The translations under genes were made by a program, and so were the position numbers. Under the pieces are notes generated by a model. That model ran no database searches and was not told where the DNA came from. It worked only from the letters and a program-made list of their open reading frames with translations. 61,925 bases of DNA from Thermodesulfobacteriota bacterium (GTDB taxonomy: Bacteria > Desulfobacterota > Desulfobacteria > Desulfobacterales > Desulfosudaceae), in assembly GCA_040753795.1 (NCBI GenBank), contig JBFMDX010000021.1:7653-69577 (forward strand), in the 5' to 3' direction. Shown in pieces: positions 1-61,925 of the stretch. Numbering within the stretch: position 1 is the stretch's first letter; every line of letters begins with the position of its first letter.

Positions 1-3000
1 CGGTCAGCTTGGACCAGACGTTGCCGCCGTCACCGGACGGGGTGTCGTTGCCGGAGACATCGCCGTTTAGCACCGTGTCCTCGGTGGTGGTATAGCTGTC
101 GTCCGCCGCCACCGGCGCGTCATCGGCCGGGTCGACGGTGATGCTGACCGTGGCGTCGTCGCAGTCGCCGTCGGTGTCGCAGACCTGGTAGGTGAAACTG
201 TCGGCGCCGCTGTAGTTGGCGGTCGGGGTGTAGGTGAAGGTGCCGTCGGCGTTGACCGTGACCGTGCCGTGGGCCGGGTCGGTCAGCTTGGACCAGACGT
301 TGCCGCCGTCACCGGACGGGGTGTCGTTGCCGGAGACATCGCCGTTTAGCACCGTGTCCTCGGTGGTGGTATAGCTGTCGTCCGCCGCCACCGGCGCGTC
401 ATCGGCTTTATTTATGGTCAGGCTGTCGGGAGATGAAGTCGTTCCTTCTGCCGTAGCCGTGGCCGTATTGGTCACGGAGCCGGCCGCCACATCAGCGGCT
501 GTTACCGTATATGTCGCCGTGCAGATGATGCTTTCACCTGGGTCCAGATAGTTATCATTGTCTCCGACGGTGTCGACGTCCGGACAACTTTCGTCCGCCG
601 CCTTGTCGTCATCGATGGTCACAGGGCCTTCCAGAGCCGCGAAACCAGTGTTGGAAACGGTAAAGCTGTAGTCCAGCACATCGCCGGCGGAGCTATAAGA
701 GGCATCGGTCGAGGTTTTGCTGATGGTCAGGGCGGTAGTGGCATACTCGGCGGAGGAGTCCGCGGAGTCTTTGGTGCCGGTGGCATGGGTGCCCGTGGCG
801 TGGGCTGTATTGACGAGCGTGTCCTGATCCGCCGTTACCGGCCCATAAACGCAGCTGGCTTCATCACCGACGGCCAGGGGAAGCGATGCGCTGTAATCGC
901 AACCGGGCGCATACTGGTCATCGGTGATGCTGATGCCGGTAAACGGAACATCGCCGCTGTTGTAAACCTTGAACCGGTAGTAAACATTACCGGTCGCCAC
1001 CACGGGAGTGTATGCAGACCACGGGCCGCCAATATTGGTGGAAATCTGCTTTGTCAGATCGATCAGCGGGGTCCGGTCGACGACAATTAATTCAGTGGAG
1101 GAAATGGCGCTGGCACCGCCTTCGGTGGAGGTGGCGAAGGTCGAGTTGGTCTTGGTGCCCGCCGACGTACCGGTGACGTCCACGGAGAACGTGCAGGACG
1201 CACCGGGCGCCAGGGAGGCATTGCTCAGGCTGATCACGTTCGTTGCGGACACGGCGGTAATGGTCCCGGCCCCGCACCCGCCCGTCAAACCGTTGGGCGT
1301 GGCCACCACCACCCCGGCCGGCAGATTGTCGGTGAAATCGATCCCGTTTAACGTCGTGCCTGAATTGGGATTGGAAATCGTGAAGGTCAATGTCGATGAT
1401 TCGTTGGTATAAATCGAGCCGGGCGAAAACGATTTTGAAAATTCCGGCGGCGCGACCACGGTGAGAGTGTCGGTGGCATATCCGCCGGCACCCGTGTTGG
1501 TGCCGCTCTCCGTGGAACTGACGTTGCCGCTGACGTTCGTGTACGAACCGGCCTCCGCGCCGGTCACGGTGACGTCGATGGTGCAGCTGCCGCTGGCGGC
1601 CAGGAAGGCGCCGGTCACTTCAATTGTTCCGGTCGCCGCCGTGGTGGTCAGCGTACCGCCGCCGCACGCCGCCGATGAGCCGTCCGCCACGGTCAGTCCT
1701 GCCGGCAACACGTCCGTGAAGGCGATGCCGCTCAAGGCCGATCCGGCGTTAGGGTTGGTAATGGTGAATCGCAGGGTGGAAGTTCCGTCCTGGGCGATGG
1801 GGTCCGTCAGGAATGACTTGGTAATCGCGGGCGGGTTGGGGTTGACGCAGCCGGTGATGGATATATCGTCAAGATAGGCCGTCGCGTTCTTGTTGGCGCC
1901 CGTGCCGAGATACGTGACCCTGAACCGGGTTCTGGTTGTGCCGGATGTCGCCGCCTTCCGGCTGTAAGTAAACCAGCTGGCTTTATCCGTCTGAAAAGCC
2001 GTTCCGGCGTTGAACGCGCCGTTATCCGCTTTTTCATAAACATAGACATAGTTGTTGGCGTTGGCGCCCCAGTCGCCGTTACCGCCCAGATAAACTTTAA
2101 AGGATATGGTTACTCCATTGTACTGATTCGCAGGATACTGCACCTCGATATCAAAGTAAGGCAGGGTCAGCGTGTTGGGATCGGGAGGAGTTGCCGTGCC
2201 GGAGGTCCCGGTGGGATTATTCCAGGTGGAAGCCCAGGCGTTGGTTCCGCCTCCGCCGGCCGGAGCCGCGACGATGGACCAGGCGCCTGCCGCCGAATCA
2301 ACCGCCGTGGCGGTGACGCCGGAGGCCTGGGTCGTGTAGGGCGGCGGCGGGCCGCCGCTGCCCTGCCCTGCCAGCGGCATGGTCCAGGTAGCGATGCTCA
2401 CCGGGCTGGCGCAGTTGGCGGGGGGCGGCGGGGCCGTGCTGACGTACAGCGTGGCGCTGCCGGTATTGCCGGTATCCGTTGTGCCGTCAATATAGAGGTT
2501 ATCGGTGGTGTTCAGGTATGACGCGGCGGTGGAATCAGCCGTTATGTTCACCTGGATGGTGCCGGAACTGTTCGGGGCCAGCGTGCCGTCCAGGAAATAA
2601 ACCGTTGTTTCACCGCCGGCCAGCGCTGTCTTGGCCGGCGTGGTGGAGGAAAGAAAAGCCCCGGCGCCCAGGCCGGTGATGGTAACGCCGGGCGTTCCGG
2701 CCACCGCCATACCGGACGGAAAAGCATCTGAAAAATTGATGCCGGTAATCGTTGCCGGCGTGGGATTGGTGATGGTGATGGTCATGACCGATGTACCGCC
2801 CGCAGCAATCGTTGTCGGCGCAAAGGCCTTGTCAATCGTAACGGATGAAGGGCCATAAACCATGGCATAGCGGGCGGATATCCCGTAATCGGCGTTATAA
2901 TGAAAACTGCTGCCGGAAAAGTCGTGGACAAGGGTGGTCATGGGTTCGGGGTTCACCAGCGGCGCGCCCGGTACGGAAAGAATCCTGACCTGGTAGGTGA

Positions 3001-3838
3001 CGTCAACGGTGCCGCCGTTCTTGCCGTCCCCGCCCACGCAGGAACGGTAGTCCGGACTGTTCGGGTCGTTCTCCCAGCCGCAGGCATCTCCGTAAAGCTT
3101 GGGGTTCGGGTTCGACTCCAGGCCTGTTTCCGCCGAGTACTGGGTGCTCACCGACAGGATCTGAAAGATCGTGTTGGGCATGGAAATAAATTCTTCCAGC
3201 TGGTTATACCCCTGGGTGGCGGTCGACCCATGGACGACGATCTGGTAATCTTCGCCCACCATTAAGTTCATGGTGCCGCCGTTGGGAATGGAAACCCCGT
3301 CCAGTTCCACATCCAGAACTGCATTCCGGGCCTGGGAAATCAGATGCTCGACATACAATTCCCGCGGGGTAGGGGATGATTCGGATATGCCGCCGTCGGC
3401 GGTCACGGCCACATGATAACGGCGGGTATTGTCATAGGCGCCGGCGTTGCGGGTGATTTGGGCTTCGAAATAGGCGTCGCTGTAGCTGCCGGCGGCTATC
3501 GAGGAAAAACTGATCACCGACAGGGTGCCCGGCCGCAGGTTGATGTAGGGGTCGGGGCTGGGATCGTCGGAATAAAGGTCGTTGGCGTCTTCCCACACAA
3601 ACGTGGCAGCGACGTTCGTGGCGGCCACATCGCCTGTGTTGGTAATCCGTACGCCCACCGGGAACTTATTGGGGCCGGCGTTGACATCGTTGCTGTCCAG
3701 GCCGACGATGTTCCAGGTGATCGGTTCCACGGTCAGAACAGCGGCCGCGTTGGCGGACAGGATTGACAGCAGGGTAATGGCGATAAATGTCAGCACTCCC
3801 ACTACCGGCCTTGGCAGAAGACATGAGATCTTTCTCAT
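1..3838 (-). CDS. Giant secreted DUF11-like / Ig-like repeat surface protein, C-terminus beyond left edge
   Basis: The frame is open from the ATG at 3838 down to base 1, 1279 codons without a stop, so the gene continues beyond the window. The N-terminus is a signal peptide (RK, hydrophobic run, cleavage near SANAAA, residues 1-33). Next come CARDB/DUF11-like beta-sandwich modules with repeated ITNPTPATITGINFSDAFP-like strands (residues about 330-420, 690-790, 800-900), a Gly/Pro-rich lectin-like stretch with WTMPLAGQGSGG (about 480-620), and from about residue 1120 tandem cadherin/VCBS-like Ig modules starting DDSYTTTEDTVLNGD. Repeats of this kind build extracellular adhesins or biofilm proteins. 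The RBS is weak (AAGAAAG). The anchor is not visible because the C-terminus is missing; an LPxTG-like, T1SS or CFI-type tail cannot be told apart. Certain as a gene; function inferred only from architecture. Confidence 0.9.
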   Translation of the reverse strand, partial: MRKISCLLPRPVVGVLTFIAITLLSILSANAAAVLTVEPITWNIVGLDSNDVNAGPNKFPVGVRITNTGDVAATNVAATFVWEDANDLYSDDPSPDPYINLRPGTLSVISFSSIAAGSYSDAYFEAQITRNAGAYDNTRRYHVAVTADGGISESSPTPRELYVEHLISQARNAVLDVELDGVSIPNGGTMNLMVGEDYQIVVHGSTATQGYNQLEEFISMPNTIFQILSVSTQYSAETGLESNPNPKLYGDACGWENDPNSPDYRSCVGGDGKNGGTVDVTYQVRILSVPGAPLVNPEPMTTLVHDFSGSSFHYNADYGISARYAMVYGPSSVTIDKAFAPTTIAAGGTSVMTITITNPTPATITGINFSDAFPSGMAVAGTPGVTITGLGAGAFLSSTTPAKTALAGGETTVYFLDGTLAPNSSGTIQVNITADSTAASYLNTTDNLYIDGTTDTGNTGSATLYVSTAPPPPANCASPVSIATWTMPLAGQGSGGPPPPYTTQASGVTATAVDSAAGAWSIVAAPAGGGGTNAWASTWNNPTGTSGTATPPDPNTLTLPYFDIEVQYPANQYNGVTISFKVYLGGNGDWGANANNYVYVYEKADNGAFNAGTAFQTDKASWFTYSRKAATSGTTRTRFRVTYLGTGANKNATAYLDDISITGCVNPNPPAITKSFLTDPIAQDGTSTLRFTITNPNAGSALSGIAFTDVLPAGLTVADGSSAACGGGTLTTTAATGTIEVTGAFLAASGSCTIDVTVTGAEAGSYTNVSGNVSSTESGTNTGAGGYATDTLTVVAPPEFSKSFSPGSIYTNESSTLTFTISNPNSGTTLNGIDFTDNLPAGVVVATPNGLTGGCGAGTITAVSATNVISLSNASLAPGASCTFSVDVTGTSAGTKTNSTFATSTEGGASAISSTELIVVDRTPLIDLTKQISTNIGGPWSAYTPVVATGNVYYRFKVYNSGDVPFTGISITDDQYAPGCDYSASLPLAVGDEASCVYGPVTADQDTLVNTAHATGTHATGTKDSADSSAEYATTALTISKTSTDASYSSAGDVLDYSFTVSNTGFAALEGPVTIDDDKAADESCPDVDTVGDNDNYLDPGESIICTATYTVTAADVAAGSVTNTATATAEGTTSSPDSLTINKADDAPVAADDSYTTTEDTVLNGDVSGNDTPSGDGGNVWSKLTDPAHGTVTVNADGTFTYTPTANYSGADSFTYQVCDTDGDCDDATVSITVDPADDAPVAADDSYTTTEDTVLNGDVSGNDTPSGDGGNVWSKLT
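2..404. repeat. 279-bp tandem repeat encoding 93-residue Ig-like modules
   Basis: The segment starting ggtcagcttggaccagacg at position 2 recurs at position 281, a period of 279 bp (93 codons). About 124 bp at the start of each copy appear identical (2-125 and 281-404). The copies encode the modules of the surface protein with motif SYTTTEDTVLNG, and the array continues past the left edge. Near-identity at DNA level points to recent duplication or gene conversion, so copy number may vary between strains. Confidence 0.9.
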
Positions 3839-3900
3839 CGGAGATAATCTTTCTTATTTAAATTTATCGGGAAATTGATCTTTTAAAATAGGCAAATCCG

Positions 3901-3920
3901 TCCGGCATAAAAATACCGGA
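3901..3920. promoter_or_regulatory. Palindrome in the leader of the giant surface protein
   Basis: Positions 3901-3920 read tccggcataaaaataccgga, a hairpin with arms TCCGGYAT/ATRCCGGA about 63 bp upstream of the start codon of the surface-protein gene. It lies in an AT-rich leader and could be an operator or an RNA hairpin. No known riboswitch consensus was recognised; function is inferred from position only. Confidence 0.35.
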
Positions 3921-4050
3921 TATGATTAAAATTATTAGCAAGTTGTGTGCCATCAAAAACGGGATGGTTTCCGGTTTACAGTAGGGAGATAATTAACCAA
4001 TTGAATTTTATTGAATATAAATTTGCATGTTTTTATTGTCCCACTTTGGG

Positions 4051-4216
4051 AGGGTTAAAACCCTCACCTTTAGGTGACAGTTTTAACGCGTACTGGTATA
4101 GTTGAGTCCATGGAAAGTTATCGACATGGATCACACCGTATTCATTTTTGCATTTTACGCTATTATCGGTATGCTGTCCAAAAATCGTTTTTGGACAATA
4201 GTGTACCGTATTCATG
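4051..4216. repeat. Cluster of perfect short hairpins and a direct repeat in non-coding DNA
   Basis: The stretch 3839-4238 has no convincing gene. Inside it are three perfect hairpins: 4051-4064 (AGGGTT/AACCCT), 4065-4076 (CACCT/AGGTG) and 4175-4197 (TGTCCAAAAA/TTTTTGGACA, 10-bp stem, loop TCG). There is also a direct repeat accgtattcat at about 4134-4144 and 4206-4216. Paired small hairpins like the first two resemble the sub-terminal hairpins of IS200/IS605-type elements, but no transposase remains. It may be the end of a decayed element or a small structured RNA. Confidence 0.35.
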
Positions 4217-4238
4217 ATCCACCTTCATCTGGTGTGGA

Positions 4239-4445
4239 TCACCCCAGAACGTCCGCGTTGACCGCGGCTTGAGTAAAGGGATGAACGCCCTGATTGTCGG
4301 GTTTCATAGCGGCCTGTGTCGGCTGGCTTTTCGTGGCGGGCGCTTCGTCGGCCGCAAGTACCGGAAGCGAGGCATGCGTCATCACAGCGAATACCCCGCA
4401 ATGATCACAATCTTCCCCATCCATCCATTCGTTTATTTTTTTCAT
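4239..4445 (-). CDS. Small protein of unknown function (68 aa)
   Basis: Start chosen at the ATG at 4445, which overlaps the stop of the upstream small gene (ATGA) and has AAGGAAA 7 nt upstream. The product begins MKKINEWMDGEDCDHCG: an acidic N-terminus with a CxxC pair (residues 13 and 16), a short hydrophobic stretch (VFAVMTHASLPVLAA), then a Gln/Ala-rich tail. No family recognised. Translational coupling to a second Cys-containing small protein argues that it is real, but it could be an open frame by chance. Confidence 0.4.
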   Translation of the reverse strand: MKKINEWMDGEDCDHCGVFAVMTHASLPVLAADEAPATKSQPTQAAMKPDNQGVHPFTQAAVNADVLG

Positions 4446-4642
4446 GAAATGATTTCCTTTCGAAGCCGGGTTTCCGGCCATTTTTTATAGACGGGGCAGT
4501 CTTGATAGCTGCCTATGCAGTAACGGGCAATTTTCGGAATGTTGCGCCCCGTGACGGTTCGACAGTAGCAGATCTCGAACGGATCGAGCGCGTGCGGGCA
4601 GAGGTATTTTGCCACATCGATATCGGGGGGGCTGCTTTTCAT
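4442..4642 (-). CDS. Small cysteine-rich protein of unknown function (66 aa)
   Basis: The product begins MKSSPPDIDVAKYLCPHALD and has Cys at positions 15, 24, 26, 38 and 45, spaced as in a small metal- or Fe-S-binding fold. The frame stays open upstream to 4849, but that extension (NNNRPPLGF..., FYYPF...) does not look like conserved protein, so the internal ATG with TGGAA upstream was preferred. It is coupled to the next small gene by a 4-bp overlap and sits downstream of a sigma54 regulator. Function unknown. Confidence 0.45.
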   Translation of the reverse strand: MKSSPPDIDVAKYLCPHALDPFEICYCRTVTGRNIPKIARYCIGSYQDCPVYKKWPETRLRKEIIS

Positions 4643-4820
4643 TTCCAGCACATGAAGCACAGGCCGTGCCAATATTTGAATCAACTGATATTGCAGATAG
4701 ATGAAAATATTAAGAGGGTTTGTTGCGGCGGGAATGATGCATACCACTATCTGAAACGGATAGTAAAAATGGATAGTCAAAAACAAAAACAATGACTGAA
4801 AACCCAGAGGCGGCCGGTTA

Positions 4821-6215
4821 TTATTCTTTGGCGAGTCCGTGCTTTTCAAGCCGGCGTCGGAAGGTGTTGTAGTTCATTCCCAGCATCGCGGCGGCTTTCA
4901 TGCGTTTTCCCCCGCAGAATCTCAGGGCCTGTTCGAGTGACCATTTCTCGAGTTGATCCATGCTGCACGGGAAGGGAGGTGGAATAACCGGCGGGTGCTC
5001 ATCCGTAGCCCTGCGGGCGGGTTTCCGGGCGGGGGTATCCATGACGGAGGCAAAGATGTCCGCCGTGATCGCTTTGTCTGCGTTGAGGGTGGCGCGGCGG
5101 ATTACGCTTTTGAGCTGGCGGATATTGCCGGGCCAGGCCGCCCTGGTCAGCGCTTCCCGGGCGGCTGTATCCATGGCGGGAACGTCGCGGTCAAGTTCAT
5201 CGCAGGTCGTTCTTAAAAAAGAAAGCGCCAGAGGGACGATAATGTCGGGGGTTTCCCGAAGCGGAGGGAGCGTGATGGTATAATCGGCCAGGCGATAAAA
5301 AAGATCTTCGCGAAATTGTCCTTTGGCGACTTCCTCTTTAAGGTCCCGGTTGCTGGCCGCGATGATGCGCACGTCGCTTTCGGTCTCACGGTTGCTTCCC
5401 ACCGGCGTAAAGCGTTTGTCTTCCACGAAATGCAGCAGTTTCACCTGCAGGCCTATCGGGCAGGATTCAACGTCGTCCAGAAAGACGGTTCCACCTTGGG
5501 CAGCCTCCATCAGGCCGGAGCGCATCTTGTCGGCGCCGGTAAATGCTCCTCTGAGATGGCCGAAAAGTTCGCTTTCCGCAAGCGGCTCGGGGATAGCTCC
5601 CATGTGAACCTTGATAAAAGGGCTTTCTCTGCGCGTACTCAGGTTGTGAATAATGCCGGCGAGGCGGGATTTGCCCGTTCCGGTTTCCCCCTGCAATAGA
5701 ATATTGAAAGAAGTGCGGGCGACTCTCGCGGTCATATCCGCGATGGTTTGCAGGGCCGGGGTTCCTCCCAGCAATTCGGTTACACTTGCGTTCAGTTCGC
5801 TGGAAAGATTTTCAATTTCCTGCCGCTGAATTAAAGGCAGAGCGCATTTGTTGACCGCGTCCAGCAAATCTTCGGCATGTACCGGTTTGCGTACAAAAGC
5901 GGCAATGCCCAACTCAATGGCCTTTAAAAGATAAGCGGTTTCCGTATAGGCCGTGCAGAGAATGACGGGCGTGCCGGGCGACGTCCGCTTGAGATGTTCC
6001 GTCAGGACGATCCCGTCCATGACGGGCATGCGAATATCGCTGATAACGATGTCCGGCTGATGCTGTCCGAATAAATCGACGGCTTCGCGGCCGTTGGCCG
6101 CCGGGATGACACGCCGGCAATACAGCTCGAGGAACGCCGCCGTTTCGCGGCGCAGATCCGGTTCGTCCTCAACCAGCAGAATGGTTAAACCATTAAATTT
6201 TTTAAGGTCTTTCAT
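4821..6215 (-). CDS. Sigma54-dependent NtrC-type response regulator
   Basis: 464 residues, the full family layout. Receiver domain 1-120 has acidic residues VEDEPD and phospho-acceptor Asp60 in VISDIRMPVMDG. The AAA+ domain (about 145-385) has Walker A GETGTGKS and the sigma54-contact loop GAFTGA preceded by ESELFGHLR. A Fis-type helix-turn-helix closes the protein (AAAMLGMNYNTFRRRLEKHG). Walker B reads VFLDDVE, with Asp where most family members have Glu. The start ATG overlaps the stop of the upstream kinase by 4 bp, so kinase and regulator form one transcription unit. It should activate a -24/-12 promoter; the target is unknown, with the small Cys genes downstream as a candidate. Confidence 0.95.
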   Translation of the reverse strand: MKDLKKFNGLTILLVEDEPDLRRETAAFLELYCRRVIPAANGREAVDLFGQHQPDIVISDIRMPVMDGIVLTEHLKRTSPGTPVILCTAYTETAYLLKAIELGIAAFVRKPVHAEDLLDAVNKCALPLIQRQEIENLSSELNASVTELLGGTPALQTIADMTARVARTSFNILLQGETGTGKSRLAGIIHNLSTRRESPFIKVHMGAIPEPLAESELFGHLRGAFTGADKMRSGLMEAAQGGTVFLDDVESCPIGLQVKLLHFVEDKRFTPVGSNRETESDVRIIAASNRDLKEEVAKGQFREDLFYRLADYTITLPPLRETPDIIVPLALSFLRTTCDELDRDVPAMDTAAREALTRAAWPGNIRQLKSVIRRATLNADKAITADIFASVMDTPARKPARRATDEHPPVIPPPFPCSMDQLEKWSLEQALRFCGGKRMKAAAMLGMNYNTFRRRLEKHGLAKE

Positions 6216-8047
6216 GATTCCTCCTCCAGTGGCAGCTCAATTCTGAACGTTGCCCCTTCTTTACGGTGCGTCAGGCTGATGCGCCCTTTGAAGCTTTCCT
6301 CGATGATTAAGCGGGAAATATATAAACCGATGCCGCTCCCCCCCTTGTCTTGTCTGGTCGTGAAGTAGGGATTAAATATGAGCTCGACGATTTGATCCGG
6401 TATCCCGGTGCCGTTGTCGTGGATGTCCATAACCCATGTATTTTCAGGGGAGAGGAAACAGGACACTTCAATAAGCCCTGCTTCCGGTGCACCGCTAAAG
6501 GTGCGCCGATCGAGGATGGCATCCCTGGCATTAATTAAAAGATTCAAGACCACCTGTTTGAATTCATTTTGATAGGCGTTTAAAAAGATATCTGCTTCCT
6601 TGGGGCAGGTCATGGTCACGGTGATATTACGGCTGGCAAGTTGATTTTCCAGAAGTCGGATGGCATCTTCAAAGCAGACCCGGGGCTGAAAAGGACTCCT
6701 TGTTTTCTCCGTCTGGTAAAAATTGCGAAATTCATCAATGGTATCAGACATATATTCAATCTGCCGCATGGCGTTTATTTTGAAATCATCCATCTGTTGG
6801 CCGGTCAGTTCCTGCATGGATCCGGCAGCGGAGATTCTTTGAATCATCATGCCCAACGTGGAGAGAGGCTGACGCCACTGGTGAGCGATCGCACCGATCA
6901 TATTCCCCATGGCCGCCTGGCGGGAATGTTCGGTGAGCAGGCGTTCCTGGACCATCCGCCTTTTAGTTTCCAATTCGACCCGCTTTTGCAGGTTCTCGTT
7001 AAGTTCATGAAGTTGCTCTTCGGCCAGCTTACGCTGGGAGATGTCATTGAAACTTGTAAAGACGTGTTGCTGGCCATTGATCAGGATAATTTCCATGAAC
7101 AGGAGGACAACAACCCTTTCGCCGTTTTTTGTATGAAATTGATATTCCATCCCTCGTACACGGCCGTTCTTCAACAATACCGCTATGGCAGCGTCGCGAT
7201 CTTCTTTGTTTTGCCAAAAAGGGAAGTCAAGTGATTTCCTTCCGACAGCTTCTTCACGCTGGTATCCCGTAAGGGCAACAAACCCCTGATTGACATTAAT
7301 GATGCATCCGTCGGACATCCTGGTGAGTATGATGGCATAGGGAGAGGACTGAAACAGCTTGGAGAATTTTTCTTCCTGGAAACTGATGTCCGCCAACAGA
7401 CGTTTGTTGACCATCAACACAAAACTATAGGTCAGCAGGATGAAGAGTACCTGGTAGGACAGAAGTATCAATATATCGAAAATGCCCGGTTGAAAGTAAC
7501 TCCTGTCCTCATGCGGCGTGATGAAAAAATTCACTATCCGGATGGAACTGACCAGGCAGTAAAGAAAGTTCACCGCGCCGACCCCGAAGGCCAGGGATCG
7601 CAGGCCTGGCTCGACGCGGTGCCATATGAGCCAAACATATTGGAGGCAGATGAGCAGCAAGGCAGTGGATAGATTGAGATCTCTCACTGACAGATTGGGC
7701 TGAACGAAGGTAAAATAGCTGTGGACGAAGATAAAAATGATCACCAAAAAACAGTTGTGAATCTGCGTACCTTGTTTTTCCAGGAAGCGTTCCATGCCCA
7801 TGAGGCCCAGGATAGCGCCCGAAATGACCAGGGTGTTACTGAAAACCATAGATGTCCAATCCGGTATGACGCCGCGCATGATGACCAGTAGAACGGCCAC
7901 CACCTGAAAGATGAAGTCAATCATCCAAAACGTTAGGCCTGCAAAACGGGTCCTGTTCTGTCGCCACAGTTGCACGACAATCACTGCACAGACGATGCTT
8001 GTGATAAGATGACCGAATAAGATGGTCCGCATATCAAAAAGATTCAA
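6212..8047 (-). CDS. Membrane PAS-domain sensor histidine kinase
   Basis: 611 residues. Residues 1-215 hold about seven membrane helices; a PAS domain follows (about 226-345), then a short coiled coil, an H-box with His389 in AIAHQWRQPLSTLG, and a HATPase_c domain with NLLINARDAI (N box) and GSGIGLYISRLI (G2 box). The HQWRQPL H-box is typical of kinases that pair with NtrC-like regulators, and the partner lies directly downstream with a 4-bp overlap. The start is a TTG at 8047, chosen because AAGGAGA lies 6 nt upstream; an ATG five codons later lacks such an RBS. The ligand is unknown; the membrane domain may sense a small hydrophobic signal or redox state. Confidence 0.93.
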   Translation of the reverse strand: MNLFDMRTILFGHLITSIVCAVIVVQLWRQNRTRFAGLTFWMIDFIFQVVAVLLVIMRGVIPDWTSMVFSNTLVISGAILGLMGMERFLEKQGTQIHNCFLVIIFIFVHSYFTFVQPNLSVRDLNLSTALLLICLQYVWLIWHRVEPGLRSLAFGVGAVNFLYCLVSSIRIVNFFITPHEDRSYFQPGIFDILILLSYQVLFILLTYSFVLMVNKRLLADISFQEEKFSKLFQSSPYAIILTRMSDGCIINVNQGFVALTGYQREEAVGRKSLDFPFWQNKEDRDAAIAVLLKNGRVRGMEYQFHTKNGERVVVLLFMEIILINGQQHVFTSFNDISQRKLAEEQLHELNENLQKRVELETKRRMVQERLLTEHSRQAAMGNMIGAIAHQWRQPLSTLGMMIQRISAAGSMQELTGQQMDDFKINAMRQIEYMSDTIDEFRNFYQTEKTRSPFQPRVCFEDAIRLLENQLASRNITVTMTCPKEADIFLNAYQNEFKQVVLNLLINARDAILDRRTFSGAPEAGLIEVSCFLSPENTWVMDIHDNGTGIPDQIVELIFNPYFTTRQDKGGSGIGLYISRLIIEESFKGRISLTHRKEGATFRIELPLEEES

Positions 8048-8084
8048 GTTTGATCTCCTTTACTTATTATAGTTCCTTTCCAAA

Positions 8085-8352
8085 TTAGTTGGAGGAAAAG
8101 GCCTGCATGACCTTTAATACAAAGTATCTATCATCATGAAAGCCATAGGCCTTTCGCTCAATGACCTTAATCTGATTGTTAACCCCTTCCAGCTTACTGG
8201 TATGAATCGGATACCGGTAATGGTTCAGGATTCTGACTTTCTGGCTTTCTTGAACCCCTCTATCCGGACCCTGTCGATCACTTTGTTGAACGCGTGGACC
8301 ACAGGAAAAAGATCAAAAGTGATTTTTACATGGATGTTGCCAACATTCTGTT
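8085..8352 (-). pseudogene. Remnant of an ISL3-family transposase
   Basis: On the minus strand the last 48 or so codons (8085-8230) read NHYRYPIHTSKLEGVNNQIK then AYGFHDDRYFVLKVMQAF and a stop, the conserved C-terminus of ISL3-family transposases. Just upstream (8235-8352) a different frame encodes VKITFDLFPVVHAFNKVIDR, which belongs to the catalytic core of the same family. The stretch normally lying between them (over 100 residues) is missing and the two pieces are in different frames, so the gene is deleted and frameshifted. No terminal repeats were found. The rest of 8048-8406 holds nothing recognisable. Confidence 0.8.
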
Positions 8353-8406
8353 ATTAATATTTATATTTAAATATTTGACTTGTCTTTCCCCGTCTGGACA
8401 TCTGTT

Positions 8407-10140
8407 TTAAAACAGCGCCAAGTAGTTGCGGTAAAGGTCCGGATGTATTCGGGAATAAGCGTCAAAATCGCCCAGCAATTCCATGCCCGGTATGATCGCC
8501 CGGACCACCGGCAGATCGATGTCGGACCGGGTCAGATCGACGTAACACGGCCGGTAGTTGTTTTTTAAAAGCAGGGTTTCCACAAGAGCCAGGTCAGCGG
8601 CAGGATCTCCGGTGGAATAATCGGGCAGGTTTTCATAACCGACCAGCGTCAGGTCTGCCGGCGCCGGGCGTGTGGCCGGTGCTTCCGGGAAGGGGCAGGT
8701 GTTTTCCGTTATGGCGGACAGGATGGCCCGCCGGGCGTCCAGGTGGGCGGCCGCGCCGGTGTGTATTTCGCCGCTTTTCTCCACTGCAAAACAGCGGCAG
8801 CAGGGAATACCGCAAGGTGGGGTAATGTCCTGGAACCAGAGATCGATGCCCGCCCGGCGATAGGCTTCAAGCAGGTCGGTTACTTGTGGATCGCGCGCCA
8901 GGAGGCGGAAACAGGTGGCCGGGTCAAAGGGCACGGTGGCGGCCTGGTGCCGCTCGGTTATTTCCATGAGGCCGGCCACTTTGGCCTGGGCCGGCGTGTT
9001 GCCGGCGGCCAGACCGGTGGAGCCCAGTCCGGAAAACAGGTCGGGTTCATCCAGGTTGCAGAAGAGAAAGAGGCACTGGGCCGGGATCCATATTGGCCGG
9101 GTGCCGACTCCTTCCCGGTCCGGTACAGGCGTTTCACCCCTTACCCAGTGCAGGGGCTGGTCCCGGTAGGCCGCTTCCAGGGCCAGACTCGCCGGATCCA
9201 GAACATCAGCGGTTCCGGCGCCGTCCTGGTCCGTGCCTTCCCGGATCAACTCGCTGTATGAAGCCCGGCGCAGGGTATATCCGTTGCGATAATTTTCCAG
9301 TCCGTGGGCGGACACTGAAGCAAAGGCCGAGCACCGTTCCACGATCTCCATCATCAGGGAAGCCCGGGCCGCGTCCAGGGACAGGCCCCGTCCGAAGGCC
9401 GTCTGCTCGCCGCCAAGGGTGTATCGGTTGCGGCCGTTGTCAACGCGGATCGCCATTCGCCAGGTCCGCAGCAGGCCGATGGGGCTCAAACTGGCTTCGT
9501 GGCGCATGAGCGGCCCCAGGCTGACGCCGGACCGATCCAGCCGTTCGGCCGCCAGATCGGCCGTGATGCCGGGAGGAACCGGGTTTGACGACGGCCCGCC
9601 GGGTTTCGGTAATGAAGCAGCCAGCGCAGCCACCGTAACGGTCGGTGCGGACGACCTTTTCCCAAAAGCCAGCGGCGGCAGGCCGGTTTGATCCGGAGGT
9701 GAAAGGGGCTGATGGCGCCGGATGTTTTCCCTGAAAAACGCCGTCCATTGGCAATGAAGGGGCTGATCCGGCTCCAGAACGGAACGCAGATAAATCAGCG
9801 GCGTGAGCCGGCTCAAGTCTCGGATCGTATCCGCTGAAACATGTTGCAAAAGATGATCTCGACCCCTGGTCAGCAGCAGATATTCCGCTTCCAGTGCCCG
9901 ACGGATGATGTTTTCTCCCGCATCCGGCGGATTCAATAACTGCCCGGCCCTGTCCGGCGCCGTCCCGGTGAGGGCCGTTATTACATGCTGGTGGAGATAA
10001 CTGTCCAATGGCCGCTCTTCCAGCAGCTTTAAGGCGGCCTCCAGGGTCATGCCCCTGTCGTCAGGCGCGACGACAAAAAACCCGGTCTGCTGCCGGGTCG
10101 TTTCCTTCTTGAGAATGTAGCCGATTTCCTGGTTTATCAA
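8407..10140 (-). CDS. YcaO-domain ATP-dependent backbone-modifying protein
   Basis: The C-terminal 370 residues form a YcaO domain: ASLSPIGLLRTWRM, then GRGLSLDAARASLMMEIVER (ATP/Mg-binding helix with the conserved glutamates) and the late GLAAGNTPAQAKVAGLMEITER. YcaO enzymes use ATP to activate peptide amides for thiazoline, amidine or thioamide formation, or help RimO. The first 190 residues are an extra domain not recognised. The start is uncertain: TTG at 10140 has no clear RBS, and a terminator-like hairpin (10074-10098) lies inside this reading, so initiation at the ATG at 10050 (MTLEAALKLLEERP) is plausible. No E1-like cyclodehydratase or precursor peptide was seen nearby. Family sure, substrate unknown. 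Confidence 0.85.
   Translation of the reverse strand: MINQEIGYILKKETTRQQTGFFVVAPDDRGMTLEAALKLLEERPLDSYLHQHVITALTGTAPDRAGQLLNPPDAGENIIRRALEAEYLLLTRGRDHLLQHVSADTIRDLSRLTPLIYLRSVLEPDQPLHCQWTAFFRENIRRHQPLSPPDQTGLPPLAFGKRSSAPTVTVAALAASLPKPGGPSSNPVPPGITADLAAERLDRSGVSLGPLMRHEASLSPIGLLRTWRMAIRVDNGRNRYTLGGEQTAFGRGLSLDAARASLMMEIVERCSAFASVSAHGLENYRNGYTLRRASYSELIREGTDQDGAGTADVLDPASLALEAAYRDQPLHWVRGETPVPDREGVGTRPIWIPAQCLFLFCNLDEPDLFSGLGSTGLAAGNTPAQAKVAGLMEITERHQAATVPFDPATCFRLLARDPQVTDLLEAYRRAGIDLWFQDITPPCGIPCCRCFAVEKSGEIHTGAAAHLDARRAILSAITENTCPFPEAPATRPAPADLTLVGYENLPDYSTGDPAADLALVETLLLKNNYRPCYVDLTRSDIDLPVVRAIIPGMELLGDFDAYSRIHPDLYRNYLALF
10074..10098 (-). terminator. Probable intrinsic terminator after the diguanylate cyclase
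   Basis: Read on the minus strand: ACCCGG, loop CAGCAGA, CCGGGT, then a run of T (complement of aaaaaa at 10074-10080). It lies 63 nt downstream of the cyclase stop codon and inside the longest reading of the YcaO gene, so it could terminate the cyclase transcript or attenuate YcaO. It may also be a chance palindrome in coding DNA. Confidence 0.5.
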
Positions 10141-10160
10141 TGCGCGAGCGATCGGTCGGT

Positions 10161-11066
10161 TTATGCCGCCGGAATAATGACGGCGTCGGGGCCTTTGATT
10201 CTGGCGTCTTCAAGGACGCCCCTGATTTTTTTCAGCAGGCTTTCAACGGTTACCTCGTCGCCGGTGGCGCCGATCACGCCCAGGCTGATGGTGATATTCA
10301 TGGTCTCATTGCCGAAAGTAAACCGGGTGTTCCTGACCAGATCGCGGAGCTGTCCGGCAACCACCTCAGCCCCATGAAGCGTTGTCTCCGGCAGGATGAT
10401 AGCGAATTCTTCCCCGGCGAACCGGGCAATGGTATCGACCACCCGCAGACGGTTGATAAACAGAGCCGCCAGCTGGATCAGGACACTGTCCCCGGCCTGG
10501 GTGCCGAAGGTGTCGTTGGTTTTCTTGAACGCGTCGATGTCGATGATGATCAGAGACAGGGGCCTTTTGTACCGCCGATGGCGATCGATTTCATGTTTCA
10601 GCTTGGATTCAAAATACCGGCGGTTTTGGATTTCCGTCAGCTTGTCCTTGGTGTTGATATCCAGAATTTTGGCTTCATAAGCCGCCACTTCCGTGGCATC
10701 CTGGATGATCATGTAGATGTACTCGATTTCCTTTTTATCGTTGTATATGGGACCCAGGGTGCAGTTCTGCTGCATGTACTTGAATTCCGGATCAAAATGG
10801 TGGACCGGCGTGATGGGAATAAAATAGTTGTGAAGTTTTTGAGACAGGAAGGTGAAATTACCGACGTTGAAGACGGATTTGCAGCTTTTGATAAACCAGT
10901 TTTTATTGAGATTGGGAAAGTGATCCGGCAGCGATGAACCGACGATTTCCGCGGCGGTGATCCGGGTGTGCATTTCCAGCCAGCGATTCCATTTCTGGAC
11001 CTTCAGATCCCTGTCCAGAATGATAATGCCCAGATTCACCATGTCAAACAGTTGCGAGAAGATCAT
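10161..11066 (-). CDS. PAS-GGDEF diguanylate cyclase
   Basis: 301 residues: a PAS sensor (about 1-125, starting IFSQLFDMVNLGIIILDRD) and a GGDEF domain (about 140-301). The active-site signature is AGEEF (RFAGEEFAIILPE), an accepted variant of GGDEF. An allosteric I-site RVVD lies five residues before it, so product inhibition by c-di-GMP is expected. Substrate and metal residues are in IIIDIDAFKKTNDTFG. The cytoplasmic protein should make c-di-GMP from two GTP in response to an unknown PAS ligand. RBS GGAGGG precedes the ATG. The YcaO gene follows within 20 nt on the same strand. Confidence 0.95.
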   Translation of the reverse strand: MIFSQLFDMVNLGIIILDRDLKVQKWNRWLEMHTRITAAEIVGSSLPDHFPNLNKNWFIKSCKSVFNVGNFTFLSQKLHNYFIPITPVHHFDPEFKYMQQNCTLGPIYNDKKEIEYIYMIIQDATEVAAYEAKILDINTKDKLTEIQNRRYFESKLKHEIDRHRRYKRPLSLIIIDIDAFKKTNDTFGTQAGDSVLIQLAALFINRLRVVDTIARFAGEEFAIILPETTLHGAEVVAGQLRDLVRNTRFTFGNETMNITISLGVIGATGDEVTVESLLKKIRGVLEDARIKGPDAVIIPAA

Positions 11067-11311
11067 TGATCACCCTCCATGAAATTGGCAAACGCGGTTT
11101 TTTCGGCGGATCACGCCGCTTTTCCCCTCGATTCCCCACGAATTTTCAGCGATATAAGTTTAATGACATCCTTATTTAACGCTTTTACATACCATAAAGG
11201 TCATCAAACGTCAAACCGTTTGAAAGGGCGAATCCCATGCTGCAAAAAATCCACCCCTAAGGCCGGTATCGCTCCCCGGATCCTTTCAAGAAACGGGATG
11301 AAAAAGGGTTT

Positions 11312-11347
11312 CAAAAAAAAACCGCAGCCTGTAAGCAAGCTGCGGTT
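11312..11347 (-). terminator. Intrinsic terminator of tRNA-Leu
   Basis: Minus-strand hairpin with arms AACCGCAGC / GCTGCGGTT (11347-11339 and 11328-11320) followed by eight or nine T. It starts 10 nt past the CCA end of the tRNA. The region 11067-11311 beyond it holds no recognisable gene. Confidence 0.9.
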
Positions 11348-11356
11348 ATTAATTTG

Positions 11357-11443
11357 TGGTGCCGAAGGGGAGACTTGAACTCCCACGGGGGAACCCCCAC
11401 TAGACCCTGAACCTAGCGCGTCTACCAATTCCGCCACTTCGGC
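11357..11443 (-). tRNA. tRNA-Leu (anticodon CAG)
   Basis: 87 nt including an encoded CCA. The acceptor GCCGAAG pairs with CTTCGGC; D arm TGGCGGAATTGGTAGACGCG; anticodon stem CTAGG/TCTAG with loop TTCAGGG (anticodon CAG, reading CUG); a long class II variable arm with GGGGG/CCCCC; T arm with GTTCAAGTC. It has its own promoter and terminator. Confidence 0.98.
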
Positions 11444-11493
11444 CCGTTTTGGACGCCGTCAATTTAATGATTGCGTCTCCGACTGAATTTTTC

Positions 11494-11522
11494 TATATAA
11501 ATAGGTTTAAGTGGTCTGTCAA
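11494..11522 (-). promoter_or_regulatory. Sigma70 promoter of tRNA-Leu
   Basis: Minus-strand TTGACA (11522-11517), 17-bp spacer, TATATA (11499-11494), both perfect or near-perfect. Transcription would start near 11487, giving a leader of about 44 nt before the tRNA. Confidence 0.85.
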
Positions 11523-11576
11523 GACCTAATGTTCAACAATGAAATATTTACATAAGCGAGGTTGTCAGAGCGGAAA

Positions 11577-12506
11577 ATGCAACGGGTAGAAGGGCTGGAA
11601 AACATCAACGGGCCGTATAAGAACGCGGTCGTCACCATCGGCAATTTCGACGGGGTGCACAAAGGCCACCAGGCCTTGTTCGGGATCGTGCGGGCAACGG
11701 CCGGCCGGATCGGCGGCACCTCGGTGGTCATCACATTTGAACCTCATCCCGCCCGGGTGGTCGGCGGTAACGGTCGCCTGCCGCTGATTACCATGTATGA
11801 GCAGAAAATTGAACTGATTGCCGCCTGCGGGATGGATGTATGCCTCTGCATCCCCTTTACCAGGGAGTTCGCCGAGATACCGGCCGGTGAATTTGTCGAT
11901 GATATCCTCATCGGCCGGCTCGGCATGAAAGTGATTGTGGTGGGGAAGGATTACGCCTTTGGTAAGGGCAGGGAGGGGAATGTCGCCTTTCTGCGGGACT
12001 GTGCCGCCCGCCGCGGCTTTGAGGTGATCTGCGCGGAGGAGGTACCTTCCGCCGACGGTCTGCCGCGGATCAGCAGCACCGTCATCCGGGAGACCGTGGG
12101 CCGCGGGGACATGGAGTCGGCCTATCAGCTGCTGGGCCGTTATTACCAGATCCGGGGGAAGGTGGTCGCGGGCCGCGACCGCGGCGGGAAAAGCCTGGGT
12201 TTCCCCACGGCCAACCTGGAACTGGCCGATGAACTGTGCCCGCCTTCCGGGGTTTATGCCGTTTATGTCCATTACCGGTCGGAACGATTTGCCGGCGTGG
12301 CCAATATCGGTTACAGCCCTACCTTTGATGATCATATTTTTACGGTGGAAGTTCATATTCTGGATTTTGACCGGCAGATCAGGGGAGAGAACATTCGGGT
12401 CGATTTCGTGAAACGGTTAAGAGAAGAGAAGAAGTTTTCCGGAATCGACGAATTAAAACTGCAGATTCAAAAGGATATCGATCTATCCAGAAGCCTGTTG
12501 CGGTAG
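11577..12506 (+). CDS. ribF: Bifunctional riboflavin kinase / FAD synthetase
   Basis: Makes FMN and FAD from riboflavin and ATP. The N-terminal nucleotidyltransferase domain has IGNFDGVHKGHQALF and the ISSTVIRE signature; the C-terminal flavokinase domain has GRDRGGKSLGFPTANLEL. Length about 310, as expected. The ATG at 11577 was preferred; a TTG at 11562 in frame is an alternative and neither has a strong RBS. It is the first gene of a tight run with def and fmt. Confidence 0.95.
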   Translation: MQRVEGLENINGPYKNAVVTIGNFDGVHKGHQALFGIVRATAGRIGGTSVVITFEPHPARVVGGNGRLPLITMYEQKIELIAACGMDVCLCIPFTREFAEIPAGEFVDDILIGRLGMKVIVVGKDYAFGKGREGNVAFLRDCAARRGFEVICAEEVPSADGLPRISSTVIRETVGRGDMESAYQLLGRYYQIRGKVVAGRDRGGKSLGFPTANLELADELCPPSGVYAVYVHYRSERFAGVANIGYSPTFDDHIFTVEVHILDFDRQIRGENIRVDFVKRLREEKKFSGIDELKLQIQKDIDLSRSLLR

Positions 12507-12519
12507 CAAGGAGAGAATC

Positions 12520-13029
12520 ATGTCGATGCTTCAGATTTTTACCTACCCGGCGGATATCTTGAGAAAAGGGGCCGAACCGGTGGAGCGGGTCGATGCGGAA
12601 CTGCAGCAGTTGATCGAGAGCATGGCCGATACCATGTATGCCAATGCCGGCGTTGGCCTGGCCGCGGTGCAGGTGGGCAGCGACCGGCAGGTGATTATTT
12701 ATGATGTTTCCGAAGACAGGGACAAGCGTCTTTACAAAGCGCTGCTCAATCCGCGGATCGTGTCCGCGGAAGGGGAATTTCTATCGGAACAGGAAGGATG
12801 CCTGAGCGTGCCTGAACTGCGGGTGGATGTCAACCGGTCCGCCTGCGTTCAGGTCGAGGCCCTCGACCGGGAGGGCAATCCCGTCCGGGTGGATGCCGAA
12901 GACCTGGAGGCGGTCGTCCTGCAGCACGAGATCGATCACTTAAAAGGCGTGCTGATTCTGGACAAGGCCAGTCGCCTGAAGCGGCAGCTTTACAAGAGAA
13001 AGTGCGAAAAAAAGGCCCGGACGGTATGA
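12520..13029 (+). CDS. def: Peptide deformylase
   Basis: Removes the formyl group from nascent N-formyl-methionine. Its three motifs are GVGLAAVQVG (usual GxGLAAPQ, Pro replaced by Val), EGCLSVPELR with the metal Cys, and LQHEIDHLKG with the HExxH metal site. 169 residues. RBS AAGGAGA lies 6 nt before the ATG. It overlaps fmt by 4 bp (ATGA), the classic def-fmt pair acting at opposite ends of the formylation cycle. Confidence 0.97.
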   Translation: MSMLQIFTYPADILRKGAEPVERVDAELQQLIESMADTMYANAGVGLAAVQVGSDRQVIIYDVSEDRDKRLYKALLNPRIVSAEGEFLSEQEGCLSVPELRVDVNRSACVQVEALDREGNPVRVDAEDLEAVVLQHEIDHLKGVLILDKASRLKRQLYKRKCEKKARTV

Positions 13030-13994
13030 CGGAGAAGTCTCGTATCCTGTTTATCGGCACCTCGGCCTATGCCGTTCCCGGTTTGGAGGCACTGGCCGGC
13101 GAAGGCTATGATATCCCGCTGGTGATCACCCAGCCCGATAAGCCCAGCGGACGGGGCCGCAAACTGACGCCCCCGCCGGTAAAAATAGCCGCCCGGAGGC
13201 TGGGAATCCCGGTGCTTCAGCCGGCATCCGTCCGGGATGAGGCGTTTATCAGGGAGATGGCCGGCTGGAACCCTGACCTGCTGGTGGTGGTGTCCTTCGG
13301 CCGGATTCTGCCCAAAGCCCTGCTTGACATCCCCCGGCTCGGGGCCGTCAATATTCATCCATCGCTTCTGCCCGCCTACCGGGGGCCGTCACCCATCCAG
13401 TGGGCCGTCGTCAATATGGAGACGGTTACCGGCGTGACCAGTATTTATATGGATGAAGGGATGGATTCCGGCGACATGATCGCTTCGGTGAAAACCGATA
13501 TTGATCCCGGGGAAACCGCCGGTGAGCTGCATGACCGGCTGGCGGTGATCGGTTCGGACTTGCTGAAGCAGACCATCCGGATGGTGGCGGCGGGGCAGGC
13601 CCGGAGAACGCCCCAGGACCATTCCCGGGCGACCTTTGCGCCCCTCTTGACCAAGAGCCACGGCCGGATCGACTGGTCCCGGCCGGCACGGGAACTGGTG
13701 GCGTTTATCCACGGCATGACCCCCTGGCCCGGCGCGTATACCTTTTTAAACGACAGGCGGTACCGGATATTGAGGGCCGAAACGGCCGCGACCAGCGACA
13801 GCGGGCCTCCCGGAACGGTGCTGCGGAGTTTCCCCGGAGAGCTCCGTGTTGCCGCCGGCGACGGGGTGCTGTCGGTGCTGAAAATCCAGAGCCAGTCCGG
13901 AAAAGCGTTGCCGGTCGCCGATTTTTTGAGAGGCTTTCCCATTGCGGCAGGATCGGTTTTTTTACAGAAGGCCATTGAACCCTCGGCCCCTTGA
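13026..13994 (+). CDS. fmt: Methionyl-tRNA formyltransferase
   Basis: Transfers formyl from 10-formyl-THF to initiator Met-tRNA. N-terminal Rossmann fold with LFIGTSAYAVPGLEAL; catalytic motif VNIHPSLLPAYRGPSPIQW and GVTSIYMDEGMDSGDMI with the conserved Asp; C-terminal tRNA-binding OB-like domain (LLTKSHGRIDWSRPA). Start at the ATG overlapping the def stop. The last codons (IEPSAP) fall in a Pro-rich stretch related to an intergenic heptamer repeat seen elsewhere in the window. Confidence 0.97.
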   Translation: MTEKSRILFIGTSAYAVPGLEALAGEGYDIPLVITQPDKPSGRGRKLTPPPVKIAARRLGIPVLQPASVRDEAFIREMAGWNPDLLVVVSFGRILPKALLDIPRLGAVNIHPSLLPAYRGPSPIQWAVVNMETVTGVTSIYMDEGMDSGDMIASVKTDIDPGETAGELHDRLAVIGSDLLKQTIRMVAAGQARRTPQDHSRATFAPLLTKSHGRIDWSRPARELVAFIHGMTPWPGAYTFLNDRRYRILRAETAATSDSGPPGTVLRSFPGELRVAAGDGVLSVLKIQSQSGKALPVADFLRGFPIAAGSVFLQKAIEPSAP

Positions 13995-14039
13995 ACCCTT
14001 TAGCCTTTTTCCCGCGAAAACGGAAAAGAATCTGATGCC

Positions 14040-15401
14040 ATGAAATCCGATCCGCGCCAGACGGCCATAACCGTTCTCAACTCGCTGGAAACCGGGAGAA
14101 ATACCCTGGACGATATTGTCCGAACCGCGCTGAACCGGACAGCGCTGCCGGAAAAACGGGACCGGGCACTGGCCACCACTCTGGTATACGGGGTACTGCG
14201 CCAGCGAATGGCCCTGGACTGGGTGATCCAGCGGCTTTCCGCCACCGCCTTTGAAAAAATCGATCCGGTTGTGCGCACGATTCTCCGGGTAGGACTTTAC
14301 CAGATTCTGTATCTGGACCGGATTCCCGCTTATGCCGCGGTGAACGCCGCCGTCAGTTTTGTCAAAACCACGGCGTCTCCGCACGCGGCCGGATTTGTTA
14401 ATGGCGTTCTGCGGGCCGCGGTCCGCCAGCACGACCGTCTGGCCTGGCCGGATCGGGCAACCGATCCGGTTGTGTGGCTGTCAATCACCCGGTCGTTTCC
14501 GGAATGGATGGTGCGACGGTGGGTCGACCGGTACGGACTGGAAAACACCGTGCAGTATTGTGACGGCGCCAACCGTATCCCTCCTATTACCGTACGGGTG
14601 AACACGTTGAAAACCGGATATGCCAGGCTCAGGGAAGTTTTAACCGGTGAGGCGGAGCGGATCGAGGACGGCCGCTATTCACCGGACGCCATATCTTTTT
14701 ATTCTCCGCGGGGATCGGTGGATGAAATGGAAAGCTTTCAGAACGGCTGGTTTCAGGTCCAGGACGAATCCGCCCAACTGGTCTGCCGATGGCTGAATCC
14801 GCAACCCGGGGAGCGGATCCTGGACGCCTGCGCCGGCCTGGGAGGGAAGACCGGGTACCTGGCGCAGTTGATGAAAAACCGGGGCCGGGTGACGGCGGCC
14901 GATGTCGACGCGAAAAAACTGCAGGCGCTGGTCATGGAAATGAAGCGTCTGGGCGTGTCTATCGTGGAAACCCGGCGGATCAACTGGCTGGCGGAGACCG
15001 CCCGGGAAGAAAGTGAAAAATTCGATCGCGTCCTGGCCGACTGTCCCTGTTCCGGGATGGGCGTTCTGCGTCGTAACCCGGATATCAAATGGTCGGCTAC
15101 ACCTGAACGGTTGAGACGTCATCGGCGGAATCAGGTCCGGTTATTATCGGCTCTGGCCGACCATGTCCGCCCCGGCGGCCGGCTGCTCTATGTGGTCTGC
15201 AGCACGGAGCCCGAAGAAAATGAAGCGGTCGTCGAACGCTTTTTAAACGACCGGAAGGATTTTCATATTGATCCGGCGTCGGCCGATACGGAAGTCGGTT
15301 TACAGCAATTTATCAATGACCGGAGTTATTTTAAAACATCGGTTTACCCCCATGACCTGGACGGGTTTTTCGGGGCGCGGTTGAAAAAGAAACGATCATG
15401 A
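14040..15401 (+). CDS. rsmB: 16S rRNA (cytosine-967-C5)-methyltransferase
   Basis: 453 residues. An N-terminal NusB-like RNA-binding domain (about 1-140) is followed by a SAM-dependent Rsm domain. The SAM loop is DACAGLGGKTGYLAQLM; the catalytic motif ADCPCSGMGVLRRNPDIKW has the Cys pair region, and the later VVCSTEPEENE supplies the second conserved Cys. The stop overlaps the start of the PASTA gene (ATGA). Confidence 0.96.
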   Translation: MKSDPRQTAITVLNSLETGRNTLDDIVRTALNRTALPEKRDRALATTLVYGVLRQRMALDWVIQRLSATAFEKIDPVVRTILRVGLYQILYLDRIPAYAAVNAAVSFVKTTASPHAAGFVNGVLRAAVRQHDRLAWPDRATDPVVWLSITRSFPEWMVRRWVDRYGLENTVQYCDGANRIPPITVRVNTLKTGYARLREVLTGEAERIEDGRYSPDAISFYSPRGSVDEMESFQNGWFQVQDESAQLVCRWLNPQPGERILDACAGLGGKTGYLAQLMKNRGRVTAADVDAKKLQALVMEMKRLGVSIVETRRINWLAETAREESEKFDRVLADCPCSGMGVLRRNPDIKWSATPERLRRHRRNQVRLLSALADHVRPGGRLLYVVCSTEPEENEAVVERFLNDRKDFHIDPASADTEVGLQQFINDRSYFKTSVYPHDLDGFFGARLKKKRS

Positions 15402-16363
15402 TGCGGATTATCAGACTGATTCTGACGGCCATCCTGTTTACGCTGGTTATCGCGTTCAGCGCTTATTTTACAATCGTCCTGCTTATCGAAGGCGAGGAGA
15501 CGGTGGTCGTCCCCGACCTGGTCGGCAAGGACGTGGTCTATTGCCTGGAGTTGCTGACGGACCTGGGGCTGGATATAAAAGTCAAGGATTCGCAATACAG
15601 CGACACGGTTCCCAAACACCATGTCATCGATCAATATCCCGAACCCGGCCAGGAAGTAAAAAAAGGGCGGGATATTAACCTGTTCCTTTCCAAGGGGGAA
15701 CAATATCTGCAACTGCCGGACCTCAAAGGCGTCGTCCAGGAGGAGGCGCGTTCCATTCTGGAGGCCAACGGGCTGCATCCGGGAATCGTTTCTCTGACGT
15801 ATCACGACCGCCTGGGGCAGAACCGGGTGGTTGCCCAGGAACCTCAGGCCGGCCAAATGGTGCCCCGGACCTCGACCGTCAATCTGCTGGTCAGCCTGGG
15901 GCCCCGGCCGACGGCCTATATCATGCCTGACCTGAACGGGGTACCTTATTCATCGGCGGTACTCCTGCTGGGAGAAGCCGGGCTGGCCATCGGCGATGTC
16001 TCCTTGGCCGTTGATGATCAGCTGCCCCGGAACGCGGTCATCAGCCATGATCCGGAGCCCGGGGCCCGGGTGGCGGAAGGGGCGCGGGTGAATCTGACCA
16101 TTAACCGGCCGCTGGAGAACGAACCCTCTCCGTTTTTGTCCGGCGGCGGCGCCAATCTTTTCCGGTATAGACTTGAAAACGGGTTTGTGAACAGGCATAT
16201 TAAAGTCATATTGCACTGCTACGGTCTGTCCCTGCCTATTATCGACGGTCTGATGAAACCGGGCGAGGAAGTATGGGTAGTGGTGCCGTCCCAGAGGGAC
16301 GCCACGGTTTTTGTTTACAGGGACTCGGAACTGATCATAACGGAAGTTTTCAGCGGCGGATAA
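15398..16363 (+). CDS. Membrane-anchored protein with three PASTA domains
   Basis: 321 residues. One N-terminal membrane helix (LILTAILFTLVIAFSAYFT) and a periplasmic region with three PASTA repeats: VVVPDLVGKDVVYCLELLTD (about 32-98), LQLPDLKGVVQEEARSILEA (about 105-170) and AYIMPDLNGVPYSSAVLLLG (about 175-245), then an unassigned tail of about 75 residues. PASTA modules bind uncrosslinked peptidoglycan. There is no kinase or penicillin-binding domain. Overlap with rsmB and 14-bp spacing to rpe indicate co-transcription; the function in this setting is unknown. Confidence 0.9.
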   Translation: MMRIIRLILTAILFTLVIAFSAYFTIVLLIEGEETVVVPDLVGKDVVYCLELLTDLGLDIKVKDSQYSDTVPKHHVIDQYPEPGQEVKKGRDINLFLSKGEQYLQLPDLKGVVQEEARSILEANGLHPGIVSLTYHDRLGQNRVVAQEPQAGQMVPRTSTVNLLVSLGPRPTAYIMPDLNGVPYSSAVLLLGEAGLAIGDVSLAVDDQLPRNAVISHDPEPGARVAEGARVNLTINRPLENEPSPFLSGGGANLFRYRLENGFVNRHIKVILHCYGLSLPIIDGLMKPGEEVWVVVPSQRDATVFVYRDSELIITEVFSGG

Positions 16364-16377
16364 GGAGATATAAGCCT

Positions 16378-17031
16378 ATGAAACGCATTGCCCCGTCGAT
16401 TCTTTCGGCGGATTTCACACGGCTGGGCGAAGAGGTGCGGGCGGTGGAGAAGGCCGGCGCCGACTGGATTCATGTGGATGTCATGGACGGCCGGTTTGTT
16501 CCCAACATCACCATCGGGCCGATGATCGTCAAGGCGGTCAAGGGGGTCACTTCACTGCCCCTGGACGTCCACCTGATGATCCGGGAACCGGAACGGTATG
16601 TGGAGGAGTTCGCGGCGGCCGGAGCCGATTATATCGCCGTTCATGTGGAAACCGGCGGCCATTTGAACCGGACCATCCAGTTGATCAAGGATACCGGTAC
16701 CAAGGCCGGTGTAGCCATCAATCCCGCTACGCCCCTGGAAACCATTGCCTGGGTACTGGAATATCTGGATCTGGTGGTGATCATGAGCGTCAATCCCGGC
16801 TTCGGCGGGCAGAAATTTATCCCCAACTCCCTGAAGCGGATCCGGGCGATAAAATCCATGATTGCGGAAAGGGGCTTGTCGACGCTGATCGAGGTGGATG
16901 GCGGAGTCAATGCCGGCACCGTGGCGGCGGTATCCGCCGCCGGGGCGGACGTAATGGTGGCCGGGTCGGCGGTGTTTCACAGTGACGATTACCGGGCGAC
17001 CATCGAGGAACTGAAAAAACTGGCCGAGTAA
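16378..17031 (+). CDS. rpe: Ribulose-phosphate 3-epimerase
   Basis: Interconverts ribulose 5-phosphate and xylulose 5-phosphate. TIM barrel with IAPSILSADFTRLGEEV, DWIHVDVMDGRFVPNITIGP (metal His and catalytic Asp), VIMSVNPGFGGQKFI and EVDGGVN. Start set at the ATG at 16378 with AAGGAGA 8 nt upstream; an in-frame extension into the PASTA gene was rejected. 217 residues, the usual size. Confidence 0.97.
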   Translation: MKRIAPSILSADFTRLGEEVRAVEKAGADWIHVDVMDGRFVPNITIGPMIVKAVKGVTSLPLDVHLMIREPERYVEEFAAAGADYIAVHVETGGHLNRTIQLIKDTGTKAGVAINPATPLETIAWVLEYLDLVVIMSVNPGFGGQKFIPNSLKRIRAIKSMIAERGLSTLIEVDGGVNAGTVAAVSAAGADVMVAGSAVFHSDDYRATIEELKKLAE

Positions 17032-17048
17032 CGGCGGGAGGGGACATC

Positions 17049-17525
17049 ATGAAGGCGGAGAAAAAGCGCGGCAGCGGCGGCCGGGGGAAAACGCGCCGTG
17101 TGCTGGTGATCCACGGGCCGAACCTGAACATGCTCGGCAGACGGGAACCCGAAAAGTACGGCCGTGACACCCTGGCCGAAATTGACGACGCCATCAGTAA
17201 GCGCGGCCGGGAATTCGGTCTGGCGGTGGAATGCTTTCAGTCCAACAGCGAAGGGGCCATTGTGGACAGGATTCAGGCCCTGGTCGACGCGGAGGTGTCC
17301 GGCCTGATCATCAACCCGGCCGCTTACACCCATACCAGCGTGGCTATTCGCGATGCGCTGCTGCTGCTGAAGATCCCGGTGGTCGAGGTCCATCTGTCCA
17401 ATATTTACAACCGGGAGGCCTTCCGACGGGAGTCCATGATGGCCGATGTGGTCACCGGCCAGATCGCCGGTTTCGGCAAGACCGGTTATTTGATGGCGCT
17501 GATGGCCATGAATGAAATGATATAG
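17049..17525 (+). CDS. aroQ: Type II 3-dehydroquinate dehydratase
   Basis: Shikimate pathway step 3. Motifs HGPNLNMLGRREPEKYG (catalytic Arg and Tyr), NSEGAIVDRIQ, NPAAYTHTSVAIRDAL (catalytic His) and EVHLSNIYNREAFR. 158 residues with a basic N-terminal extension of about 15 residues (KAEKKRGSGGRGKT) not typical of the family. Follows rpe by 17 nt; GGGAGGGG serves as RBS. Confidence 0.95.
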   Translation: MKAEKKRGSGGRGKTRRVLVIHGPNLNMLGRREPEKYGRDTLAEIDDAISKRGREFGLAVECFQSNSEGAIVDRIQALVDAEVSGLIINPAAYTHTSVAIRDALLLLKIPVVEVHLSNIYNREAFRRESMMADVVTGQIAGFGKTGYLMALMAMNEMI

Positions 17526-17565
17526 TTATAATGGAAAAGACTTTTTCAATAGATACGGCTAATAA

Positions 17566-18012
17566 ATGAAGGCGGTGATCCAGCGGGTCAAAAAAAGCTC
17601 GGTGGCCGTTGACGGAGCGATCGTCGGCCGGATCGGCGCCGGGCTTCTGGTTCTGCTTGGCGTGGCCGATGATGATACGGAATCCGACGCGGATTATCTG
17701 TCCTCCCGGATCGTTCAGCTGAGGATTTTCGAGGATGATGCCGGCAAGATGAACCGGTCGCTTCTGGACACGGGCGGCGCCATGCTGGTGGTCTCCCAGT
17801 TCACCCTGCTGGCCGATTGCCGCAAGGGCCGGCGCCCTTCTTTTGCCAATGCCGCGCCGCCGGACAGGGCCGTGCCCCTGTACGAATATTTTACCCGCCG
17901 GGTAAGAGAGGCGGGGGTGACGACGGCCACCGGCCGGTTCGGCGCCATGATGGATGTGTCCCTGATCAACGACGGCCCGGTGACCATTGTGCTGGACAGC
18001 CGGATGGCGTGA
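17566..18012 (+). CDS. dtd: D-aminoacyl-tRNA deacylase
   Basis: Hydrolyses D-amino acids from mischarged tRNA. Carries the SQFTLLADC motif (Ser-Gln) and the Gly-cisPro region [11 protein letters not shown]. 148 residues, full length. No strong RBS ahead of the ATG; 40 nt separate it from aroQ. Confidence 0.96.
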
Positions 18013-18066
18013 CGGGCCCGTTTCCGGCGGAAGCAAATAAATGCGTTTACTGCTGACGGAGAAAAT

Positions 18067-19491
18067 ATGACGGAAAAGAATACCGACAAGGCCGCGGACG
18101 CCCTGCATAAAAAAATGGTTCGCAAGCCGGTTCTGGTGTGGGACCGGTTTACGGCCGCGGAAAAAAAACGGGCCTATGATTTCGCGGAACCATACAAACG
18201 GTTTCTGGACGGGGCCAAGACCGAACGGCTGGCCGTGGCCGCCATTGTGGAGGATCTGGAGTCCCATGGCTTTGTGAATATGGAAAAAGCGACCCGGAAG
18301 CACCGAAAGGTTTACAGCCTTTACCGGGATAAGGCCGTGGCGGCGGCGGTTGTCGGCCGGAGGCCGGTGAGGGACGGCCTTCATCTGATCGGCGCTCACG
18401 TGGATTCCCCCCGGCTGGACCTGAAGCAGAATCCCCTGTACGAGGAAGTCGATCTGGCCATGTTCAAGGTCCATTATTACGGCGGCATCCGCAAATACCA
18501 GTGGCTGGCCCGGCCGCTGGCGCTTTATGGCAAGGTAATCCGCAATGACGGCAGCGCCGTCGATATCGCCATCGGCGATGAACCGGGTGACCCGGTCTTT
18601 ACCATCGCCGATCTGCTGCCCCATCTGGCCAGAAAATCCCAGGACAGCAAGAAACTGGCGGACGTTTTTGAAGGAGAAAAGATGAATCTGGTGGCGGGCA
18701 GCCTGCCCATGGGCGGCGCCAAAGCCCGTGACCGTTTCAAACTGACGGTCTTGAATTATCTTCATGACCGGTACCAGATGGTTGAGGAAGACCTGATCAG
18801 CGCCGAAATCGAAGCGGTGCCGGCCGGTCCGGCCCGTGATATCGGCTTTGACCGCAGCCTGATCGGGGCTTACGGCCAGGATGACCGGGTCTGCGCTTAT
18901 ACGCTGCTGCGGGCGCTGACGGCGTTGCGGCAGCCGGGAAAAACGGCCGTGGCCCTGTTTTTCGACAAGGAAGAGATCGGCAGCGAGGGCAGTTCCGGGG
19001 CCAAGTCCATCCTTATGGAAGACTTTGTTTCCGACCTGGGTGTTCTGGCCGGAGAAACCATGGACGCCCGGGCTCTGCGCAAGGCCCTGGCCCGGACGTC
19101 CGCGCTTTCGGCTGATGTCAACGGCGCCCTTGATCCGGATTTTCAGGAGGTGCATGAAAAACGGAATGCCGCCCGCCTGGGATACGGCGTGTGCATCACA
19201 AAATTCACCGGCTCGGGCGGCAAGTCCGGGGCCAATGACGCCAGCGCTGAATTCGTCGGCCGGGTCAGGGGAATCTTCAACCGTTCAGGAATTATCTGGC
19301 AGACCGGCGAACTGGGCCGGGTGGATGAGGGCGGAGGCGGCACCATCGCCAAATTTCTGGCGGAGTACGGCATGGATATCGTGGATTGCGGGCCGGCCCT
19401 GCTGTCCATGCATTCTCCTTTTGAAATTTCCAGCAAGGGCGATGTGGTTATGACGGCTCAGGCCTATCAGGCGTTTTTTGAGGCGGAATAG
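18067..19491 (+). CDS. apeA: M18-family metallo-aminopeptidase
   Basis: 474 residues, full length for bacterial M18 aspartyl-type aminopeptidases. Zinc and catalytic residues lie in LIGAHVDSPRLDLK, FDKEEIGSEGSSGAK and ALLSMHSPFEISSKGD. These cytoplasmic exopeptidases remove N-terminal acidic or other residues. The gene is part of the ribF to dacB run. Confidence 0.93.
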   Translation: MTEKNTDKAADALHKKMVRKPVLVWDRFTAAEKKRAYDFAEPYKRFLDGAKTERLAVAAIVEDLESHGFVNMEKATRKHRKVYSLYRDKAVAAAVVGRRPVRDGLHLIGAHVDSPRLDLKQNPLYEEVDLAMFKVHYYGGIRKYQWLARPLALYGKVIRNDGSAVDIAIGDEPGDPVFTIADLLPHLARKSQDSKKLADVFEGEKMNLVAGSLPMGGAKARDRFKLTVLNYLHDRYQMVEEDLISAEIEAVPAGPARDIGFDRSLIGAYGQDDRVCAYTLLRALTALRQPGKTAVALFFDKEEIGSEGSSGAKSILMEDFVSDLGVLAGETMDARALRKALARTSALSADVNGALDPDFQEVHEKRNAARLGYGVCITKFTGSGGKSGANDASAEFVGRVRGIFNRSGIIWQTGELGRVDEGGGGTIAKFLAEYGMDIVDCGPALLSMHSPFEISSKGDVVMTAQAYQAFFEAE

Positions 19492-19577
19492 TATGGCTAA
19501 AGGCAAGGGAGGGCGATCCCGCTGCCTGTTGCCTTTTCACCTTGTGGATGGAATCAGATTTTTTGTGGAATGGTCAA

Positions 19578-20846
19578 ATGACAAATCGGTTCAAGACAGT
19601 TTTCGTTCTGGTATTGGCAGGCATGATGATGGTGGCCGGTCAGGCGGCGGCGCGTCAGAAGACGGCTTCCGCGCGGCAGAAACCGGCAGCGGTCAAGCAG
19701 CCGCCCAAACAGGTTCTGGCTACCCAGATCGGCAGTAACGACAGCATTATTATCCGAAGGGTAAAGGACGGGGCCGTTCTGTTTTCGGAAAACAGCGACA
19801 AACCGCTCGTCCCTGCTTCGATCCTCAAGATCGTCACCAGCCTGGCCGCGCTGCATTATCTGGGGGAAGAGTATCGTTTTCCAACTGAGGGCTATCAGCG
19901 GCCGGACGGTACCCTGGTGATCAAGGGATACGGCGATCCTTCCCTGGTATCAGAAGACCTCGAGCTCATGGCCCGAACGGTCGCTTCCCTGGCCGGGAAG
20001 ACGACCGCCCTGGCGGTGGACTACTCTTATTTCACCGCCTGTGATCTTCCCGGACGGTGCTGTAATTCCCTGGAACCCTATGACGCGCCTATCGGCGCCC
20101 TGAGCGTGAACTACAACACCGTCTCTTATAAAAAACAGAAGAACGGGACCTATGTCAGCGGTGAGCCCCAGACCCCCCTGGTGCCGTTCGCCCTGGAACG
20201 GATCCGTTCCCTGCCTTTTTCCCAGGGCCGGGTCATGGTGATCAACTGCGAGAAAGAAGCGGCAATTTACTGTGGTGAGTTGTTCGCCTGTTTCCTTGGA
20301 CGGAATGGCTGCCCGGTCCGCGGTCCGATAAGCGAATACCGTGTCGATCCGAAAAAAGACCGGCTGGTTTATCAGCATCCTTCCCGTAAAAATTTACGGC
20401 AGATCGTGGCGCAGCTGCTCCATTATTCCAGCAACTTTACGGCCAATCAACTGCTGTTCGCCTGCGGCGTCAAAAAATACGGTCCGCCCGCCACGCTGGA
20501 CAAGGGCTTGCGGGCGCTTCAATCTTACCTGCAGGAGGAGTTAAATATCAAAAATATCCAGTTGACCGAAGGCTCCGGCCTGTCGCCCGAAAACCGGGTT
20601 TCGGCGGCGACCATGTGCCGGCTCCTGGATGCTTTCGCGCCGTATAAGGAACTGATGAAAAAAGACGCGGACGAATATTACAAAACCGGCACCCTGACCA
20701 ATGTCAGCACCCGGGCCGGCTACATCACCGCTGATTCGGGACGGCGGTTTCAGTATGTCATCATGTTCAACAGCCCCGGGAAAAAGGCCAAGCGGCTCAT
20801 GCCGGTGGTAAAAGCGTTCATCAAAGAAGCGGATCACCGGCTCTAA
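19578..20846 (+). CDS. dacB: D-alanyl-D-alanine carboxypeptidase (PBP4-type, S13 family)
   Basis: Start at the ATG at 19578, which gives a clean signal peptide (KTVFVLVLAGMMMVAGQAAA); a 12-codon upstream extension would spoil it. Active-site motifs in order: PASILK (Ser81-Lys84, SxxK), YSSNFTAN (SxN) and YYKTGTLTN (KTG). About 422 residues, shorter than the E. coli enzyme because the large inserted domain between SxxK and SxN is reduced. A periplasmic peptidoglycan carboxypeptidase/endopeptidase. Confidence 0.92.
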   Translation: MTNRFKTVFVLVLAGMMMVAGQAAARQKTASARQKPAAVKQPPKQVLATQIGSNDSIIIRRVKDGAVLFSENSDKPLVPASILKIVTSLAALHYLGEEYRFPTEGYQRPDGTLVIKGYGDPSLVSEDLELMARTVASLAGKTTALAVDYSYFTACDLPGRCCNSLEPYDAPIGALSVNYNTVSYKKQKNGTYVSGEPQTPLVPFALERIRSLPFSQGRVMVINCEKEAAIYCGELFACFLGRNGCPVRGPISEYRVDPKKDRLVYQHPSRKNLRQIVAQLLHYSSNFTANQLLFACGVKKYGPPATLDKGLRALQSYLQEELNIKNIQLTEGSGLSPENRVSAATMCRLLDAFAPYKELMKKDADEYYKTGTLTNVSTRAGYITADSGRRFQYVIMFNSPGKKAKRLMPVVKAFIKEADHRL

Positions 20847-20873
20847 TCTGTAAGTAAAGGTCTTAAGACAGTC

Positions 20874-23237
20874 ATGACGGAAACCATCAGGCAGTTTTAC
20901 CGCGGTATCATCGAGGCCAGTCCCATTGCGACGTTTGTTCTGGGTAAAGACCACCGGATCGTTTACTGGAACCGCAGCCTGGAGAACCTGACCGGTATCC
21001 CGGCGGCGGAAATTGTCGGTACGAACCGGCAATGGCGCGCGTTTTACGATAAGGAGCGACCGGTCATGGCGGATTTGATCCTGGACGGTGACCTGGACCG
21101 GATCGAAGCTTATTACGCCGGGAAATACCGTCCTTCGCCGCTGACCGGCGGGTATGAAGCGCTGGACTTTTTCCCCCGTTTCGGGGATGAGGGTAAATGG
21201 CTTTTTTTTACGGCATCGCCGCTCCTGGACGAACAGGGAACGATGACGGGGGCCATGACCACCCTGCAGGATATCACCGCCCTGAAGCGTACCGAAGCCG
21301 AATTGAGGGACCGGGAAGCGCGCTACCGTCTGCTGACGGAAAACGCCACCGATATCATCTGGACCGCTGATATGAAGATGCGGCTGACCTATATCAGCCC
21401 ATCGGTGGAGCGCGTCCTGGGGTATTCTCCCGAGGAGGCTCAATCCCTGCCGGTTCAGGCACTGGTAACCCCGGAGTCCTATCAGCAGGCCATGAAGGTG
21501 ATGAATGATGAACTGGACCGGATGGCCACCGTCAGCCAGGGCCGCCCGACCACACTGGTTGTGGAGATGGTCCGCAAGGACGGGGCAACGGTCTGGACCG
21601 AGGTTAACGCCACCTGGCTTCGGGATGAGGGCGGCGGCGTGAAGGGGATCCTCGGTGTCAGCCGCGATATAACCGAACGCAAGACAACCGAGGATCTGCT
21701 TCGCGCCAGCGAGGAAAAGTTCCGGCTGCTGGCGGAAAACGCCAACGATATCATCTGGATCAGGGATTTGCATCTGAATCTTGTCTATATCAATCGCGCG
21801 ATTGAGCGGATAAGAGGGTTTACGCCCGAAGAGGAAATGGCCCGGTCGCCGGAACAGTCCCTGACAGCGGACTCCCTTGAACGCGTAAGGAGGATGTTCT
21901 CCGAAGCGATGGCAAGAGAATCCTCCGGAAAGCTTTTAACCGAACCTTATATTCTGGAGGTGGAGGCCCTCTGCAAGGATGGATCGACCAAGTGGATGGA
22001 AATGAGCATGAACTGGCTGCGCAACCGGGACGGGCGCGCGGAAGGCATCATCGGCATCAGCCGCGATATCTCGGAGCGCCGGCAGGTGGAACTGGAACTG
22101 CGCCGGGCCGAGCAGCTGGCCGACCAGGCCAACCAGGCCAAATCCCAGTTTCTGGCCAATGTGTCTCATGAAATCCGCACGCCCATGAACGGCGTCCTGG
22201 GCATGGTGGAACTGCTCAAGTCCACCGGCTTGAACGCGGAGCAGATGGATTATGCCGATACCATTTATCAGTCCGCCTCCAGCCTGCTGGAAATTATCAA
22301 CGATATTCTCGATATTTCCAAGATCGAATCCGGGAAAATGAACCTTCATGAGGAGATCTTCAACCTGGAGGAGTGCGTGGACGGCATCCGGGAAATTCTG
22401 GATTATCCGGCCAGAAACAAGGGGCTGAACCTGACTGTTCATTACCTGGCCCCCCGCTGGGTGCTGGGCGACAAGACCCGGGTGCGGCAGATTCTGACGA
22501 ATTTGACCGGAAACGCCGTCAAGTTCACGGACAAGGGGCAGGTGACCATCCGCGTGGATTATCATCAGGCAACCGCCTGTTTCCGCATTGCCGTCAGTGA
22601 CACCGGCATCGGCATCCCCGAGGGCATGCAAAAGACCGTATTTGAATCCTTCCGCCAGGTCGACGGCAGCGTGTCCCGGCGGTACGAAGGCACCGGCCTG
22701 GGCCTGAGCATCGCCAAAAACATGGCTGAACTGATGGGCGGCCGCATCGAACTGGAAAGCCGGGTGGGGCAGGGATCGACATTTACGGTTTTCCTGCCGC
22801 TGAAGGCCAGCGATGATGGAACGTCCGAGGCAAAGGGGACGGAAGCCGTAAATTATGTGGTGGAAGGGCTTTATGTCATGGTGGCGGAAGACAACCCGGC
22901 CAGTCTGAAGTTGATGGAAACCATGCTGAAAAAAAGGGGCTGCCATGTCGATACCGCCGGCAGCGGCAAGGAAGTGCTCGATAAACTGCGGCGGCGGCGT
23001 TATGACCTGATTCTCATGGATGTTTCCATGCCCGCGCCCGACGGATTCGAAACCACCCGCATTATCCGGGATCCGCGTTCCAGTGTTCTGGATCATGACG
23101 TGCACATCGTGGCCATGACCGCTCATGCCCTGGAGGGTGACCGGGAGCGGTGCCTGCAGGCGGGCATGAACGACTACCTCTCCAAGCCCGTGAACGGGGA
23201 CAAACTGGACCAGGCGCTGGCCGGTATCCGGTCCTGA
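20874..23237 (+). CDS. Cytoplasmic triple-PAS hybrid histidine kinase
   Basis: 787 residues without a membrane helix. Three PAS domains (about 8-135, 145-268, 278-400), dimerisation/H-box with His near 430 (NVSHEIRTPMNGVLG), HATPase_c (NLTGNAVKFT and GTGLGLSIAKNM) and a C-terminal receiver (AEDNPASLKLM, phospho-acceptor Asp near 715 in LILMDVSMPAPDG). There is no HPt domain, so phosphotransfer must go to a separate protein. It follows dacB by 27 nt; the signal is unknown. Confidence 0.94.
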   Translation: MTETIRQFYRGIIEASPIATFVLGKDHRIVYWNRSLENLTGIPAAEIVGTNRQWRAFYDKERPVMADLILDGDLDRIEAYYAGKYRPSPLTGGYEALDFFPRFGDEGKWLFFTASPLLDEQGTMTGAMTTLQDITALKRTEAELRDREARYRLLTENATDIIWTADMKMRLTYISPSVERVLGYSPEEAQSLPVQALVTPESYQQAMKVMNDELDRMATVSQGRPTTLVVEMVRKDGATVWTEVNATWLRDEGGGVKGILGVSRDITERKTTEDLLRASEEKFRLLAENANDIIWIRDLHLNLVYINRAIERIRGFTPEEEMARSPEQSLTADSLERVRRMFSEAMARESSGKLLTEPYILEVEALCKDGSTKWMEMSMNWLRNRDGRAEGIIGISRDISERRQVELELRRAEQLADQANQAKSQFLANVSHEIRTPMNGVLGMVELLKSTGLNAEQMDYADTIYQSASSLLEIINDILDISKIESGKMNLHEEIFNLEECVDGIREILDYPARNKGLNLTVHYLAPRWVLGDKTRVRQILTNLTGNAVKFTDKGQVTIRVDYHQATACFRIAVSDTGIGIPEGMQKTVFESFRQVDGSVSRRYEGTGLGLSIAKNMAELMGGRIELESRVGQGSTFTVFLPLKASDDGTSEAKGTEAVNYVVEGLYVMVAEDNPASLKLMETMLKKRGCHVDTAGSGKEVLDKLRRRRYDLILMDVSMPAPDGFETTRIIRDPRSSVLDHDVHIVAMTAHALEGDRERCLQAGMNDYLSKPVNGDKLDQALAGIRS

Positions 23238-23383
23238 ATCGTTTTACCCCTTTTCCCATTCTTTTGTTAACGGCGCATCATTTAATCCGGTTTCGCGCGT
23301 TGCTCCGCAAATAATTGTCTGGTTTTTTATTCTGGATGTGATAGATTCCGTCTCCGTCACAAAAATCATCCCGTTATCACGTA

Positions 23384-24562
23384 ATGGCATATATGGCTGA
23401 ACATCAATCACTCTCCGGCGTCAGGGCGGACTGGTTTCCGGTGGCCGTTCTGAGCCTCTATACCGTGGCCGTGTCCATCACCACTTTTTTTGTTACGGTT
23501 TTCTTCAAGGAGGCGATGGGCTTTTCGGCCTTTCAGATCGGCCTGCTGATCTCCATCCAGGCCATGACGGGAATCCTGGCCGCGTTTCCGGCCGGGGCCG
23601 GAAACGACCGGTTTTCGAGCCATCTGCTCATCACCGGCAGCCTGGTGATCCAGGCCCTGTGTTTCTTCGCCCTGGCAACCGCCCGGTCGTTTACGGCAGT
23701 GGCGCTTTTTTACATGACCTGGGGCCTGTTCAGCTGGGTATTCCGATTGAGCATGGATGTTTATTTTTTAAAGACCGACACCCGCAACGCCATCGGCCGG
23801 CGGATCGGATTTTACCAGTCATGGCGGTTTGCCGGCATGATCACCGGTACCATCGGCACCGGTTATATCATCGACCGGCTGAACTTTTCCGGCGCTTTTA
23901 CCATCGTGGCCGGTGTCTGCGTCGCGCTTGCGCTGGTGTCGGCCTTCATGCCCGCCACGGTGGTGGCCCGGGTTCGTCTGGCCGACTACCGGGCGGATTT
24001 TTCCAGCCGGCGGGTGCTGTTTTTTTCCTTCTGGGTGCTGCTGTTCGCCAGTCACTGGGGTGCCGAGCAGACCTGCTACGCCCTGTTTTTGCGGAACGAC
24101 CTGGGGTTGAGCTTCCGGGGTCTGGGCTGGTATTTTGCCGCTGAATACGTGGCCATTATCATCGCCCTGACCCTGGCCGGTCAGGTCGTGGGCGCGAAAG
24201 CCGGGTTCAGGAAACTGGCTGTCTCGGGGCTGCTCCTGTCCGGTCTCGGAAATATCGGCATGGTGATGAAACCGGTGTCGGTTTCCGTTCTTTTCCGGGC
24301 GGTGCACGGCCTGGGCGACGGTTTCATGGTGGTGGTCATGTATTACGGGATTTCCCGGCTGTTTTCTCTGGCCCATCTGGGCGGCAACGCCGGGCTGGTG
24401 CATCTGTTCTCCATGGTGGGGTATATCATCGGCGCCATGGTTTACAGCCCTGTCGGGGCGTCCTTCGGATACGGTCATCCGCTCTGGGTCAGCGGCCTGC
24501 TGACCATGCTGCTGGCATTGCCTGTCGTGATCATCTCCCGGGACAACCGGAGAAAGGCTTAA
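23384..24562 (+). CDS. Major facilitator superfamily transporter
   Basis: 392 residues with about 12 hydrophobic helices and the MFS loop motif region AAFPAGAGNDRFSSH after helix 2 (related to GxxxDR). The substrate cannot be told. The ATG at 23384 or 23393 may start it. ygiQ follows after 3 nt. Confidence 0.88.
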   Translation: MAYMAEHQSLSGVRADWFPVAVLSLYTVAVSITTFFVTVFFKEAMGFSAFQIGLLISIQAMTGILAAFPAGAGNDRFSSHLLITGSLVIQALCFFALATARSFTAVALFYMTWGLFSWVFRLSMDVYFLKTDTRNAIGRRIGFYQSWRFAGMITGTIGTGYIIDRLNFSGAFTIVAGVCVALALVSAFMPATVVARVRLADYRADFSSRRVLFFSFWVLLFASHWGAEQTCYALFLRNDLGLSFRGLGWYFAAEYVAIIIALTLAGQVVGAKAGFRKLAVSGLLLSGLGNIGMVMKPVSVSVLFRAVHGLGDGFMVVVMYYGISRLFSLAHLGGNAGLVHLFSMVGYIIGAMVYSPVGASFGYGHPLWVSGLLTMLLALPVVIISRDNRRKA

Positions 24563-24565
24563 GGA

Positions 24566-26248
24566 ATGTTTCTGCCGACCTCGCCAAGAGAGGTACAATT
24601 GCTGGGCTGGAAATCACTGGATATCATTCTGGTAACCGGCGACGCCTATATCGACTCGCCCCATATCGGCGTGGCGGTGATCGGGAAGGTCCTGCTCAAT
24701 GCCGGTTACCGGGTTGGCATTATTCCCCAGCCGGACACCTCCGGGCAGAACGATATCGCCCGTCTGGGCGAACCGGTGCTGTTCTGGGGAGTTACCAGCG
24801 GATGCATGGATTCCATGATATCCAACTACACCGCCACTCTGAAAAAGCGGAACCAGGACGATCTGACCGCCGGCGGCCGCAACATGCGGCGGCCGGACCG
24901 GGCCGTGATCGCCTATGTCAATCTTATCCGGCGCTCCTTCAGGAAAACCCGGCCCATTGTTATCGGGGGGATCGAAGCCAGCCTCCGCCGGGTCTCCCAT
25001 TATGATTACTGGTCCGACAGCGTACGGCGCTCGGTGCTGTTTGATTCCAAGGCGGACTTTCTGGTTTACGGCATGGGGGAGAAAACCGTTGTGGAGCTCG
25101 CCGGACGGCTGAAGAAAAAAAAGCCGGTCATGGATATTCGCGGCCTCTGCTATAAATCGACGGAAAAGAGGGAGGGGTATCTCGAATTGCCCTCTCACCC
25201 CCGGGTGGCCCGGGACAAGGCCGCCTTTACCGACATGTTCACCGTTTTTTACCGGAACAGCGATCCGGTCTCCGGCCAGGGGCTGTGTCAGAAACAGGAC
25301 ACCCGCTACCTGATTCAGAATCCCCCGCCGATTCCCGCGACCACCGAGGAACTGGACCGGATCTATGAACTGAACTATGAGCGGCGGGCCCATCCCTGTC
25401 ATGAGGCGGAAGGGCCGGTCCGGGCATTGGAGACCATCCGTTTTTCCATCGCGTCCCACCGGGGCTGTTTCGGCGAATGCGACTTCTGCGCCATTGCCGT
25501 TCACCAGGGGCGGCGCATCGCCGAGCGGAGCGAGTCCTCCATTGTCCGGGAGGCGCGGCACCTGACCCATCATCCCGATTTTAAGGGCATCATTCAGGAC
25601 GTGGGCGGTCCCACGGCCAACATGTACGGCATGCACTGCCGGCTCTGGGAAGAGATCGGCGCCTGCCGCAACCGGCGCTGCCTGACGCCGTCACCCTGCC
25701 GGCGCCTTTCCGTCAATCACCGCCGTCAGATCCGTCTGCTGGAAAAGCTCCGGAATCTGCCCAGGGTGAAAAAGGTGTTCATCGGATCGGGTATCCGGCA
25801 CGATCTGATCCTCGGCGACGGCAAGTACGGCCAGGACTATCTGGAGGCGGTCATCGGTCACCATGTTTCCGGTCAGATGAAAATCGCGCCGGAGCATTCC
25901 GAAAAGCATATTCTGGATCTGATGGGCAAGCCGGACGCGGAAATGCTCAAACAGTTCATCGACCGGTTCCGGCGGCTGAACCGGGAGGCGGGCAAAAAAC
26001 AGTTTCTGACCTGCTATTTCATCGCCGCCTATCCGGGATGCACGCTCGCGGACATGCAGGGGCTGAAGCGGTTTGTCCGTGAGTCCCTGGGATTTGCGCC
26101 GGAACAGGCGCAGATATTCACGCCTTCCCCCTCCACCCCGGCGACGCTCATGTACTACACGGAAAAGTCCTTTCCCGGCGGCGAGCCGCTGTTCGTGGAA
26201 AAAAGTATTCCCGGAAAGGAAAAACAGAAGAAGGCGCTTCTTTCCTGA
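24566..26248 (+). CDS. ygiQ: YgiQ-family radical SAM protein
   Basis: 560 residues. N-terminal UPF0313 domain (DIILVTGDAYIDSPHIGVAV, IGGIEASLRRVSHYDYWSDS) and a radical SAM core with cluster motif RGCFGECDFCAIAVHQGR. Shorter at the C-terminus than the roughly 740-residue enterobacterial form. The reaction is not known for the family. GGAGAAAGG near the end of the MFS gene serves as RBS; the two are probably co-transcribed. Confidence 0.93.
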   Translation: MFLPTSPREVQLLGWKSLDIILVTGDAYIDSPHIGVAVIGKVLLNAGYRVGIIPQPDTSGQNDIARLGEPVLFWGVTSGCMDSMISNYTATLKKRNQDDLTAGGRNMRRPDRAVIAYVNLIRRSFRKTRPIVIGGIEASLRRVSHYDYWSDSVRRSVLFDSKADFLVYGMGEKTVVELAGRLKKKKPVMDIRGLCYKSTEKREGYLELPSHPRVARDKAAFTDMFTVFYRNSDPVSGQGLCQKQDTRYLIQNPPPIPATTEELDRIYELNYERRAHPCHEAEGPVRALETIRFSIASHRGCFGECDFCAIAVHQGRRIAERSESSIVREARHLTHHPDFKGIIQDVGGPTANMYGMHCRLWEEIGACRNRRCLTPSPCRRLSVNHRRQIRLLEKLRNLPRVKKVFIGSGIRHDLILGDGKYGQDYLEAVIGHHVSGQMKIAPEHSEKHILDLMGKPDAEMLKQFIDRFRRLNREAGKKQFLTCYFIAAYPGCTLADMQGLKRFVRESLGFAPEQAQIFTPSPSTPATLMYYTEKSFPGGEPLFVEKSIPGKEKQKKALLS

Positions 26249-26259
26249 TAAGCCGGCCC

Positions 26260-28173
26260 ATGAAAATCGCACTGATTTATCCCCCCGCCACCGACCCCAC
26301 CGCGCCCTATATTTCGGTGCCCCTGCTGACCGGCTGCCTGCGCGCAAAGGGGATGGATGTTGTGCCGGTTGACGCCAACGTCGAAGCCTGGGACCGGCTG
26401 CTGAACAAGGATTCCCTGCTCACCTTCCGCAGCCGCCTGGAACGGCGGATCCGGAATCTGCGTCAAAAAAAAGTGTTGAAGCATACCGATCAGCTGGCCT
26501 GGATCGCCCTTCAGGAGGCCCGTGCCGGAGCGGCGGCAACCGGCGACGCCATCGACGAGGCGGTGGCGGTCATGCGGGATCGGTCCGGCGCCCGTTTTTA
26601 TGATCCGGTTTGCTATGCCTCCGCGCTGGAGACGATTGAAAGCGCTCTGGCCCTGATCAGCGCCGCCTGCACCCCGCTGGAGCTGGGTTTCGGCGGTTAC
26701 CGCACCCCGTTTTCTCTTCTGAGCCCGGAGGAGATCGCCGCCGGCGCCGGCCCCGGCCGTGATCCCTTTCACGACTATTTCAGTGAGCTGGCCGGGCGAC
26801 TGGCATCCCTGTCTCCGGACGTGGTCGGCCTCTCCATCGCTTTTATCAACCAGGTCCAGCCGGCCTATTCCCTGGCCATGATGCTCCGCCGGATGCTTCC
26901 GGCAACGCATCTGACGGCGGGCGGACCGGCCATTACCCAGATCCTGACGCGCCTGTCCGGACCGGAACGGGAAACCGTTTTGCACCCTTTTGACACCATC
27001 GTCCTGTTCGAAGGCGAAAAGGCCCTGACGAACCTAATTGCCGCCATCGGCCGGGGAGAGACCCCGGCCGGAATCATCGCCGGCGAAACGGCAGGCGACC
27101 TGGGCACGGTGCCGGCCCCGGACTTTGACGGCCTGCCCCTGGACAAATACCTGTCCCCGGAGCCGGTGCTGCCCTATGACCCGACCCGGGGATGTTACTG
27201 GGGGAAATGCGCTTTCTGTCATTACGGCCTGACCGGATCCGGCACGGCCCCCTACCGGGAGCGATCCTTGCAACAAGTGCTGGATCATGTCCGGTCTCTG
27301 TCGGAAAGGCACCGCTGCCGGATTTTTTACTTTTCCCAGGACACGATTCTTCCTCAAAGCGCCCGGAGACTGGCCCGGCTCTTTGCGAAAGCCGGAGCGG
27401 CCTGGAAATGGGCTTCGGACATCCGTCCCGAACCGTCGCTGACGGCGGACTGCTGCCGTGATCTGGCCGCCGGCGGGGCGCTGGCTTTTTCCCTGGGCGT
27501 TGAATCAGCCTCCGCCCGGGTGCTGAAACTGATCGACAAGGGCGTCCGGCCGTCCGACATGGCGGCCGTCATCAGCCATCTGGCCGGGGCCGGCATCGCG
27601 GTGGAAGCCATGACCTTTACCGGATTTCCCACGGAGACCGGCGGCGAGGCATTGGAGACCGTTCGCTTTCTGGAAAGGCATTACGACCAACTGGCCCTGT
27701 TTATCTGCGGAGAGTTCAGCCTGGTTCCCGGATCGCGGGTGGCCCGGCATCCGGAGCGGTTCGGCTTGGATGCGGTCTGGACGGCGGCCGGAGACGCCTT
27801 CATCAAAACGTTGTTTTACTCGGAGAAGACTACGCCGCTGACGGAGCGGGAGGCCGATGCCGTTGAACGGGCCATTGCCCGCCTTTCCGGCGCATACCGG
27901 CTTCACCGCTATCCCTGGGCCGGTTCCCTGTCCACCGCCCACACGTTGCTCTGGTACAACCGTTTCGGCCCGGGGGTTTTCCGTGACCTGGCGCGAACGC
28001 TTCCGGCCGGGGAAAATCGGAAACAGCGGCAAATCAAATCGCTCCGGAAAATGGCTGATCAGGCGTATGAAAACGAGGCGGCCATCTGGCGGACCCTGGT
28101 GTATGAGAAACGGGCGGTCAGCCGCCGGGCCTACCGGGCCCTGGCGAACCGGCTACCGGGATGGAATCTTTAG
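26260..28173 (+). CDS. B12-binding-type radical SAM protein
   Basis: 637 residues. The N-terminus IALIYPPATDPTAPYISVPL resembles the cobalamin-binding region of class B radical SAM enzymes; VVGLSIAFINQVQPAYSLA and AGGPAITQIL continue that fold. The cluster motif is TRGCYWGKCAFCHYGL. The C-terminal 150 residues are unassigned. Follows ygiQ by 11 nt, two radical SAM genes in a row. Likely a methyltransferase or similar; substrate unknown. Confidence 0.9.
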   Translation: MKIALIYPPATDPTAPYISVPLLTGCLRAKGMDVVPVDANVEAWDRLLNKDSLLTFRSRLERRIRNLRQKKVLKHTDQLAWIALQEARAGAAATGDAIDEAVAVMRDRSGARFYDPVCYASALETIESALALISAACTPLELGFGGYRTPFSLLSPEEIAAGAGPGRDPFHDYFSELAGRLASLSPDVVGLSIAFINQVQPAYSLAMMLRRMLPATHLTAGGPAITQILTRLSGPERETVLHPFDTIVLFEGEKALTNLIAAIGRGETPAGIIAGETAGDLGTVPAPDFDGLPLDKYLSPEPVLPYDPTRGCYWGKCAFCHYGLTGSGTAPYRERSLQQVLDHVRSLSERHRCRIFYFSQDTILPQSARRLARLFAKAGAAWKWASDIRPEPSLTADCCRDLAAGGALAFSLGVESASARVLKLIDKGVRPSDMAAVISHLAGAGIAVEAMTFTGFPTETGGEALETVRFLERHYDQLALFICGEFSLVPGSRVARHPERFGLDAVWTAAGDAFIKTLFYSEKTTPLTEREADAVERAIARLSGAYRLHRYPWAGSLSTAHTLLWYNRFGPGVFRDLARTLPAGENRKQRQIKSLRKMADQAYENEAAIWRTLVYEKRAVSRRAYRALANRLPGWNL

Positions 28174-28197
28174 CGGCGCGCAATAATCGTCGTCAGG

Positions 28198-28791
28198 TCA
28201 TGAACGGCCGTTACCCCAGACAAAAAAACGCATGCTTTCCCGCAGGGCGAAGGCGCCGTGCATGTACAGGGCGCCCAGCCAGAAGGGGACGTTGAAGATT
28301 TCCGGCTGGCGGTAGTGAACCAGTTCGAAGACCGCCAGGCTGCCTTCGGCGATCATTCCGGTTACGGCCATGATCAGGGCCAGCAGCAGCAGGAACCCTT
28401 TTTCATAAGTAACAGCCAGCCGCAGGACAAAAGCGCCGTAGAATATGGCCGACAGCAGCCCCGGCTCCCGGCTGCCGAACCCGCTGAGCAGGTAGACCAG
28501 ACCGAAGCTGGTCAGGGTTTCGACGCAGGCCGCCAGGGTCCCCGGCCCCATGGACTGATCATGGGCGATGGCGGCCGGCAGCCACCTGACGATCAGGTCA
28601 TAGCTCACGGCCATGGTGATAAAAGTGAGAAAGAACAGGGGAAAAACCCAGAAGGCCTGCTGGAACAGCCAGGGGTCAGGATAGACCAGGGTGCCCGTGT
28701 GGGCGTGAATGGCGTCGCAGAATGTGGCCAGCATGGCGCCGAGCAGGGCCAGCGGCAGTATGGAAACAAACAGTTTTTTTCCGTCCGGCAT
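28198..28791 (-). CDS. Polytopic membrane protein, INSIG-like pattern
   Basis: 197 residues with about six membrane helices. The first half has DAIHAHTGTLVYPDPWLFQQ and a Trp-Val-Phe-Pro-Leu segment; the last has HYRQPEIFNVPFWLGALYMHG. This order (Asp/His after helix 1, a YPDP turn, a Trp-Pro helix, a final HY..P....WLG) resembles INSIG-domain membrane proteins, but that is a judgement by eye. RBS AAAGGAGA precedes the ATG. Convergent with the radical SAM gene (24 bp between stops), so monocistronic. Confidence 0.75.
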   Translation of the reverse strand: MPDGKKLFVSILPLALLGAMLATFCDAIHAHTGTLVYPDPWLFQQAFWVFPLFFLTFITMAVSYDLIVRWLPAAIAHDQSMGPGTLAACVETLTSFGLVYLLSGFGSREPGLLSAIFYGAFVLRLAVTYEKGFLLLLALIMAVTGMIAEGSLAVFELVHYRQPEIFNVPFWLGALYMHGAFALRESMRFFVWGNGRS

Positions 28792-28915
28792 GGATTTTCT
28801 CCTTTATTTTTTATGAATCTGATCCGGCGGTCCGGTCGGGATGACGGCGCCATCCACACTTACGACGCATTATAGCACGCTTGTGAATTGACTTGAATTG
28901 CAAATGCGTTTCGTC

Positions 28916-28939
28916 ACCCCGGTCCCCGAGCCGGGGTCC
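28916..28939. repeat. REP-like palindrome
   Basis: accccggtccccgagccggg around 28916-28935, extended by gtcc, forms CCCCGG/CCGGGG with the surroundings cgtc...ccag typical of dispersed REP-type palindromes in proteobacteria. It lies between the membrane protein and cobO. Only one copy is in the window. Confidence 0.5.
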
Positions 28940-29082
28940 AGTTTAAAAACGTCCTTTCCCTCATGAACCCGGCCGGTAACAAAATTTGATTGTTCCGTCC
29001 GGTGCATTTCATGGTATGGTCACACCAATGAGGCGCTTCTCCGTTTACATGAGAATGATTCGGGCTTTTTACGGGAAAATCC

Positions 29083-29610
29083 ATGACGACCACCGGGTAC
29101 GTCCATTTATATACCGGTAACGGTAAGGGCAAGACCACGGCCGCCCTGGGCCTGGCGCTGCGCATGGCCGGCGCCGGCCGACGGTCGCTGATCATTCAGT
29201 TCATGAAGGGCCGGCCCTACAGTGAGCTGGAAGCCGTAAAACGGTTAAACGGCCTGATCCGCATCGAGCAGTACGGCAGTCCGGACTTATGTGTTCCCGA
29301 GGCCGGAAATCTGGCCGTTCACCGGGAGTTCGCCCGACGGGGCCTGGCCCGGTCCCGGGAAGCGGTCATCGACGACGCCTATTCCCTGGTGGTGCTGGAT
29401 GAAATCGTGACGGCGGTGTATTTCACCCTGGTCACGGCGGATGAAGTGACCGGCCTGATCGCGGTAAAACATCCGGCCCTGGAACTGGTGCTGACCGGCC
29501 GCTACGCCACGCCGGATTTGATCGGGCAGTGCGACCTGGTCACGGAAATGAAGGAGGTCCGGCACTATTATCAAACCGGCGTAGAAGCCCGCAAGGGGAT
29601 CGAGATGTAA
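29083..29610 (+). CDS. cobO: Cob(I)yrinic acid a,c-diamide adenosyltransferase
   Basis: 175 residues. P-loop TGNGKGKTTAALGLALR and the CobA-type motifs LIIQFMKGRPYSELE and VLDEIVTAVYF. Adenosylates the corrin cobalt to give coenzyme B12 forms, used here by corrinoid and B12-radical SAM enzymes such as the one upstream. No cobalamin riboswitch box was seen in the 290-bp upstream gap. Confidence 0.94.
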   Translation: MTTTGYVHLYTGNGKGKTTAALGLALRMAGAGRRSLIIQFMKGRPYSELEAVKRLNGLIRIEQYGSPDLCVPEAGNLAVHREFARRGLARSREAVIDDAYSLVVLDEIVTAVYFTLVTADEVTGLIAVKHPALELVLTGRYATPDLIGQCDLVTEMKEVRHYYQTGVEARKGIEM

Positions 29611-29626
29611 TCCGACTAAATGTAGG

Positions 29627-29644
29627 GGAAGGCTTCAGCCTTCC
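29627..29644. repeat. Hairpin between cobO and the hydrolase gene
   Basis: ggaaggcttcagccttcc forms a 7-bp stem with a short loop just after cobO, followed by a second one (cccgaaggtcgg). It resembles common intergenic palindromes; there is no T-run, so it is a weak terminator at best. Confidence 0.4.
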
Positions 29645-29699
29645 AGATTCCGGGCACGACCCGAAGGTCGGAAAAATTTTCGGGATGAGGAGGACACGC

Positions 29700-30473
29700 A
29701 TGAACACCCTGACCCAAAACGGCATCAGTTTCACGGCCGCCCCCTGGCCGCCGGCGCCAGAACGGCCGACATTGATTTTCATTCACGGTTCGGCCATGTC
29801 CAAATCCTTCTGGCAGCCTCAAATGGAAGGACTGTCCGCAGAGTTCAACACCATTGCCCTGGACCTGCCGGGCCACGGCGACAGCCCCGGAGCCGGGCAT
29901 GACAGCATGGCCGCTTACGGCCAGGCGGTCATTGATTTCATCCATGCCCTTGCCCCGCCGCGGCCGGTGCCCTGCGGCCTCAGCCTGGGCGGGGCGGTCG
30001 TCCAGTATCTGCTGATTCATCATCCCGACCGGTTTGCCGCCGGCATCCTTATTAATACCGGCGCCCGGCTGCGGGTATTGCCCCTGATTTTTGAAGCCAT
30101 CCGCAACAACTTCGACGATTTTGTCAATCTTTCCCACCTCGGCGGGGTGGCCGCCGTCAATCAGTCTCCGGCCATGGCCGAAAAGATCCGGGCGGCCATG
30201 CGCTGCACGCCTGATACGGCCATCCGTGATTTTACCGCTTGCGATACCTTCGACGTCATGGCGCGCCTTCCGGAAATCAAGGTGCCGGTGCTGATCATCA
30301 GCGGCAACGACGACACCACCACCCCGCCCAAGTACGCTGCCTACCTGGCCCAGCACATCGCCGGCGCCGAGCTGGTCACCATCCCCGACGCGGCCCATCT
30401 TGCCCCCCTGGAGCAGCCAGGAGCGGTCAACCGGGCCATTTCGAACTTTTTGAAGCGGATGCAGGGAGCCTGA
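29700..30473 (+). CDS. Alpha/beta-fold hydrolase
   Basis: 257 residues from the ATG at 29700, chosen for the strong GAGGAGGA upstream; the frame stays open further 5' but that part is the hairpin region. Oxyanion region FIHGSAMSKSF, nucleophile elbow GLSLGGAV (Ser), acid in SGNDDTTTPP, and His in DAAHLAPLEQP complete the triad. A soluble esterase/hydrolase of unknown substrate. Confidence 0.9.
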   Translation: MNTLTQNGISFTAAPWPPAPERPTLIFIHGSAMSKSFWQPQMEGLSAEFNTIALDLPGHGDSPGAGHDSMAAYGQAVIDFIHALAPPRPVPCGLSLGGAVVQYLLIHHPDRFAAGILINTGARLRVLPLIFEAIRNNFDDFVNLSHLGGVAAVNQSPAMAEKIRAAMRCTPDTAIRDFTACDTFDVMARLPEIKVPVLIISGNDDTTTPPKYAAYLAQHIAGAELVTIPDAAHLAPLEQPGAVNRAISNFLKRMQGA

Positions 30474-30620
30474 TGGCGGTAGTCATTAATGGCGGCACTC
30501 AAAGATGGTATGGTTCTCCGGGGAAAATCATCCGGTATCGGCTCGTAACGTGTCGTTATTTAATGATTAAGTCATATTATGTCGTTGAAAAAAAATAATT
30601 AATAAAAACAAATAATTATC

Positions 30621-30649
30621 TTGCTTATTCAAAAAGAACGGGTTATGGT
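30621..30649 (+). promoter_or_regulatory. Promoter and long leader of the cold-shock gene
   Basis: TTGCTT (30621-30626), 17-bp spacer, TATGGT (30644-30649). Transcription would begin near 30656, giving a leader of about 125 nt before the cold-shock ORF. Long structured leaders are usual for cspA-type genes, where they act as thermosensors. The rest of 30474-30620 is AT-rich and empty. Confidence 0.6.
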
Positions 30650-30782
30650 ATCAACATCAATTAAGACCTGATGAATCTATTTGATTCTCAGGGCGGTTCC
30701 TGCTGAAGGAAGTTTCCATTTGTGAAAGTGGCACCCTCCAGTTTGCGAAATTGAAATATTATTAAGAAAGGAGGATGCTATC

Positions 30783-30983
30783 ATGACCAATGGAACTGTC
30801 AAATGGTTCAACGACCAAAAAGGGTTCGGATTCATTGAGCAGGAAAACGGACCTGACGTGTTTGTCCATCATTCAGCAATCAATGCGGCCGGATTCAAAT
30901 CTCTAAATGAGGGTGACCGGGTTTCTTTTGATGTTGAGCAGGGGCAGAAAGGCCCTTCCGCTACTAATGTCACCGTAATTTAA
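30783..30983 (+). CDS. cspA: Cold-shock domain protein
   Basis: 66 residues, one complete cold-shock domain: [15 protein letters not shown] (RNP1 KGFGFI) and [10 protein letters not shown] (RNP2 VFVHH). A single-stranded RNA/DNA-binding chaperone. RBS AAAGGAGG lies 8 nt before the ATG; followed by a strong hairpin. The symbol marks family, not strict orthology. Confidence 0.96.
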
Positions 30984-31000
30984 AAAATTTATTCCTAATA

Positions 31001-31045
31001 AAGAAAGGCATCTCTTCATGTTTGAAGGGATGCCTTTCTCGTTTC
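31001..31045 (+). terminator. Intrinsic terminator or attenuator after the cold-shock gene
   Basis: Long hairpin with arms AGAAAGGCATC / GATGCCTTTCT (about 31002-31039) and inner pairs CTTC/GAAG. It is followed by cgtttcc, not a perfect T-run, so some read-through into the next small gene is likely. Confidence 0.7.
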
Positions 31046-31058
31046 CGGGAGGCGGATT

Positions 31059-31229
31059 ATGGCAAGATCAACGTTTCAGCGCAATAAGCGTCAGAAAGAA
31101 CTGGCGCGAAAGCAGAAAAAAGAAGAGAAGAAACAGCGGAAAATGGATAAAGATATGCACCCGTCGGAAGATGGCCATGATCAGTTACAGGTCGGCGGCG
31201 TGGAGCAGGACCTTGTTATCGATGTTTAG
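31059..31229 (+). CDS. Small, highly basic protein next to the cold-shock gene (56 aa)
   Basis: ATG at 31059 with GGGAGGCGG as RBS. The product begins MARSTFQRNKRQKELARKQK, followed by KKEEKKQRKMD, then an acidic tail ending VIDV. The Lys/Arg/Glu-rich helix looks like an RNA-binding or ribosome-associated microprotein. It starts 14 nt past the hairpin after the cold-shock gene, so expression may depend on read-through. My recollection is that similar basic ORFs accompany cold-shock genes in delta-proteobacteria; that should be checked by a search. Confidence 0.75.
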   Translation: MARSTFQRNKRQKELARKQKKEEKKQRKMDKDMHPSEDGHDQLQVGGVEQDLVIDV

Positions 31230-31337
31230 CCTCAGAATATGAGGGCTGCGCTTCAGGGCTGCGAAAATCAGGCGCGCCGGACTGGGGAATTACACCACCT
31301 AAAATTTTTTCACGCACGTTAAGCACCTGGAAAACCG

Positions 31338-31367
31338 TTGACACATAACCACGGCTTGTTGTACATA
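31338..31367 (+). promoter_or_regulatory. Possible promoter of the PAS kinase
   Basis: TTGACA at 31338-31343, 18-bp spacer, TACATA at 31362-31367. It lies at the left end of a decayed MITE-like sequence. Only moderate -10 similarity. Confidence 0.4.
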
Positions 31368-31462
31368 ACGGTTAATCCTCGCGGCATTCCCATCAAGTTC
31401 TCCGGTTAAAATTTTTGCATGCCCTGGCCTTGATCCGGAATGCTGACTTTAGAGATACCCCG
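31345..31462. mobile_element. Decayed copy of the MITE found at 56471-56612
   Basis: Shares in order the blocks ttaatcctcg, tccggttaaaatt, gca-gcc-tg, cctTGA-cc and a terminal tttagagata-ccc with the right two thirds of the intact element at 56471-56612; by eye roughly two thirds of positions match. The left terminal repeat is missing. With the possible promoter it fills the 31230-31522 gap; nothing else was seen there. Confidence 0.6.
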
Positions 31463-31522
31463 CAAACAGAAGGGGGAGACAGATCAGTTTCGGCAGTCTA
31501 TTTGCATTAGGAGGAAAAAATC

Positions 31523-33352
31523 ATGGCCGCGCAAAGTATGCTCAGGCTGATTGATGCCATGGATGCTCTCGAAGACGGGATCTATATCGTAGGAGAAGAT
31601 TACGTCGTCGAATACATGAACAAGGCCATGATCCAGTTGTTCGGGGAGGGCGTGGGCAAAAAATGTTTTGAGGTGTTGAACGATAGAACAAGCGCCTGCC
31701 CCTGGTGTAAATATCAGGACATTCTCGCCTCCGGGAGCCGGCGGGACAGCGAAACCTATATTTCCAAAGTCGATCGGACCTTTCATGTGGTGGAACGCCC
31801 GGTATCCAACAAGGACGGTTCCATGTCCAAGATTTCGATTTACCGGGACATCACCCACAGCAAAAAACAGGAAGCCCGGCTGAAGTCATCGGAGGAAAAT
31901 TACAAGCGGCTGTTTGAACACGCCGGCTGCGGTGTCTTTGTCAGCAGCAAGCAGGGCCGTTTTCTGGATGTGAATCCGGCGCTGTTGCGGATGATGGGGT
32001 ATGACGACAAGGAGGCCTTTCTCGCCCTGGATCTGGCGACGGCTATATATCTCAAGCCTGAAGACAGGAAAAAATATCAGGAGACAGTGGAGAAGAAAGG
32101 CAGCGTGGTCGGCTACGAAGTGGAATGGAAAAAAAAGGACGGTTCAACTATCCAGGTCCTGCTGACCAGTAATGTCCGCTATGATCCGGAGGGAAACATC
32201 GAAGGGTACGAGGGTATTGTTATCGATCAGTCCGAGAGAAAAAAAATGGAAGACAAAATGAAGGAAGCCCTCGATTTTCTCGACAAGACCATTCAATGCT
32301 CGCCCAACGCCATCATGGCGGCCAATCTGAAGGGGGAGTTGATCATCTGGAACAACGGGGCGGAAGGGATCCTCGGGTACAAAGCCGCGGACGTTATCGG
32401 CAGAATGAATGTGGCAGAGGTCTATCCCCCGGGAGTGGCCCGTACGGTCATGAAAATGCTGCGAAGCGACGATTACGGCGGCAAGGGAGTGTTGCGGTCG
32501 TACCCGCTGGTGGTAAAAAATATTCGCGGAGAAGAGATAGAAGGCAATCTCTCGGCCGGCATTATTTATGACGAGCAGGGCCGGGAAATCGCCACCGTGG
32601 GAATTTTCGTCGACCTGGGCGAGTGGCTGACGATTGAACGCACCCTCAGCCAGACCCGTCAGCAGCTGCTTCAGTCTGAAAAGCTGGCCGCCATGGGCCG
32701 TCTGACTTCGCAAATCGCGCATGAACTGAACAACCCGCTTTACGGGATCATGAATACCCTGGAACTGTTGAAAACGGAAGTCCCGCCGACCAACAAGCGG
32801 CGGAAGCTGCTGGACATGTCCCTTTCCGAGGTCGAGCGGCTGGCGGATATGTTAAAAAAAATGCTCTCTTTTTCAAAGCCGGACGAGGTCAAGAAGTCCA
32901 ATATCAATATCAACACCGTGCTGGAGGAAATCCTGCTTTTTTATGAAAAGCGGTTCAAGGAAAACAGCATCAAAGCCAGGGCCGAATTTACGGCTGAACC
33001 GGGCCTGGTCCATGCTTCCCGGGATCAGCTCCGCCAGGTGTTTATCAACATCATTTCCAACGCTATGGACGCCATGCCCGATGGCGGCGGCTTGAAGGTT
33101 GCCACCGCCAGGAAGAGCGACAGCATGGTGATCACCATTTCCGACACCGGCACCGGCATCAAGGAAGAATACATCGAAAAGATTTTTGACTCTTTTTTTA
33201 CCACCAAGAAAGACAGCGTTAAAGGGGTCGGGCTGGGCCTGTCGGTCTGTTACGGTTTTATCAAGGACCATGGCGGCGATATTCAGGTCGTCAGCAAACC
33301 GGGGGAAGGCGCTACCTTTATTATTACCCTGCCGATCAGCCAGGACGCCTGA
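31523..33352 (+). CDS. Soluble triple-PAS sensor histidine kinase
   Basis: 609 residues, no membrane helices. Three PAS domains (about 5-115, 125-245, 250-375). The first contains a CPWC pair (near residue 63) that could act as a thiol switch or metal site. H-box TSQIAHELNNPLYGIMNTLE (His near 400), HATPase_c with NIISNAMDAMPDGGG and GVGLGLSVCYGFIKDHGG. RBS AGGAGGAAA. The HTH-receiver gene 320 bp downstream is a plausible partner. Confidence 0.93.
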   Translation: MAAQSMLRLIDAMDALEDGIYIVGEDYVVEYMNKAMIQLFGEGVGKKCFEVLNDRTSACPWCKYQDILASGSRRDSETYISKVDRTFHVVERPVSNKDGSMSKISIYRDITHSKKQEARLKSSEENYKRLFEHAGCGVFVSSKQGRFLDVNPALLRMMGYDDKEAFLALDLATAIYLKPEDRKKYQETVEKKGSVVGYEVEWKKKDGSTIQVLLTSNVRYDPEGNIEGYEGIVIDQSERKKMEDKMKEALDFLDKTIQCSPNAIMAANLKGELIIWNNGAEGILGYKAADVIGRMNVAEVYPPGVARTVMKMLRSDDYGGKGVLRSYPLVVKNIRGEEIEGNLSAGIIYDEQGREIATVGIFVDLGEWLTIERTLSQTRQQLLQSEKLAAMGRLTSQIAHELNNPLYGIMNTLELLKTEVPPTNKRRKLLDMSLSEVERLADMLKKMLSFSKPDEVKKSNININTVLEEILLFYEKRFKENSIKARAEFTAEPGLVHASRDQLRQVFINIISNAMDAMPDGGGLKVATARKSDSMVITISDTGTGIKEEYIEKIFDSFFTTKKDSVKGVGLGLSVCYGFIKDHGGDIQVVSKPGEGATFIITLPISQDA

Positions 33353-33673
33353 TCCATTCCATCGGTCCTGCTGCATCCAAATGTAGCCTGCTGTTTTTCG
33401 TTATCCCCATAATTTTTCAGAATTCCCATCTATTCCATTATTAAATACCTTTTTGCGGATACGGTTGCTCGCCGTCTGCTTTACGTTATTTTTTCATAAT
33501 TAAATAAGTATATTGAATTTTAATAAACGGGCCTTTTTATGCGGGCACGGTCCAGTTTTTATAGATAATGCAGATTTTTCATTTTTATATTGACATAAAA
33601 CAAAACTATAAATAATATAAAAACTAAAATAAGTGTATTTACGGGGGCAATCGTCAATAAAGGGAGAAAGAAA
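33353..33673 (+). promoter_or_regulatory. AT-rich gap with a strong sigma70 promoter for the HTH-receiver gene
   Basis: Within this 321-bp gap TTGACA (33590-33595), a 17-bp spacer and TAATAT (33613-33618) form a near-consensus promoter; transcription would start near 33625, 50 nt before the ATG, and may carry on into the metF/hdr operon 9 nt behind that gene. The rest is AT-rich with no gene; no clear terminator follows the kinase. Confidence 0.8.
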
Positions 33674-34249
33674 ATGGAAGATACGTTGACTGTATTTACC
33701 GCCAGCAAATACTGCAATGTTTCGCCAAAGACCATCATCAACTGGGTGGATGCCGGGCACATCAAGGCCTATCGGACTATTGGCGGGCACAGGCGCATCA
33801 AGCGAGACGACCTGGAAACGTTTATGCGCAACCAGGGCATCCCCATCCCCCAGGAGAAGGAGGCGGGGGACCGCAAAAAAATCCTGGTAGTGGACGATGA
33901 TCTCATCATCGTCGAGTCAATCGTTCAGGCGCTGGAAGAAGACGAATACAACTACGAGGTCATCTCCGCGTCCGACGGTTTTGAGGCGGGGCTGCAGGTC
34001 AAACACTTCAACCCCGATCTTTTGATTCTCGATATCATGATGCCGGATATCAAGGGGTATGAGGTGTGTAAAAAAATCAAGACCGGCGAGGATACCAAAC
34101 ACATCAAAATCATCGTTCTGTCGGCCTATCTTGATGAAGAGAAATTCAAGCAGATGAAGGAAAACGGAGCGGATGTCTGTTTTTCCAAGCCGCTGCCACT
34201 GCCCAAGCTCAAGGAAGAAGTGGCCAACCTGCTGGGAATGAAAAAATAG
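33674..34249 (+). CDS. Response regulator with N-terminal excisionase/MerR-type HTH
   Basis: 191 residues. Residues 1-55 form a winged-helix of the excisionase/BldC type (VFTASKYCNVSPKTIINWVD, TIGGHRRIKRDDLETF); a linker follows, then a receiver domain (70-190) with acidic pocket VVDDD, phospho-acceptor Asp120 in LLILDIMMP and the conserved Lys in CFSKPLPL. The DNA-binding domain precedes the receiver, the reverse of OmpR/NarL types. It ends 9 nt before the first metF-like gene, so it is a strong candidate regulator of, or at least co-transcribed with, the methylene-THF reductase operon. Confidence 0.92.
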   Translation: MEDTLTVFTASKYCNVSPKTIINWVDAGHIKAYRTIGGHRRIKRDDLETFMRNQGIPIPQEKEAGDRKKILVVDDDLIIVESIVQALEEDEYNYEVISASDGFEAGLQVKHFNPDLLILDIMMPDIKGYEVCKKIKTGEDTKHIKIIVLSAYLDEEKFKQMKENGADVCFSKPLPLPKLKEEVANLLGMKK

Positions 34250-34258
34250 GAGGCGGAT

Positions 34259-35137
34259 ATGAATTTAAGGGATGCGTTGAAAAACAAGATCTTTGTCGTC
34301 ACCTCGGAAGTTCAGTCGCCTCTGGGTGAAGATGATCCTGAAAAGCTGATCGAAAATCTGAAAAAAATAAGAGGCCGGCTGGATGGCGTGTCGGTATCGG
34401 AAATTGAACTGGAAGGGATTGTCGGCGACACCATCAAAACCTGCGACCTGTTGAAGCAGAACCGGTTTAACGCCATTTACCAGACCACCACCCGGGACAA
34501 GAACCGGTTCCAGCTTCAAAAGGACCTGACTCAGGCCAGCGAGGCGGGAGTGGAGAACCTGCTGGTTTTCACCGAAGACTATCGCATATCGGGCGATTCG
34601 CTTCAGGAGACCATGTTCTTTCATGTGGATTCCGGAAAACTGGCGTCGGTGCTGGAGCATCTCAAGGAAGGCCGGACCATCGACGGCAAGGAACTGGCCA
34701 AAAAGATCGACTTTGTGCTGGGTTCCGGCGTGGAAACTCCCGGCGGGAAAAATGTTCCCAAGCAGGGGCTGGAGGAGATGGAAGACATGATGAACGTCGG
34801 CGCCGGCTATTTTCTGACCACGCCGGTGTTTGACCTGGACCAGTTCGAGCGGTTCATGAAACAGGTCAAGGACTTCAACGTGCCGGTCATTGCCGAGGTG
34901 ATGATTTTGCGGACCGCGGGTATGGGCAAGTTTTTGAATCGTCATTTCCGTTCCGGCCTTGTACCGGACTGGGTCATTCAACGGCTCCTGCAGTCGCCGG
35001 ACAAGACCAGGGCCAGCATCGAACTGTTTGCCGAGACGGTCAAAGGGCTGAAGGACCTCTGCCAGGGGGTTCATATCATCACCATCGGCGGTGAAGAAAA
35101 ACTATCCGATTATCTGAATGCCGCCAAACTCAAATAA
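34259..35137 (+). CDS. MetF-like methylene-tetrahydrofolate reductase homologue (first copy)
   Basis: 292 residues, TIM-barrel of the methylene-THF reductase superfamily: FVVTSEVQSPLGEDDPEKL (FAD/folate Glu near the N-terminus), NVGAGYFLTTPVFDLDQFER and PVIAEVMILRTAGMGKFL. It is more divergent than the second MetF at 42071. RBS GGAGG 6 nt upstream. First gene of the six-gene operon. It may be a paralogous subunit rather than the catalytic reductase. Confidence 0.85.
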   Translation: MNLRDALKNKIFVVTSEVQSPLGEDDPEKLIENLKKIRGRLDGVSVSEIELEGIVGDTIKTCDLLKQNRFNAIYQTTTRDKNRFQLQKDLTQASEAGVENLLVFTEDYRISGDSLQETMFFHVDSGKLASVLEHLKEGRTIDGKELAKKIDFVLGSGVETPGGKNVPKQGLEEMEDMMNVGAGYFLTTPVFDLDQFERFMKQVKDFNVPVIAEVMILRTAGMGKFLNRHFRSGLVPDWVIQRLLQSPDKTRASIELFAETVKGLKDLCQGVHIITIGGEEKLSDYLNAAKLK

Positions 35138-35149
35138 GGAAGATCCGAC

Positions 35150-36460
35150 ATGACCAAGGTGCTCGATGTCGATGAACTGGTATGTGAGTTTAAAGAGGAG
35201 GTCCTGGAACGCCTGCCGCAGGCCAATTTCGATCTCTGCCTGACCTGCGGCACCTGCACCGGCGGGTGCCCGGCCTCGGAGCAGTTTGACCTGGATCCCA
35301 GAAAGTTCCTGCGCATGCTGCTCCTGGGAATGGACGATGAGGTCAGGCAAAGTCCCTGGGCCTGGGTCTGCACCATGTGCGCCCGGTGCAAGTTCGCCTG
35401 TCCCATGGACATCGACATTCCCAAGCTGATTTACAATGTACGGGCCTCCTGGCCCCGGGAAAAGCGGCCCAAGGGCATTCGCGGTTCCTGCGATCAGCAC
35501 ATCCGGGCCGGGAACGCCATGGGCGTGTCGTCCGATGATTTCCGGTTTACCATCGAGGACGTGGCCCAGGAGATCCGGGACGAGCATCCGGGGTTTGAGG
35601 ATCTCCAGGTATCGGTCGATCGGGTCGGGGCCAAAATTGCCTTGAACCAGAACTCCCGGGAACCGGTCACGGAACCGGATGAACTGGGCCCGTTGTGGAA
35701 GGTGCTCCATATGGTCGGCGCGGACTGGACCTATCCCACGGTCATGTGGGGCGGCGAGAATTACTGCATGTTTCTGGCCGACGACGAAGGCTGGCGCTAT
35801 ATCATGGAGGAGTTCGTCTATCATGTGGACAATGTTCTGGGGTGTGAGACGGTGGTCAATACCGAGTGAGGGCATTCCTACTTTTCAATCCTGGAAGGAT
35901 TGAGAAAATATCAGATTCCCCACCGCTTCCAGCTGACGACCATCATCGAGCTTTATGCCGAGTGGATCAAAAACGGCACCCTCAAGGTCAATTCCGACTG
36001 GAACAAAGACATCAAAGCCAAGTTTACCATTCAGGACCCCTGCAATATCGGCCGGAAAAGCGGCTCGGACAAAATCGTGGACGATTTGCGGTTCGTGGTC
36101 AAAACCGTGGTGGGGGAGGAGAATTATGTCGAAATGATTCCCAACCGCTCCAACAATTATTGCTGCGGCGGCGGCGGCGGCGCGCTTCAGGGCGGTTATC
36201 CCGATCAGCGGCGGGCGTACGGAAAGGTCAAGTTCGATCAGATCATGGCCACCGGTGCCCATTACGTGATCGCGCCCTGTCATAACTGCCACTCCCAGAT
36301 CGAAGACATGGGCGACCATTACGGCGGTGATTACCATGTGGTCCATCTGTGGACGATCCTCTGTCTGGCCATGGGGGTTCTGGCTGAGAACGAACGCGTC
36401 TATCTGGGACCGGACCTGGCTGACGTCAACATACTTCAAAAGAAGGGACGGGAAGAATGA
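35150..36460 (+). CDS. HdrC-HdrB-like iron-sulfur subunit, predicted selenoprotein (UGA = Sec240)
   Basis: Read through the in-frame TGA at 35867-35869 the product is 436 residues. N-terminal HdrC part: two [4Fe-4S] motifs, CLTCGTCTGGCP (Cys30, 33, 36, 40) and CTMCARCKFACP (Cys74, 77, 80, 84). C-terminal HdrB/HdrD part: a CCG motif with Cys298, Cys338-Cys339 (YCCGGGGG) and CHNC (Cys377, 380). The UGA falls in NTE-U-GHSYFSI, exactly where family members have the Cys of an ECGH motif, and the frame and protein sense continue unchanged after it. A hairpin of SECIS type starts 12 nt later. A conventional caller would report two genes, 35150-35869 and 35900-36460. Its role is electron transfer, probably heterodisulfide-reductase-like chemistry within the methylene-THF reductase complex. 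Confidence 0.88.
35882..35906 (+). promoter_or_regulatory. Predicted bacterial SECIS element of the HdrCB-like gene
   Basis: TTTTCAATCC (35882-35891), apical loop TGGAA, GGATTGAGAA (35897-35906): a 10-bp stem with one G-U pair. The loop Gs at 35893-35894 are 24-25 nt past the UGA, within the range used by bacterial SelB. Confidence 0.8.
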
Positions 36461-39400
36461 CCGACAACGTGACCGGATCGGTACTGGTGGTGGGCGCCGG
36501 GATCGCCGGCATTCAGGCGTCGCTGGACCTGGCCGAATCCGGGTTTCTGGTTTATCTGGTCGACAAGTCTTCGGCCATCGGCGGGAAAATGGCCCAGCTG
36601 GACAAGACCTTTCCCACCAACGACTGCTCCATGTGCATTATCTCTCCCAAACTGGTCGAGGCCGGCCGGCATCTGAATATTGAACTGCTGACCATGGCCG
36701 AGGTGGAGAGCATCTCCGGCCAGGCCGGAAATTTTGCGGTAAAAATCAGAAAGACGGCCCGTTATATCGATCTGAAAAAGTGCACCGCCTGCGCCGAATG
36801 CGCCAAGGTCTGCCCGGTGGAGCTGCCCAATTTGTTCGACGAGAAACTCGGTGACCGGAAAGCGGCTTACAAGCTTTACCCCCAGGCCATGCCCAGCGCC
36901 TTTGCCATAGAAAAGGGCGACCGGGCGCCCTGCCGGCTGACCTGCCCGGCGGGATTGAACGTCCAGGGATACGTGCAGATGGTCAAGACGGGCAAGTACA
37001 AAGAAGCCCTTGAGATCATCATGGAGCAACTGCCGCTGCCCGGCGTGCTGGGGCGGATCTGTCCGCACGAGTGCGAAGACGCCTGCCGGCGGTGCCAGGT
37101 GGACCAGCCGGTGGCCATCCGGGACCTGAAGCGGCTGGCCGCCGACATGGCCGATCCCCGGGAGATTGACATCCCCCGCGCCGAACCACTGGGGAAGAAG
37201 GCGGCCATTATCGGGTCCGGTCCGGCCGGCCTGACGGCGGCTTATCATCTGGCCAAAAAAGGAATCGGGGCGACTGTTTTTGAGGCCCTGCCCCTTGCCG
37301 GCGGCATGCTGCGGGTGGGGATACCGGCCCATCGCCTGCCCCGGGATGTGCTGGACAAGGATATTGAGGTGATCACCCGTCTGGGGGTTGAGATCAAAGT
37401 CAATACGCGCCTCGGCGTCGATTTTACGATTGATGACCTTTTCAAGGATGGCTATGAAGCCGTGTTTCTGGCCATGGGCGCCCATCAGGGCATGAAACTG
37501 GATATTCCCGGAGAAGACCTCGCCGGTGTCCGCCAGGGAGTGGATTTCCTGCGGGAGATGAATCTCTCCGGAACCGCTCCCGTCGGCCGTCATGTGGCCA
37601 TTATCGGGGGCGGCAACGTGGCCATTGACGTGGCCCGGAGCGCGGTGCGCCTGGGCGCGGAAAACGTCCGCATCATCTATCGCCGGACCCGGAAGGAGAT
37701 GCCGGCCTGGGAAGAGGAGATCCAGGCGGCGGAAGCCGAGGGCGTGGAAATCACTTACCTGTCGGCGCCCCTGGAGATCCTGGGAAAAAACGGCAAGGTC
37801 TCCGGCCTCAGATGCATAAAAATGGAACTGGGTGAGCCTGATGCCTCCGGCCGGCGCCGTCCGGTAGCGATTCCCGGCAGCGAATATGAAATCAAAGTCG
37901 ATCAACTCATTCCGGCCATCGGCCAGCGTCCGGATGTTTCCGCGATTGAGCGGATTGCTGGAATCAAAATTTCCCGGGGAGCGACCACGGAAGTCGATCC
38001 CGTTACGTTTGAAACCGGGGCAAAAGGCGTCTTTGCCGGCGGTGACCTGCAGACCGGTCCCGGCGTGGCCATCGGCGCTGTTGCCGCCGGTATGGCGGCG
38101 GCCGAATCCATCTCCCGCTACCTCCGGGGCGAAGACCTGGCCGCGGGGCGGAAACCGGCGATCAAGGAACAGCCCGATTTCCGCCCGGTTCCCGATCATC
38201 CCGTGAAGGAGAACCGCTATCGCACTCGCGAGCTGCCGGTTTCGGAGCGGGCCGGGAATTTCAACGAGGTCGAACTGGGATATGAAGAAGAAGCCGGGAG
38301 GAAAGAAGCCGGCCGGTGTCTCAACTGCGGCTACTGTTCCGAGTGCATGCAGTGCGTGGAGGCCTGCCTGGCCGGAGCGGTCGATCACTTCATGGCGCCG
38401 GAGGAGATCGACCTGCGGGTGGGCGCGGTCATTCTTTCACCGGGGTTTTCGGCCTTTGATCCGGTCAAATATGTCTCCTACGGATACGGGCAGAGTCCGA
38501 ACATCGTCACCAGCCTGGAGTTCGAACGACTTCTGTCCGCCTCCGGCCCCTTCGGCGGGCACCTGGTCAGACCCTCGGATCACCGGGAGCCGGAAAAGAT
38601 CGCCTGGCTCCAGTGCGTCGGTTCCCGCGATATCAACAAGGGAGACCACAGCTACTGCTCCGGGGTCTGCTGCATGTATGCCAACAAGCAGGCGGTGATC
38701 GCCAAGGAACACAGCAAACAGGATCTGGATACGGTCATCTTTTTCATGGACATGCGGACCTACGGCAAGGATTTTGACAAATACCAGATCCGGGCCGAAG
38801 ACGAGAGCGGGGTCCGGTTTGTCCGGTCCAGGATCCACTCTGTTTTCCCCCTGCCCGACGACCGGCTGAGGATCGTCTATGCCACTGAATCCGGCTCCAC
38901 CGCCGAGGAGATCTTCGATATGGTGGTGCTGTCCGTGGGCCTGTCGCCGTGCCAGGACGCCGCCGACCTGGCCCGCAAGATGGGCATAGAACTGAACGCC
39001 CACGGATTTGCCGCCACCCGCAATCTGTCGCCGGTCAGCACGTCCCGGGAAGGCATTTATGTCTGCGGCACCTTCCAGGAGCCCAAGGACATCCCCTTTT
39101 CCGTCATGGAGGCCTCGGCCGCGGCGGCCACGGCTTCCAGCAAACTCAAGTCGGAACGCTGGCGCCTGACCCGGACCCGGGATCTCCCGCCGGAGAAAAA
39201 ATTCGACGGCCAGTCTCCCCGGATCGGGGTGTTTGTCTGCAATTGCGGGATCAATATCGGCGGCGTGGCCGATGTCCCGGCGGTCCGGGATTATGCCGCC
39301 ACCCTGGCCTATGTGGTTCACGTGGAGGACAATCTGTTCACCTGCTCCCAGGACTCCCAGGACCGCATGAAAAAAGTCATCGCGGATAAGGAGCTCAACC

Positions 39401-40893
39401 GGGTGGTGGTCGCCTCCTGTTCCCCCCGGACCCATGAACCGCTCTTCCAGGAAACCATCCGGGATGCCGGACTGAACAAATACCTGTTTGAGATGGCCAA
39501 CATCCGGGACCAGAACACCTGGGTTCACATGGATGATCCGGACAGGGCCACCGCCAAGGCCAAAGACCTGGTGCGCATGGCCGTAGCCAAGGTCGCCTAC
39601 GTGGAGCCGCTGCATCAGGTCAGCCTGGAAATTAAAAAGTCCGTCCTGGTGGTGGGCGGCGGCGTGGCCGGAATGGAGTCGGCCCTGGGCGTGGCCGATC
39701 AGGGATTCGATGCCATCCTGGTGGAAAAGACCGCCGAGCTTGGCGGCGTGGCCCGGTCCCTGAGGGCCACCTGGCAGGGCGAAAACATCCCGGCCTATCT
39801 TGACGACCTCATCGCCAGAGTAAAGGGCAATCCCCGGGTAACCCTGCTCCTGAGCAGCGAAATCACGGCCACGACCGGATCCCTGGGGAATTTTGTTTCC
39901 ACCGTTACCCGGCGGGGTCCGGGAAAAGAAGTGATTACGGTCGAACACGGCGCCACCATCATCGCCACCGGCGGGGCGGAAGACAAACCGGAACAATATC
40001 TCTACGGCCAGCATCCCGACGTTCTGACCCATCTGGACATGGACCAGGCCCTGGCATCGGATGATGCCCGGATCACCGGCGCCAGATCAATGGTGTTCAT
40101 CCAGTGCGTGGGGTCGAGGGACGAAACTCATCCTTACTGCAGCAAGGTGTGCTGCACCCACAGCTTAAAGAGCGCCCTGGAGGTCAAGAAGCGCAATCCC
40201 CGGACGAAAGTGTTTATTCTGTACCGGGATATCCGTTCCTACGGTTTCAGGGAGGACCTTTTCAAGGAGGCCAGACAGAAAGGGGTGCTGTTTATCCGGT
40301 ATGACCTGGAACGGGCGCCCGAGGTGGCCTTGAGCCCGGAAAAGAAATTGACGGTGACGGTCGTCGATCATGTCCTGCAGATTCCCGTCCGGATAAAGCC
40401 CGACCTGCTGGTGCTGGCCTCGGGCATCGTTCCCGGGGACAACAAGCGGCTGTTCGAGCTGTTCAAGGTGCCGGTCAATGCCGAGGGCTTTCTGGTCGAG
40501 GCCCATGCCAAGCTCAGGCCGGTTGATTTCGCCTCGGAAGGCCTTTTCGTGGCCGGCCTGGCCCATTACCCCAAGCCCCTGGAGGAGAGCATCGCCCAGG
40601 CGAGGGCGGCTGTTTCCCGGGCGCTTACGCTTATCGCCAAAGACACCATCATGGTGGGCGGGGTGGTGGCCGTGGTGGACCCGACCCGATGCGCCGTCTG
40701 CCTGACCTGTGTCCGCACCTGTCCTTACGAAATTCCGTATATTCACGAAGACGGCTACGCCGTCATCGAACCGTTTGAGTGCCATGGCTGCGGCGCCTGC
40801 GTGGCCGAATGCCCGGGCAAAGCCATCTCCCTGAAACATTTTACCGATGAGCAGATCAGGGCCAAAACGCACGCTTTATTCGAAGAAGCCTAA
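36457..40893 (+). CDS. hdrA: HdrA-type flavin subunit, duplicated, with inserted glutamate-synthase-like NAD(P)H module
   Basis: 1478 residues. Order: FAD fold VLVVGAGIAGIQASLDLA with NDCSMCIISPKLVEAG; ferredoxin site CTACAECAKVCP (near 112); then a GltD-like insertion (about 155-590) with CRLTCPAGLNVQGYVQMV, CPHECEDACRR and two Rossmann motifs IIGSGPAGLTAAYHLAKKG and IIGGGNVAIDVARSA; the rest of HdrA module 1 with CSGVCCMYANKQAVIAKEH; a second HdrA module from about 920 (VFVCNCGINIGG, VLVVGGGVAGMESALGVADQ, CSKVCCTHSLKSALE); two C-terminal [4Fe-4S] motifs (CAVCLTCVRTCP, CHGCGACVAECPG). HdrA is the flavin subunit of electron-bifurcating heterodisulfide reductases; the GltD-like part should add NAD(P)H oxidation. 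The ATG overlaps the previous stop by 4 bp. Confidence 0.93.
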   Translation: MTDNVTGSVLVVGAGIAGIQASLDLAESGFLVYLVDKSSAIGGKMAQLDKTFPTNDCSMCIISPKLVEAGRHLNIELLTMAEVESISGQAGNFAVKIRKTARYIDLKKCTACAECAKVCPVELPNLFDEKLGDRKAAYKLYPQAMPSAFAIEKGDRAPCRLTCPAGLNVQGYVQMVKTGKYKEALEIIMEQLPLPGVLGRICPHECEDACRRCQVDQPVAIRDLKRLAADMADPREIDIPRAEPLGKKAAIIGSGPAGLTAAYHLAKKGIGATVFEALPLAGGMLRVGIPAHRLPRDVLDKDIEVITRLGVEIKVNTRLGVDFTIDDLFKDGYEAVFLAMGAHQGMKLDIPGEDLAGVRQGVDFLREMNLSGTAPVGRHVAIIGGGNVAIDVARSAVRLGAENVRIIYRRTRKEMPAWEEEIQAAEAEGVEITYLSAPLEILGKNGKVSGLRCIKMELGEPDASGRRRPVAIPGSEYEIKVDQLIPAIGQRPDVSAIERIAGIKISRGATTEVDPVTFETGAKGVFAGGDLQTGPGVAIGAVAAGMAAAESISRYLRGEDLAAGRKPAIKEQPDFRPVPDHPVKENRYRTRELPVSERAGNFNEVELGYEEEAGRKEAGRCLNCGYCSECMQCVEACLAGAVDHFMAPEEIDLRVGAVILSPGFSAFDPVKYVSYGYGQSPNIVTSLEFERLLSASGPFGGHLVRPSDHREPEKIAWLQCVGSRDINKGDHSYCSGVCCMYANKQAVIAKEHSKQDLDTVIFFMDMRTYGKDFDKYQIRAEDESGVRFVRSRIHSVFPLPDDRLRIVYATESGSTAEEIFDMVVLSVGLSPCQDAADLARKMGIELNAHGFAATRNLSPVSTSREGIYVCGTFQEPKDIPFSVMEASAAAATASSKLKSERWRLTRTRDLPPEKKFDGQSPRIGVFVCNCGINIGGVADVPAVRDYAATLAYVVHVEDNLFTCSQDSQDRMKKVIADKELNRVVVASCSPRTHEPLFQETIRDAGLNKYLFEMANIRDQNTWVHMDDPDRATAKAKDLVRMAVAKVAYVEPLHQVSLEIKKSVLVVGGGVAGMESALGVADQGFDAILVEKTAELGGVARSLRATWQGENIPAYLDDLIARVKGNPRVTLLLSSEITATTGSLGNFVSTVTRRGPGKEVITVEHGATIIATGGAEDKPEQYLYGQHPDVLTHLDMDQALASDDARITGARSMVFIQCVGSRDETHPYCSKVCCTHSLKSALEVKKRNPRTKVFILYRDIRSYGFREDLFKEARQKGVLFIRYDLERAPEVALSPEKKLTVTVVDHVLQIPVRIKPDLLVLASGIVPGDNKRLFELFKVPVNAEGFLVEAHAKLRPVDFASEGLFVAGLAHYPKPLEESIAQARAAVSRALTLIAKDTIMVGGVVAVVDPTRCAVCLTCVRTCPYEIPYIHEDGYAVIEPFECHGCGACVAECPGKAISLKHFTDEQIRAKTHALFEEA

Positions 40894-40911
40894 TGCCTGG
40901 AGGAGATTATC

Positions 40912-41340
40912 ATGACGGAAACTTTTGAGCCCAGAATTATCGCCTTCTGCTGTCAGTATTGAGCGTACGCAGCCGGGGACCTGGCAGGTTCCATGCGACT
41001 TTCTTACCCCGCGGCCGTCAGGGTGTTTCAGGTGCCGTGTACCGGACGGGTCGACATCATTCATCTGCTCAACGCCATCGAGGACGGGGCCGACGGCGTT
41101 TACGTGGCCGGATGCCTGGAAGGGGAGTGCCACTACCGGACCGGCAATCTGAAAACCGCCAGAAAAGTGGCGTACGTGAAAAAAATTCTGAAGGATATCG
41201 GCCTGGAGCCGGAACGGGTGGAGATGTTCAACCTTTCCTCGGCCCAGGGACAGCGGTTTGCCGAGATCGCCCGGGAGATGGTGGAAAGAATAAAAGTCAT
41301 CGGTCCTTCGCCGCTCCGGGTGAACAAGGCGGCCGCCTGA
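40912..41340 (+). CDS. mvhD: MvhD-type [2Fe-2S] subunit, predicted selenoprotein (UGA = Sec17)
   Basis: ATG at 40912 with TGGAGGAG 6-7 nt upstream. The frame reads MTETFEPRIIAFCCQY, then UGA (40960-40962), then AYAAGDLAGSMRLSYP, giving 142 residues. In MvhD/FlpD proteins this region is FCC-x-x-C with the Cys at the UGA position. Further cluster Cys are 43 (VPCTGR), 68 and 73 (GCLEGECHY). MvhD passes electrons between HdrA and a partner (hydrogenase or dehydrogenase). Selenocysteine forms of this subunit are known in some archaea and bacteria. A SECIS-like hairpin follows. A conventional caller would start the gene at 40993 and lose the N-terminal cluster ligands. Confidence 0.9.
40976..40992 (+). 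promoter_or_regulatory. Predicted bacterial SECIS element of mvhD
   Basis: GGGACCT (40976-40982), loop GGC, AGGTTCC (40986-40992): a 7-bp stem with one G-U pair. The loop Gs are 21-22 nt past the UGA. Confidence 0.75.
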
Positions 41341-41384
41341 CCGGGGTACTGTTATCGCATTCGAATTCAAAAAAGAGGTGAACC

Positions 41385-42074
41385 ATGATCGTTGCCGATC
41401 GCAAACCCATGGAAGAGCTGCTGGCCATGGCCTCGCCGTTTGCCAGCATCCTCCTGGTCGGTTGCAAGGGATGCGTTACCGTCTGTAACGTGGGCGGCGC
41501 CAAGGAGGTGGAGATTTTGGCCGCCGCCATGAGGATTGCCAGGAAAAAAGATGGGCAGCCGCTGAATATCGATACCCGGGTGCTGGAAAGGCAGTGTGAC
41601 CGGGAGTATGTCGAACAGTTGCGGGAGGACGTCAATAACTATGAGGCGGTGTTCTCCATGGCCTGCGGCGTGGGGCCGCAGTTCCTGTCCGAGATGTACC
41701 CGGACCGGCGTTTCTTCCCGACGGTCAACACCACCTTCTACGGCGGCGCCGTTCGTCACGGGGTCTGGGAGGAGCGGTGCGCCGGCTGCGGTACCTGTAT
41801 CATTCACCGGTTCGACGGGTTATGTCCCATCGCCCGGTGCGCCAAAAGCCTTCTGCACGGTCCCTGCGGCGGATCTTCCGGCGGCGTTTGTGAAGTGTCC
41901 AAAGAGACCGAATGCGTCTGGGACACCATCGTGAAAAAGAAGATGGCCCACGGACGTCTGGCGGATCTGCTGCAGGTGCAGGACGCCAGGGATTGGCGCA
42001 CGGCCAGGGACGGCGGTCCCCGGCGGAGCATCCGGGAAGAGCTGATCCAAAACCCACAAGGAGAGACCCCATGA
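41385..42074 (+). CDS. metV: MetV-type methylene-THF reductase partner (zinc/Fe-S)
   Basis: 229 residues. Carries VGCKGCVTVCNVGGAKEVE, the signature of the methylene-THF reductase C-terminal (MetV) family, and the Cys-rich CAGCGTCIIHRFDGLCPIA and LLHGPCGGSSGGVCEVS. In acetogens MetV partners MetF. It overlaps metF by 4 bp (ATGA). Confidence 0.93.
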   Translation: MIVADRKPMEELLAMASPFASILLVGCKGCVTVCNVGGAKEVEILAAAMRIARKKDGQPLNIDTRVLERQCDREYVEQLREDVNNYEAVFSMACGVGPQFLSEMYPDRRFFPTVNTTFYGGAVRHGVWEERCAGCGTCIIHRFDGLCPIARCAKSLLHGPCGGSSGGVCEVSKETECVWDTIVKKKMAHGRLADLLQVQDARDWRTARDGGPRRSIREELIQNPQGETP

Positions 42075-43009
42075 CGGAATATAAATCAGGCAGTAATCTG
42101 GAAAAGGTGCTGAAAGCCGGGCATTTTGCCTTTACCGGCGAATGCGGTCCGCCCAAGGGCGCCAACGTGGACCATCTGACCAGAAAATTCGGCTACCTGA
42201 AAGGCAAGGTCGATGCCGTCAATATCACCGACAACCAGACGGCCGTGGTGCGCATGTCCAGCCTGGCGGCCTCCCATATCATGATTCACGAGGGGCTGGA
42301 GCCGAATTTCCAGATGGTCTGCCGGGACCGCAACCGGCTGGCCCTGACCAGCGACATCCTGGGCGCCTATGCCCTGGGCATCCGCAATATCCTGTGCCTG
42401 TCCGGCGATCATCAGACCTTCGGCAATCATCCCCAGGCCAAGAACGTGCACGATATCGACTCCATGCAGCTCATCCGGCTGGTGACTAAAATGAGGGATG
42501 AGGGAAAATTCATGAACGATAAAGAAGAGGCGATCGACGGCCCGCCGAAGATGTTCGTCGGCGCCGCCTGCAATCCCTTTGCCGACCCCTTTGAATACCG
42601 GGTATACCGCCTGGCCAACAAAATCGCCGCCGGCGCCGATTTCATCCAGACCCAGTGCATTTTCAACATGGACAAGTTCCGCCAGTTCATGAAAATGGCG
42701 GTGGATATGGGGCTCCATGAAAAATGTTATATCCTGGCCGGGGTAACGCCCATGAAGAGCGCCGGCATGGCCAACTTCATGAAAAAAAACGTTCCCGGCA
42801 TGGACATTCCGGACGCGCTCATCAAACGACTAAAGGGCGTGGACAAGGCCGCCCAGCCGGAAGAGGGCATCCGCTTCGCCCTGGAACAGATCAAAGCGTT
42901 CAAGGAGATGGAAGGCGTTGCCGGCGTTCATCTGATGGCCATCGAATGGGAGGAAAAGGTCCCGGAAATCGCCGAACGTGCCGGCATGCTTCCCCGGCCG
43001 GCGGTGTAA
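42071..43009 (+). CDS. metF: Methylene-tetrahydrofolate reductase (second MetF copy)
   Basis: 312 residues from the ATG overlapping the metV stop. TIM-barrel with AFTGECGPPKGANVDHL (catalytic Glu), VNITDNQTAVVRMSS, NILCLSGDHQTFGNHPQAK (FAD/folate site) and GADFIQTQCIFNMDKFRQF. Reduces methylene-THF to methyl-THF, the last step of the methyl branch of the Wood-Ljungdahl pathway (or its reverse). As last gene of the operon with metV directly before it, it is the likely catalytic reductase, with electrons supplied or removed by the Hdr/MvhD proteins. Confidence 0.95.
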   Translation: MTEYKSGSNLEKVLKAGHFAFTGECGPPKGANVDHLTRKFGYLKGKVDAVNITDNQTAVVRMSSLAASHIMIHEGLEPNFQMVCRDRNRLALTSDILGAYALGIRNILCLSGDHQTFGNHPQAKNVHDIDSMQLIRLVTKMRDEGKFMNDKEEAIDGPPKMFVGAACNPFADPFEYRVYRLANKIAAGADFIQTQCIFNMDKFRQFMKMAVDMGLHEKCYILAGVTPMKSAGMANFMKKNVPGMDIPDALIKRLKGVDKAAQPEEGIRFALEQIKAFKEMEGVAGVHLMAIEWEEKVPEIAERAGMLPRPAV

Positions 43010-43055
43010 TGTTCCCCTTGATCGGGTTGATAGGGATTTCCGGTGGCTGGGCCGT

Positions 43056-44359
43056 CTACAGGTTGCCGGCATGGGCCAGGACGTTCTTGTCGATGCTGAG
43101 ATTGATGTCGCGGTAATACAGGTCAAGGCGGCGGTCTTCAAAGGGGAGGAAAACCAGGGTGACGCGGGTGGGAAAGACGCTGATGTCCGGGTATCGCGGC
43201 AGCCAGTCTTCGGGCGGCCGCAGAATGGAGATCAGGGTGATCTTGATGCTCTCCAGTCCTTCAGCGGCCGGCAGGGTGATGGGGTGAAGCCGGCGGTTGG
43301 TGATGGTCTCCGCCAGGTCCGTCCGCGGCTGGGCACAGGTCAATTGCTGATTCAGGCGGTGAAATATGTCGCCGCGCACCTTGAAGGCCGTTGACCAGAA
43401 GGCCAGCGGCATTTCTTCCCAGGCCGTCTGGACGACCCGGGGAAGATTGGCCAGTCTGACCATATCCGCGTAGGAAGCCAGGGGAACGCCGGCCACGTCC
43501 GCCTCCATGCGCCAGAAGGGCAGATAGACCGCGTCCGGGTTGTCCGACGCCACCAGTCCGAAACGGACGCGGACCAGCGCGCCGCGGCGCGGCCGCCACA
43601 GGCTCCGGCAGTTAAGACAGGTTAGGGTCAGGGACTGGGCGGCGCCTTCCAGGTCCCAGCCGCAGTCAGGGCAAAGACCGGGAATAAAAATCGTTTCTCC
43701 TTCCGGCCGGCAGGTGTCCATGTCGCGGACGTCCCGGTCATCCGGCATGGCCAGGCTCAAGGGCTGATCCAGGACCGCGTCATAGAGCTGCCTGTTTTCG
43801 ACGTATACCGGCGAATAAATCAGGCTGGCGGTCTCACCGATGTATTCCCTGAAGATGGTAGCCACTTTCAGTCGTACAACCTGGTTGACCCGGTCGAATT
43901 CATCCATTGTTTCCTGTAACCGGCAGGGCGTCAGAAATCGGCCCTGATGGTCGGCCGAGACCAGCTTCAGCGGCAGGGCCTGGGAACGCACGCCCAGGGA
44001 GGCGGGAAGAAAGTTGATACCGGCAGGAAGAGCGATGCGGCTGATGTCCAGAAACTGATTGGCTACGCCTTTTTCCCGGGTGGCGTAGAAAAGGGTTCCC
44101 TTAAACCGCCAGTAGGGAATAAAGACGAGTTCCCTGTGTTCCGCCGCCTGAGCCGACGGCTCGAACCGGTAGCGGAAATAGCGCTTTTGATCGATGCAGG
44201 AGCGCACCCGGCAGAATCCGCAGATAAAGAACCGGTCCGCTTCGCCCAGCGTGACCGGAGCGCCGCACTGGGGGCATTGATGGGTTACCTGAAACTGGAT
44301 GACGGCCTCCGGTGTGTAGCGGAAGGCGTCAGCCCCCCAGTTGTTCTTTTATCATTCAT
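43056..44359 (-). CDS. Zinc-ribbon protein with apparent frameshift near its N-terminus
   Basis: The main frame (43056-44207 with a GTG start, 383 residues) holds a zinc ribbon CPDCGWD...CLNCRSLW (about residues 180-205) and repeated PYWRFKG/PFWRMEA motifs. The same frame continues upstream to about 44345 and encodes a further ribbon, THQCPQCGAPVTLG and CGFCRVRSC, but has no start. The ATG at 44359, with AGGGA before it and 15 nt behind the SPFH gene stop, is in another frame; the frames would join if the G6 run (44333-44338 on this strand) had one more G. So the gene is probably 44359-43056 with a frameshift, real or from sequencing. Function unknown; it pairs with the SPFH protein. Confidence 0.7.
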
Positions 44360-44374
44360 GGCGGGATGTCCCTG

Positions 44375-45508
44375 TCAGAGCGTCAGTTTCTCCCCGCACT
44401 GGTTGCAGAAAAGGGCGTCGGCCAGGTTTTCAAAGCCGCACCCGGTGCATTTGACCGGTAGCCGCTTTTCGGCGGTAGAGTGGCCGCAGCGGGGGCAGAA
44501 GTTGGCCCCCGGCGTGATGTTCTTGCCGCAGTTGCCGCATTTCTGGAAGATGATCTGCTGGTGTCCGCACTGGGTGCAGAATTTGGCGTCGGCCGGGATG
44601 GGGCTGCCGCATTCGGCGCAGGCTACGGTCGGCGGTCCGGCGGCGGGGCCGTTTTTCGCGGTGGCCATATACTGGGCGGCCAGGCCGGGCAGCATGACGC
44701 CCAGCCCCATGCCCATGCCCGCACCGGCGCCGGACCCGTCTCCCTGGGCCGCTTTTTCCATGGCCATGGCGGTCTTCATCTGCATGAGCTTGTTCATGTC
44801 GTCAAATACGCCCAGGCGGCTGCGGTCGTCAATGGCGGCCTGCACGTCCGGGGGCGGGGTGATGGCGTTGATGTACAACTCCGTCAGGGCCAGCCCGAAC
44901 CGGCCGAAATCCTCCTTCAGGGAAAGGACCAGGCCGTCGGCCAGTTCGTTATAGCGGGAGGGCAGCTCCAGGATGGTCTTGATGCGGCTGCCGATGTGGT
45001 CGTTGAACCGGGAGACGATGACCTGGTTTAAATAATCTTCGATGGCGTCGGTGGTATAGCGGCCCTGGGTGCCGACCAGGCTGTTGATGAACAGCACCGG
45101 CTGGACGATGCGGATGTTGAAAACGCCATAGGCCCGCAGCCGCACCAGGCCCAGTTCGGCGTCCTTGAAAGCCACCGGGTCCCGGGTGCCCCATTTGAGG
45201 TTGGTGAACGTCTTCAGGTTGGTGAAGTAAACCTCGGCCCGGAGAGGGCTGGACATGCCCCAGGGCAGGCTGAGAATTTTCGTCAGGATCGGGATGTTGG
45301 CCGTCTTGAGGGTGTGCCGCCCCGGGCCGAAAGCACCCACGGCCCGGCCCTGGTAGAAAAAAACCGCGGCCTGGCTTTCCCTGACCGTCAGCTGGGCGCC
45401 GTATTTGATTTCTCCGGAGCCGGTCTCCGGCAGGCGGTGAACGAGCTGTTTGCCGCTTTCATCCAGCCATTCCAGGTTTTCCAGAAAAACAAGGTTGTTG
45501 GTTCCCAT
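44375..45508 (-). CDS. SPFH-domain protein with C-terminal zinc ribbons
   Basis: 377 residues. An SPFH/virion-core-like domain (about 20-235; QLTVRESQAAVFFYQGRAVG, GVFNIRIVQPVLFINSL), a Met/Gly-rich segment, and at the C-terminus three zinc ribbons: CAECGSPIPADAKFCTQCG, CGNCGKNITPGANFCPRCG and CTGCGFENLADALFCNQCG. Such proteins form large homo-oligomers, often near membranes or stress foci. RBS GGAGGG. Downstream of cls by 21 nt and upstream of the zinc-ribbon gene by 15 nt; the three look like one operon. Confidence 0.9.
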   Translation of the reverse strand: MGTNNLVFLENLEWLDESGKQLVHRLPETGSGEIKYGAQLTVRESQAAVFFYQGRAVGAFGPGRHTLKTANIPILTKILSLPWGMSSPLRAEVYFTNLKTFTNLKWGTRDPVAFKDAELGLVRLRAYGVFNIRIVQPVLFINSLVGTQGRYTTDAIEDYLNQVIVSRFNDHIGSRIKTILELPSRYNELADGLVLSLKEDFGRFGLALTELYINAITPPPDVQAAIDDRSRLGVFDDMNKLMQMKTAMAMEKAAQGDGSGAGAGMGMGLGVMLPGLAAQYMATAKNGPAAGPPTVACAECGSPIPADAKFCTQCGHQQIIFQKCGNCGKNITPGANFCPRCGHSTAEKRLPVKCTGCGFENLADALFCNQCGEKLTL

Positions 45509-45529
45509 ATTGAACCCTCCAGTTTGGTA

Positions 45530-46978
45530 TTACAGGATCGGTGAAAAAAGGCTGGACAGCCTCACCATCAGCTTGAACAGGAGCGACGTCTTCTTGCTCG
45601 GATAGATGACCTGGCGGCTGTGCCCGATATCGTCTTGCAGCATTCTTTCCACCCGGGTCGTAAATTCCCTGTTTTTGATGACCAGGTTCATTTCAAAGTT
45701 CAGATAGAAAGAGCGGTTGTCGAAATTGGCGCTGCCGATGATGGCCGTATGGTCATCGATGATCATGACTTTCTGGTGCATGAATCCGGGAGAATACCGG
45801 TAGACCGTGATGCCGGGAACGGACAGCAAGGCCGGGAAGAAGGAGAACGAAGCCAGGTAGAGGATTTTTTTGTCCGGCCGGCCGGGAAGAATGATGCGGA
45901 CATCCACGCCTTTTAGAGCAGCCACCTGCAAAGCGTTGATGATGGCGTTATCGGGGACGAAATAGGGGCTGGCGATCCAGACGCGGTCTCTGGCCGAGAG
46001 GATGGCGTGCAGAAACATGAGCAGACAGGTGTCGAGCGACTGGCTGGGGTCCGTGGCCAGGGGCAGAATATTCATCCCGCCTGCCGGGGCCGGATGCACA
46101 TTCCAGGCGATTTCCAGTTTTCTGCGGACCGCCCAGAACCAGTCGGCGGCAAAGGCCAGCTGGACGCCCAGTACAACCGGGCCTTCGACCATGACATGGG
46201 TGTCTCGCCAGGCCCCGTATTTTTTCTTTCTGCCCAGGTATTCATCGCCAACGTTGTGGCCGCCCACAAAGCCGGTCTGTCCGTCCACCACCACGATTTT
46301 ACGGTGATTGCGGAAATTGATCTGAAACCGGTTATACCATCCCCGGGTGGTAAAGAAGGGGTAAATCTCCACGCCGGCGTCCCGAAGCCTTTCTATATAT
46401 TTGTCGGAAAGGTTACGGGACCCGATTTCGTCGTAGAGAAAAAAAATTTTGACGCCTTCCGCTGATTTCCGGATCAGCAGTTCCTGAAGCCTGGTGCCGA
46501 TCTCATCGTCACGGACAATGAAAAATTCCAGGAGCAGGTAGTGCCTGGCTGCGTCCATGCGGCGGAACATGGCGTCAAAGGTTGCCCGGCCGTTGATCAG
46601 CAGTTCGGCGGTATTGTTGCCGGTAAAGGGAATGCCGGCCAGACTGGCGTATACTTCGTCACCGGCGTTTATTCCAATCTGGTTCCCGTCCATGGGGCTG
46701 GCATACCGTTCCATCCGTTTGATGGTCCGGTCAAGCTGGTGATGGGACTGGATATTACCCGCCCGCAGGGACTCGATATAGCCGAAGAACTTGTTGCGAC
46801 CCAGAACCCAGTAAAGGGGAAGGGCGATCCAGGGCACGACCACCAGGGTAATGGCCCAGGCGATGGCGCCCTGGGCGGACCGGATAAAGAGGATGGCGTG
46901 CATGGCGGTGAGGATACCCAGAATTTCGATGGCGGGGATAAGGATTGTCAGGGTCGGTTTCAGCAGTTCCAAGGGCAT
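45530..46978 (-). CDS. cls: Cardiolipin synthase
   Basis: 482 residues. Two N-terminal membrane helices, then two PLD-type HKD motifs: NHRKIVVVDGQTGFVGGHN (near 226) and MHQKVMIIDDHTAIIGSAN (near 401). Condenses two phosphatidylglycerols to cardiolipin at the inner membrane. Start at the ATG at 46978 with a weak AGG. Confidence 0.95.
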   Translation of the reverse strand: MPLELLKPTLTILIPAIEILGILTAMHAILFIRSAQGAIAWAITLVVVPWIALPLYWVLGRNKFFGYIESLRAGNIQSHHQLDRTIKRMERYASPMDGNQIGINAGDEVYASLAGIPFTGNNTAELLINGRATFDAMFRRMDAARHYLLLEFFIVRDDEIGTRLQELLIRKSAEGVKIFFLYDEIGSRNLSDKYIERLRDAGVEIYPFFTTRGWYNRFQINFRNHRKIVVVDGQTGFVGGHNVGDEYLGRKKKYGAWRDTHVMVEGPVVLGVQLAFAADWFWAVRRKLEIAWNVHPAPAGGMNILPLATDPSQSLDTCLLMFLHAILSARDRVWIASPYFVPDNAIINALQVAALKGVDVRIILPGRPDKKILYLASFSFFPALLSVPGITVYRYSPGFMHQKVMIIDDHTAIIGSANFDNRSFYLNFEMNLVIKNREFTTRVERMLQDDIGHSRQVIYPSKKTSLLFKLMVRLSSLFSPIL

Positions 46979-47073
46979 AAACCTGTCGGATTTATAAAAT
47001 CTGGATTGGTTGGGTGTTTATCTATGATATAAATCAATTTGTGTATGGATGTCCAGTGGTTCGTGTGTTTAAA

Positions 47074-47142
47074 AAGGTTTAAGGTTTAAGGTTCAGGGTT
47101 TAAGGTACAAGGCTTAAGGCTCAGGGTTCAAGGGTTAAGGGG
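47074..47142. repeat. Degenerate heptamer tandem repeat (AAGGTTT)
   Basis: Nine to ten tandem heptamers: aaggttt, aaggttt, aaggttc, agggttt, aaggtac, aaggctt, aaggctc, agggttc, aagggtt. It ends 21 bp before the ATG of the HIT-like gene and so fills its leader. Related strings (ccccttgaaccctt) occur at 13986-14003 and 48853-48870. Confidence 0.8.
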
Positions 47143-47163
47143 CAAGATGACGAGGAAACCAGA

Positions 47164-48768
47164 ATGATAGAACTTTCTACCTGCGTGGCGCCGGAAGGCC
47201 GGTTTGTCGTGGGGGTTCACCGGGCCGCTTTCCGGGTCGCGAACTTTCGGGAAAAGGATTACGTTGATACGCTGGGGATTACCCGCGATAGACGACCTTA
47301 TACCAATCAGGCCAACTTCCCGGCCAAGGATGTGATCGAAGAGAACGCCGATCGGGTGTACGAGATTCGTAACCCCTTTCCTTTCCGGGGGGTGACCTAT
47401 ATCGCCGGAAGTTGGGCGGATAAAAACGCCGCCGCGCCGGAACGGATTTGTCTGCCAAGTCCTCCCCGGGTTTCGTTCATGGAAACGGTCGGCCAGTGGA
47501 GCGGGGGCGGCAACCCCGACCTTCTGCTGGCGCTGCTGCCGGAGTCGCTGCAACTGGCTTTGGCGACGACCACGACCGATCCGGATGATCTGGTAAGGCT
47601 GGCGGCCATCAGCTGCGATTTCGTGATGGATCGGACTTCCGGTCGACCTGCCGGCCTTTATTATTCCAACAGTGAAAACGGTCCGGCGCGGCCGGAGATC
47701 AGGAATGAAAAGCTGTTTGAAGCCGTGGCCAACAACCCCCGGCTTCCCGATGACTACAAGCGGGTCATGGTACTGCGTCCGGGTGCCCAGGGCGGCAGCG
47801 AAATCACGGCGGAGTGGCGCGGGGAGGATTCGGGCCACGTCTTTGAATACCTGCGGCGGAACAGCTACATCCCCTGGGGCCATTATGCCGCCAACATGGC
47901 CGATGACGCCGTCCGCTACCGGATCAGCGACCTGACGCCGGAAGACGTGCGGGGGATGCGTCATTTGTATTACCAGCGGACTTTCGTCCGAATAGCGGAA
48001 ATACTGGGCCTGGATTTTCCGGAAAGACGGCGGACCCTGACGGAGGGAGACCTGGAACACTTGCGGGGGCGGATTCTGGAGGCCGCCTTCGCCGCGGATA
48101 AAGATCGGCCCCTGCCTTTTGACGCCACGGTCTGGGGCTGGAATTTCGGCTTTGATTATGCTCCGACCGGTTATCGTCTTCACGCTTCCCATCAGCAGAC
48201 CCATCAGCAGTTCGCCCTGACTCCGGCCAAGGTGGAGACTTTAGACGGGCAGCAGATTCCGTCCTATTCCTGCGGAGACCTGGTAGCGGAATTCATTCAA
48301 GAATATTTCCGGAAGACCGGCCGGCAATTTTTCGAGGCATACCTGGAGGCGATTGACAACAATACCCGCACCGACGGACGTTCGGGAGAAAGCAGTCTGG
48401 CGGTTTATCGGGATGATAACGTGCTCCTGTTCGTTCCCAAGGCCCAGACCTCCCAGTGGGAACTGCAGTTGATGACCGTAAAACCGGTGGCCAATATTCT
48501 TCAGGCCGATACCGGGACCCGGCGATCCCTGGACCGGGGGATTCACACGGCGGTGCGCGTACTGGGCGGCCTGGGCGCCCGGATGATTACCACCATTGAA
48601 TATGCCGGCCGGATAGCGTCAACGGAACCGGATCAGCGGCTGATCTACAGTTTTCTGCCGCGGCTGCCGGAATCCCCCGGCGCCTTCAGCGAGGCCCAGC
48701 TCCGCTGGATCAACGGTCACTACCCCGAGGATTTCGCGAGCGCCTGTAGGAAGTGTTTAAGTGATTAA
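47164..48768 (+). CDS. Unrecognised protein with HIT/GalT-like His cluster (534 aa)
   Basis: No family recognised with confidence. RYEIRNPFPFRGVTYIAGSW-like sequence (residues about 64-83) and LHASHQQTHQQFALTP (about 338-353) recall the NP-F/Y and HxHxQ regions of GalT/HIT-fold nucleotidyl enzymes, but spacing differs. The mid part has several Asp/Arg-rich helices. GAGG lies 10 nt before the ATG. The last five codons and the stop come from a 23-bp tandem repeat. Single gene between divergent cls and convergent sppA. Cytoplasmic by lack of signal or membrane helix. Confidence 0.8.
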   Translation: MIELSTCVAPEGRFVVGVHRAAFRVANFREKDYVDTLGITRDRRPYTNQANFPAKDVIEENADRVYEIRNPFPFRGVTYIAGSWADKNAAAPERICLPSPPRVSFMETVGQWSGGGNPDLLLALLPESLQLALATTTTDPDDLVRLAAISCDFVMDRTSGRPAGLYYSNSENGPARPEIRNEKLFEAVANNPRLPDDYKRVMVLRPGAQGGSEITAEWRGEDSGHVFEYLRRNSYIPWGHYAANMADDAVRYRISDLTPEDVRGMRHLYYQRTFVRIAEILGLDFPERRRTLTEGDLEHLRGRILEAAFAADKDRPLPFDATVWGWNFGFDYAPTGYRLHASHQQTHQQFALTPAKVETLDGQQIPSYSCGDLVAEFIQEYFRKTGRQFFEAYLEAIDNNTRTDGRSGESSLAVYRDDNVLLFVPKAQTSQWELQLMTVKPVANILQADTGTRRSLDRGIHTAVRVLGGLGARMITTIEYAGRIASTEPDQRLIYSFLPRLPESPGAFSEAQLRWINGHYPEDFASACRKCLSD

Positions 48769-48833
48769 GTTTTAAGTGTTTAAGTGATTAAGTTTTAAGT
48801 GTTTAAGTGATTAAGTTTTAAGTGATTAAGTGG
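48751..48833. repeat. 23-bp tandem repeat overlapping a stop codon
   Basis: Three perfect copies of a 23-bp unit, aagtgtttaagtgattaag plus tttt (48751-48773, 48774-48796, 48797-48819) and a partial fourth. The first copy supplies the codons for KCLSD and the TAA of the upstream gene. Each unit carries a TAA in that frame, so copy-number change would not extend the protein. Confidence 0.95.
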
Positions 48834-48873
48834 TGGGTACCTTCCACGCCCCTCGACCCCTTGAACCCTTCCG

Positions 48874-49899
48874 TTACGGCGCTCTCGGCCACCACAGATA
48901 ATAGAATCCGGCTTCGCAAACGGGCAGGGCATTCAAAAGGTCCACGTTGACAAGCGCCGGGCCGTTGCCTTCATACTGGGCCGACAGCGAGTTGTAGATG
49001 GTGTCGTTGGGATAGGCGGTCCGGCGGTAGACCACCACCCGGGCGTTGGCCGGCAGACCGGACATTTGTCTGGCCGCGGCGATGGCCTCTTCCAGATAGC
49101 CGATGCGGTCGATCAGGCCCGCCGACAGGGCCCCGTCGGCAGTGAAAATACGGGCGGTCTCCACATTCTCAACGGTCAGTCCGCGGCCGTCGCGATGCAG
49201 TTTGACCAGGGACATAAACCGATCCGCGTAATAGCGGATCAGGGCGTTGAAAATAGCGTCCTCTTCTTCTGTGGCCGCGCGGAAGGGAGAACCCATGTCC
49301 TTGTTCCGCCCGGAAACGCGGGCATTGACGCCGACGCCGATCTTGTCCAGCAGTTCATAGACCTGAGGCGTAACGAAGATCACGCCCACGGAACCGGTAA
49401 CGGTGGTGGGATGGGCAATGATCTGATCGGCCGGCAGGGCAATGTAATATCCCCCCGAGGCCGCCACGTCCATCAGGGCCGCGATAATCGTCGCGCCGGT
49501 GGCTTTCTTGTATTGCAGGATGCGGTGATACAAAATATCACTGGCGGTGATGGTGCCGCCGGGGGAGTTGATTTTCAACACTACCGCCTTGACGTCCGGA
49601 TCCTTTTCCGCCAGTTTCAACTGGGCGATGGTCTCCTGAAGCATGCTCGGTTCTTTACCGGACATGAATTTTTCTTCGGTCTTGTCCGTAATCATGCCAT
49701 TGATGTTAATGACGGCCACTTTTTCCCGGCCGGTTCCTTCCAGGGTGTATTCCCTCAAAGGGACGGTGGCGTCGGGCTGAAGTTTGATGCCCGGAAGGCA
49801 TCCGGCGGTTGAAAGAAAAAGGGCGGTTCCGAAGATGGCCAGAACAACGGCCTTCAGAAAACCGGGTTTTTCGTCGATGGATATAATTTTTTTACACAT
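48874..49899 (-). CDS. sppA: Signal peptide peptidase SppA-type serine protease
   Basis: About 341 residues from the ATG at 49899 (AAAGGAG upstream); an upstream in-frame ATG has no RBS. One N-terminal hydrophobic segment ending in LSTAGCLP, a lipobox-like sequence, so it may be a lipoprotein. Protease core: LKINSPGGTITASDILYHRI, nucleophile Ser in MDVAASGGYYIALPADQII, and the general-base Lys in SGRNKDMGSPF. Cleaves remnant signal peptides in the membrane. Confidence 0.92.
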   Translation of the reverse strand: MCKKIISIDEKPGFLKAVVLAIFGTALFLSTAGCLPGIKLQPDATVPLREYTLEGTGREKVAVININGMITDKTEEKFMSGKEPSMLQETIAQLKLAEKDPDVKAVVLKINSPGGTITASDILYHRILQYKKATGATIIAALMDVAASGGYYIALPADQIIAHPTTVTGSVGVIFVTPQVYELLDKIGVGVNARVSGRNKDMGSPFRAATEEEDAIFNALIRYYADRFMSLVKLHRDGRGLTVENVETARIFTADGALSAGLIDRIGYLEEAIAAARQMSGLPANARVVVYRRTAYPNDTIYNSLSAQYEGNGPALVNVDLLNALPVCEAGFYYLWWPRAP

Positions 49900-50128
49900 T
49901 ATGAAAACTCCTTTTGGATCAGACGTGTTGACCATGCCGTTTGTGCATTATCGGTTTTGAATCATATTGTATAAAAACGCAACCGAATTCAGAAAAAAGA
50001 ATGGCACGTTTGTCCGCAGGGCCGGCCTTCAGGCCGCCTTTTACAGGTCAACCGGAATATCCCCGTGCCCCTGCGGGGCATTCTCCTGTGTTAATGATTT
50101 AAATTAATTTAAACCGATTTTAAAGCAA

Positions 50129-50157
50129 TTGACAGCCACCGGTCGATTGCCTATACT
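50129..50157 (+). promoter_or_regulatory. Sigma70 promoter of the activase operon
   Basis: TTGACA (50129-50134), 17-bp spacer, TATACT (50152-50157). Start of transcription near 50164, giving a 29-nt leader. Upstream at 50068-50082 is a small palindrome TGCCCC/GGGGCA. Confidence 0.8.
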
Positions 50158-50192
50158 TTTCCTTTCCAAAATATACCCTGGGGACTTGACCC

Positions 50193-53100
50193 ATGACTCG
50201 TTCTTACTATGCCGGTTTTGACGTCGGCAGCAGCGCCGTTCATTATGCCGTCATTGACGGCTCCGGTGCCGTGGCCTACTCCGCCCGTCCGTTCATGCAT
50301 TTCGCCGACCCTATCAGCGCCATCCGCCGGGCCTGGGCCGATGTCGTCGGCCGGTTCCCGCGTGACACCATCCAGGCGACCGCTTTTACGGGCAGCGGCG
50401 CGGAATTTTTTCCGGAGGTCATGCCCGGCGCGGTCTGTCTTTATGACAGCGTCAGCATTCCTGCCGGGGCCATCATTCTGAATCCGGAGGCGGAATGCGT
50501 CATCCATATCGGCGCCAAGGACGCTTATTTCTTCCGGCTTCGCCGGCTGCAGGATCGGACGATTTTGCAGGATTGGAAAGCCGGTTCCAAATGCGGCGGC
50601 GGAACCGGGACCCTGATCCAGAAACAATGCCGGCGCCTGTTTCAAAATGAAGTCGCCGGTGTCGATCCGGAAAAATCCGGGGGCCTGGACGCGAATCAAC
50701 GGGAAAGCGCCCAGGACCGCCGGGCCGACCTGCTCCAGGAGATGGACGAAGCCATCCTGGCAGCCGCGGAAAAAGAGGCGGCCAGGTCTTCATCGCCCAG
50801 TGAGTTTCTGGCCCGCTGCGGCGTGGTCATTCAGTCGGATTTGATCCACAAGCAGAACGAGGGTGCCAACCGGGCGGATAACCTGGCCGGTCTTTTCCGG
50901 ACCGTGGCCCGTAATTACAAAATCGACGTCATGGGCAATGAGTCCCTGCAAGGCCGCCGGGCCATGGCCACCGGCGGCGTTGTCGCCAATAAGCTGGTGC
51001 TCGGGGCCCTGTCTGAATTTCTCGACGTGGCGCTTGCCCGGCCGGAAGGGTACCAAAACGTGGGGGCCATCGGCGCGGCTGCCGCGGCCAGGGAACGAAA
51101 CAGCGATTTTGTCTTCACGCCCGGCCAGCTTGAGTCGGCCCGGGAATATGGACGGCGGCAGCGCAAATACACCGAGCCGCTTTATCATCATCTGGACCGG
51201 GTCAGGATAATTGAGCCAAACCGTAAGGATGAAACCCTGGCCGGCCGGGAGATCGTCATCGGGATCGACGGCGGCAGTACCACCACCAAGGGCGCTCTGG
51301 TCGATCTCTCCTCCGGCCGGTTACTGGATAAACTCTACATCAAAACCCACGGAGACCCGGAAGGCAGCCTGAAAAAAGTAATACGGTATCTGGGCCGCCA
51401 CCAGTCGGACGTGATCGTCAGGGGCATCGGCGTCACCGGATCGGCCCGCAAGCTGTACGAGAAAATTCTTATCAGCCGGAAACGGGCCGAGGAGTTGAAG
51501 AAGAACGGCCGGGCGGTCGTCGACCGGGTGACGGATGAGATCACCTGTCACGCCCTGGGCGTACAATATTATAATCCGGGTATCGATACTATTTTTGAGA
51601 TCGGCGGCCAGGACATGAAGTTCACCACCTTCAATACCGAGACCGGGGCCGTGCGTAACGCCAAGATGAATTACAGTTGCCAGGCGGGCTCCGGCCAGAC
51701 CATGGAAAATATGGCCGACCTGATCGGGCTGGATGTCACCTCCACCCTTCAGGACTACGCCCTGCGGGCCGAGCGGGTGCCGATTATCGACGCCACCTGC
51801 GGCGTCTTCATGGAAATGGACGAAAACCGGCTCATTGCCGAGGGGTTCTCCCGGGAAGAGATCGCGGCGGCCATCGTGCGGGGGACCGCGGCCAGTTATT
51901 TTTACAAGTTTGTCGGCGGGGCCCAGCAGGTTGGCGAGTCCTGTTCGGCCCAGGGCGGGCCCTGTCTGGGCGATGCGTTTCTGGCCGCCCTGAGCCAGGT
52001 CACCGGCAGGACCCTGTACGCCTATCCCGACCGGGAGATATTCGGCGCCTGGGGCGCGGCCCTGGATGTGATCCGGGAGATTCAGTCCCTGGAGAAAGAA
52101 GGCGGCGCTGCCTGGGATACCGCCTTCCGGGGCTGGTCGGTGATGGATATGCCCTTTGACAAAAATAAAAGAAGCTGCCGGGAAGTCTTCGGCAGCCAGT
52201 CCTGCGGAATCAGGGATTGCGGGCTTCATCTTTTCAAGATCGGCGAGGAAACCATTATCAGCAACGGGTTCTGCCCCCGGGGAAACTCGGAGGCCACCGG
52301 CAAGCCCCGGCCCAATTACGTGGATATTTATCATTCCGTTTACGAAAAGCATTTTAAACGATACGGTTCCCTGCTGAACGGAACACCGTCCGCGGGCACG
52401 ACCATCGGCGTGCGTCGCAGCACCTCCACCCTGGGCCCGAAGGGCATCTGGAGCGCCGCCCTGCTGGCCGGCCTGGGCCTGCATCCGGTGGTTACACCCC
52501 GAAGCGATCAGCAGATCGCCCGGATCGGTGTGGACCATTCCCAGACCAGTTTCTGCATTGCCCGCAAGCTGGCCACGGGTCACGCCAAGGTGCTGGCGGA
52601 TCATCCCGGGATAAAACTCCTCTATAATCCGGCCTTTGTCGAGGTGGCCGGTGATCCCAGCCTGAAATACTGCGTCTACACCGAATCCGAACCCTACCTG
52701 ATCAACGGCGAACTGGCCCTGGATAAAGAGCGGCAGATCCTGCCGGTCCTGGAGTTCGGCGAACCGGAGGCCCTGATCGAGACCTTCATCAGGGAGTTCC
52801 GGCGCCTCGGCCTGGCCATTGACCGCCGCCGGATGAAACGGGCCCTGGCCCGGGCCGACGCCGCCGAAGCGGAGTTCCTCCGGGAACTGGCCGGGCTGGG
52901 GGATAAATTCCTGGCCCGGACCGCCGGGGAAATCGCCTATGTGGGCGTGGGCCGGGACTACGTGGTTCTTGATCCCGAGGCCAGTTCCAATTCCGGCAGC
53001 ATGTTCGCCGCCCTGCGCGGGCTGCACTATCTCCCGCAGATTTTCCTGCATCACCGCTATCAGCATCTGTCCATTCACGATATGGCGAAAAATGAATACT

Positions 53101-53348
53101 GGGTGGAGAGCGTCGATATCCTCAAGGCCCACCGGTTTATCGCCGGCAGCGCCAATCTGTTTCCGGTGCGCATGATGAATTTCGGCTGCGGGCCGGACAG
53201 CATGAAGCTGTTTCAGGAAGACCGGTTCCAGGAACGGGCCGGCAAGCCCATGCTGACCCTGCTGACGGACGCCCAGACCAATAACGCGCCGTTTGTCACC
53301 CGGACCGAGGCCTTCGAGCGGGTGGTCGGGGGGGTCTATCATGGCTGA
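50193..53348 (+). CDS. Large double BadF/HgdC-type ATPase (acyl-CoA dehydratase activase-related)
   Basis: 1051 residues. Two ASKHA ATPase domains: YAGFDVGSSAVHYAVIDG (residues 3-20) with KCGGGTGTLIQKQC, and IGIDGGSTTTKGALVDL (near 355) with EIGGQDMKFT, NYSCQAGSGQTMENMADLIG and CGVFMEMDENRLIAEG. A DUF2229-type region follows (CREVFGSQSCGIRDCGLHLF, CPRGNSEATGKPR, DHSQTSFCIARKLA). Activases of this family hydrolyse ATP to inject a low-potential electron into an Fe-S dehydratase or double-cubane protein; the Cys of the ATPase halves normally hold a bridging [4Fe-4S]. The partner follows with an 8-bp overlap. Substrate unknown. Confidence 0.9.
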   Translation: MTRSYYAGFDVGSSAVHYAVIDGSGAVAYSARPFMHFADPISAIRRAWADVVGRFPRDTIQATAFTGSGAEFFPEVMPGAVCLYDSVSIPAGAIILNPEAECVIHIGAKDAYFFRLRRLQDRTILQDWKAGSKCGGGTGTLIQKQCRRLFQNEVAGVDPEKSGGLDANQRESAQDRRADLLQEMDEAILAAAEKEAARSSSPSEFLARCGVVIQSDLIHKQNEGANRADNLAGLFRTVARNYKIDVMGNESLQGRRAMATGGVVANKLVLGALSEFLDVALARPEGYQNVGAIGAAAAARERNSDFVFTPGQLESAREYGRRQRKYTEPLYHHLDRVRIIEPNRKDETLAGREIVIGIDGGSTTTKGALVDLSSGRLLDKLYIKTHGDPEGSLKKVIRYLGRHQSDVIVRGIGVTGSARKLYEKILISRKRAEELKKNGRAVVDRVTDEITCHALGVQYYNPGIDTIFEIGGQDMKFTTFNTETGAVRNAKMNYSCQAGSGQTMENMADLIGLDVTSTLQDYALRAERVPIIDATCGVFMEMDENRLIAEGFSREEIAAAIVRGTAASYFYKFVGGAQQVGESCSAQGGPCLGDAFLAALSQVTGRTLYAYPDREIFGAWGAALDVIREIQSLEKEGGAAWDTAFRGWSVMDMPFDKNKRSCREVFGSQSCGIRDCGLHLFKIGEETIISNGFCPRGNSEATGKPRPNYVDIYHSVYEKHFKRYGSLLNGTPSAGTTIGVRRSTSTLGPKGIWSAALLAGLGLHPVVTPRSDQQIARIGVDHSQTSFCIARKLATGHAKVLADHPGIKLLYNPAFVEVAGDPSLKYCVYTESEPYLINGELALDKERQILPVLEFGEPEALIETFIREFRRLGLAIDRRRMKRALARADAAEAEFLRELAGLGDKFLARTAGEIAYVGVGRDYVVLDPEASSNSGSMFAALRGLHYLPQIFLHHRYQHLSIHDMAKNEYWVESVDILKAHRFIAGSANLFPVRMMNFGCGPDSMKLFQEDRFQERAGKPMLTLLTDAQTNNAPFVTRTEAFERVVGGVYHG

Positions 53349-54705
53349 AAACAACGGCGTCTACGGCAAGGCCCTGCGGCACCGCACTTTTTTGATTCCG
53401 TACATGGGGGATATCAGCCATGTCCTGGCCGCCTCCATGCGGCATTTCGGCATTGACAGCCGGGCCCTGCCCACCGCCGGGGAGGACGCCTTCCGTATGG
53501 CCGACAAGCATGTCTACACCGAGACCTGTTTTCCGCTAAAAGGGGTGGTGGGCGACACCCTGAGCTTTCTTGCCGAAGAAAGCCGGCGCCTGGGCAAGGA
53601 GACCACGGAAAACCGCTATCTGCTGGCCCTGCCGACCACCTGCGGTCCCTGCCGGTTCGGCAAGTACGGTGAAGTGCTGCGGCAGTTCATGGACAGGGAA
53701 GGGTTTGAAAAGGTGCCCGTGGCCGGGCCCACCACCGAGACCAACTACACCGATCTGCTGGGCGAGGGCTACTCCCTGCGCGAAAAGATGCGGTTTTATC
53801 GCCTGGTCATGAAAGCGGTGCTGGCCAGTGATCTGCTGGACGACATCGTGCTGCGGTACCGGCCCTATGCCGGAGACCGCGCGGCCGCCAACCGCCTCAA
53901 GGAACAATGCCTGGACGAACTGGTGGCGGTCCTGGAAGCCGGCGGCGACATGGCCCGGTTGCGGCAATGGGCCGCTTCGACCCTGGAGAAATTCCGGCAA
54001 TACGACCGCGGCCGGCGCTATCCCCTGGTCCTTTATGCCGGGGAAATCTACATGCGCAAGCACGATCCCTACACGTCCCACGTGATCGAACGGCTGGAAG
54101 AAAAGGGGCTGGAGATGATCCGGCCGCCGGTCATGGAATGGATCGAATATATCAACATAACCAATGTCGGCGTCATGCGGCGCGCCTGGAAATGGGCGGT
54201 TCGGGGCAGGCAGTTCAAACGGGCGGCGCAATCGCTGCTGCGGCTGGTGCTCTATCGGGCCAATTACCGGAAAATCGAAAAAACCCGGGAAGAACTGGCG
54301 GAACCGGTGGCGGCCCATTTGTCCGACCGGCACGTTCTGCCCGAAGCCGATGAATTGATCCGTATCCTGGAAGAGGCCGGAGAATTTCACGGCCAGATTA
54401 CGGGGGAGGCGGCCTTAAGCATCGGTCTGGCTTATTTTCTGATGAACGATCGGGTCCGCTCCCGTAACGGCGCCCATCTGTCCGGCATGTTCCATGTCGG
54501 CCCCTTTACCTGCATGCAGGAGGGGGTGGCCGCGGCCAAGATCGATTCCCTGGCGACCGCTCTGCGCCGCCGCGATCCGGACGCCATGTTTCCGGTTCTC
54601 CATGGGTTTTTCGGAGATTCGCCCAACCCCAACCTGGAGGCGGAGATGGCGGTGTTTGCCGAGCAGTGTTATCAGAAGAGAGACATACTCCTTCAGGGAA
54701 GGTGA
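53341..54705 (+). CDS. 2-hydroxyacyl-CoA dehydratase-like iron-sulfur partner of the activase
   Basis: 454 residues from the ATG at 53341, which overlaps the previous stop by 8 bp. Cys motifs VYTETCFPLKGVVGD, LPTTCGPCRFGKYGEVL and GPFTCMQEGVAAAK match the cluster ligands of the 2-hydroxyglutaryl-CoA dehydratase D / double-cubane family. The protein would be reduced by the ATPase encoded upstream and use that electron for a difficult reduction or dehydration. No CoA transferase or acyl-CoA gene is nearby, which leaves the substrate open. Confidence 0.85.
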   Translation: MAENNGVYGKALRHRTFLIPYMGDISHVLAASMRHFGIDSRALPTAGEDAFRMADKHVYTETCFPLKGVVGDTLSFLAEESRRLGKETTENRYLLALPTTCGPCRFGKYGEVLRQFMDREGFEKVPVAGPTTETNYTDLLGEGYSLREKMRFYRLVMKAVLASDLLDDIVLRYRPYAGDRAAANRLKEQCLDELVAVLEAGGDMARLRQWAASTLEKFRQYDRGRRYPLVLYAGEIYMRKHDPYTSHVIERLEEKGLEMIRPPVMEWIEYINITNVGVMRRAWKWAVRGRQFKRAAQSLLRLVLYRANYRKIEKTREELAEPVAAHLSDRHVLPEADELIRILEEAGEFHGQITGEAALSIGLAYFLMNDRVRSRNGAHLSGMFHVGPFTCMQEGVAAAKIDSLATALRRRDPDAMFPVLHGFFGDSPNPNLEAEMAVFAEQCYQKRDILLQGR

Positions 54706-54728
54706 ATGTCTCTCTTAATCTTATATGT

Positions 54729-54757
54729 GTCCTTTTCTTTGGCGCAAAGAAAAGGAC
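54729..54757. repeat. Perfect 13-bp hairpin inside a non-coding repeat region
   Basis: GTCCTTTTCTTTG, loop GCG, CAAAGAAAAGGAC. It starts the 54706-55078 gap, which otherwise holds a GC-rich, low-complexity stretch (further short inverted repeats such as gcccgc...gcgggc) and no convincing gene. Strings such as ctttggcgcaaagaaaagg are, from memory, frequent in dispersed repeats of proteobacteria and give spurious ORFs. Confidence 0.7.
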
Positions 54758-55078
54758 TAAAAGAAACATTGCCCGGCAGCTTGGCCACGCCACCGGCGTG
54801 GCTCCCCTCGCGCGGGCAATTTTTTCGGCGCGGGCAGAAACTCGCTTAAGAATCGTCTCTGGAGTCGATTTCCGTGTGACTTATTATTGCTCATTTTTTT
54901 GTGTTTTTTCGGGTTGCGGCGCTCGGACAGTCTGCCCGCTTTTTCCGAAAAAATCGCCCGCGCTCGGCGGCGCTGCAACGGGCGGGGGCAGCGCCGGAAA
55001 AAGAGTATTGAAATATTTGAAATTTATGGTAAAGTAACATTATAGGCATTTGCCATAACCAGATCATAAGGTGCCGGG

Positions 55079-55279
55079 GTGAAACCATTTACCATGATGA
55101 GAAAAGGGCGTATCCAGGACCTTGATCGTTCCTTTGATATTGAGTTCTGGCAGCGACAGGAACCCAAAGCCCGCTTTGACGCCGCCTGGGAATTGATTGT
55201 GCACGCCGGGCGGGTGAAAGGATACCATGTTCGTCAACTCCGACTTCAGCGAACTGTTGAGAATTTTCAACGACAATAA
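55079..55279 (+). CDS. Small companion protein of a nucleotidyltransferase (66 aa)
   Basis: GTG start at 55079 with AAGGTG upstream; an ATG at 55094 is possible. The protein (RIQDLDRSFDIEFWQRQEP, LIVHAGRVKGYHVRQLRLQ) has the pattern of small conserved proteins found before MNT/AbiEii-like nucleotidyltransferases, possibly as antitoxin or targeting partner. It overlaps that gene by 53 bp in another frame, so translation is coupled. Confidence 0.65.
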   Translation: MKPFTMMRKGRIQDLDRSFDIEFWQRQEPKARFDAAWELIVHAGRVKGYHVRQLRLQRTVENFQRQ

Positions 55280-55670
55280 CGTTCAATATCTGGTCATCGG
55301 CGGTTACGCCCTGATTCAATACGCTGAACCGCGATATACCAAAGACCTTGATCTCTGGATCCGAACCGGGCCGGAAAACGCCGCCGCCGTGTACCATTCC
55401 CTTAAACTCTTTGGCGCGCCGCTGAATGGTTTGACAGAAAAAGATTTTACAGAAGACGGTTTTTTCTATCAGATGGGCGTGCCGCCCGTGCGTGTAGACC
55501 TGCTTATGGGGATTCCCGGGCTGACGTTTTCCGAAGCCTGGGAACGCCGTGAAACGGTGTGGTTTGACGATTTGCCGGTCTTTATCATATCCCGCCAAGA
55601 CCTGATAACCGCCAAACTTGCTTCCGGACGCCCCCAGGACATGATCGATGTCGACCTCCTGTCCCGATGA
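55227..55670 (+). CDS. Nucleotidyltransferase-fold protein (DUF6036/AbiEii-like)
   Basis: 147 residues. VIGGYALIQYAEPRYTKDLD shows the GG-x-A and D-x-D motifs of minimal nucleotidyltransferases; VRVDLLMGIPGL supplies the third acidic residue and FIISRQDLITAKLASGRPQD ends the fold. Such proteins are often toxin-antitoxin or phage-defence nucleotidyltransferases. Paired with the overlapping small gene. Confidence 0.85.
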   Translation: MFVNSDFSELLRIFNDNNVQYLVIGGYALIQYAEPRYTKDLDLWIRTGPENAAAVYHSLKLFGAPLNGLTEKDFTEDGFFYQMGVPPVRVDLLMGIPGLTFSEAWERRETVWFDDLPVFIISRQDLITAKLASGRPQDMIDVDLLSR

Positions 55671-55695
55671 GCATGATATCGACGGAGATTGCCAT

Positions 55696-56373
55696 ATGAC
55701 CCGACCGTTTTTCGTGCCCGGAATAATCGGACTGGCGGTGATCGTCATGAGCGTAGTTTTGCTGGGCGTGTTCCCCTCAAGGTTGCCCTCATTGCCGACG
55801 GGCTTTGTCACCCCGATCATCGCCTTTGAGTTTGTCCGTACGACGGACGACGTTCAAACCATTTTTGGATCAGAAGACTCGCCGCGGAGGCGGGAAATCG
55901 TCAGGGCCATGGACCTGGGCAACCGGCTGGACTATATCTACATGGTCTTATACGCGGCCTTTCTGGCCGCCTTTTCCCGGACCTGCGCCCGGATCACCGG
56001 GCGGAAGCTGTTTTATCTTTCCATGGGCCTGGCGGGAGTCGCCCTGGCGGCCGACGCCCTGGAAAACATTCAGCTCCTGGGCATTACCGCCAATCTGGCA
56101 TCCATGGATATCGGGCCCTGCCTGGCCCGGCTGCACATGATGACCTGGGCCAAGTGGGGCAGTCTGACCCTGGTTTTCCTTCTCCTGGTTCCTTATTTTT
56201 CCCGGGGCGGTCTCTATTCCCGTGTTATTGCCGGGGCCGCTGTCGTCTGCGTTCCGCTGGCGGCGGCCGCTTTCTTCCACCGGTCCGTGCTGAATGAGAT
56301 GTTCAGCGGCCTGATCGCCCTGTTGTTTCTGCTGACCATCATCTATTGCTTTATTCACAAAGAACCGGGTTGA
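55696..56373 (+). CDS. Polytopic membrane protein of unknown function
   Basis: 225 residues from the ATG at 55696 (GGAG 8 nt before); the frame is open further upstream into the nucleotidyltransferase gene but without RBS. Five or six membrane helices, a soluble loop (RTTDDVQTIFGSEDSPRRRE) after helix 1 and DALENIQLLGI in the middle. No family recognised. Confidence 0.8.
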   Translation: MTRPFFVPGIIGLAVIVMSVVLLGVFPSRLPSLPTGFVTPIIAFEFVRTTDDVQTIFGSEDSPRRREIVRAMDLGNRLDYIYMVLYAAFLAAFSRTCARITGRKLFYLSMGLAGVALAADALENIQLLGITANLASMDIGPCLARLHMMTWAKWGSLTLVFLLLVPYFSRGGLYSRVIAGAAVVCVPLAAAAFFHRSVLNEMFSGLIALLFLLTIIYCFIHKEPG

Positions 56374-56438
56374 CCTGAATTTCACAAGTTGGCTGAGGCG
56401 CTTTCGCAAGACGCAGGACAACGCGGATTTCAAAACCA

Positions 56439-56466
56439 TTGACACCTATTGCCGATCTTGTAAGAT
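56439..56466 (+). promoter_or_regulatory. Promoter abutting the MITE, reading toward the TRAP-type gene
   Basis: TTGACA (56439-56444), 16-bp spacer, TAAGAT (56461-56466). The predicted start near 56473 lies at the first base of the MITE, so the element would become the leader of the downstream mRNA. Confidence 0.6.
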
Positions 56467-56470
56467 ATAT

Positions 56471-56612
56471 GGGCATCTCTAAAAATTGCCTTTTGGCCCG
56501 ATGTCGGCGTTGTGCTCAAATTTTAATCCTCGAAATACTAAAATGTATTCCTCCGGTTAAAATTCTCGCACGCCTTGACCTCGAACCAAAATTCTAATTT
56601 TTAGAGATGCCC
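56471..56612. mobile_element. 142-bp MITE with perfect terminal inverted repeats
   Basis: GGGCATCTCTAAAAATT at 56471-56487 is repeated inverted at 56596-56612, and the flanking ATAT on both sides extends the palindrome to 21 bp (possible target duplication or part of the repeat). The interior also folds: AATTTTAATCC with GGTTAAAATT, and GTGC with GCAC. There is no coding capacity. A decayed relative lies at 31345-31462. The transposase that mobilises it is not in the window. Confidence 0.85.
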
Positions 56613-56696
56613 ATATTATATCGGATCAAAAAGTTTCTTCCAGCCGGGACTGCTGTGGTAAATCAGGGCTTATCATCGATCATCAGGAGGTGGGCT

Positions 56697-58088
56697 ATGC
56701 GTATCAGGGAATCGTTGTCCGGGAAAACGCTGACGCGGGTGTTGTCCGCGGCTGTTCTCATGATCGTTATCTATGGACCGATGCCCTCTGCCGGCGCAGC
56801 GGATACAGCCGGAAGCGAACTTTATGGCATCGTTAATGACAGCCTCAAGGCCATGTGGCTGGGCGAAGACTACGGTCCGGAACTGGCGCGGAAGCAGCAG
56901 GAGTTAAAGCAACTGATGACTTCCGGCGCGGTGAACAAGGCCGGGTTGGAAGAGATGGTCGGCAGGTCGTTCGGTTTTCTGCTGGATCAGCATCAGACCT
57001 CCCGATACAACCTGCACAAGTTGCCGGAACGCGTCGAAGCGCTTTTCTCGCCGGTTCTGCCCTGGTCGGATGTCAAACAGATCCTCTGGCGGGCGGCTTC
57101 CGCGCCGATTAAGAAAGAAAACCCCGTCACCATTAAAACCGCTACCCTGGCGCCGCCGGGTACCCCCTGGATCAATGTCCCGGAAACCCTCACCATTGCC
57201 GAGATCGACAGGCTGACCGGCGGCGCTATTCAGGTAAAGATTTACGGCGGCGGGGTCATGGGCGAGGATACGGATGTCCTGAAGAAAATGGACGGCGGTC
57301 AGTTGGATGGCTGCGGCTGTTCCAGCCTGGGCGTACTGGCGGCCTCACCCGAGGCGTCCGTGCTGCTGCTGCCTGGCCTCTTTAACAATTATGAGGAAGT
57401 GGACTACATCTTCGAAAAATTCAGAAAGCGGCTTGACCGGGCTTTTGAGGAAAAGGGCTACGTCCTGGCCGCCCTGGTCGACAGCGGATTCCATTACCTG
57501 TTTTCCAGGAACAAGATAACCGGCCTGGCCGATTTGAGAAAACAGAAGGTGGTGTCCTGGTTCGGGCTGTTGGAAACGACCTTCTACCAGGAATTGGGCA
57601 TCACCCCGTCGCCGCTGGCGGTACCGGAAATGGTGTCGGCCCTGAGTACCGGATCGGCCGATGTCTCCCTGGCGCCGGCCGCCTGGGTCCTGGGCATGCA
57701 GACCTATCAGTACGTCAATTATGTCGTCAAGCCGCAGTTGCTGTATTCGCCGGGAGCGATTTTAGTCAGTGTTCATACCAAAGACAAGTTCCGGAAGCAG
57801 TTCGGCTACTCCGTCAATTTCTCGTTCAATCTCCAGGAAATGCTGGTGGCTGAATTTAACGCCCTGGAAAAGGAGTGGAAAAGTCAGGTCAGGATCTACG
57901 AGGCCAAAAGTATCCAGGCCTTCGAAACCAAGCTGGGCATGAAGACCGTCACCCTCTCTCCCGAGGACATGCTGGCCATCAAAAAAGCGAACACCGCCGT
58001 CCGTGAAAAACTGGCCGGAAAGGCATTTTCAAAAGAATTGATGACCGAGATCGTCAATGCCCTGGAAGCGTACCGAGCAAAACGGTAA
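56697..58088 (+). CDS. TRAP-type (DctP-like) periplasmic binding protein with N-terminal extension
   Basis: 463 residues from the ATG at 56697 (AGGAGGTGGGCT upstream); a longer frame would start inside the MITE. Signal peptide 1-39 (VLSAAVLMIVIYGPMPSAGAA). Residues 40-135 form an extra helical domain (LYGIVNDSLKAMWLGEDYG); the DctP fold starts near 141 with TIKTATLAPPGTPWINVPET and continues with VKIYGGGVMGEDTDVLKKM. No DctQ/DctM membrane genes are near, so it is an orphan binder or acts with a remote TRAP system. Its 3' end overlaps the convergent gene by 35 bp. Confidence 0.88.
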   Translation: MRIRESLSGKTLTRVLSAAVLMIVIYGPMPSAGAADTAGSELYGIVNDSLKAMWLGEDYGPELARKQQELKQLMTSGAVNKAGLEEMVGRSFGFLLDQHQTSRYNLHKLPERVEALFSPVLPWSDVKQILWRAASAPIKKENPVTIKTATLAPPGTPWINVPETLTIAEIDRLTGGAIQVKIYGGGVMGEDTDVLKKMDGGQLDGCGCSSLGVLAASPEASVLLLPGLFNNYEEVDYIFEKFRKRLDRAFEEKGYVLAALVDSGFHYLFSRNKITGLADLRKQKVVSWFGLLETTFYQELGITPSPLAVPEMVSALSTGSADVSLAPAAWVLGMQTYQYVNYVVKPQLLYSPGAILVSVHTKDKFRKQFGYSVNFSFNLQEMLVAEFNALEKEWKSQVRIYEAKSIQAFETKLGMKTVTLSPEDMLAIKKANTAVREKLAGKAFSKELMTEIVNALEAYRAKR

Positions 58089-59193
58089 CCGGTATCGAAC
58101 TGACACCGAAGATATTCCGGTAGAGAATTCCCATGGCGATCAAACTCATGGGGATGATCCAGATCAGGCCGATCAGCAGGGGGATGGCTCCGAGCAAGAA
58201 CAGGAAACCGATAGCCAGAAACAGGCCGAGGACGGAAAACCAGCGCCGGGAGACGGCCTTGCGGGAGGCTTCCAGCGCCTGCCAGGGGCTCAACTTTTTG
58301 TCCACGACCAGGGGCAGGGCCAGGCAGTAGGCTACGGAGAGATAAATCCCGGGGATAATCAGCAGCAGAAATCCGAGCATCATCATCAGATACATCAGGA
58401 CCAGGGTCAGCAGCAGCGGCCCGGTGCGGTCATAATATCCCAGCATGGAACCGGCCCCGGCCGGCGAACCCACGGCAATCCGGACACCCAGCATAAAGAG
58501 TCCGGCCATGAGCGGCGCGGTCACCGCCAGGTTTACCACCATGGCCAGGAGCTCGGCAATGACGCCGCCGGTGTTGCCGGCCACGGCACTGAAGATCCAT
58601 TGTATCAATGTGGTCCCGATACCCACCCCGATCATGATGCCCATATAGAGCAGATAGGCCAGGGCAATGGTCCCTTTGGTGCCGCGGACTTTCCGCCAGG
58701 CCTCGGACAGGGTTTCGCCGATGGCAAAGTGATAGTCCCCGGCCATGCCCCGTTCCAGGGATCCGTACCCGGCGTCTCCGGGAGCGGGAGACGGTTGTGT
58801 GCCCGGAGACGTGTCCGTCGTTCCGCCTTCGTATTTTCTTCCCCAGATGGGGCCGACAGCCTGCTTCTCCGGTGTTACCGGGGCTGGCGGAGGCGTCGGA
58901 GGATTGGCCGGACCTGTCGGCGCCGGCGGCGGCTCCGACGCACTGGCCGGGACAGTTTTGGGCTGTTCTTCAATGGAGATGACCGCCCCGGCTTTGGCCA
59001 TCAGGCCCTGGTATTTATCCGCCGTCGGCCGGTCCACGCCGGCCTTGAGCACCACCCGCGGCTTGCTGAAAAGCTGCTCGACTTTTTCTTCGGAAATTTT
59101 GAACAGCCGGGCGATATTGCTCTTGACGTCGGCGGCGTCAAAATCGTCCTGAACTTTCCCCTCAAAGACGATGTTGTATTTCAGGTCGGACAT
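58054..59193 (-). CDS. Membrane protein with N-terminal small soluble domain and Pro-rich linker
   Basis: 379 residues. Residues 1-80 (YNIVFEGKVQDDFDAADVKS, ISEEKVEQLFSKPRVVLKAG) match a small alpha/beta domain that precedes various membrane domains; a Pro/Ala-rich linker (80-140) follows, then about six membrane helices (155-379; FAIGETLSEAWRKVRGTKG ahead of helix 1) like DUF975-type integral proteins. Cytoplasmic domain and membrane part suggest a scaffold or sensor. Convergent 35-bp overlap with the TRAP-type gene. Confidence 0.82.
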   Translation of the reverse strand: MSDLKYNIVFEGKVQDDFDAADVKSNIARLFKISEEKVEQLFSKPRVVLKAGVDRPTADKYQGLMAKAGAVISIEEQPKTVPASASEPPPAPTGPANPPTPPPAPVTPEKQAVGPIWGRKYEGGTTDTSPGTQPSPAPGDAGYGSLERGMAGDYHFAIGETLSEAWRKVRGTKGTIALAYLLYMGIMIGVGIGTTLIQWIFSAVAGNTGGVIAELLAMVVNLAVTAPLMAGLFMLGVRIAVGSPAGAGSMLGYYDRTGPLLLTLVLMYLMMMLGFLLLIIPGIYLSVAYCLALPLVVDKKLSPWQALEASRKAVSRRWFSVLGLFLAIGFLFLLGAIPLLIGLIWIIPMSLIAMGILYRNIFGVSSIPVTVLLGTLPGH

Positions 59194-59350
59194 GTCTCCT
59201 CCATATCCGCGGAAGGCGCGGGTTTATCCTGGTAACAGGCTGTTTCAGGGCATCCGGATGCGGACGCGGTTCGCGTTTTCCGGTTTAAAAACAATAGCAT
59301 TCCGGCTGAAATTTGGCAAACGCCGGATGGGACGCCGCTGGGAAAATATA

Positions 59351-59397
59351 AAGATAAGGCCGGGAGGCAACCCATCCAGCACTCCCGGCCTTATCTT
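59351..59397. terminator. Bidirectional intrinsic terminator
   Basis: AAGATAAGGCCGGGAG / CTCCCGGCCTTATCTT, a perfect 16-bp stem with 15-nt loop, with A-rich left and T-rich right flanks. Placed to end the minus-strand surface gene at 59413. Confidence 0.9.
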
Positions 59398-59412
59398 TTA
59401 TTCGGAACATAA

Positions 59413-61695
59413 TCATTTGTTTGTGATGGTGTTGATGAAGCAAACGATGCCGTCATCACCCCCGTCACCGTCTCCAAACACCTCATCCATAAAGCCGTTG
59501 CAGTTGTTGTCAATCAGGTCGCCCCTTATTTCCTCTGCCCCGGGATTTATGGAAGGATCGGTGTCGTCGCAGTCATCACCCACGCAGTAGCCGTCCCCGT
59601 CGGCGTCAGTGCAGCAGTCTTCATCAATGGAGCCGTCACAGTCATTGTCGATGCCGTCGTTGCAGGCTTCCGCCGCGGCCGGATGGACAGCGGCGTTGTT
59701 GTCATCGCAGTCCACATCCGCGCAATACCCGTCTCCATCCGCATTGACGCAGGTGTCGCAGCCTTCATCAACGGCGCCGTTACAGTTATTGTCGATGCCG
59801 TCGTTGCAGACTTCCATGGCTGCCGGATGCACGGCGGCGTTGTCATCTTCGCACTCTTCGCAGGCGTAATAACCGTCATCGTCGGCATCCAGATCGGGAA
59901 TATCGCAGCCGCAGGCGCCGGGCGCGACCTTATCGGCGTCATCCGGGCATTCGTCATTGCAGTCCATGGTCCCATCCAGGTCGCTGTCGTTGTCGGCTAC
60001 GCCGCAGCCGCAGATACCGACGATCATTTTATTCGGGTCGTCCGGGCAGGCGTCATGGCAGTCCGGAGAGGCATCCCCGTCCCTGTCCGTGTCCGCCGTG
60101 CCGCACCCGCAGAGGCCGGGAGCCGTTTTGGCCGGATCACTCGGGCAGCCGTCGTTACAGTCTTCCACCCCGTCAAAATCCCTGTCCGTATCCGGCGTGC
60201 CGCAACCGCAGATACCCGGATCGGTTTTCAACGGATCATAAGGACAGCCGTCGGTCAGATCCGGCTCGCCGTCTCCGTCCGTGTCCGGAAGATATTCATC
60301 CGCGCCCATATCCGGCGTGGCATCGCGGGGGTTGTCGTCAATATCAGTAGCCGGCGCGCCGGTCGCCGTTCCCGTGTCAATGCAGGGCGAACCTTCCAGA
60401 AGGTGCACGTCGCCCGCGGTGGTGGGCGCGCCGGCAGGATCAGGCGGGGAAACGAACAGAGGATCGGCATCGATATTACCGCCCAGGTCGGTACCCAGAG
60501 CCGTATTCCATGAGGCACTCCCGCCGCTGCCTTTGATATCGCAGTAAGTGAAGGTCGCCTTGGAAGAGCTATTGAATATGGGGGAATCATTCCAGACGAT
60601 GCAGTTGATCATATGCGGCGGAATGACTTGAGGGCCGCTTCCAAATCCTATCGTACTATACAGATTGTAAATTTCGTTACCCCTGAAAGTACTGCTGGCT
60701 TTGTTGCCGCTGAAGGTACAGTTAGTCAGGACCGGACTGACTTCGCAGTAGCAAAAGCTGTAATTATACATGGCGCCGCCATAAATAGCGCTGTTGCCGC
60801 TGAAAACGCAGTTGGTCAAAACCGGATTGACTTCGCCATCGGTAAAAAAACCGTCATTATACATGGCGCCGCCATAATACGCGGTGTTGGCCCTGAAGCT
60901 GCAATCGGTCAGTACTGGATTACAGTTCAGGCCCATCACCAGGTTCTCGCCCACATAAATGGCGCCACCGCTATCGCCGGCGGTATTCTCTGTGAAAATG
61001 CAATTGGTGAGAATGGGGCTGGCGTACGAACTGACATACATGCCGCCGCCATCTGTGCCCGCGTAATTCATCGTAATCGTGCAATTTTTGATTTCCAGGC
61101 TGGTCGGGGTGATGGAGGAAATGTATATTCCGCCGCCAGCTCCGGCTGTATACCCGGCCTTAACCGTAAAACCGTCAAGAACATAACGCCCCGAAGCGAT
61201 GTTGACCGTAACGACATGATAAGCGTTCTCAGTATTGTTGGTAAAGCCGATGTCGTTCTGGGTCAGATCGCCGCTTAAAACCGTAACATTTGCTCCCGGG
61301 TCGCGCTGTGACAGAAAGGCTTCCAGAGCGCCGCCCCCGATGCCGTCAGTGCCATCAAATCCGCCGTAGAGTCTGGCGTATTTGGGGAGAGTGAAGGTAG
61401 AGTAACGATTGTTATCGGTCTGGCCGCTGCCTTCATCCGGGTAGTAGGTCCCGGCCGCTACCCAGATTTCGTCACCGGTAATAGCAGGCCCGGGGTTGGC
61501 AACGGCAAACGCGGCTAAAGCGTCCTGCAGGTAAATAAACGCGTCCGCCCACGATGTCCCGTTGCCGGCGCCAGTGGCGTCTTTATCGACATAAAAGACG
61601 GTCGCCCCGGCATGGACCGGCATCAGCAGAAACGACAAACAGAAAAGCGCGAGAAAAACAAATACGGCAAAGCGATTTTTTTGATTGTTTTTCAT
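59413..61695 (-). CDS. Secreted beta-helix protein with TSP3-like and MopE-like metal-binding repeats
   Basis: 760 residues from the ATG at 61695, chosen for GGGGGAGG 5 nt upstream (a GTG at 61701 is less likely). Signal peptide 1-31 (FAVFVFLALFCLSFLLMPVHAGA-type). Residues about 32-420 form a right-handed parallel beta-helix (repeated LTNCTFSGN-like rungs), closed by a choice-of-anchor-Q-like stretch (HLLEGSPCIDTGTATGAPAT). Residues 465-605 hold TSP3-like Ca-binding repeats with CGCGTPDTDRDFDG. Residues 605-745 hold three MopE-type repeats (DCDDNNAAVHP, CNDGIDNDCDGSIDEDC); the third lacks one Cys. It ends GIVCFINTITNK, a truncated CFI-box. Cell-surface or secreted; copper or calcium binding is inferred from family. 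Confidence 0.92.
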   Translation of the reverse strand: MKNNQKNRFAVFVFLALFCLSFLLMPVHAGATVFYVDKDATGAGNGTSWADAFIYLQDALAAFAVANPGPAITGDEIWVAAGTYYPDEGSGQTDNNRYSTFTLPKYARLYGGFDGTDGIGGGALEAFLSQRDPGANVTVLSGDLTQNDIGFTNNTENAYHVVTVNIASGRYVLDGFTVKAGYTAGAGGGIYISSITPTSLEIKNCTITMNYAGTDGGGMYVSSYASPILTNCIFTENTAGDSGGAIYVGENLVMGLNCNPVLTDCSFRANTAYYGGAMYNDGFFTDGEVNPVLTNCVFSGNSAIYGGAMYNYSFCYCEVSPVLTNCTFSGNKASSTFRGNEIYNLYSTIGFGSGPQVIPPHMINCIVWNDSPIFNSSSKATFTYCDIKGSGGSASWNTALGTDLGGNIDADPLFVSPPDPAGAPTTAGDVHLLEGSPCIDTGTATGAPATDIDDNPRDATPDMGADEYLPDTDGDGEPDLTDGCPYDPLKTDPGICGCGTPDTDRDFDGVEDCNDGCPSDPAKTAPGLCGCGTADTDRDGDASPDCHDACPDDPNKMIVGICGCGVADNDSDLDGTMDCNDECPDDADKVAPGACGCDIPDLDADDDGYYACEECEDDNAAVHPAAMEVCNDGIDNNCNGAVDEGCDTCVNADGDGYCADVDCDDNNAAVHPAAAEACNDGIDNDCDGSIDEDCCTDADGDGYCVGDDCDDTDPSINPGAEEIRGDLIDNNCNGFMDEVFGDGDGGDDGIVCFINTITNK

Positions 61696-61785
61696 GGCCA
61701 CCTCCCCCTGTAAAGTTCCTGGTCGAAAACCTTCCCCTGTAAATCAATATCACGCATGAAAGATCAGCTTCTACGAGGCCAGTTA

Positions 61786-61925
61786 TTAAATTCCCGAACA
61801 GGTGCCGATAAAGCAGCTGGAGCCTCCGCCACCCTTATGGCCGGGAGAGGAACCATCCTCCGCTTCCGCCGCCAGGCCGGCCGGGTCCACGATGATCCCG
61901 TTGACCGCGCCGTCGGCGTCACCGG
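61786..61925 (-). CDS. C-terminus of a surface protein with choice-of-anchor-U-like end, gene continues beyond right edge
   Basis: The last 46 codons before TAA at 61786 are visible: GDADGAVNGIIVDPAGLAAE matches the end of choice-of-anchor-U domains, followed by an acidic/Gly-rich linker and GGGGSSCFIGTCSGI. The Gly-run plus CFI is the start of a CFI-box C-terminal signal, here ending nine residues later. It lies 90 bp upstream of, and on the same strand as, the beta-helix protein. Confidence 0.85.
   Translation of the reverse strand, partial: GDADGAVNGIIVDPAGLAAEAEDGSSPGHKGGGGSSCFIGTCSGI

Follow-up and report, generated by a model that had tools for sequence, protein, structure and literature searches.

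A predicted selenocysteine-containing HdrC–HdrB-type subunit encoded among metF, hdrA::gltD, mvhD and metV genes in a Thermodesulfobacteriota bacterium

The DNA analysed here, designated as the window, is a stretch of 61,925 nucleotides from a Thermodesulfobacteriota bacterium (assembly GCA_040753795.1, contig JBFMDX010000021.1, positions 7,653 to 69,577 of the forward strand). It contains a row of genes in the order response regulator, metF, hdrCB, hdrA::gltD, mvhD, metV and metF, which recurs in the clade of the window gene (the window clade). The features are listed in Table 1. The open reading frame at 35150–35869 and the open frame behind it form one frame with the TGA at 35867–35869 as the sole interruption, as an earlier note on this DNA had described, and read-through from the ATG gives a protein of 436 residues (...VVNTE-U-GHSYFSILEGL...) that ends at the TGA 36458–36460. 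The note had placed a second segment at 35900–36460; the frame is correct but the start is not, because the sequence is open already from 35870 and position 35900 is the first TTG.

Table 1 Features of the hdrCB locus, in positions of the window.
Feature	Position	Strand	Basis or remark
Response-regulator-like gene	33674..34249	+	Domain name from sequence reading; conserved upstream at window-clade loci reaching this far
First MetF-like gene, Pfam MTHFR, 292 aa	34259..35137	+	Pfam
AAGGAAG, possible ribosome-binding site, 7 nt before ATG 35150	35136..35142	+	Sequence read directly; function inferred
hdrCB-like predicted selenoprotein gene, 436 codons	35150..36460	+	ORF list, translation, domain scan, family alignment
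In-frame UGA read as selenocysteine (Sec240)	35867..35869	+	TGC or TGT in 34/111 homologues
SECIS-like hairpin core, 7 pairs (35886-35892 with 35896-35902), loop GGA	35886..35902	+	Folding, alignment covariation
HdrA-like gene with inserted GltD/NAD(P)-binding part (HdrL-like), 1478 aa; ATG overlaps hdrCB stop	36457..40893	+	ORF, domain scans
mvhD (FlpD), second predicted selenoprotein, UGA 40960-40962 in FCCQY-U-AYAAGD	40912..41340	+	Domain scan, read-through
MetV-like gene, Pfam DUF5981 (methylene-THF reductase C terminal)	41385..42074	+	Pfam
Second MetF gene, Pfam MTHFR	42071..43009	+	Start inferred from overlap with metV stop; ORF listed from 41912

The deduced protein consists of an HdrC-type ferredoxin half (Cys30, 33, 36, 40 and Cys74, 77, 80, 84) fused to an HdrB-type CCG half. 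The Pfam domains Fer4_17 (two-cluster ferredoxin, residues 30–89) and CCG (residues 293–384) both scored over their cut-offs, and the protein is therefore an HdrC–HdrB fusion; together with the homologues described below, this agrees with the HdrCB-like subunit of the earlier note. The best NCBIfam matches were HmcF (182.9 bits), TmcB (177.6 bits) and DsrK (120.8 bits). Since these scores are far below the respective cut-offs of 750, 735 and 400 bits (the last an equivalog cut-off), the protein is a relative of HmcF, TmcB and DsrK, and none of the three. The HdrB model gave 28.6 bits against a cut-off of 345; HdrB requires two complete CCG motifs, and here the C-terminal motif alone (Cys298, Cys338, Cys339, Cys377, and Cys380) is complete.

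The state of codon 240 was examined in homologues from 58 genomes (relatives and the organism's own genome). Named genomes were scanned as well, with 42 loci as the result, and 80 stretches were retrieved, one of them for tRNA-Sec. A tblastn search yielded 122 matches across the site, which with the window included and identical proteins merged became 118, and 111 of these scored over 480 bits. Among the 111 distinct close homologues, codon 240 is TGA in 77, TGC in 26, TGT in 8, and any other codon in none, where the loci were taken from the best-scoring matches and the ratio of 77:34 is not a frequency in nature. Both states that a homologue search might have returned, Cys and U, were thus found and nothing else, which supports the proposal that selenocysteine replaces the cysteine of an ECGH motif. 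One TGA gene with an extra in-frame stop upstream (L097) is counted in the 77 and was excluded from the hairpin set and the tree, leaving 76; two partial Cys genes (L080 and L082) are included in the hairpin comparison (36 Cys genes) and lie outside the 111 and the tree. Five more distant relatives used as an outgroup (L161–L165, also outside the 111) are 33–37% identical and all carry TGA in the motif PE-U-GHA. Two of these five show two TGA codons, the second of which is perhaps the terminal stop. A broader sample of 148 genomes of the phylum gave matches at E ≤ 1e-80 in 41, and a TGA occurs somewhere inside 44 of the 59 matches listed, with any position counted.

A sequencing error at 35867–35869, in which TGC or TGT would have been misread, was rejected because TGA stands at the same codon in 76 other genes. 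It is also highly improbable that translation ends at the UGA, with two separate polypeptides encoded at the locus or the gene in decay. An open reading frame with a TTG start can be drawn mechanically downstream of the UGA (35900–36460), but the 34 Cys homologues run continuously through codon 240 as one gene, and TGA occupies this codon in 77 of the 111 homologues while TAA and TAG do not occur. Substitutions between the window gene and a homologue (L041) at codon positions 1, 2 and 3 number 33, 20 and 99 upstream of the UGA and 23, 17 and 78 downstream. This third-position bias on both sides indicates that both halves are under protein-level selection, which argues against a stop or a pseudogene, as do the covarying hairpin behind the UGA and the selenocysteine machinery of the genome. 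Split genes and a pseudogene were rejected on the homologues, the protein-level conservation, and the hairpin covariation.

Bacterial SECIS elements are hairpins located shortly downstream of the UGA with a G in the apical loop. In the window gene, a hairpin core starts 16 nt after the UGA, and the stem extends to 10–11 bp with the loop GGA. All seven core pairs are formed in 74 of the 76 Sec genes vs 1 of the 36 Cys genes, and G is present at the first loop position in 76/76 Sec genes. Of the core pairs in the 70 distinct rows from the 76 Sec genes, 99.6% are formed; 54 cells of the 70 rows are changed on both sides, mainly at pairs 22:34 and 26:30, and the covariation score was reached by none of 500 shuffles. 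RNAalifold recovered the same seven pairs unprompted. Under a null model of synonymous codons, the mean was 4.3 of 7 pairs vs 6.97 observed, and the window's own 7/7 pairs were reached in 1.8% of its draws. The z-scores of the window hairpin folded alone are weak (−2.4, −1.6, and −1.0, depending on which of three sets of ends was chosen), so that the case for the hairpin rests on the alignment. In a scan of the entire window for TGA codons with an open frame of at least 60 codons after, at least 15 before, and a hairpin behind, the UGA at 35867 had the longest stem (11) among 18 candidates. At gathering cut-offs, a tRNA was the sole Rfam hit in the whole window. The SECIS-like hairpin at the right distance and with a G in its loop, which had been noticed in the single sequence, is thus corroborated by conservation and covariation in the Sec genes. 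A Cys homologue (L057:10721-10756) still forms 7/7 core pairs and may carry a remnant or a precursor of the hairpin.

The genome encodes SelA, SelB, SelD and tRNA-Sec (75.1 bits against a cut-off of 47 bits), and all four of selA, selB, selC and selD, whose absence would have spoken against recoding, are therefore present. SelD (360 bits; own genome C2:321613-322539, L083) has an in-frame TGA of its own and is probably itself a selenoprotein. A second Sec copy of HdrCB (L158, own genome C4:219511-234764), which is 53% identical, is located directly upstream of selB; hdrA, mvhD and met genes were looked for near this copy and none was found. We conclude with high confidence that 35150–36460 represents a functional selenoprotein gene of the HdrC–HdrB type with UGA 240 recoded as selenocysteine; decoding would be performed by SelB and tRNA-Sec with the hairpin. 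As judged from the sequence comparisons, the gene apparently broken by a stop almost certainly specifies a single selenium-containing electron-transfer protein.

A phylogenetic tree was constructed from 115 rows (76 Sec, 34 Cys, and 5 outgroup) with the site masked. The Sec label requires 4 changes and the Cys label 5 on this tree; when the tree is limited to the 94 rows whose context is known, 4 are required. The window gene lies inside a starred set of 20 genes (19 Sec and 1 Cys) that adjoins two Cys genes. The single Cys gene within the set (L089, G029:C83:150-15424) has lost the hairpin (fold of −1.5 kcal/mol) while its mvhD keeps the UGA, and it is likely a reversion from Sec to Cys inside a Sec clade. 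The presence of Cys in the same type of operon indicates that Sec is not essential. Cultured organisms of the clade, namely Desulfocicer vacuolatum (L051), Desulfamplus magnetovallimortis (L043) and Desulfatitalea alkaliphila (L053), all have TGA at this codon. Just outside the starred set, L057 has Cys, yet 7/7 pairs.

To place Sec240 in the fold, HdrCB was modelled with AlphaFold2 (mean pLDDT 79.3, pTM 0.83). The model matched EtfD with a Z-score of 23.7 over 359 residues and HdrB with Z-scores of 19.1–19.9 over 246–254 residues. The alignments with PDB entries used a profile built from 17 family members together with DsrK and the HmcF-like protein of the same genome. When the family was compared by hhalign with two HdrB proteins of this genome, the signal was insufficient to position the N-terminal half, and this half of HdrB was left unaligned by MAFFT as well; the placement of Sec240 therefore rests on the PDB profile alignments. 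A PDB search with the DsrK of the same genome gave nothing useful. In EtfD, five cysteines (637, 672, 673, 709, and 712) and His583 ligate the noncubane cluster D2, and Cys503, Cys538, Cys581 and Cys584 are the ligands of a linear [3Fe-4S] cluster D1 (PMC13083937). Cys298, Cys338, Cys339, Cys377 and Cys380 of HdrCB align with the five D2 cysteines in this order, and Sec240-Gly-His242-Ser243 aligns with EtfD Cys581-Pro-His583-Cys584. The motif Cys(Sec)-Gly-His stands unchanged in each of the 19 rows, including DsrK and the HmcF-like protein of the same genome. The claim that the stop occupies the position of a cluster cysteine in HdrD/DsrK-like proteins thus holds in part: CGH is kept in these two proteins, but the half-site has few of the canonical cluster cysteines. 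HdrCB probably keeps a noncubane cluster with its histidine, and Sec would be located beside it in a reduced N-terminal CCG site. The His ligand of EtfD is said to render the cluster non-catalytic (PMC13083937), which would fit electron transfer and not disulfide cleavage in HdrCB.

The alignments bear on whether Sec240 is itself a cluster ligand. It might bind the noncubane cluster, perhaps exchangeably like the bridging Cys81 of HdrB, or an additional small cluster located in the N-terminal CCG site, in which case selenium would tune a cluster and there would be no free selenol; we regard this as a possible but less than even prospect. Cys81 and Cys234 of HdrB are described in the EtfD paper as bridging cysteines that are displaced by the substrate (PMC13083937). 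In a single one of the five printed PDB alignments, that to 5odc_B, Sec240 falls on Cys81, the second, bridging cysteine of the CxxC motif, and EtfD builds its linear [3Fe-4S] cluster in the same site (PMC13083937). The other four alignments, two of which are to closely related HdrB chains, put Sec240 on the first cysteine of CxxC, the match that we favour, and Ser243 replaces Cys584 of EtfD. Cys206 is a further invariant cysteine of the domain in the family alignment and might serve such a cluster, but it is Gly or Ala in DsrK, the HmcF-like protein and two outgroup Sec proteins, all of which keep U/C-G-H.

The genes surrounding hdrCB suggest a function. The gene set of the Hdr-type methylene-THF reductase (hdrC, hdrB, hdrA, mvhD, metV, and metF) is encoded together here. 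The hdr genes lie between two different MetF-like genes, of which the first, scoring 70 vs 146 bits for MTHFR, is perhaps a divergent variant. The UGA of mvhD is followed by a 7-bp hairpin at 40976–40992 (z of −0.7 when folded alone), and 12 of the 13 window-clade matches across the site have the TGA. In the exception (L088), MvhD carries Cys and HdrCB carries Sec, the reverse of L089 with Cys in HdrCB and a UGA in mvhD. Near the 18 window-clade Sec loci other than the window, 7 of which have short flanks, MetF was found in 18, HdrA in 17, MvhD in 13, and MetV in 11; MetF is also near the Cys gene L089. One locus (L053) was without MvhD, MetV and the second MetF in the 11 kb downstream. Further along the window, positions 50193–53348 encode a large protein that combines BcrAD/BadFG ATPase and DUF2229 domains in the manner of CoA-enzyme activases.

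Outside the window clade, MetF is encoded near 27 of the 57 other Sec genes and 0 of the 33 other Cys genes; HdrA is nearby in 24 of these 33. When short contigs were counted only if positive, 47 of the 69 Sec genes counted had MetF or MetV nearby, compared with 1 of 25 Cys genes; with full flanks only, the values were 29 of 51 Sec genes (window included) vs 1 of 25 Cys genes. The tree offers only four independent Sec/Cys pairs for this association, too few for significance. The other 22 Sec genes with full flanks, including the second copy L158, have no MetF or MetV nearby, and the HdrCB subunit is therefore not tied to methylene-THF reductase. DsrK and an acetyl-CoA synthase domain were found over their cut-offs in the genome, so the organism is likely a sulfate reducer with the Wood-Ljungdahl pathway.

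Selenium in this kind of subunit has been described before. The earlier note called it little described, but an Fe-S oxidoreductase (GlpC) family already appears in a selenoprotein list of 2006, and a 2026 review lists the Fe-S oxidoreductase GlpC with the motif UGH (PTHR43551, WP_174406253.1) among largely uncharacterised families (PMC13188914). A Sec-containing Fe-S oxidoreductase and heterodisulfide reductase are listed for a marine deltaproteobacterium (PMC8318568), and Desulfobacterium autotrophicum HRM2 has the selenocysteine proteins HdrD4 and HdrF2, the former reported in 2009 (PMC2702500). HdrCB has U240-G-H and both the CCG and Fer4_17 domains, and we set it beside COG0247/WP_174406253.1 by description. 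The published accounts of GlpC (COG0247) share with the window Sec in UGH, an origin in Deltaproteobacteria and neighbouring hdrA and frhD/mvhD genes; their five-gene operons carry frhG-frhA, whereas the window has metF, metV and the HdrA::GltD fusion. HdrD4 and HdrF2 are likewise Sec proteins of the HdrC–HdrB type from a sulfate reducer with the acetyl-CoA pathway, although HdrF2 has transmembrane parts (PMC2702500).

The Hdr-type methylene-THF reductase HdrCBA-MvhD-MetVF of Sporomusa ovata and Moorella thermoacetica has the same gene set, and in Sporomusa pull-downs HdrA and HdrB bound MetF (PMC9430772). The window differs from it by Sec in HdrCB and MvhD, while the string "selen" is absent from the main text of that report (PMC9430772). 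In the Chloroflexi genome DscP3, an hdrABC-mvhD-metVF cluster contains an hdrC fused to hdrB beside mvhD and metVF, with two metV/metF sets, but the Sec passages shown concern formate dehydrogenases and mention no Sec in hdrCB (PMC5736913). EtfD of Mycobacterium smegmatis (PDB 9ojn) matches best in fold across the HdrC and HdrB parts, and its D2 ligands have counterparts in HdrCB; it differs in its membrane helices, heme b and linear [3Fe-4S] cluster D1, and HdrCB has Sec for Cys581 and Ser for Cys584 (PMC13083937). DsrK, HmcF and TmcB, of which DsrK and the HmcF-like protein of the same genome share Cys(Sec)-Gly-His, are set apart by the low scores of HdrCB. HdrCB thus fits the GlpC selenoprotein family, and with this family, HdrD4 and the fused hdrCB of DscP3 published earlier, it is not new as a kind. 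What is added here is a conserved block of Sec hdrCB with hdrA::gltD, mvhD (UGA), metV and metF, resembling a Hdr-type methylene-THF reductase. Among the literature matches listed, none combined Sec in HdrCB with a metF/metV neighbourhood, which is weak evidence of novelty.

From the gene order, it seems fairly likely that HdrCB forms a methylene-THF reductase assembly of an acetyl-CoA-pathway sulfate reducer with HdrA::GltD, the Sec protein MvhD, MetV and MetF, in complex with MetVF. Electrons would move among the HdrA flavin, the pair of cubane clusters in the HdrC half, and a single noncubane [4Fe-4S] cluster whose ligands are Cys298, Cys338, Cys339, Cys377 and Cys380 and probably also His242. 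Sec240 beside this cluster may act as a redox-active residue or an exchangeable ligand that gates electrons to or from MetVF, and this role is proposed only tentatively. Equally speculative is the overall picture of a selenium-dependent methylene-THF reductase complex with two selenoproteins (HdrCB and MvhD) that would serve the acetyl-CoA pathway's methyl branch in this clade of sulfate reducers, in which Sec240 would gate electrons between a bifurcating HdrA and MetVF beside a His-capped noncubane cluster.

Annotation that is blind to recoding would split the hdrCB gene or label it a pseudogene. The context described here ties a largely uncharacterised selenoprotein family to the candidate partners HdrA, MvhD, MetV and MetF. 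The natural pair of Sec (L088) and Cys (L089) proteins in one type of operon makes it possible to test what selenium does next to a noncubane cluster.
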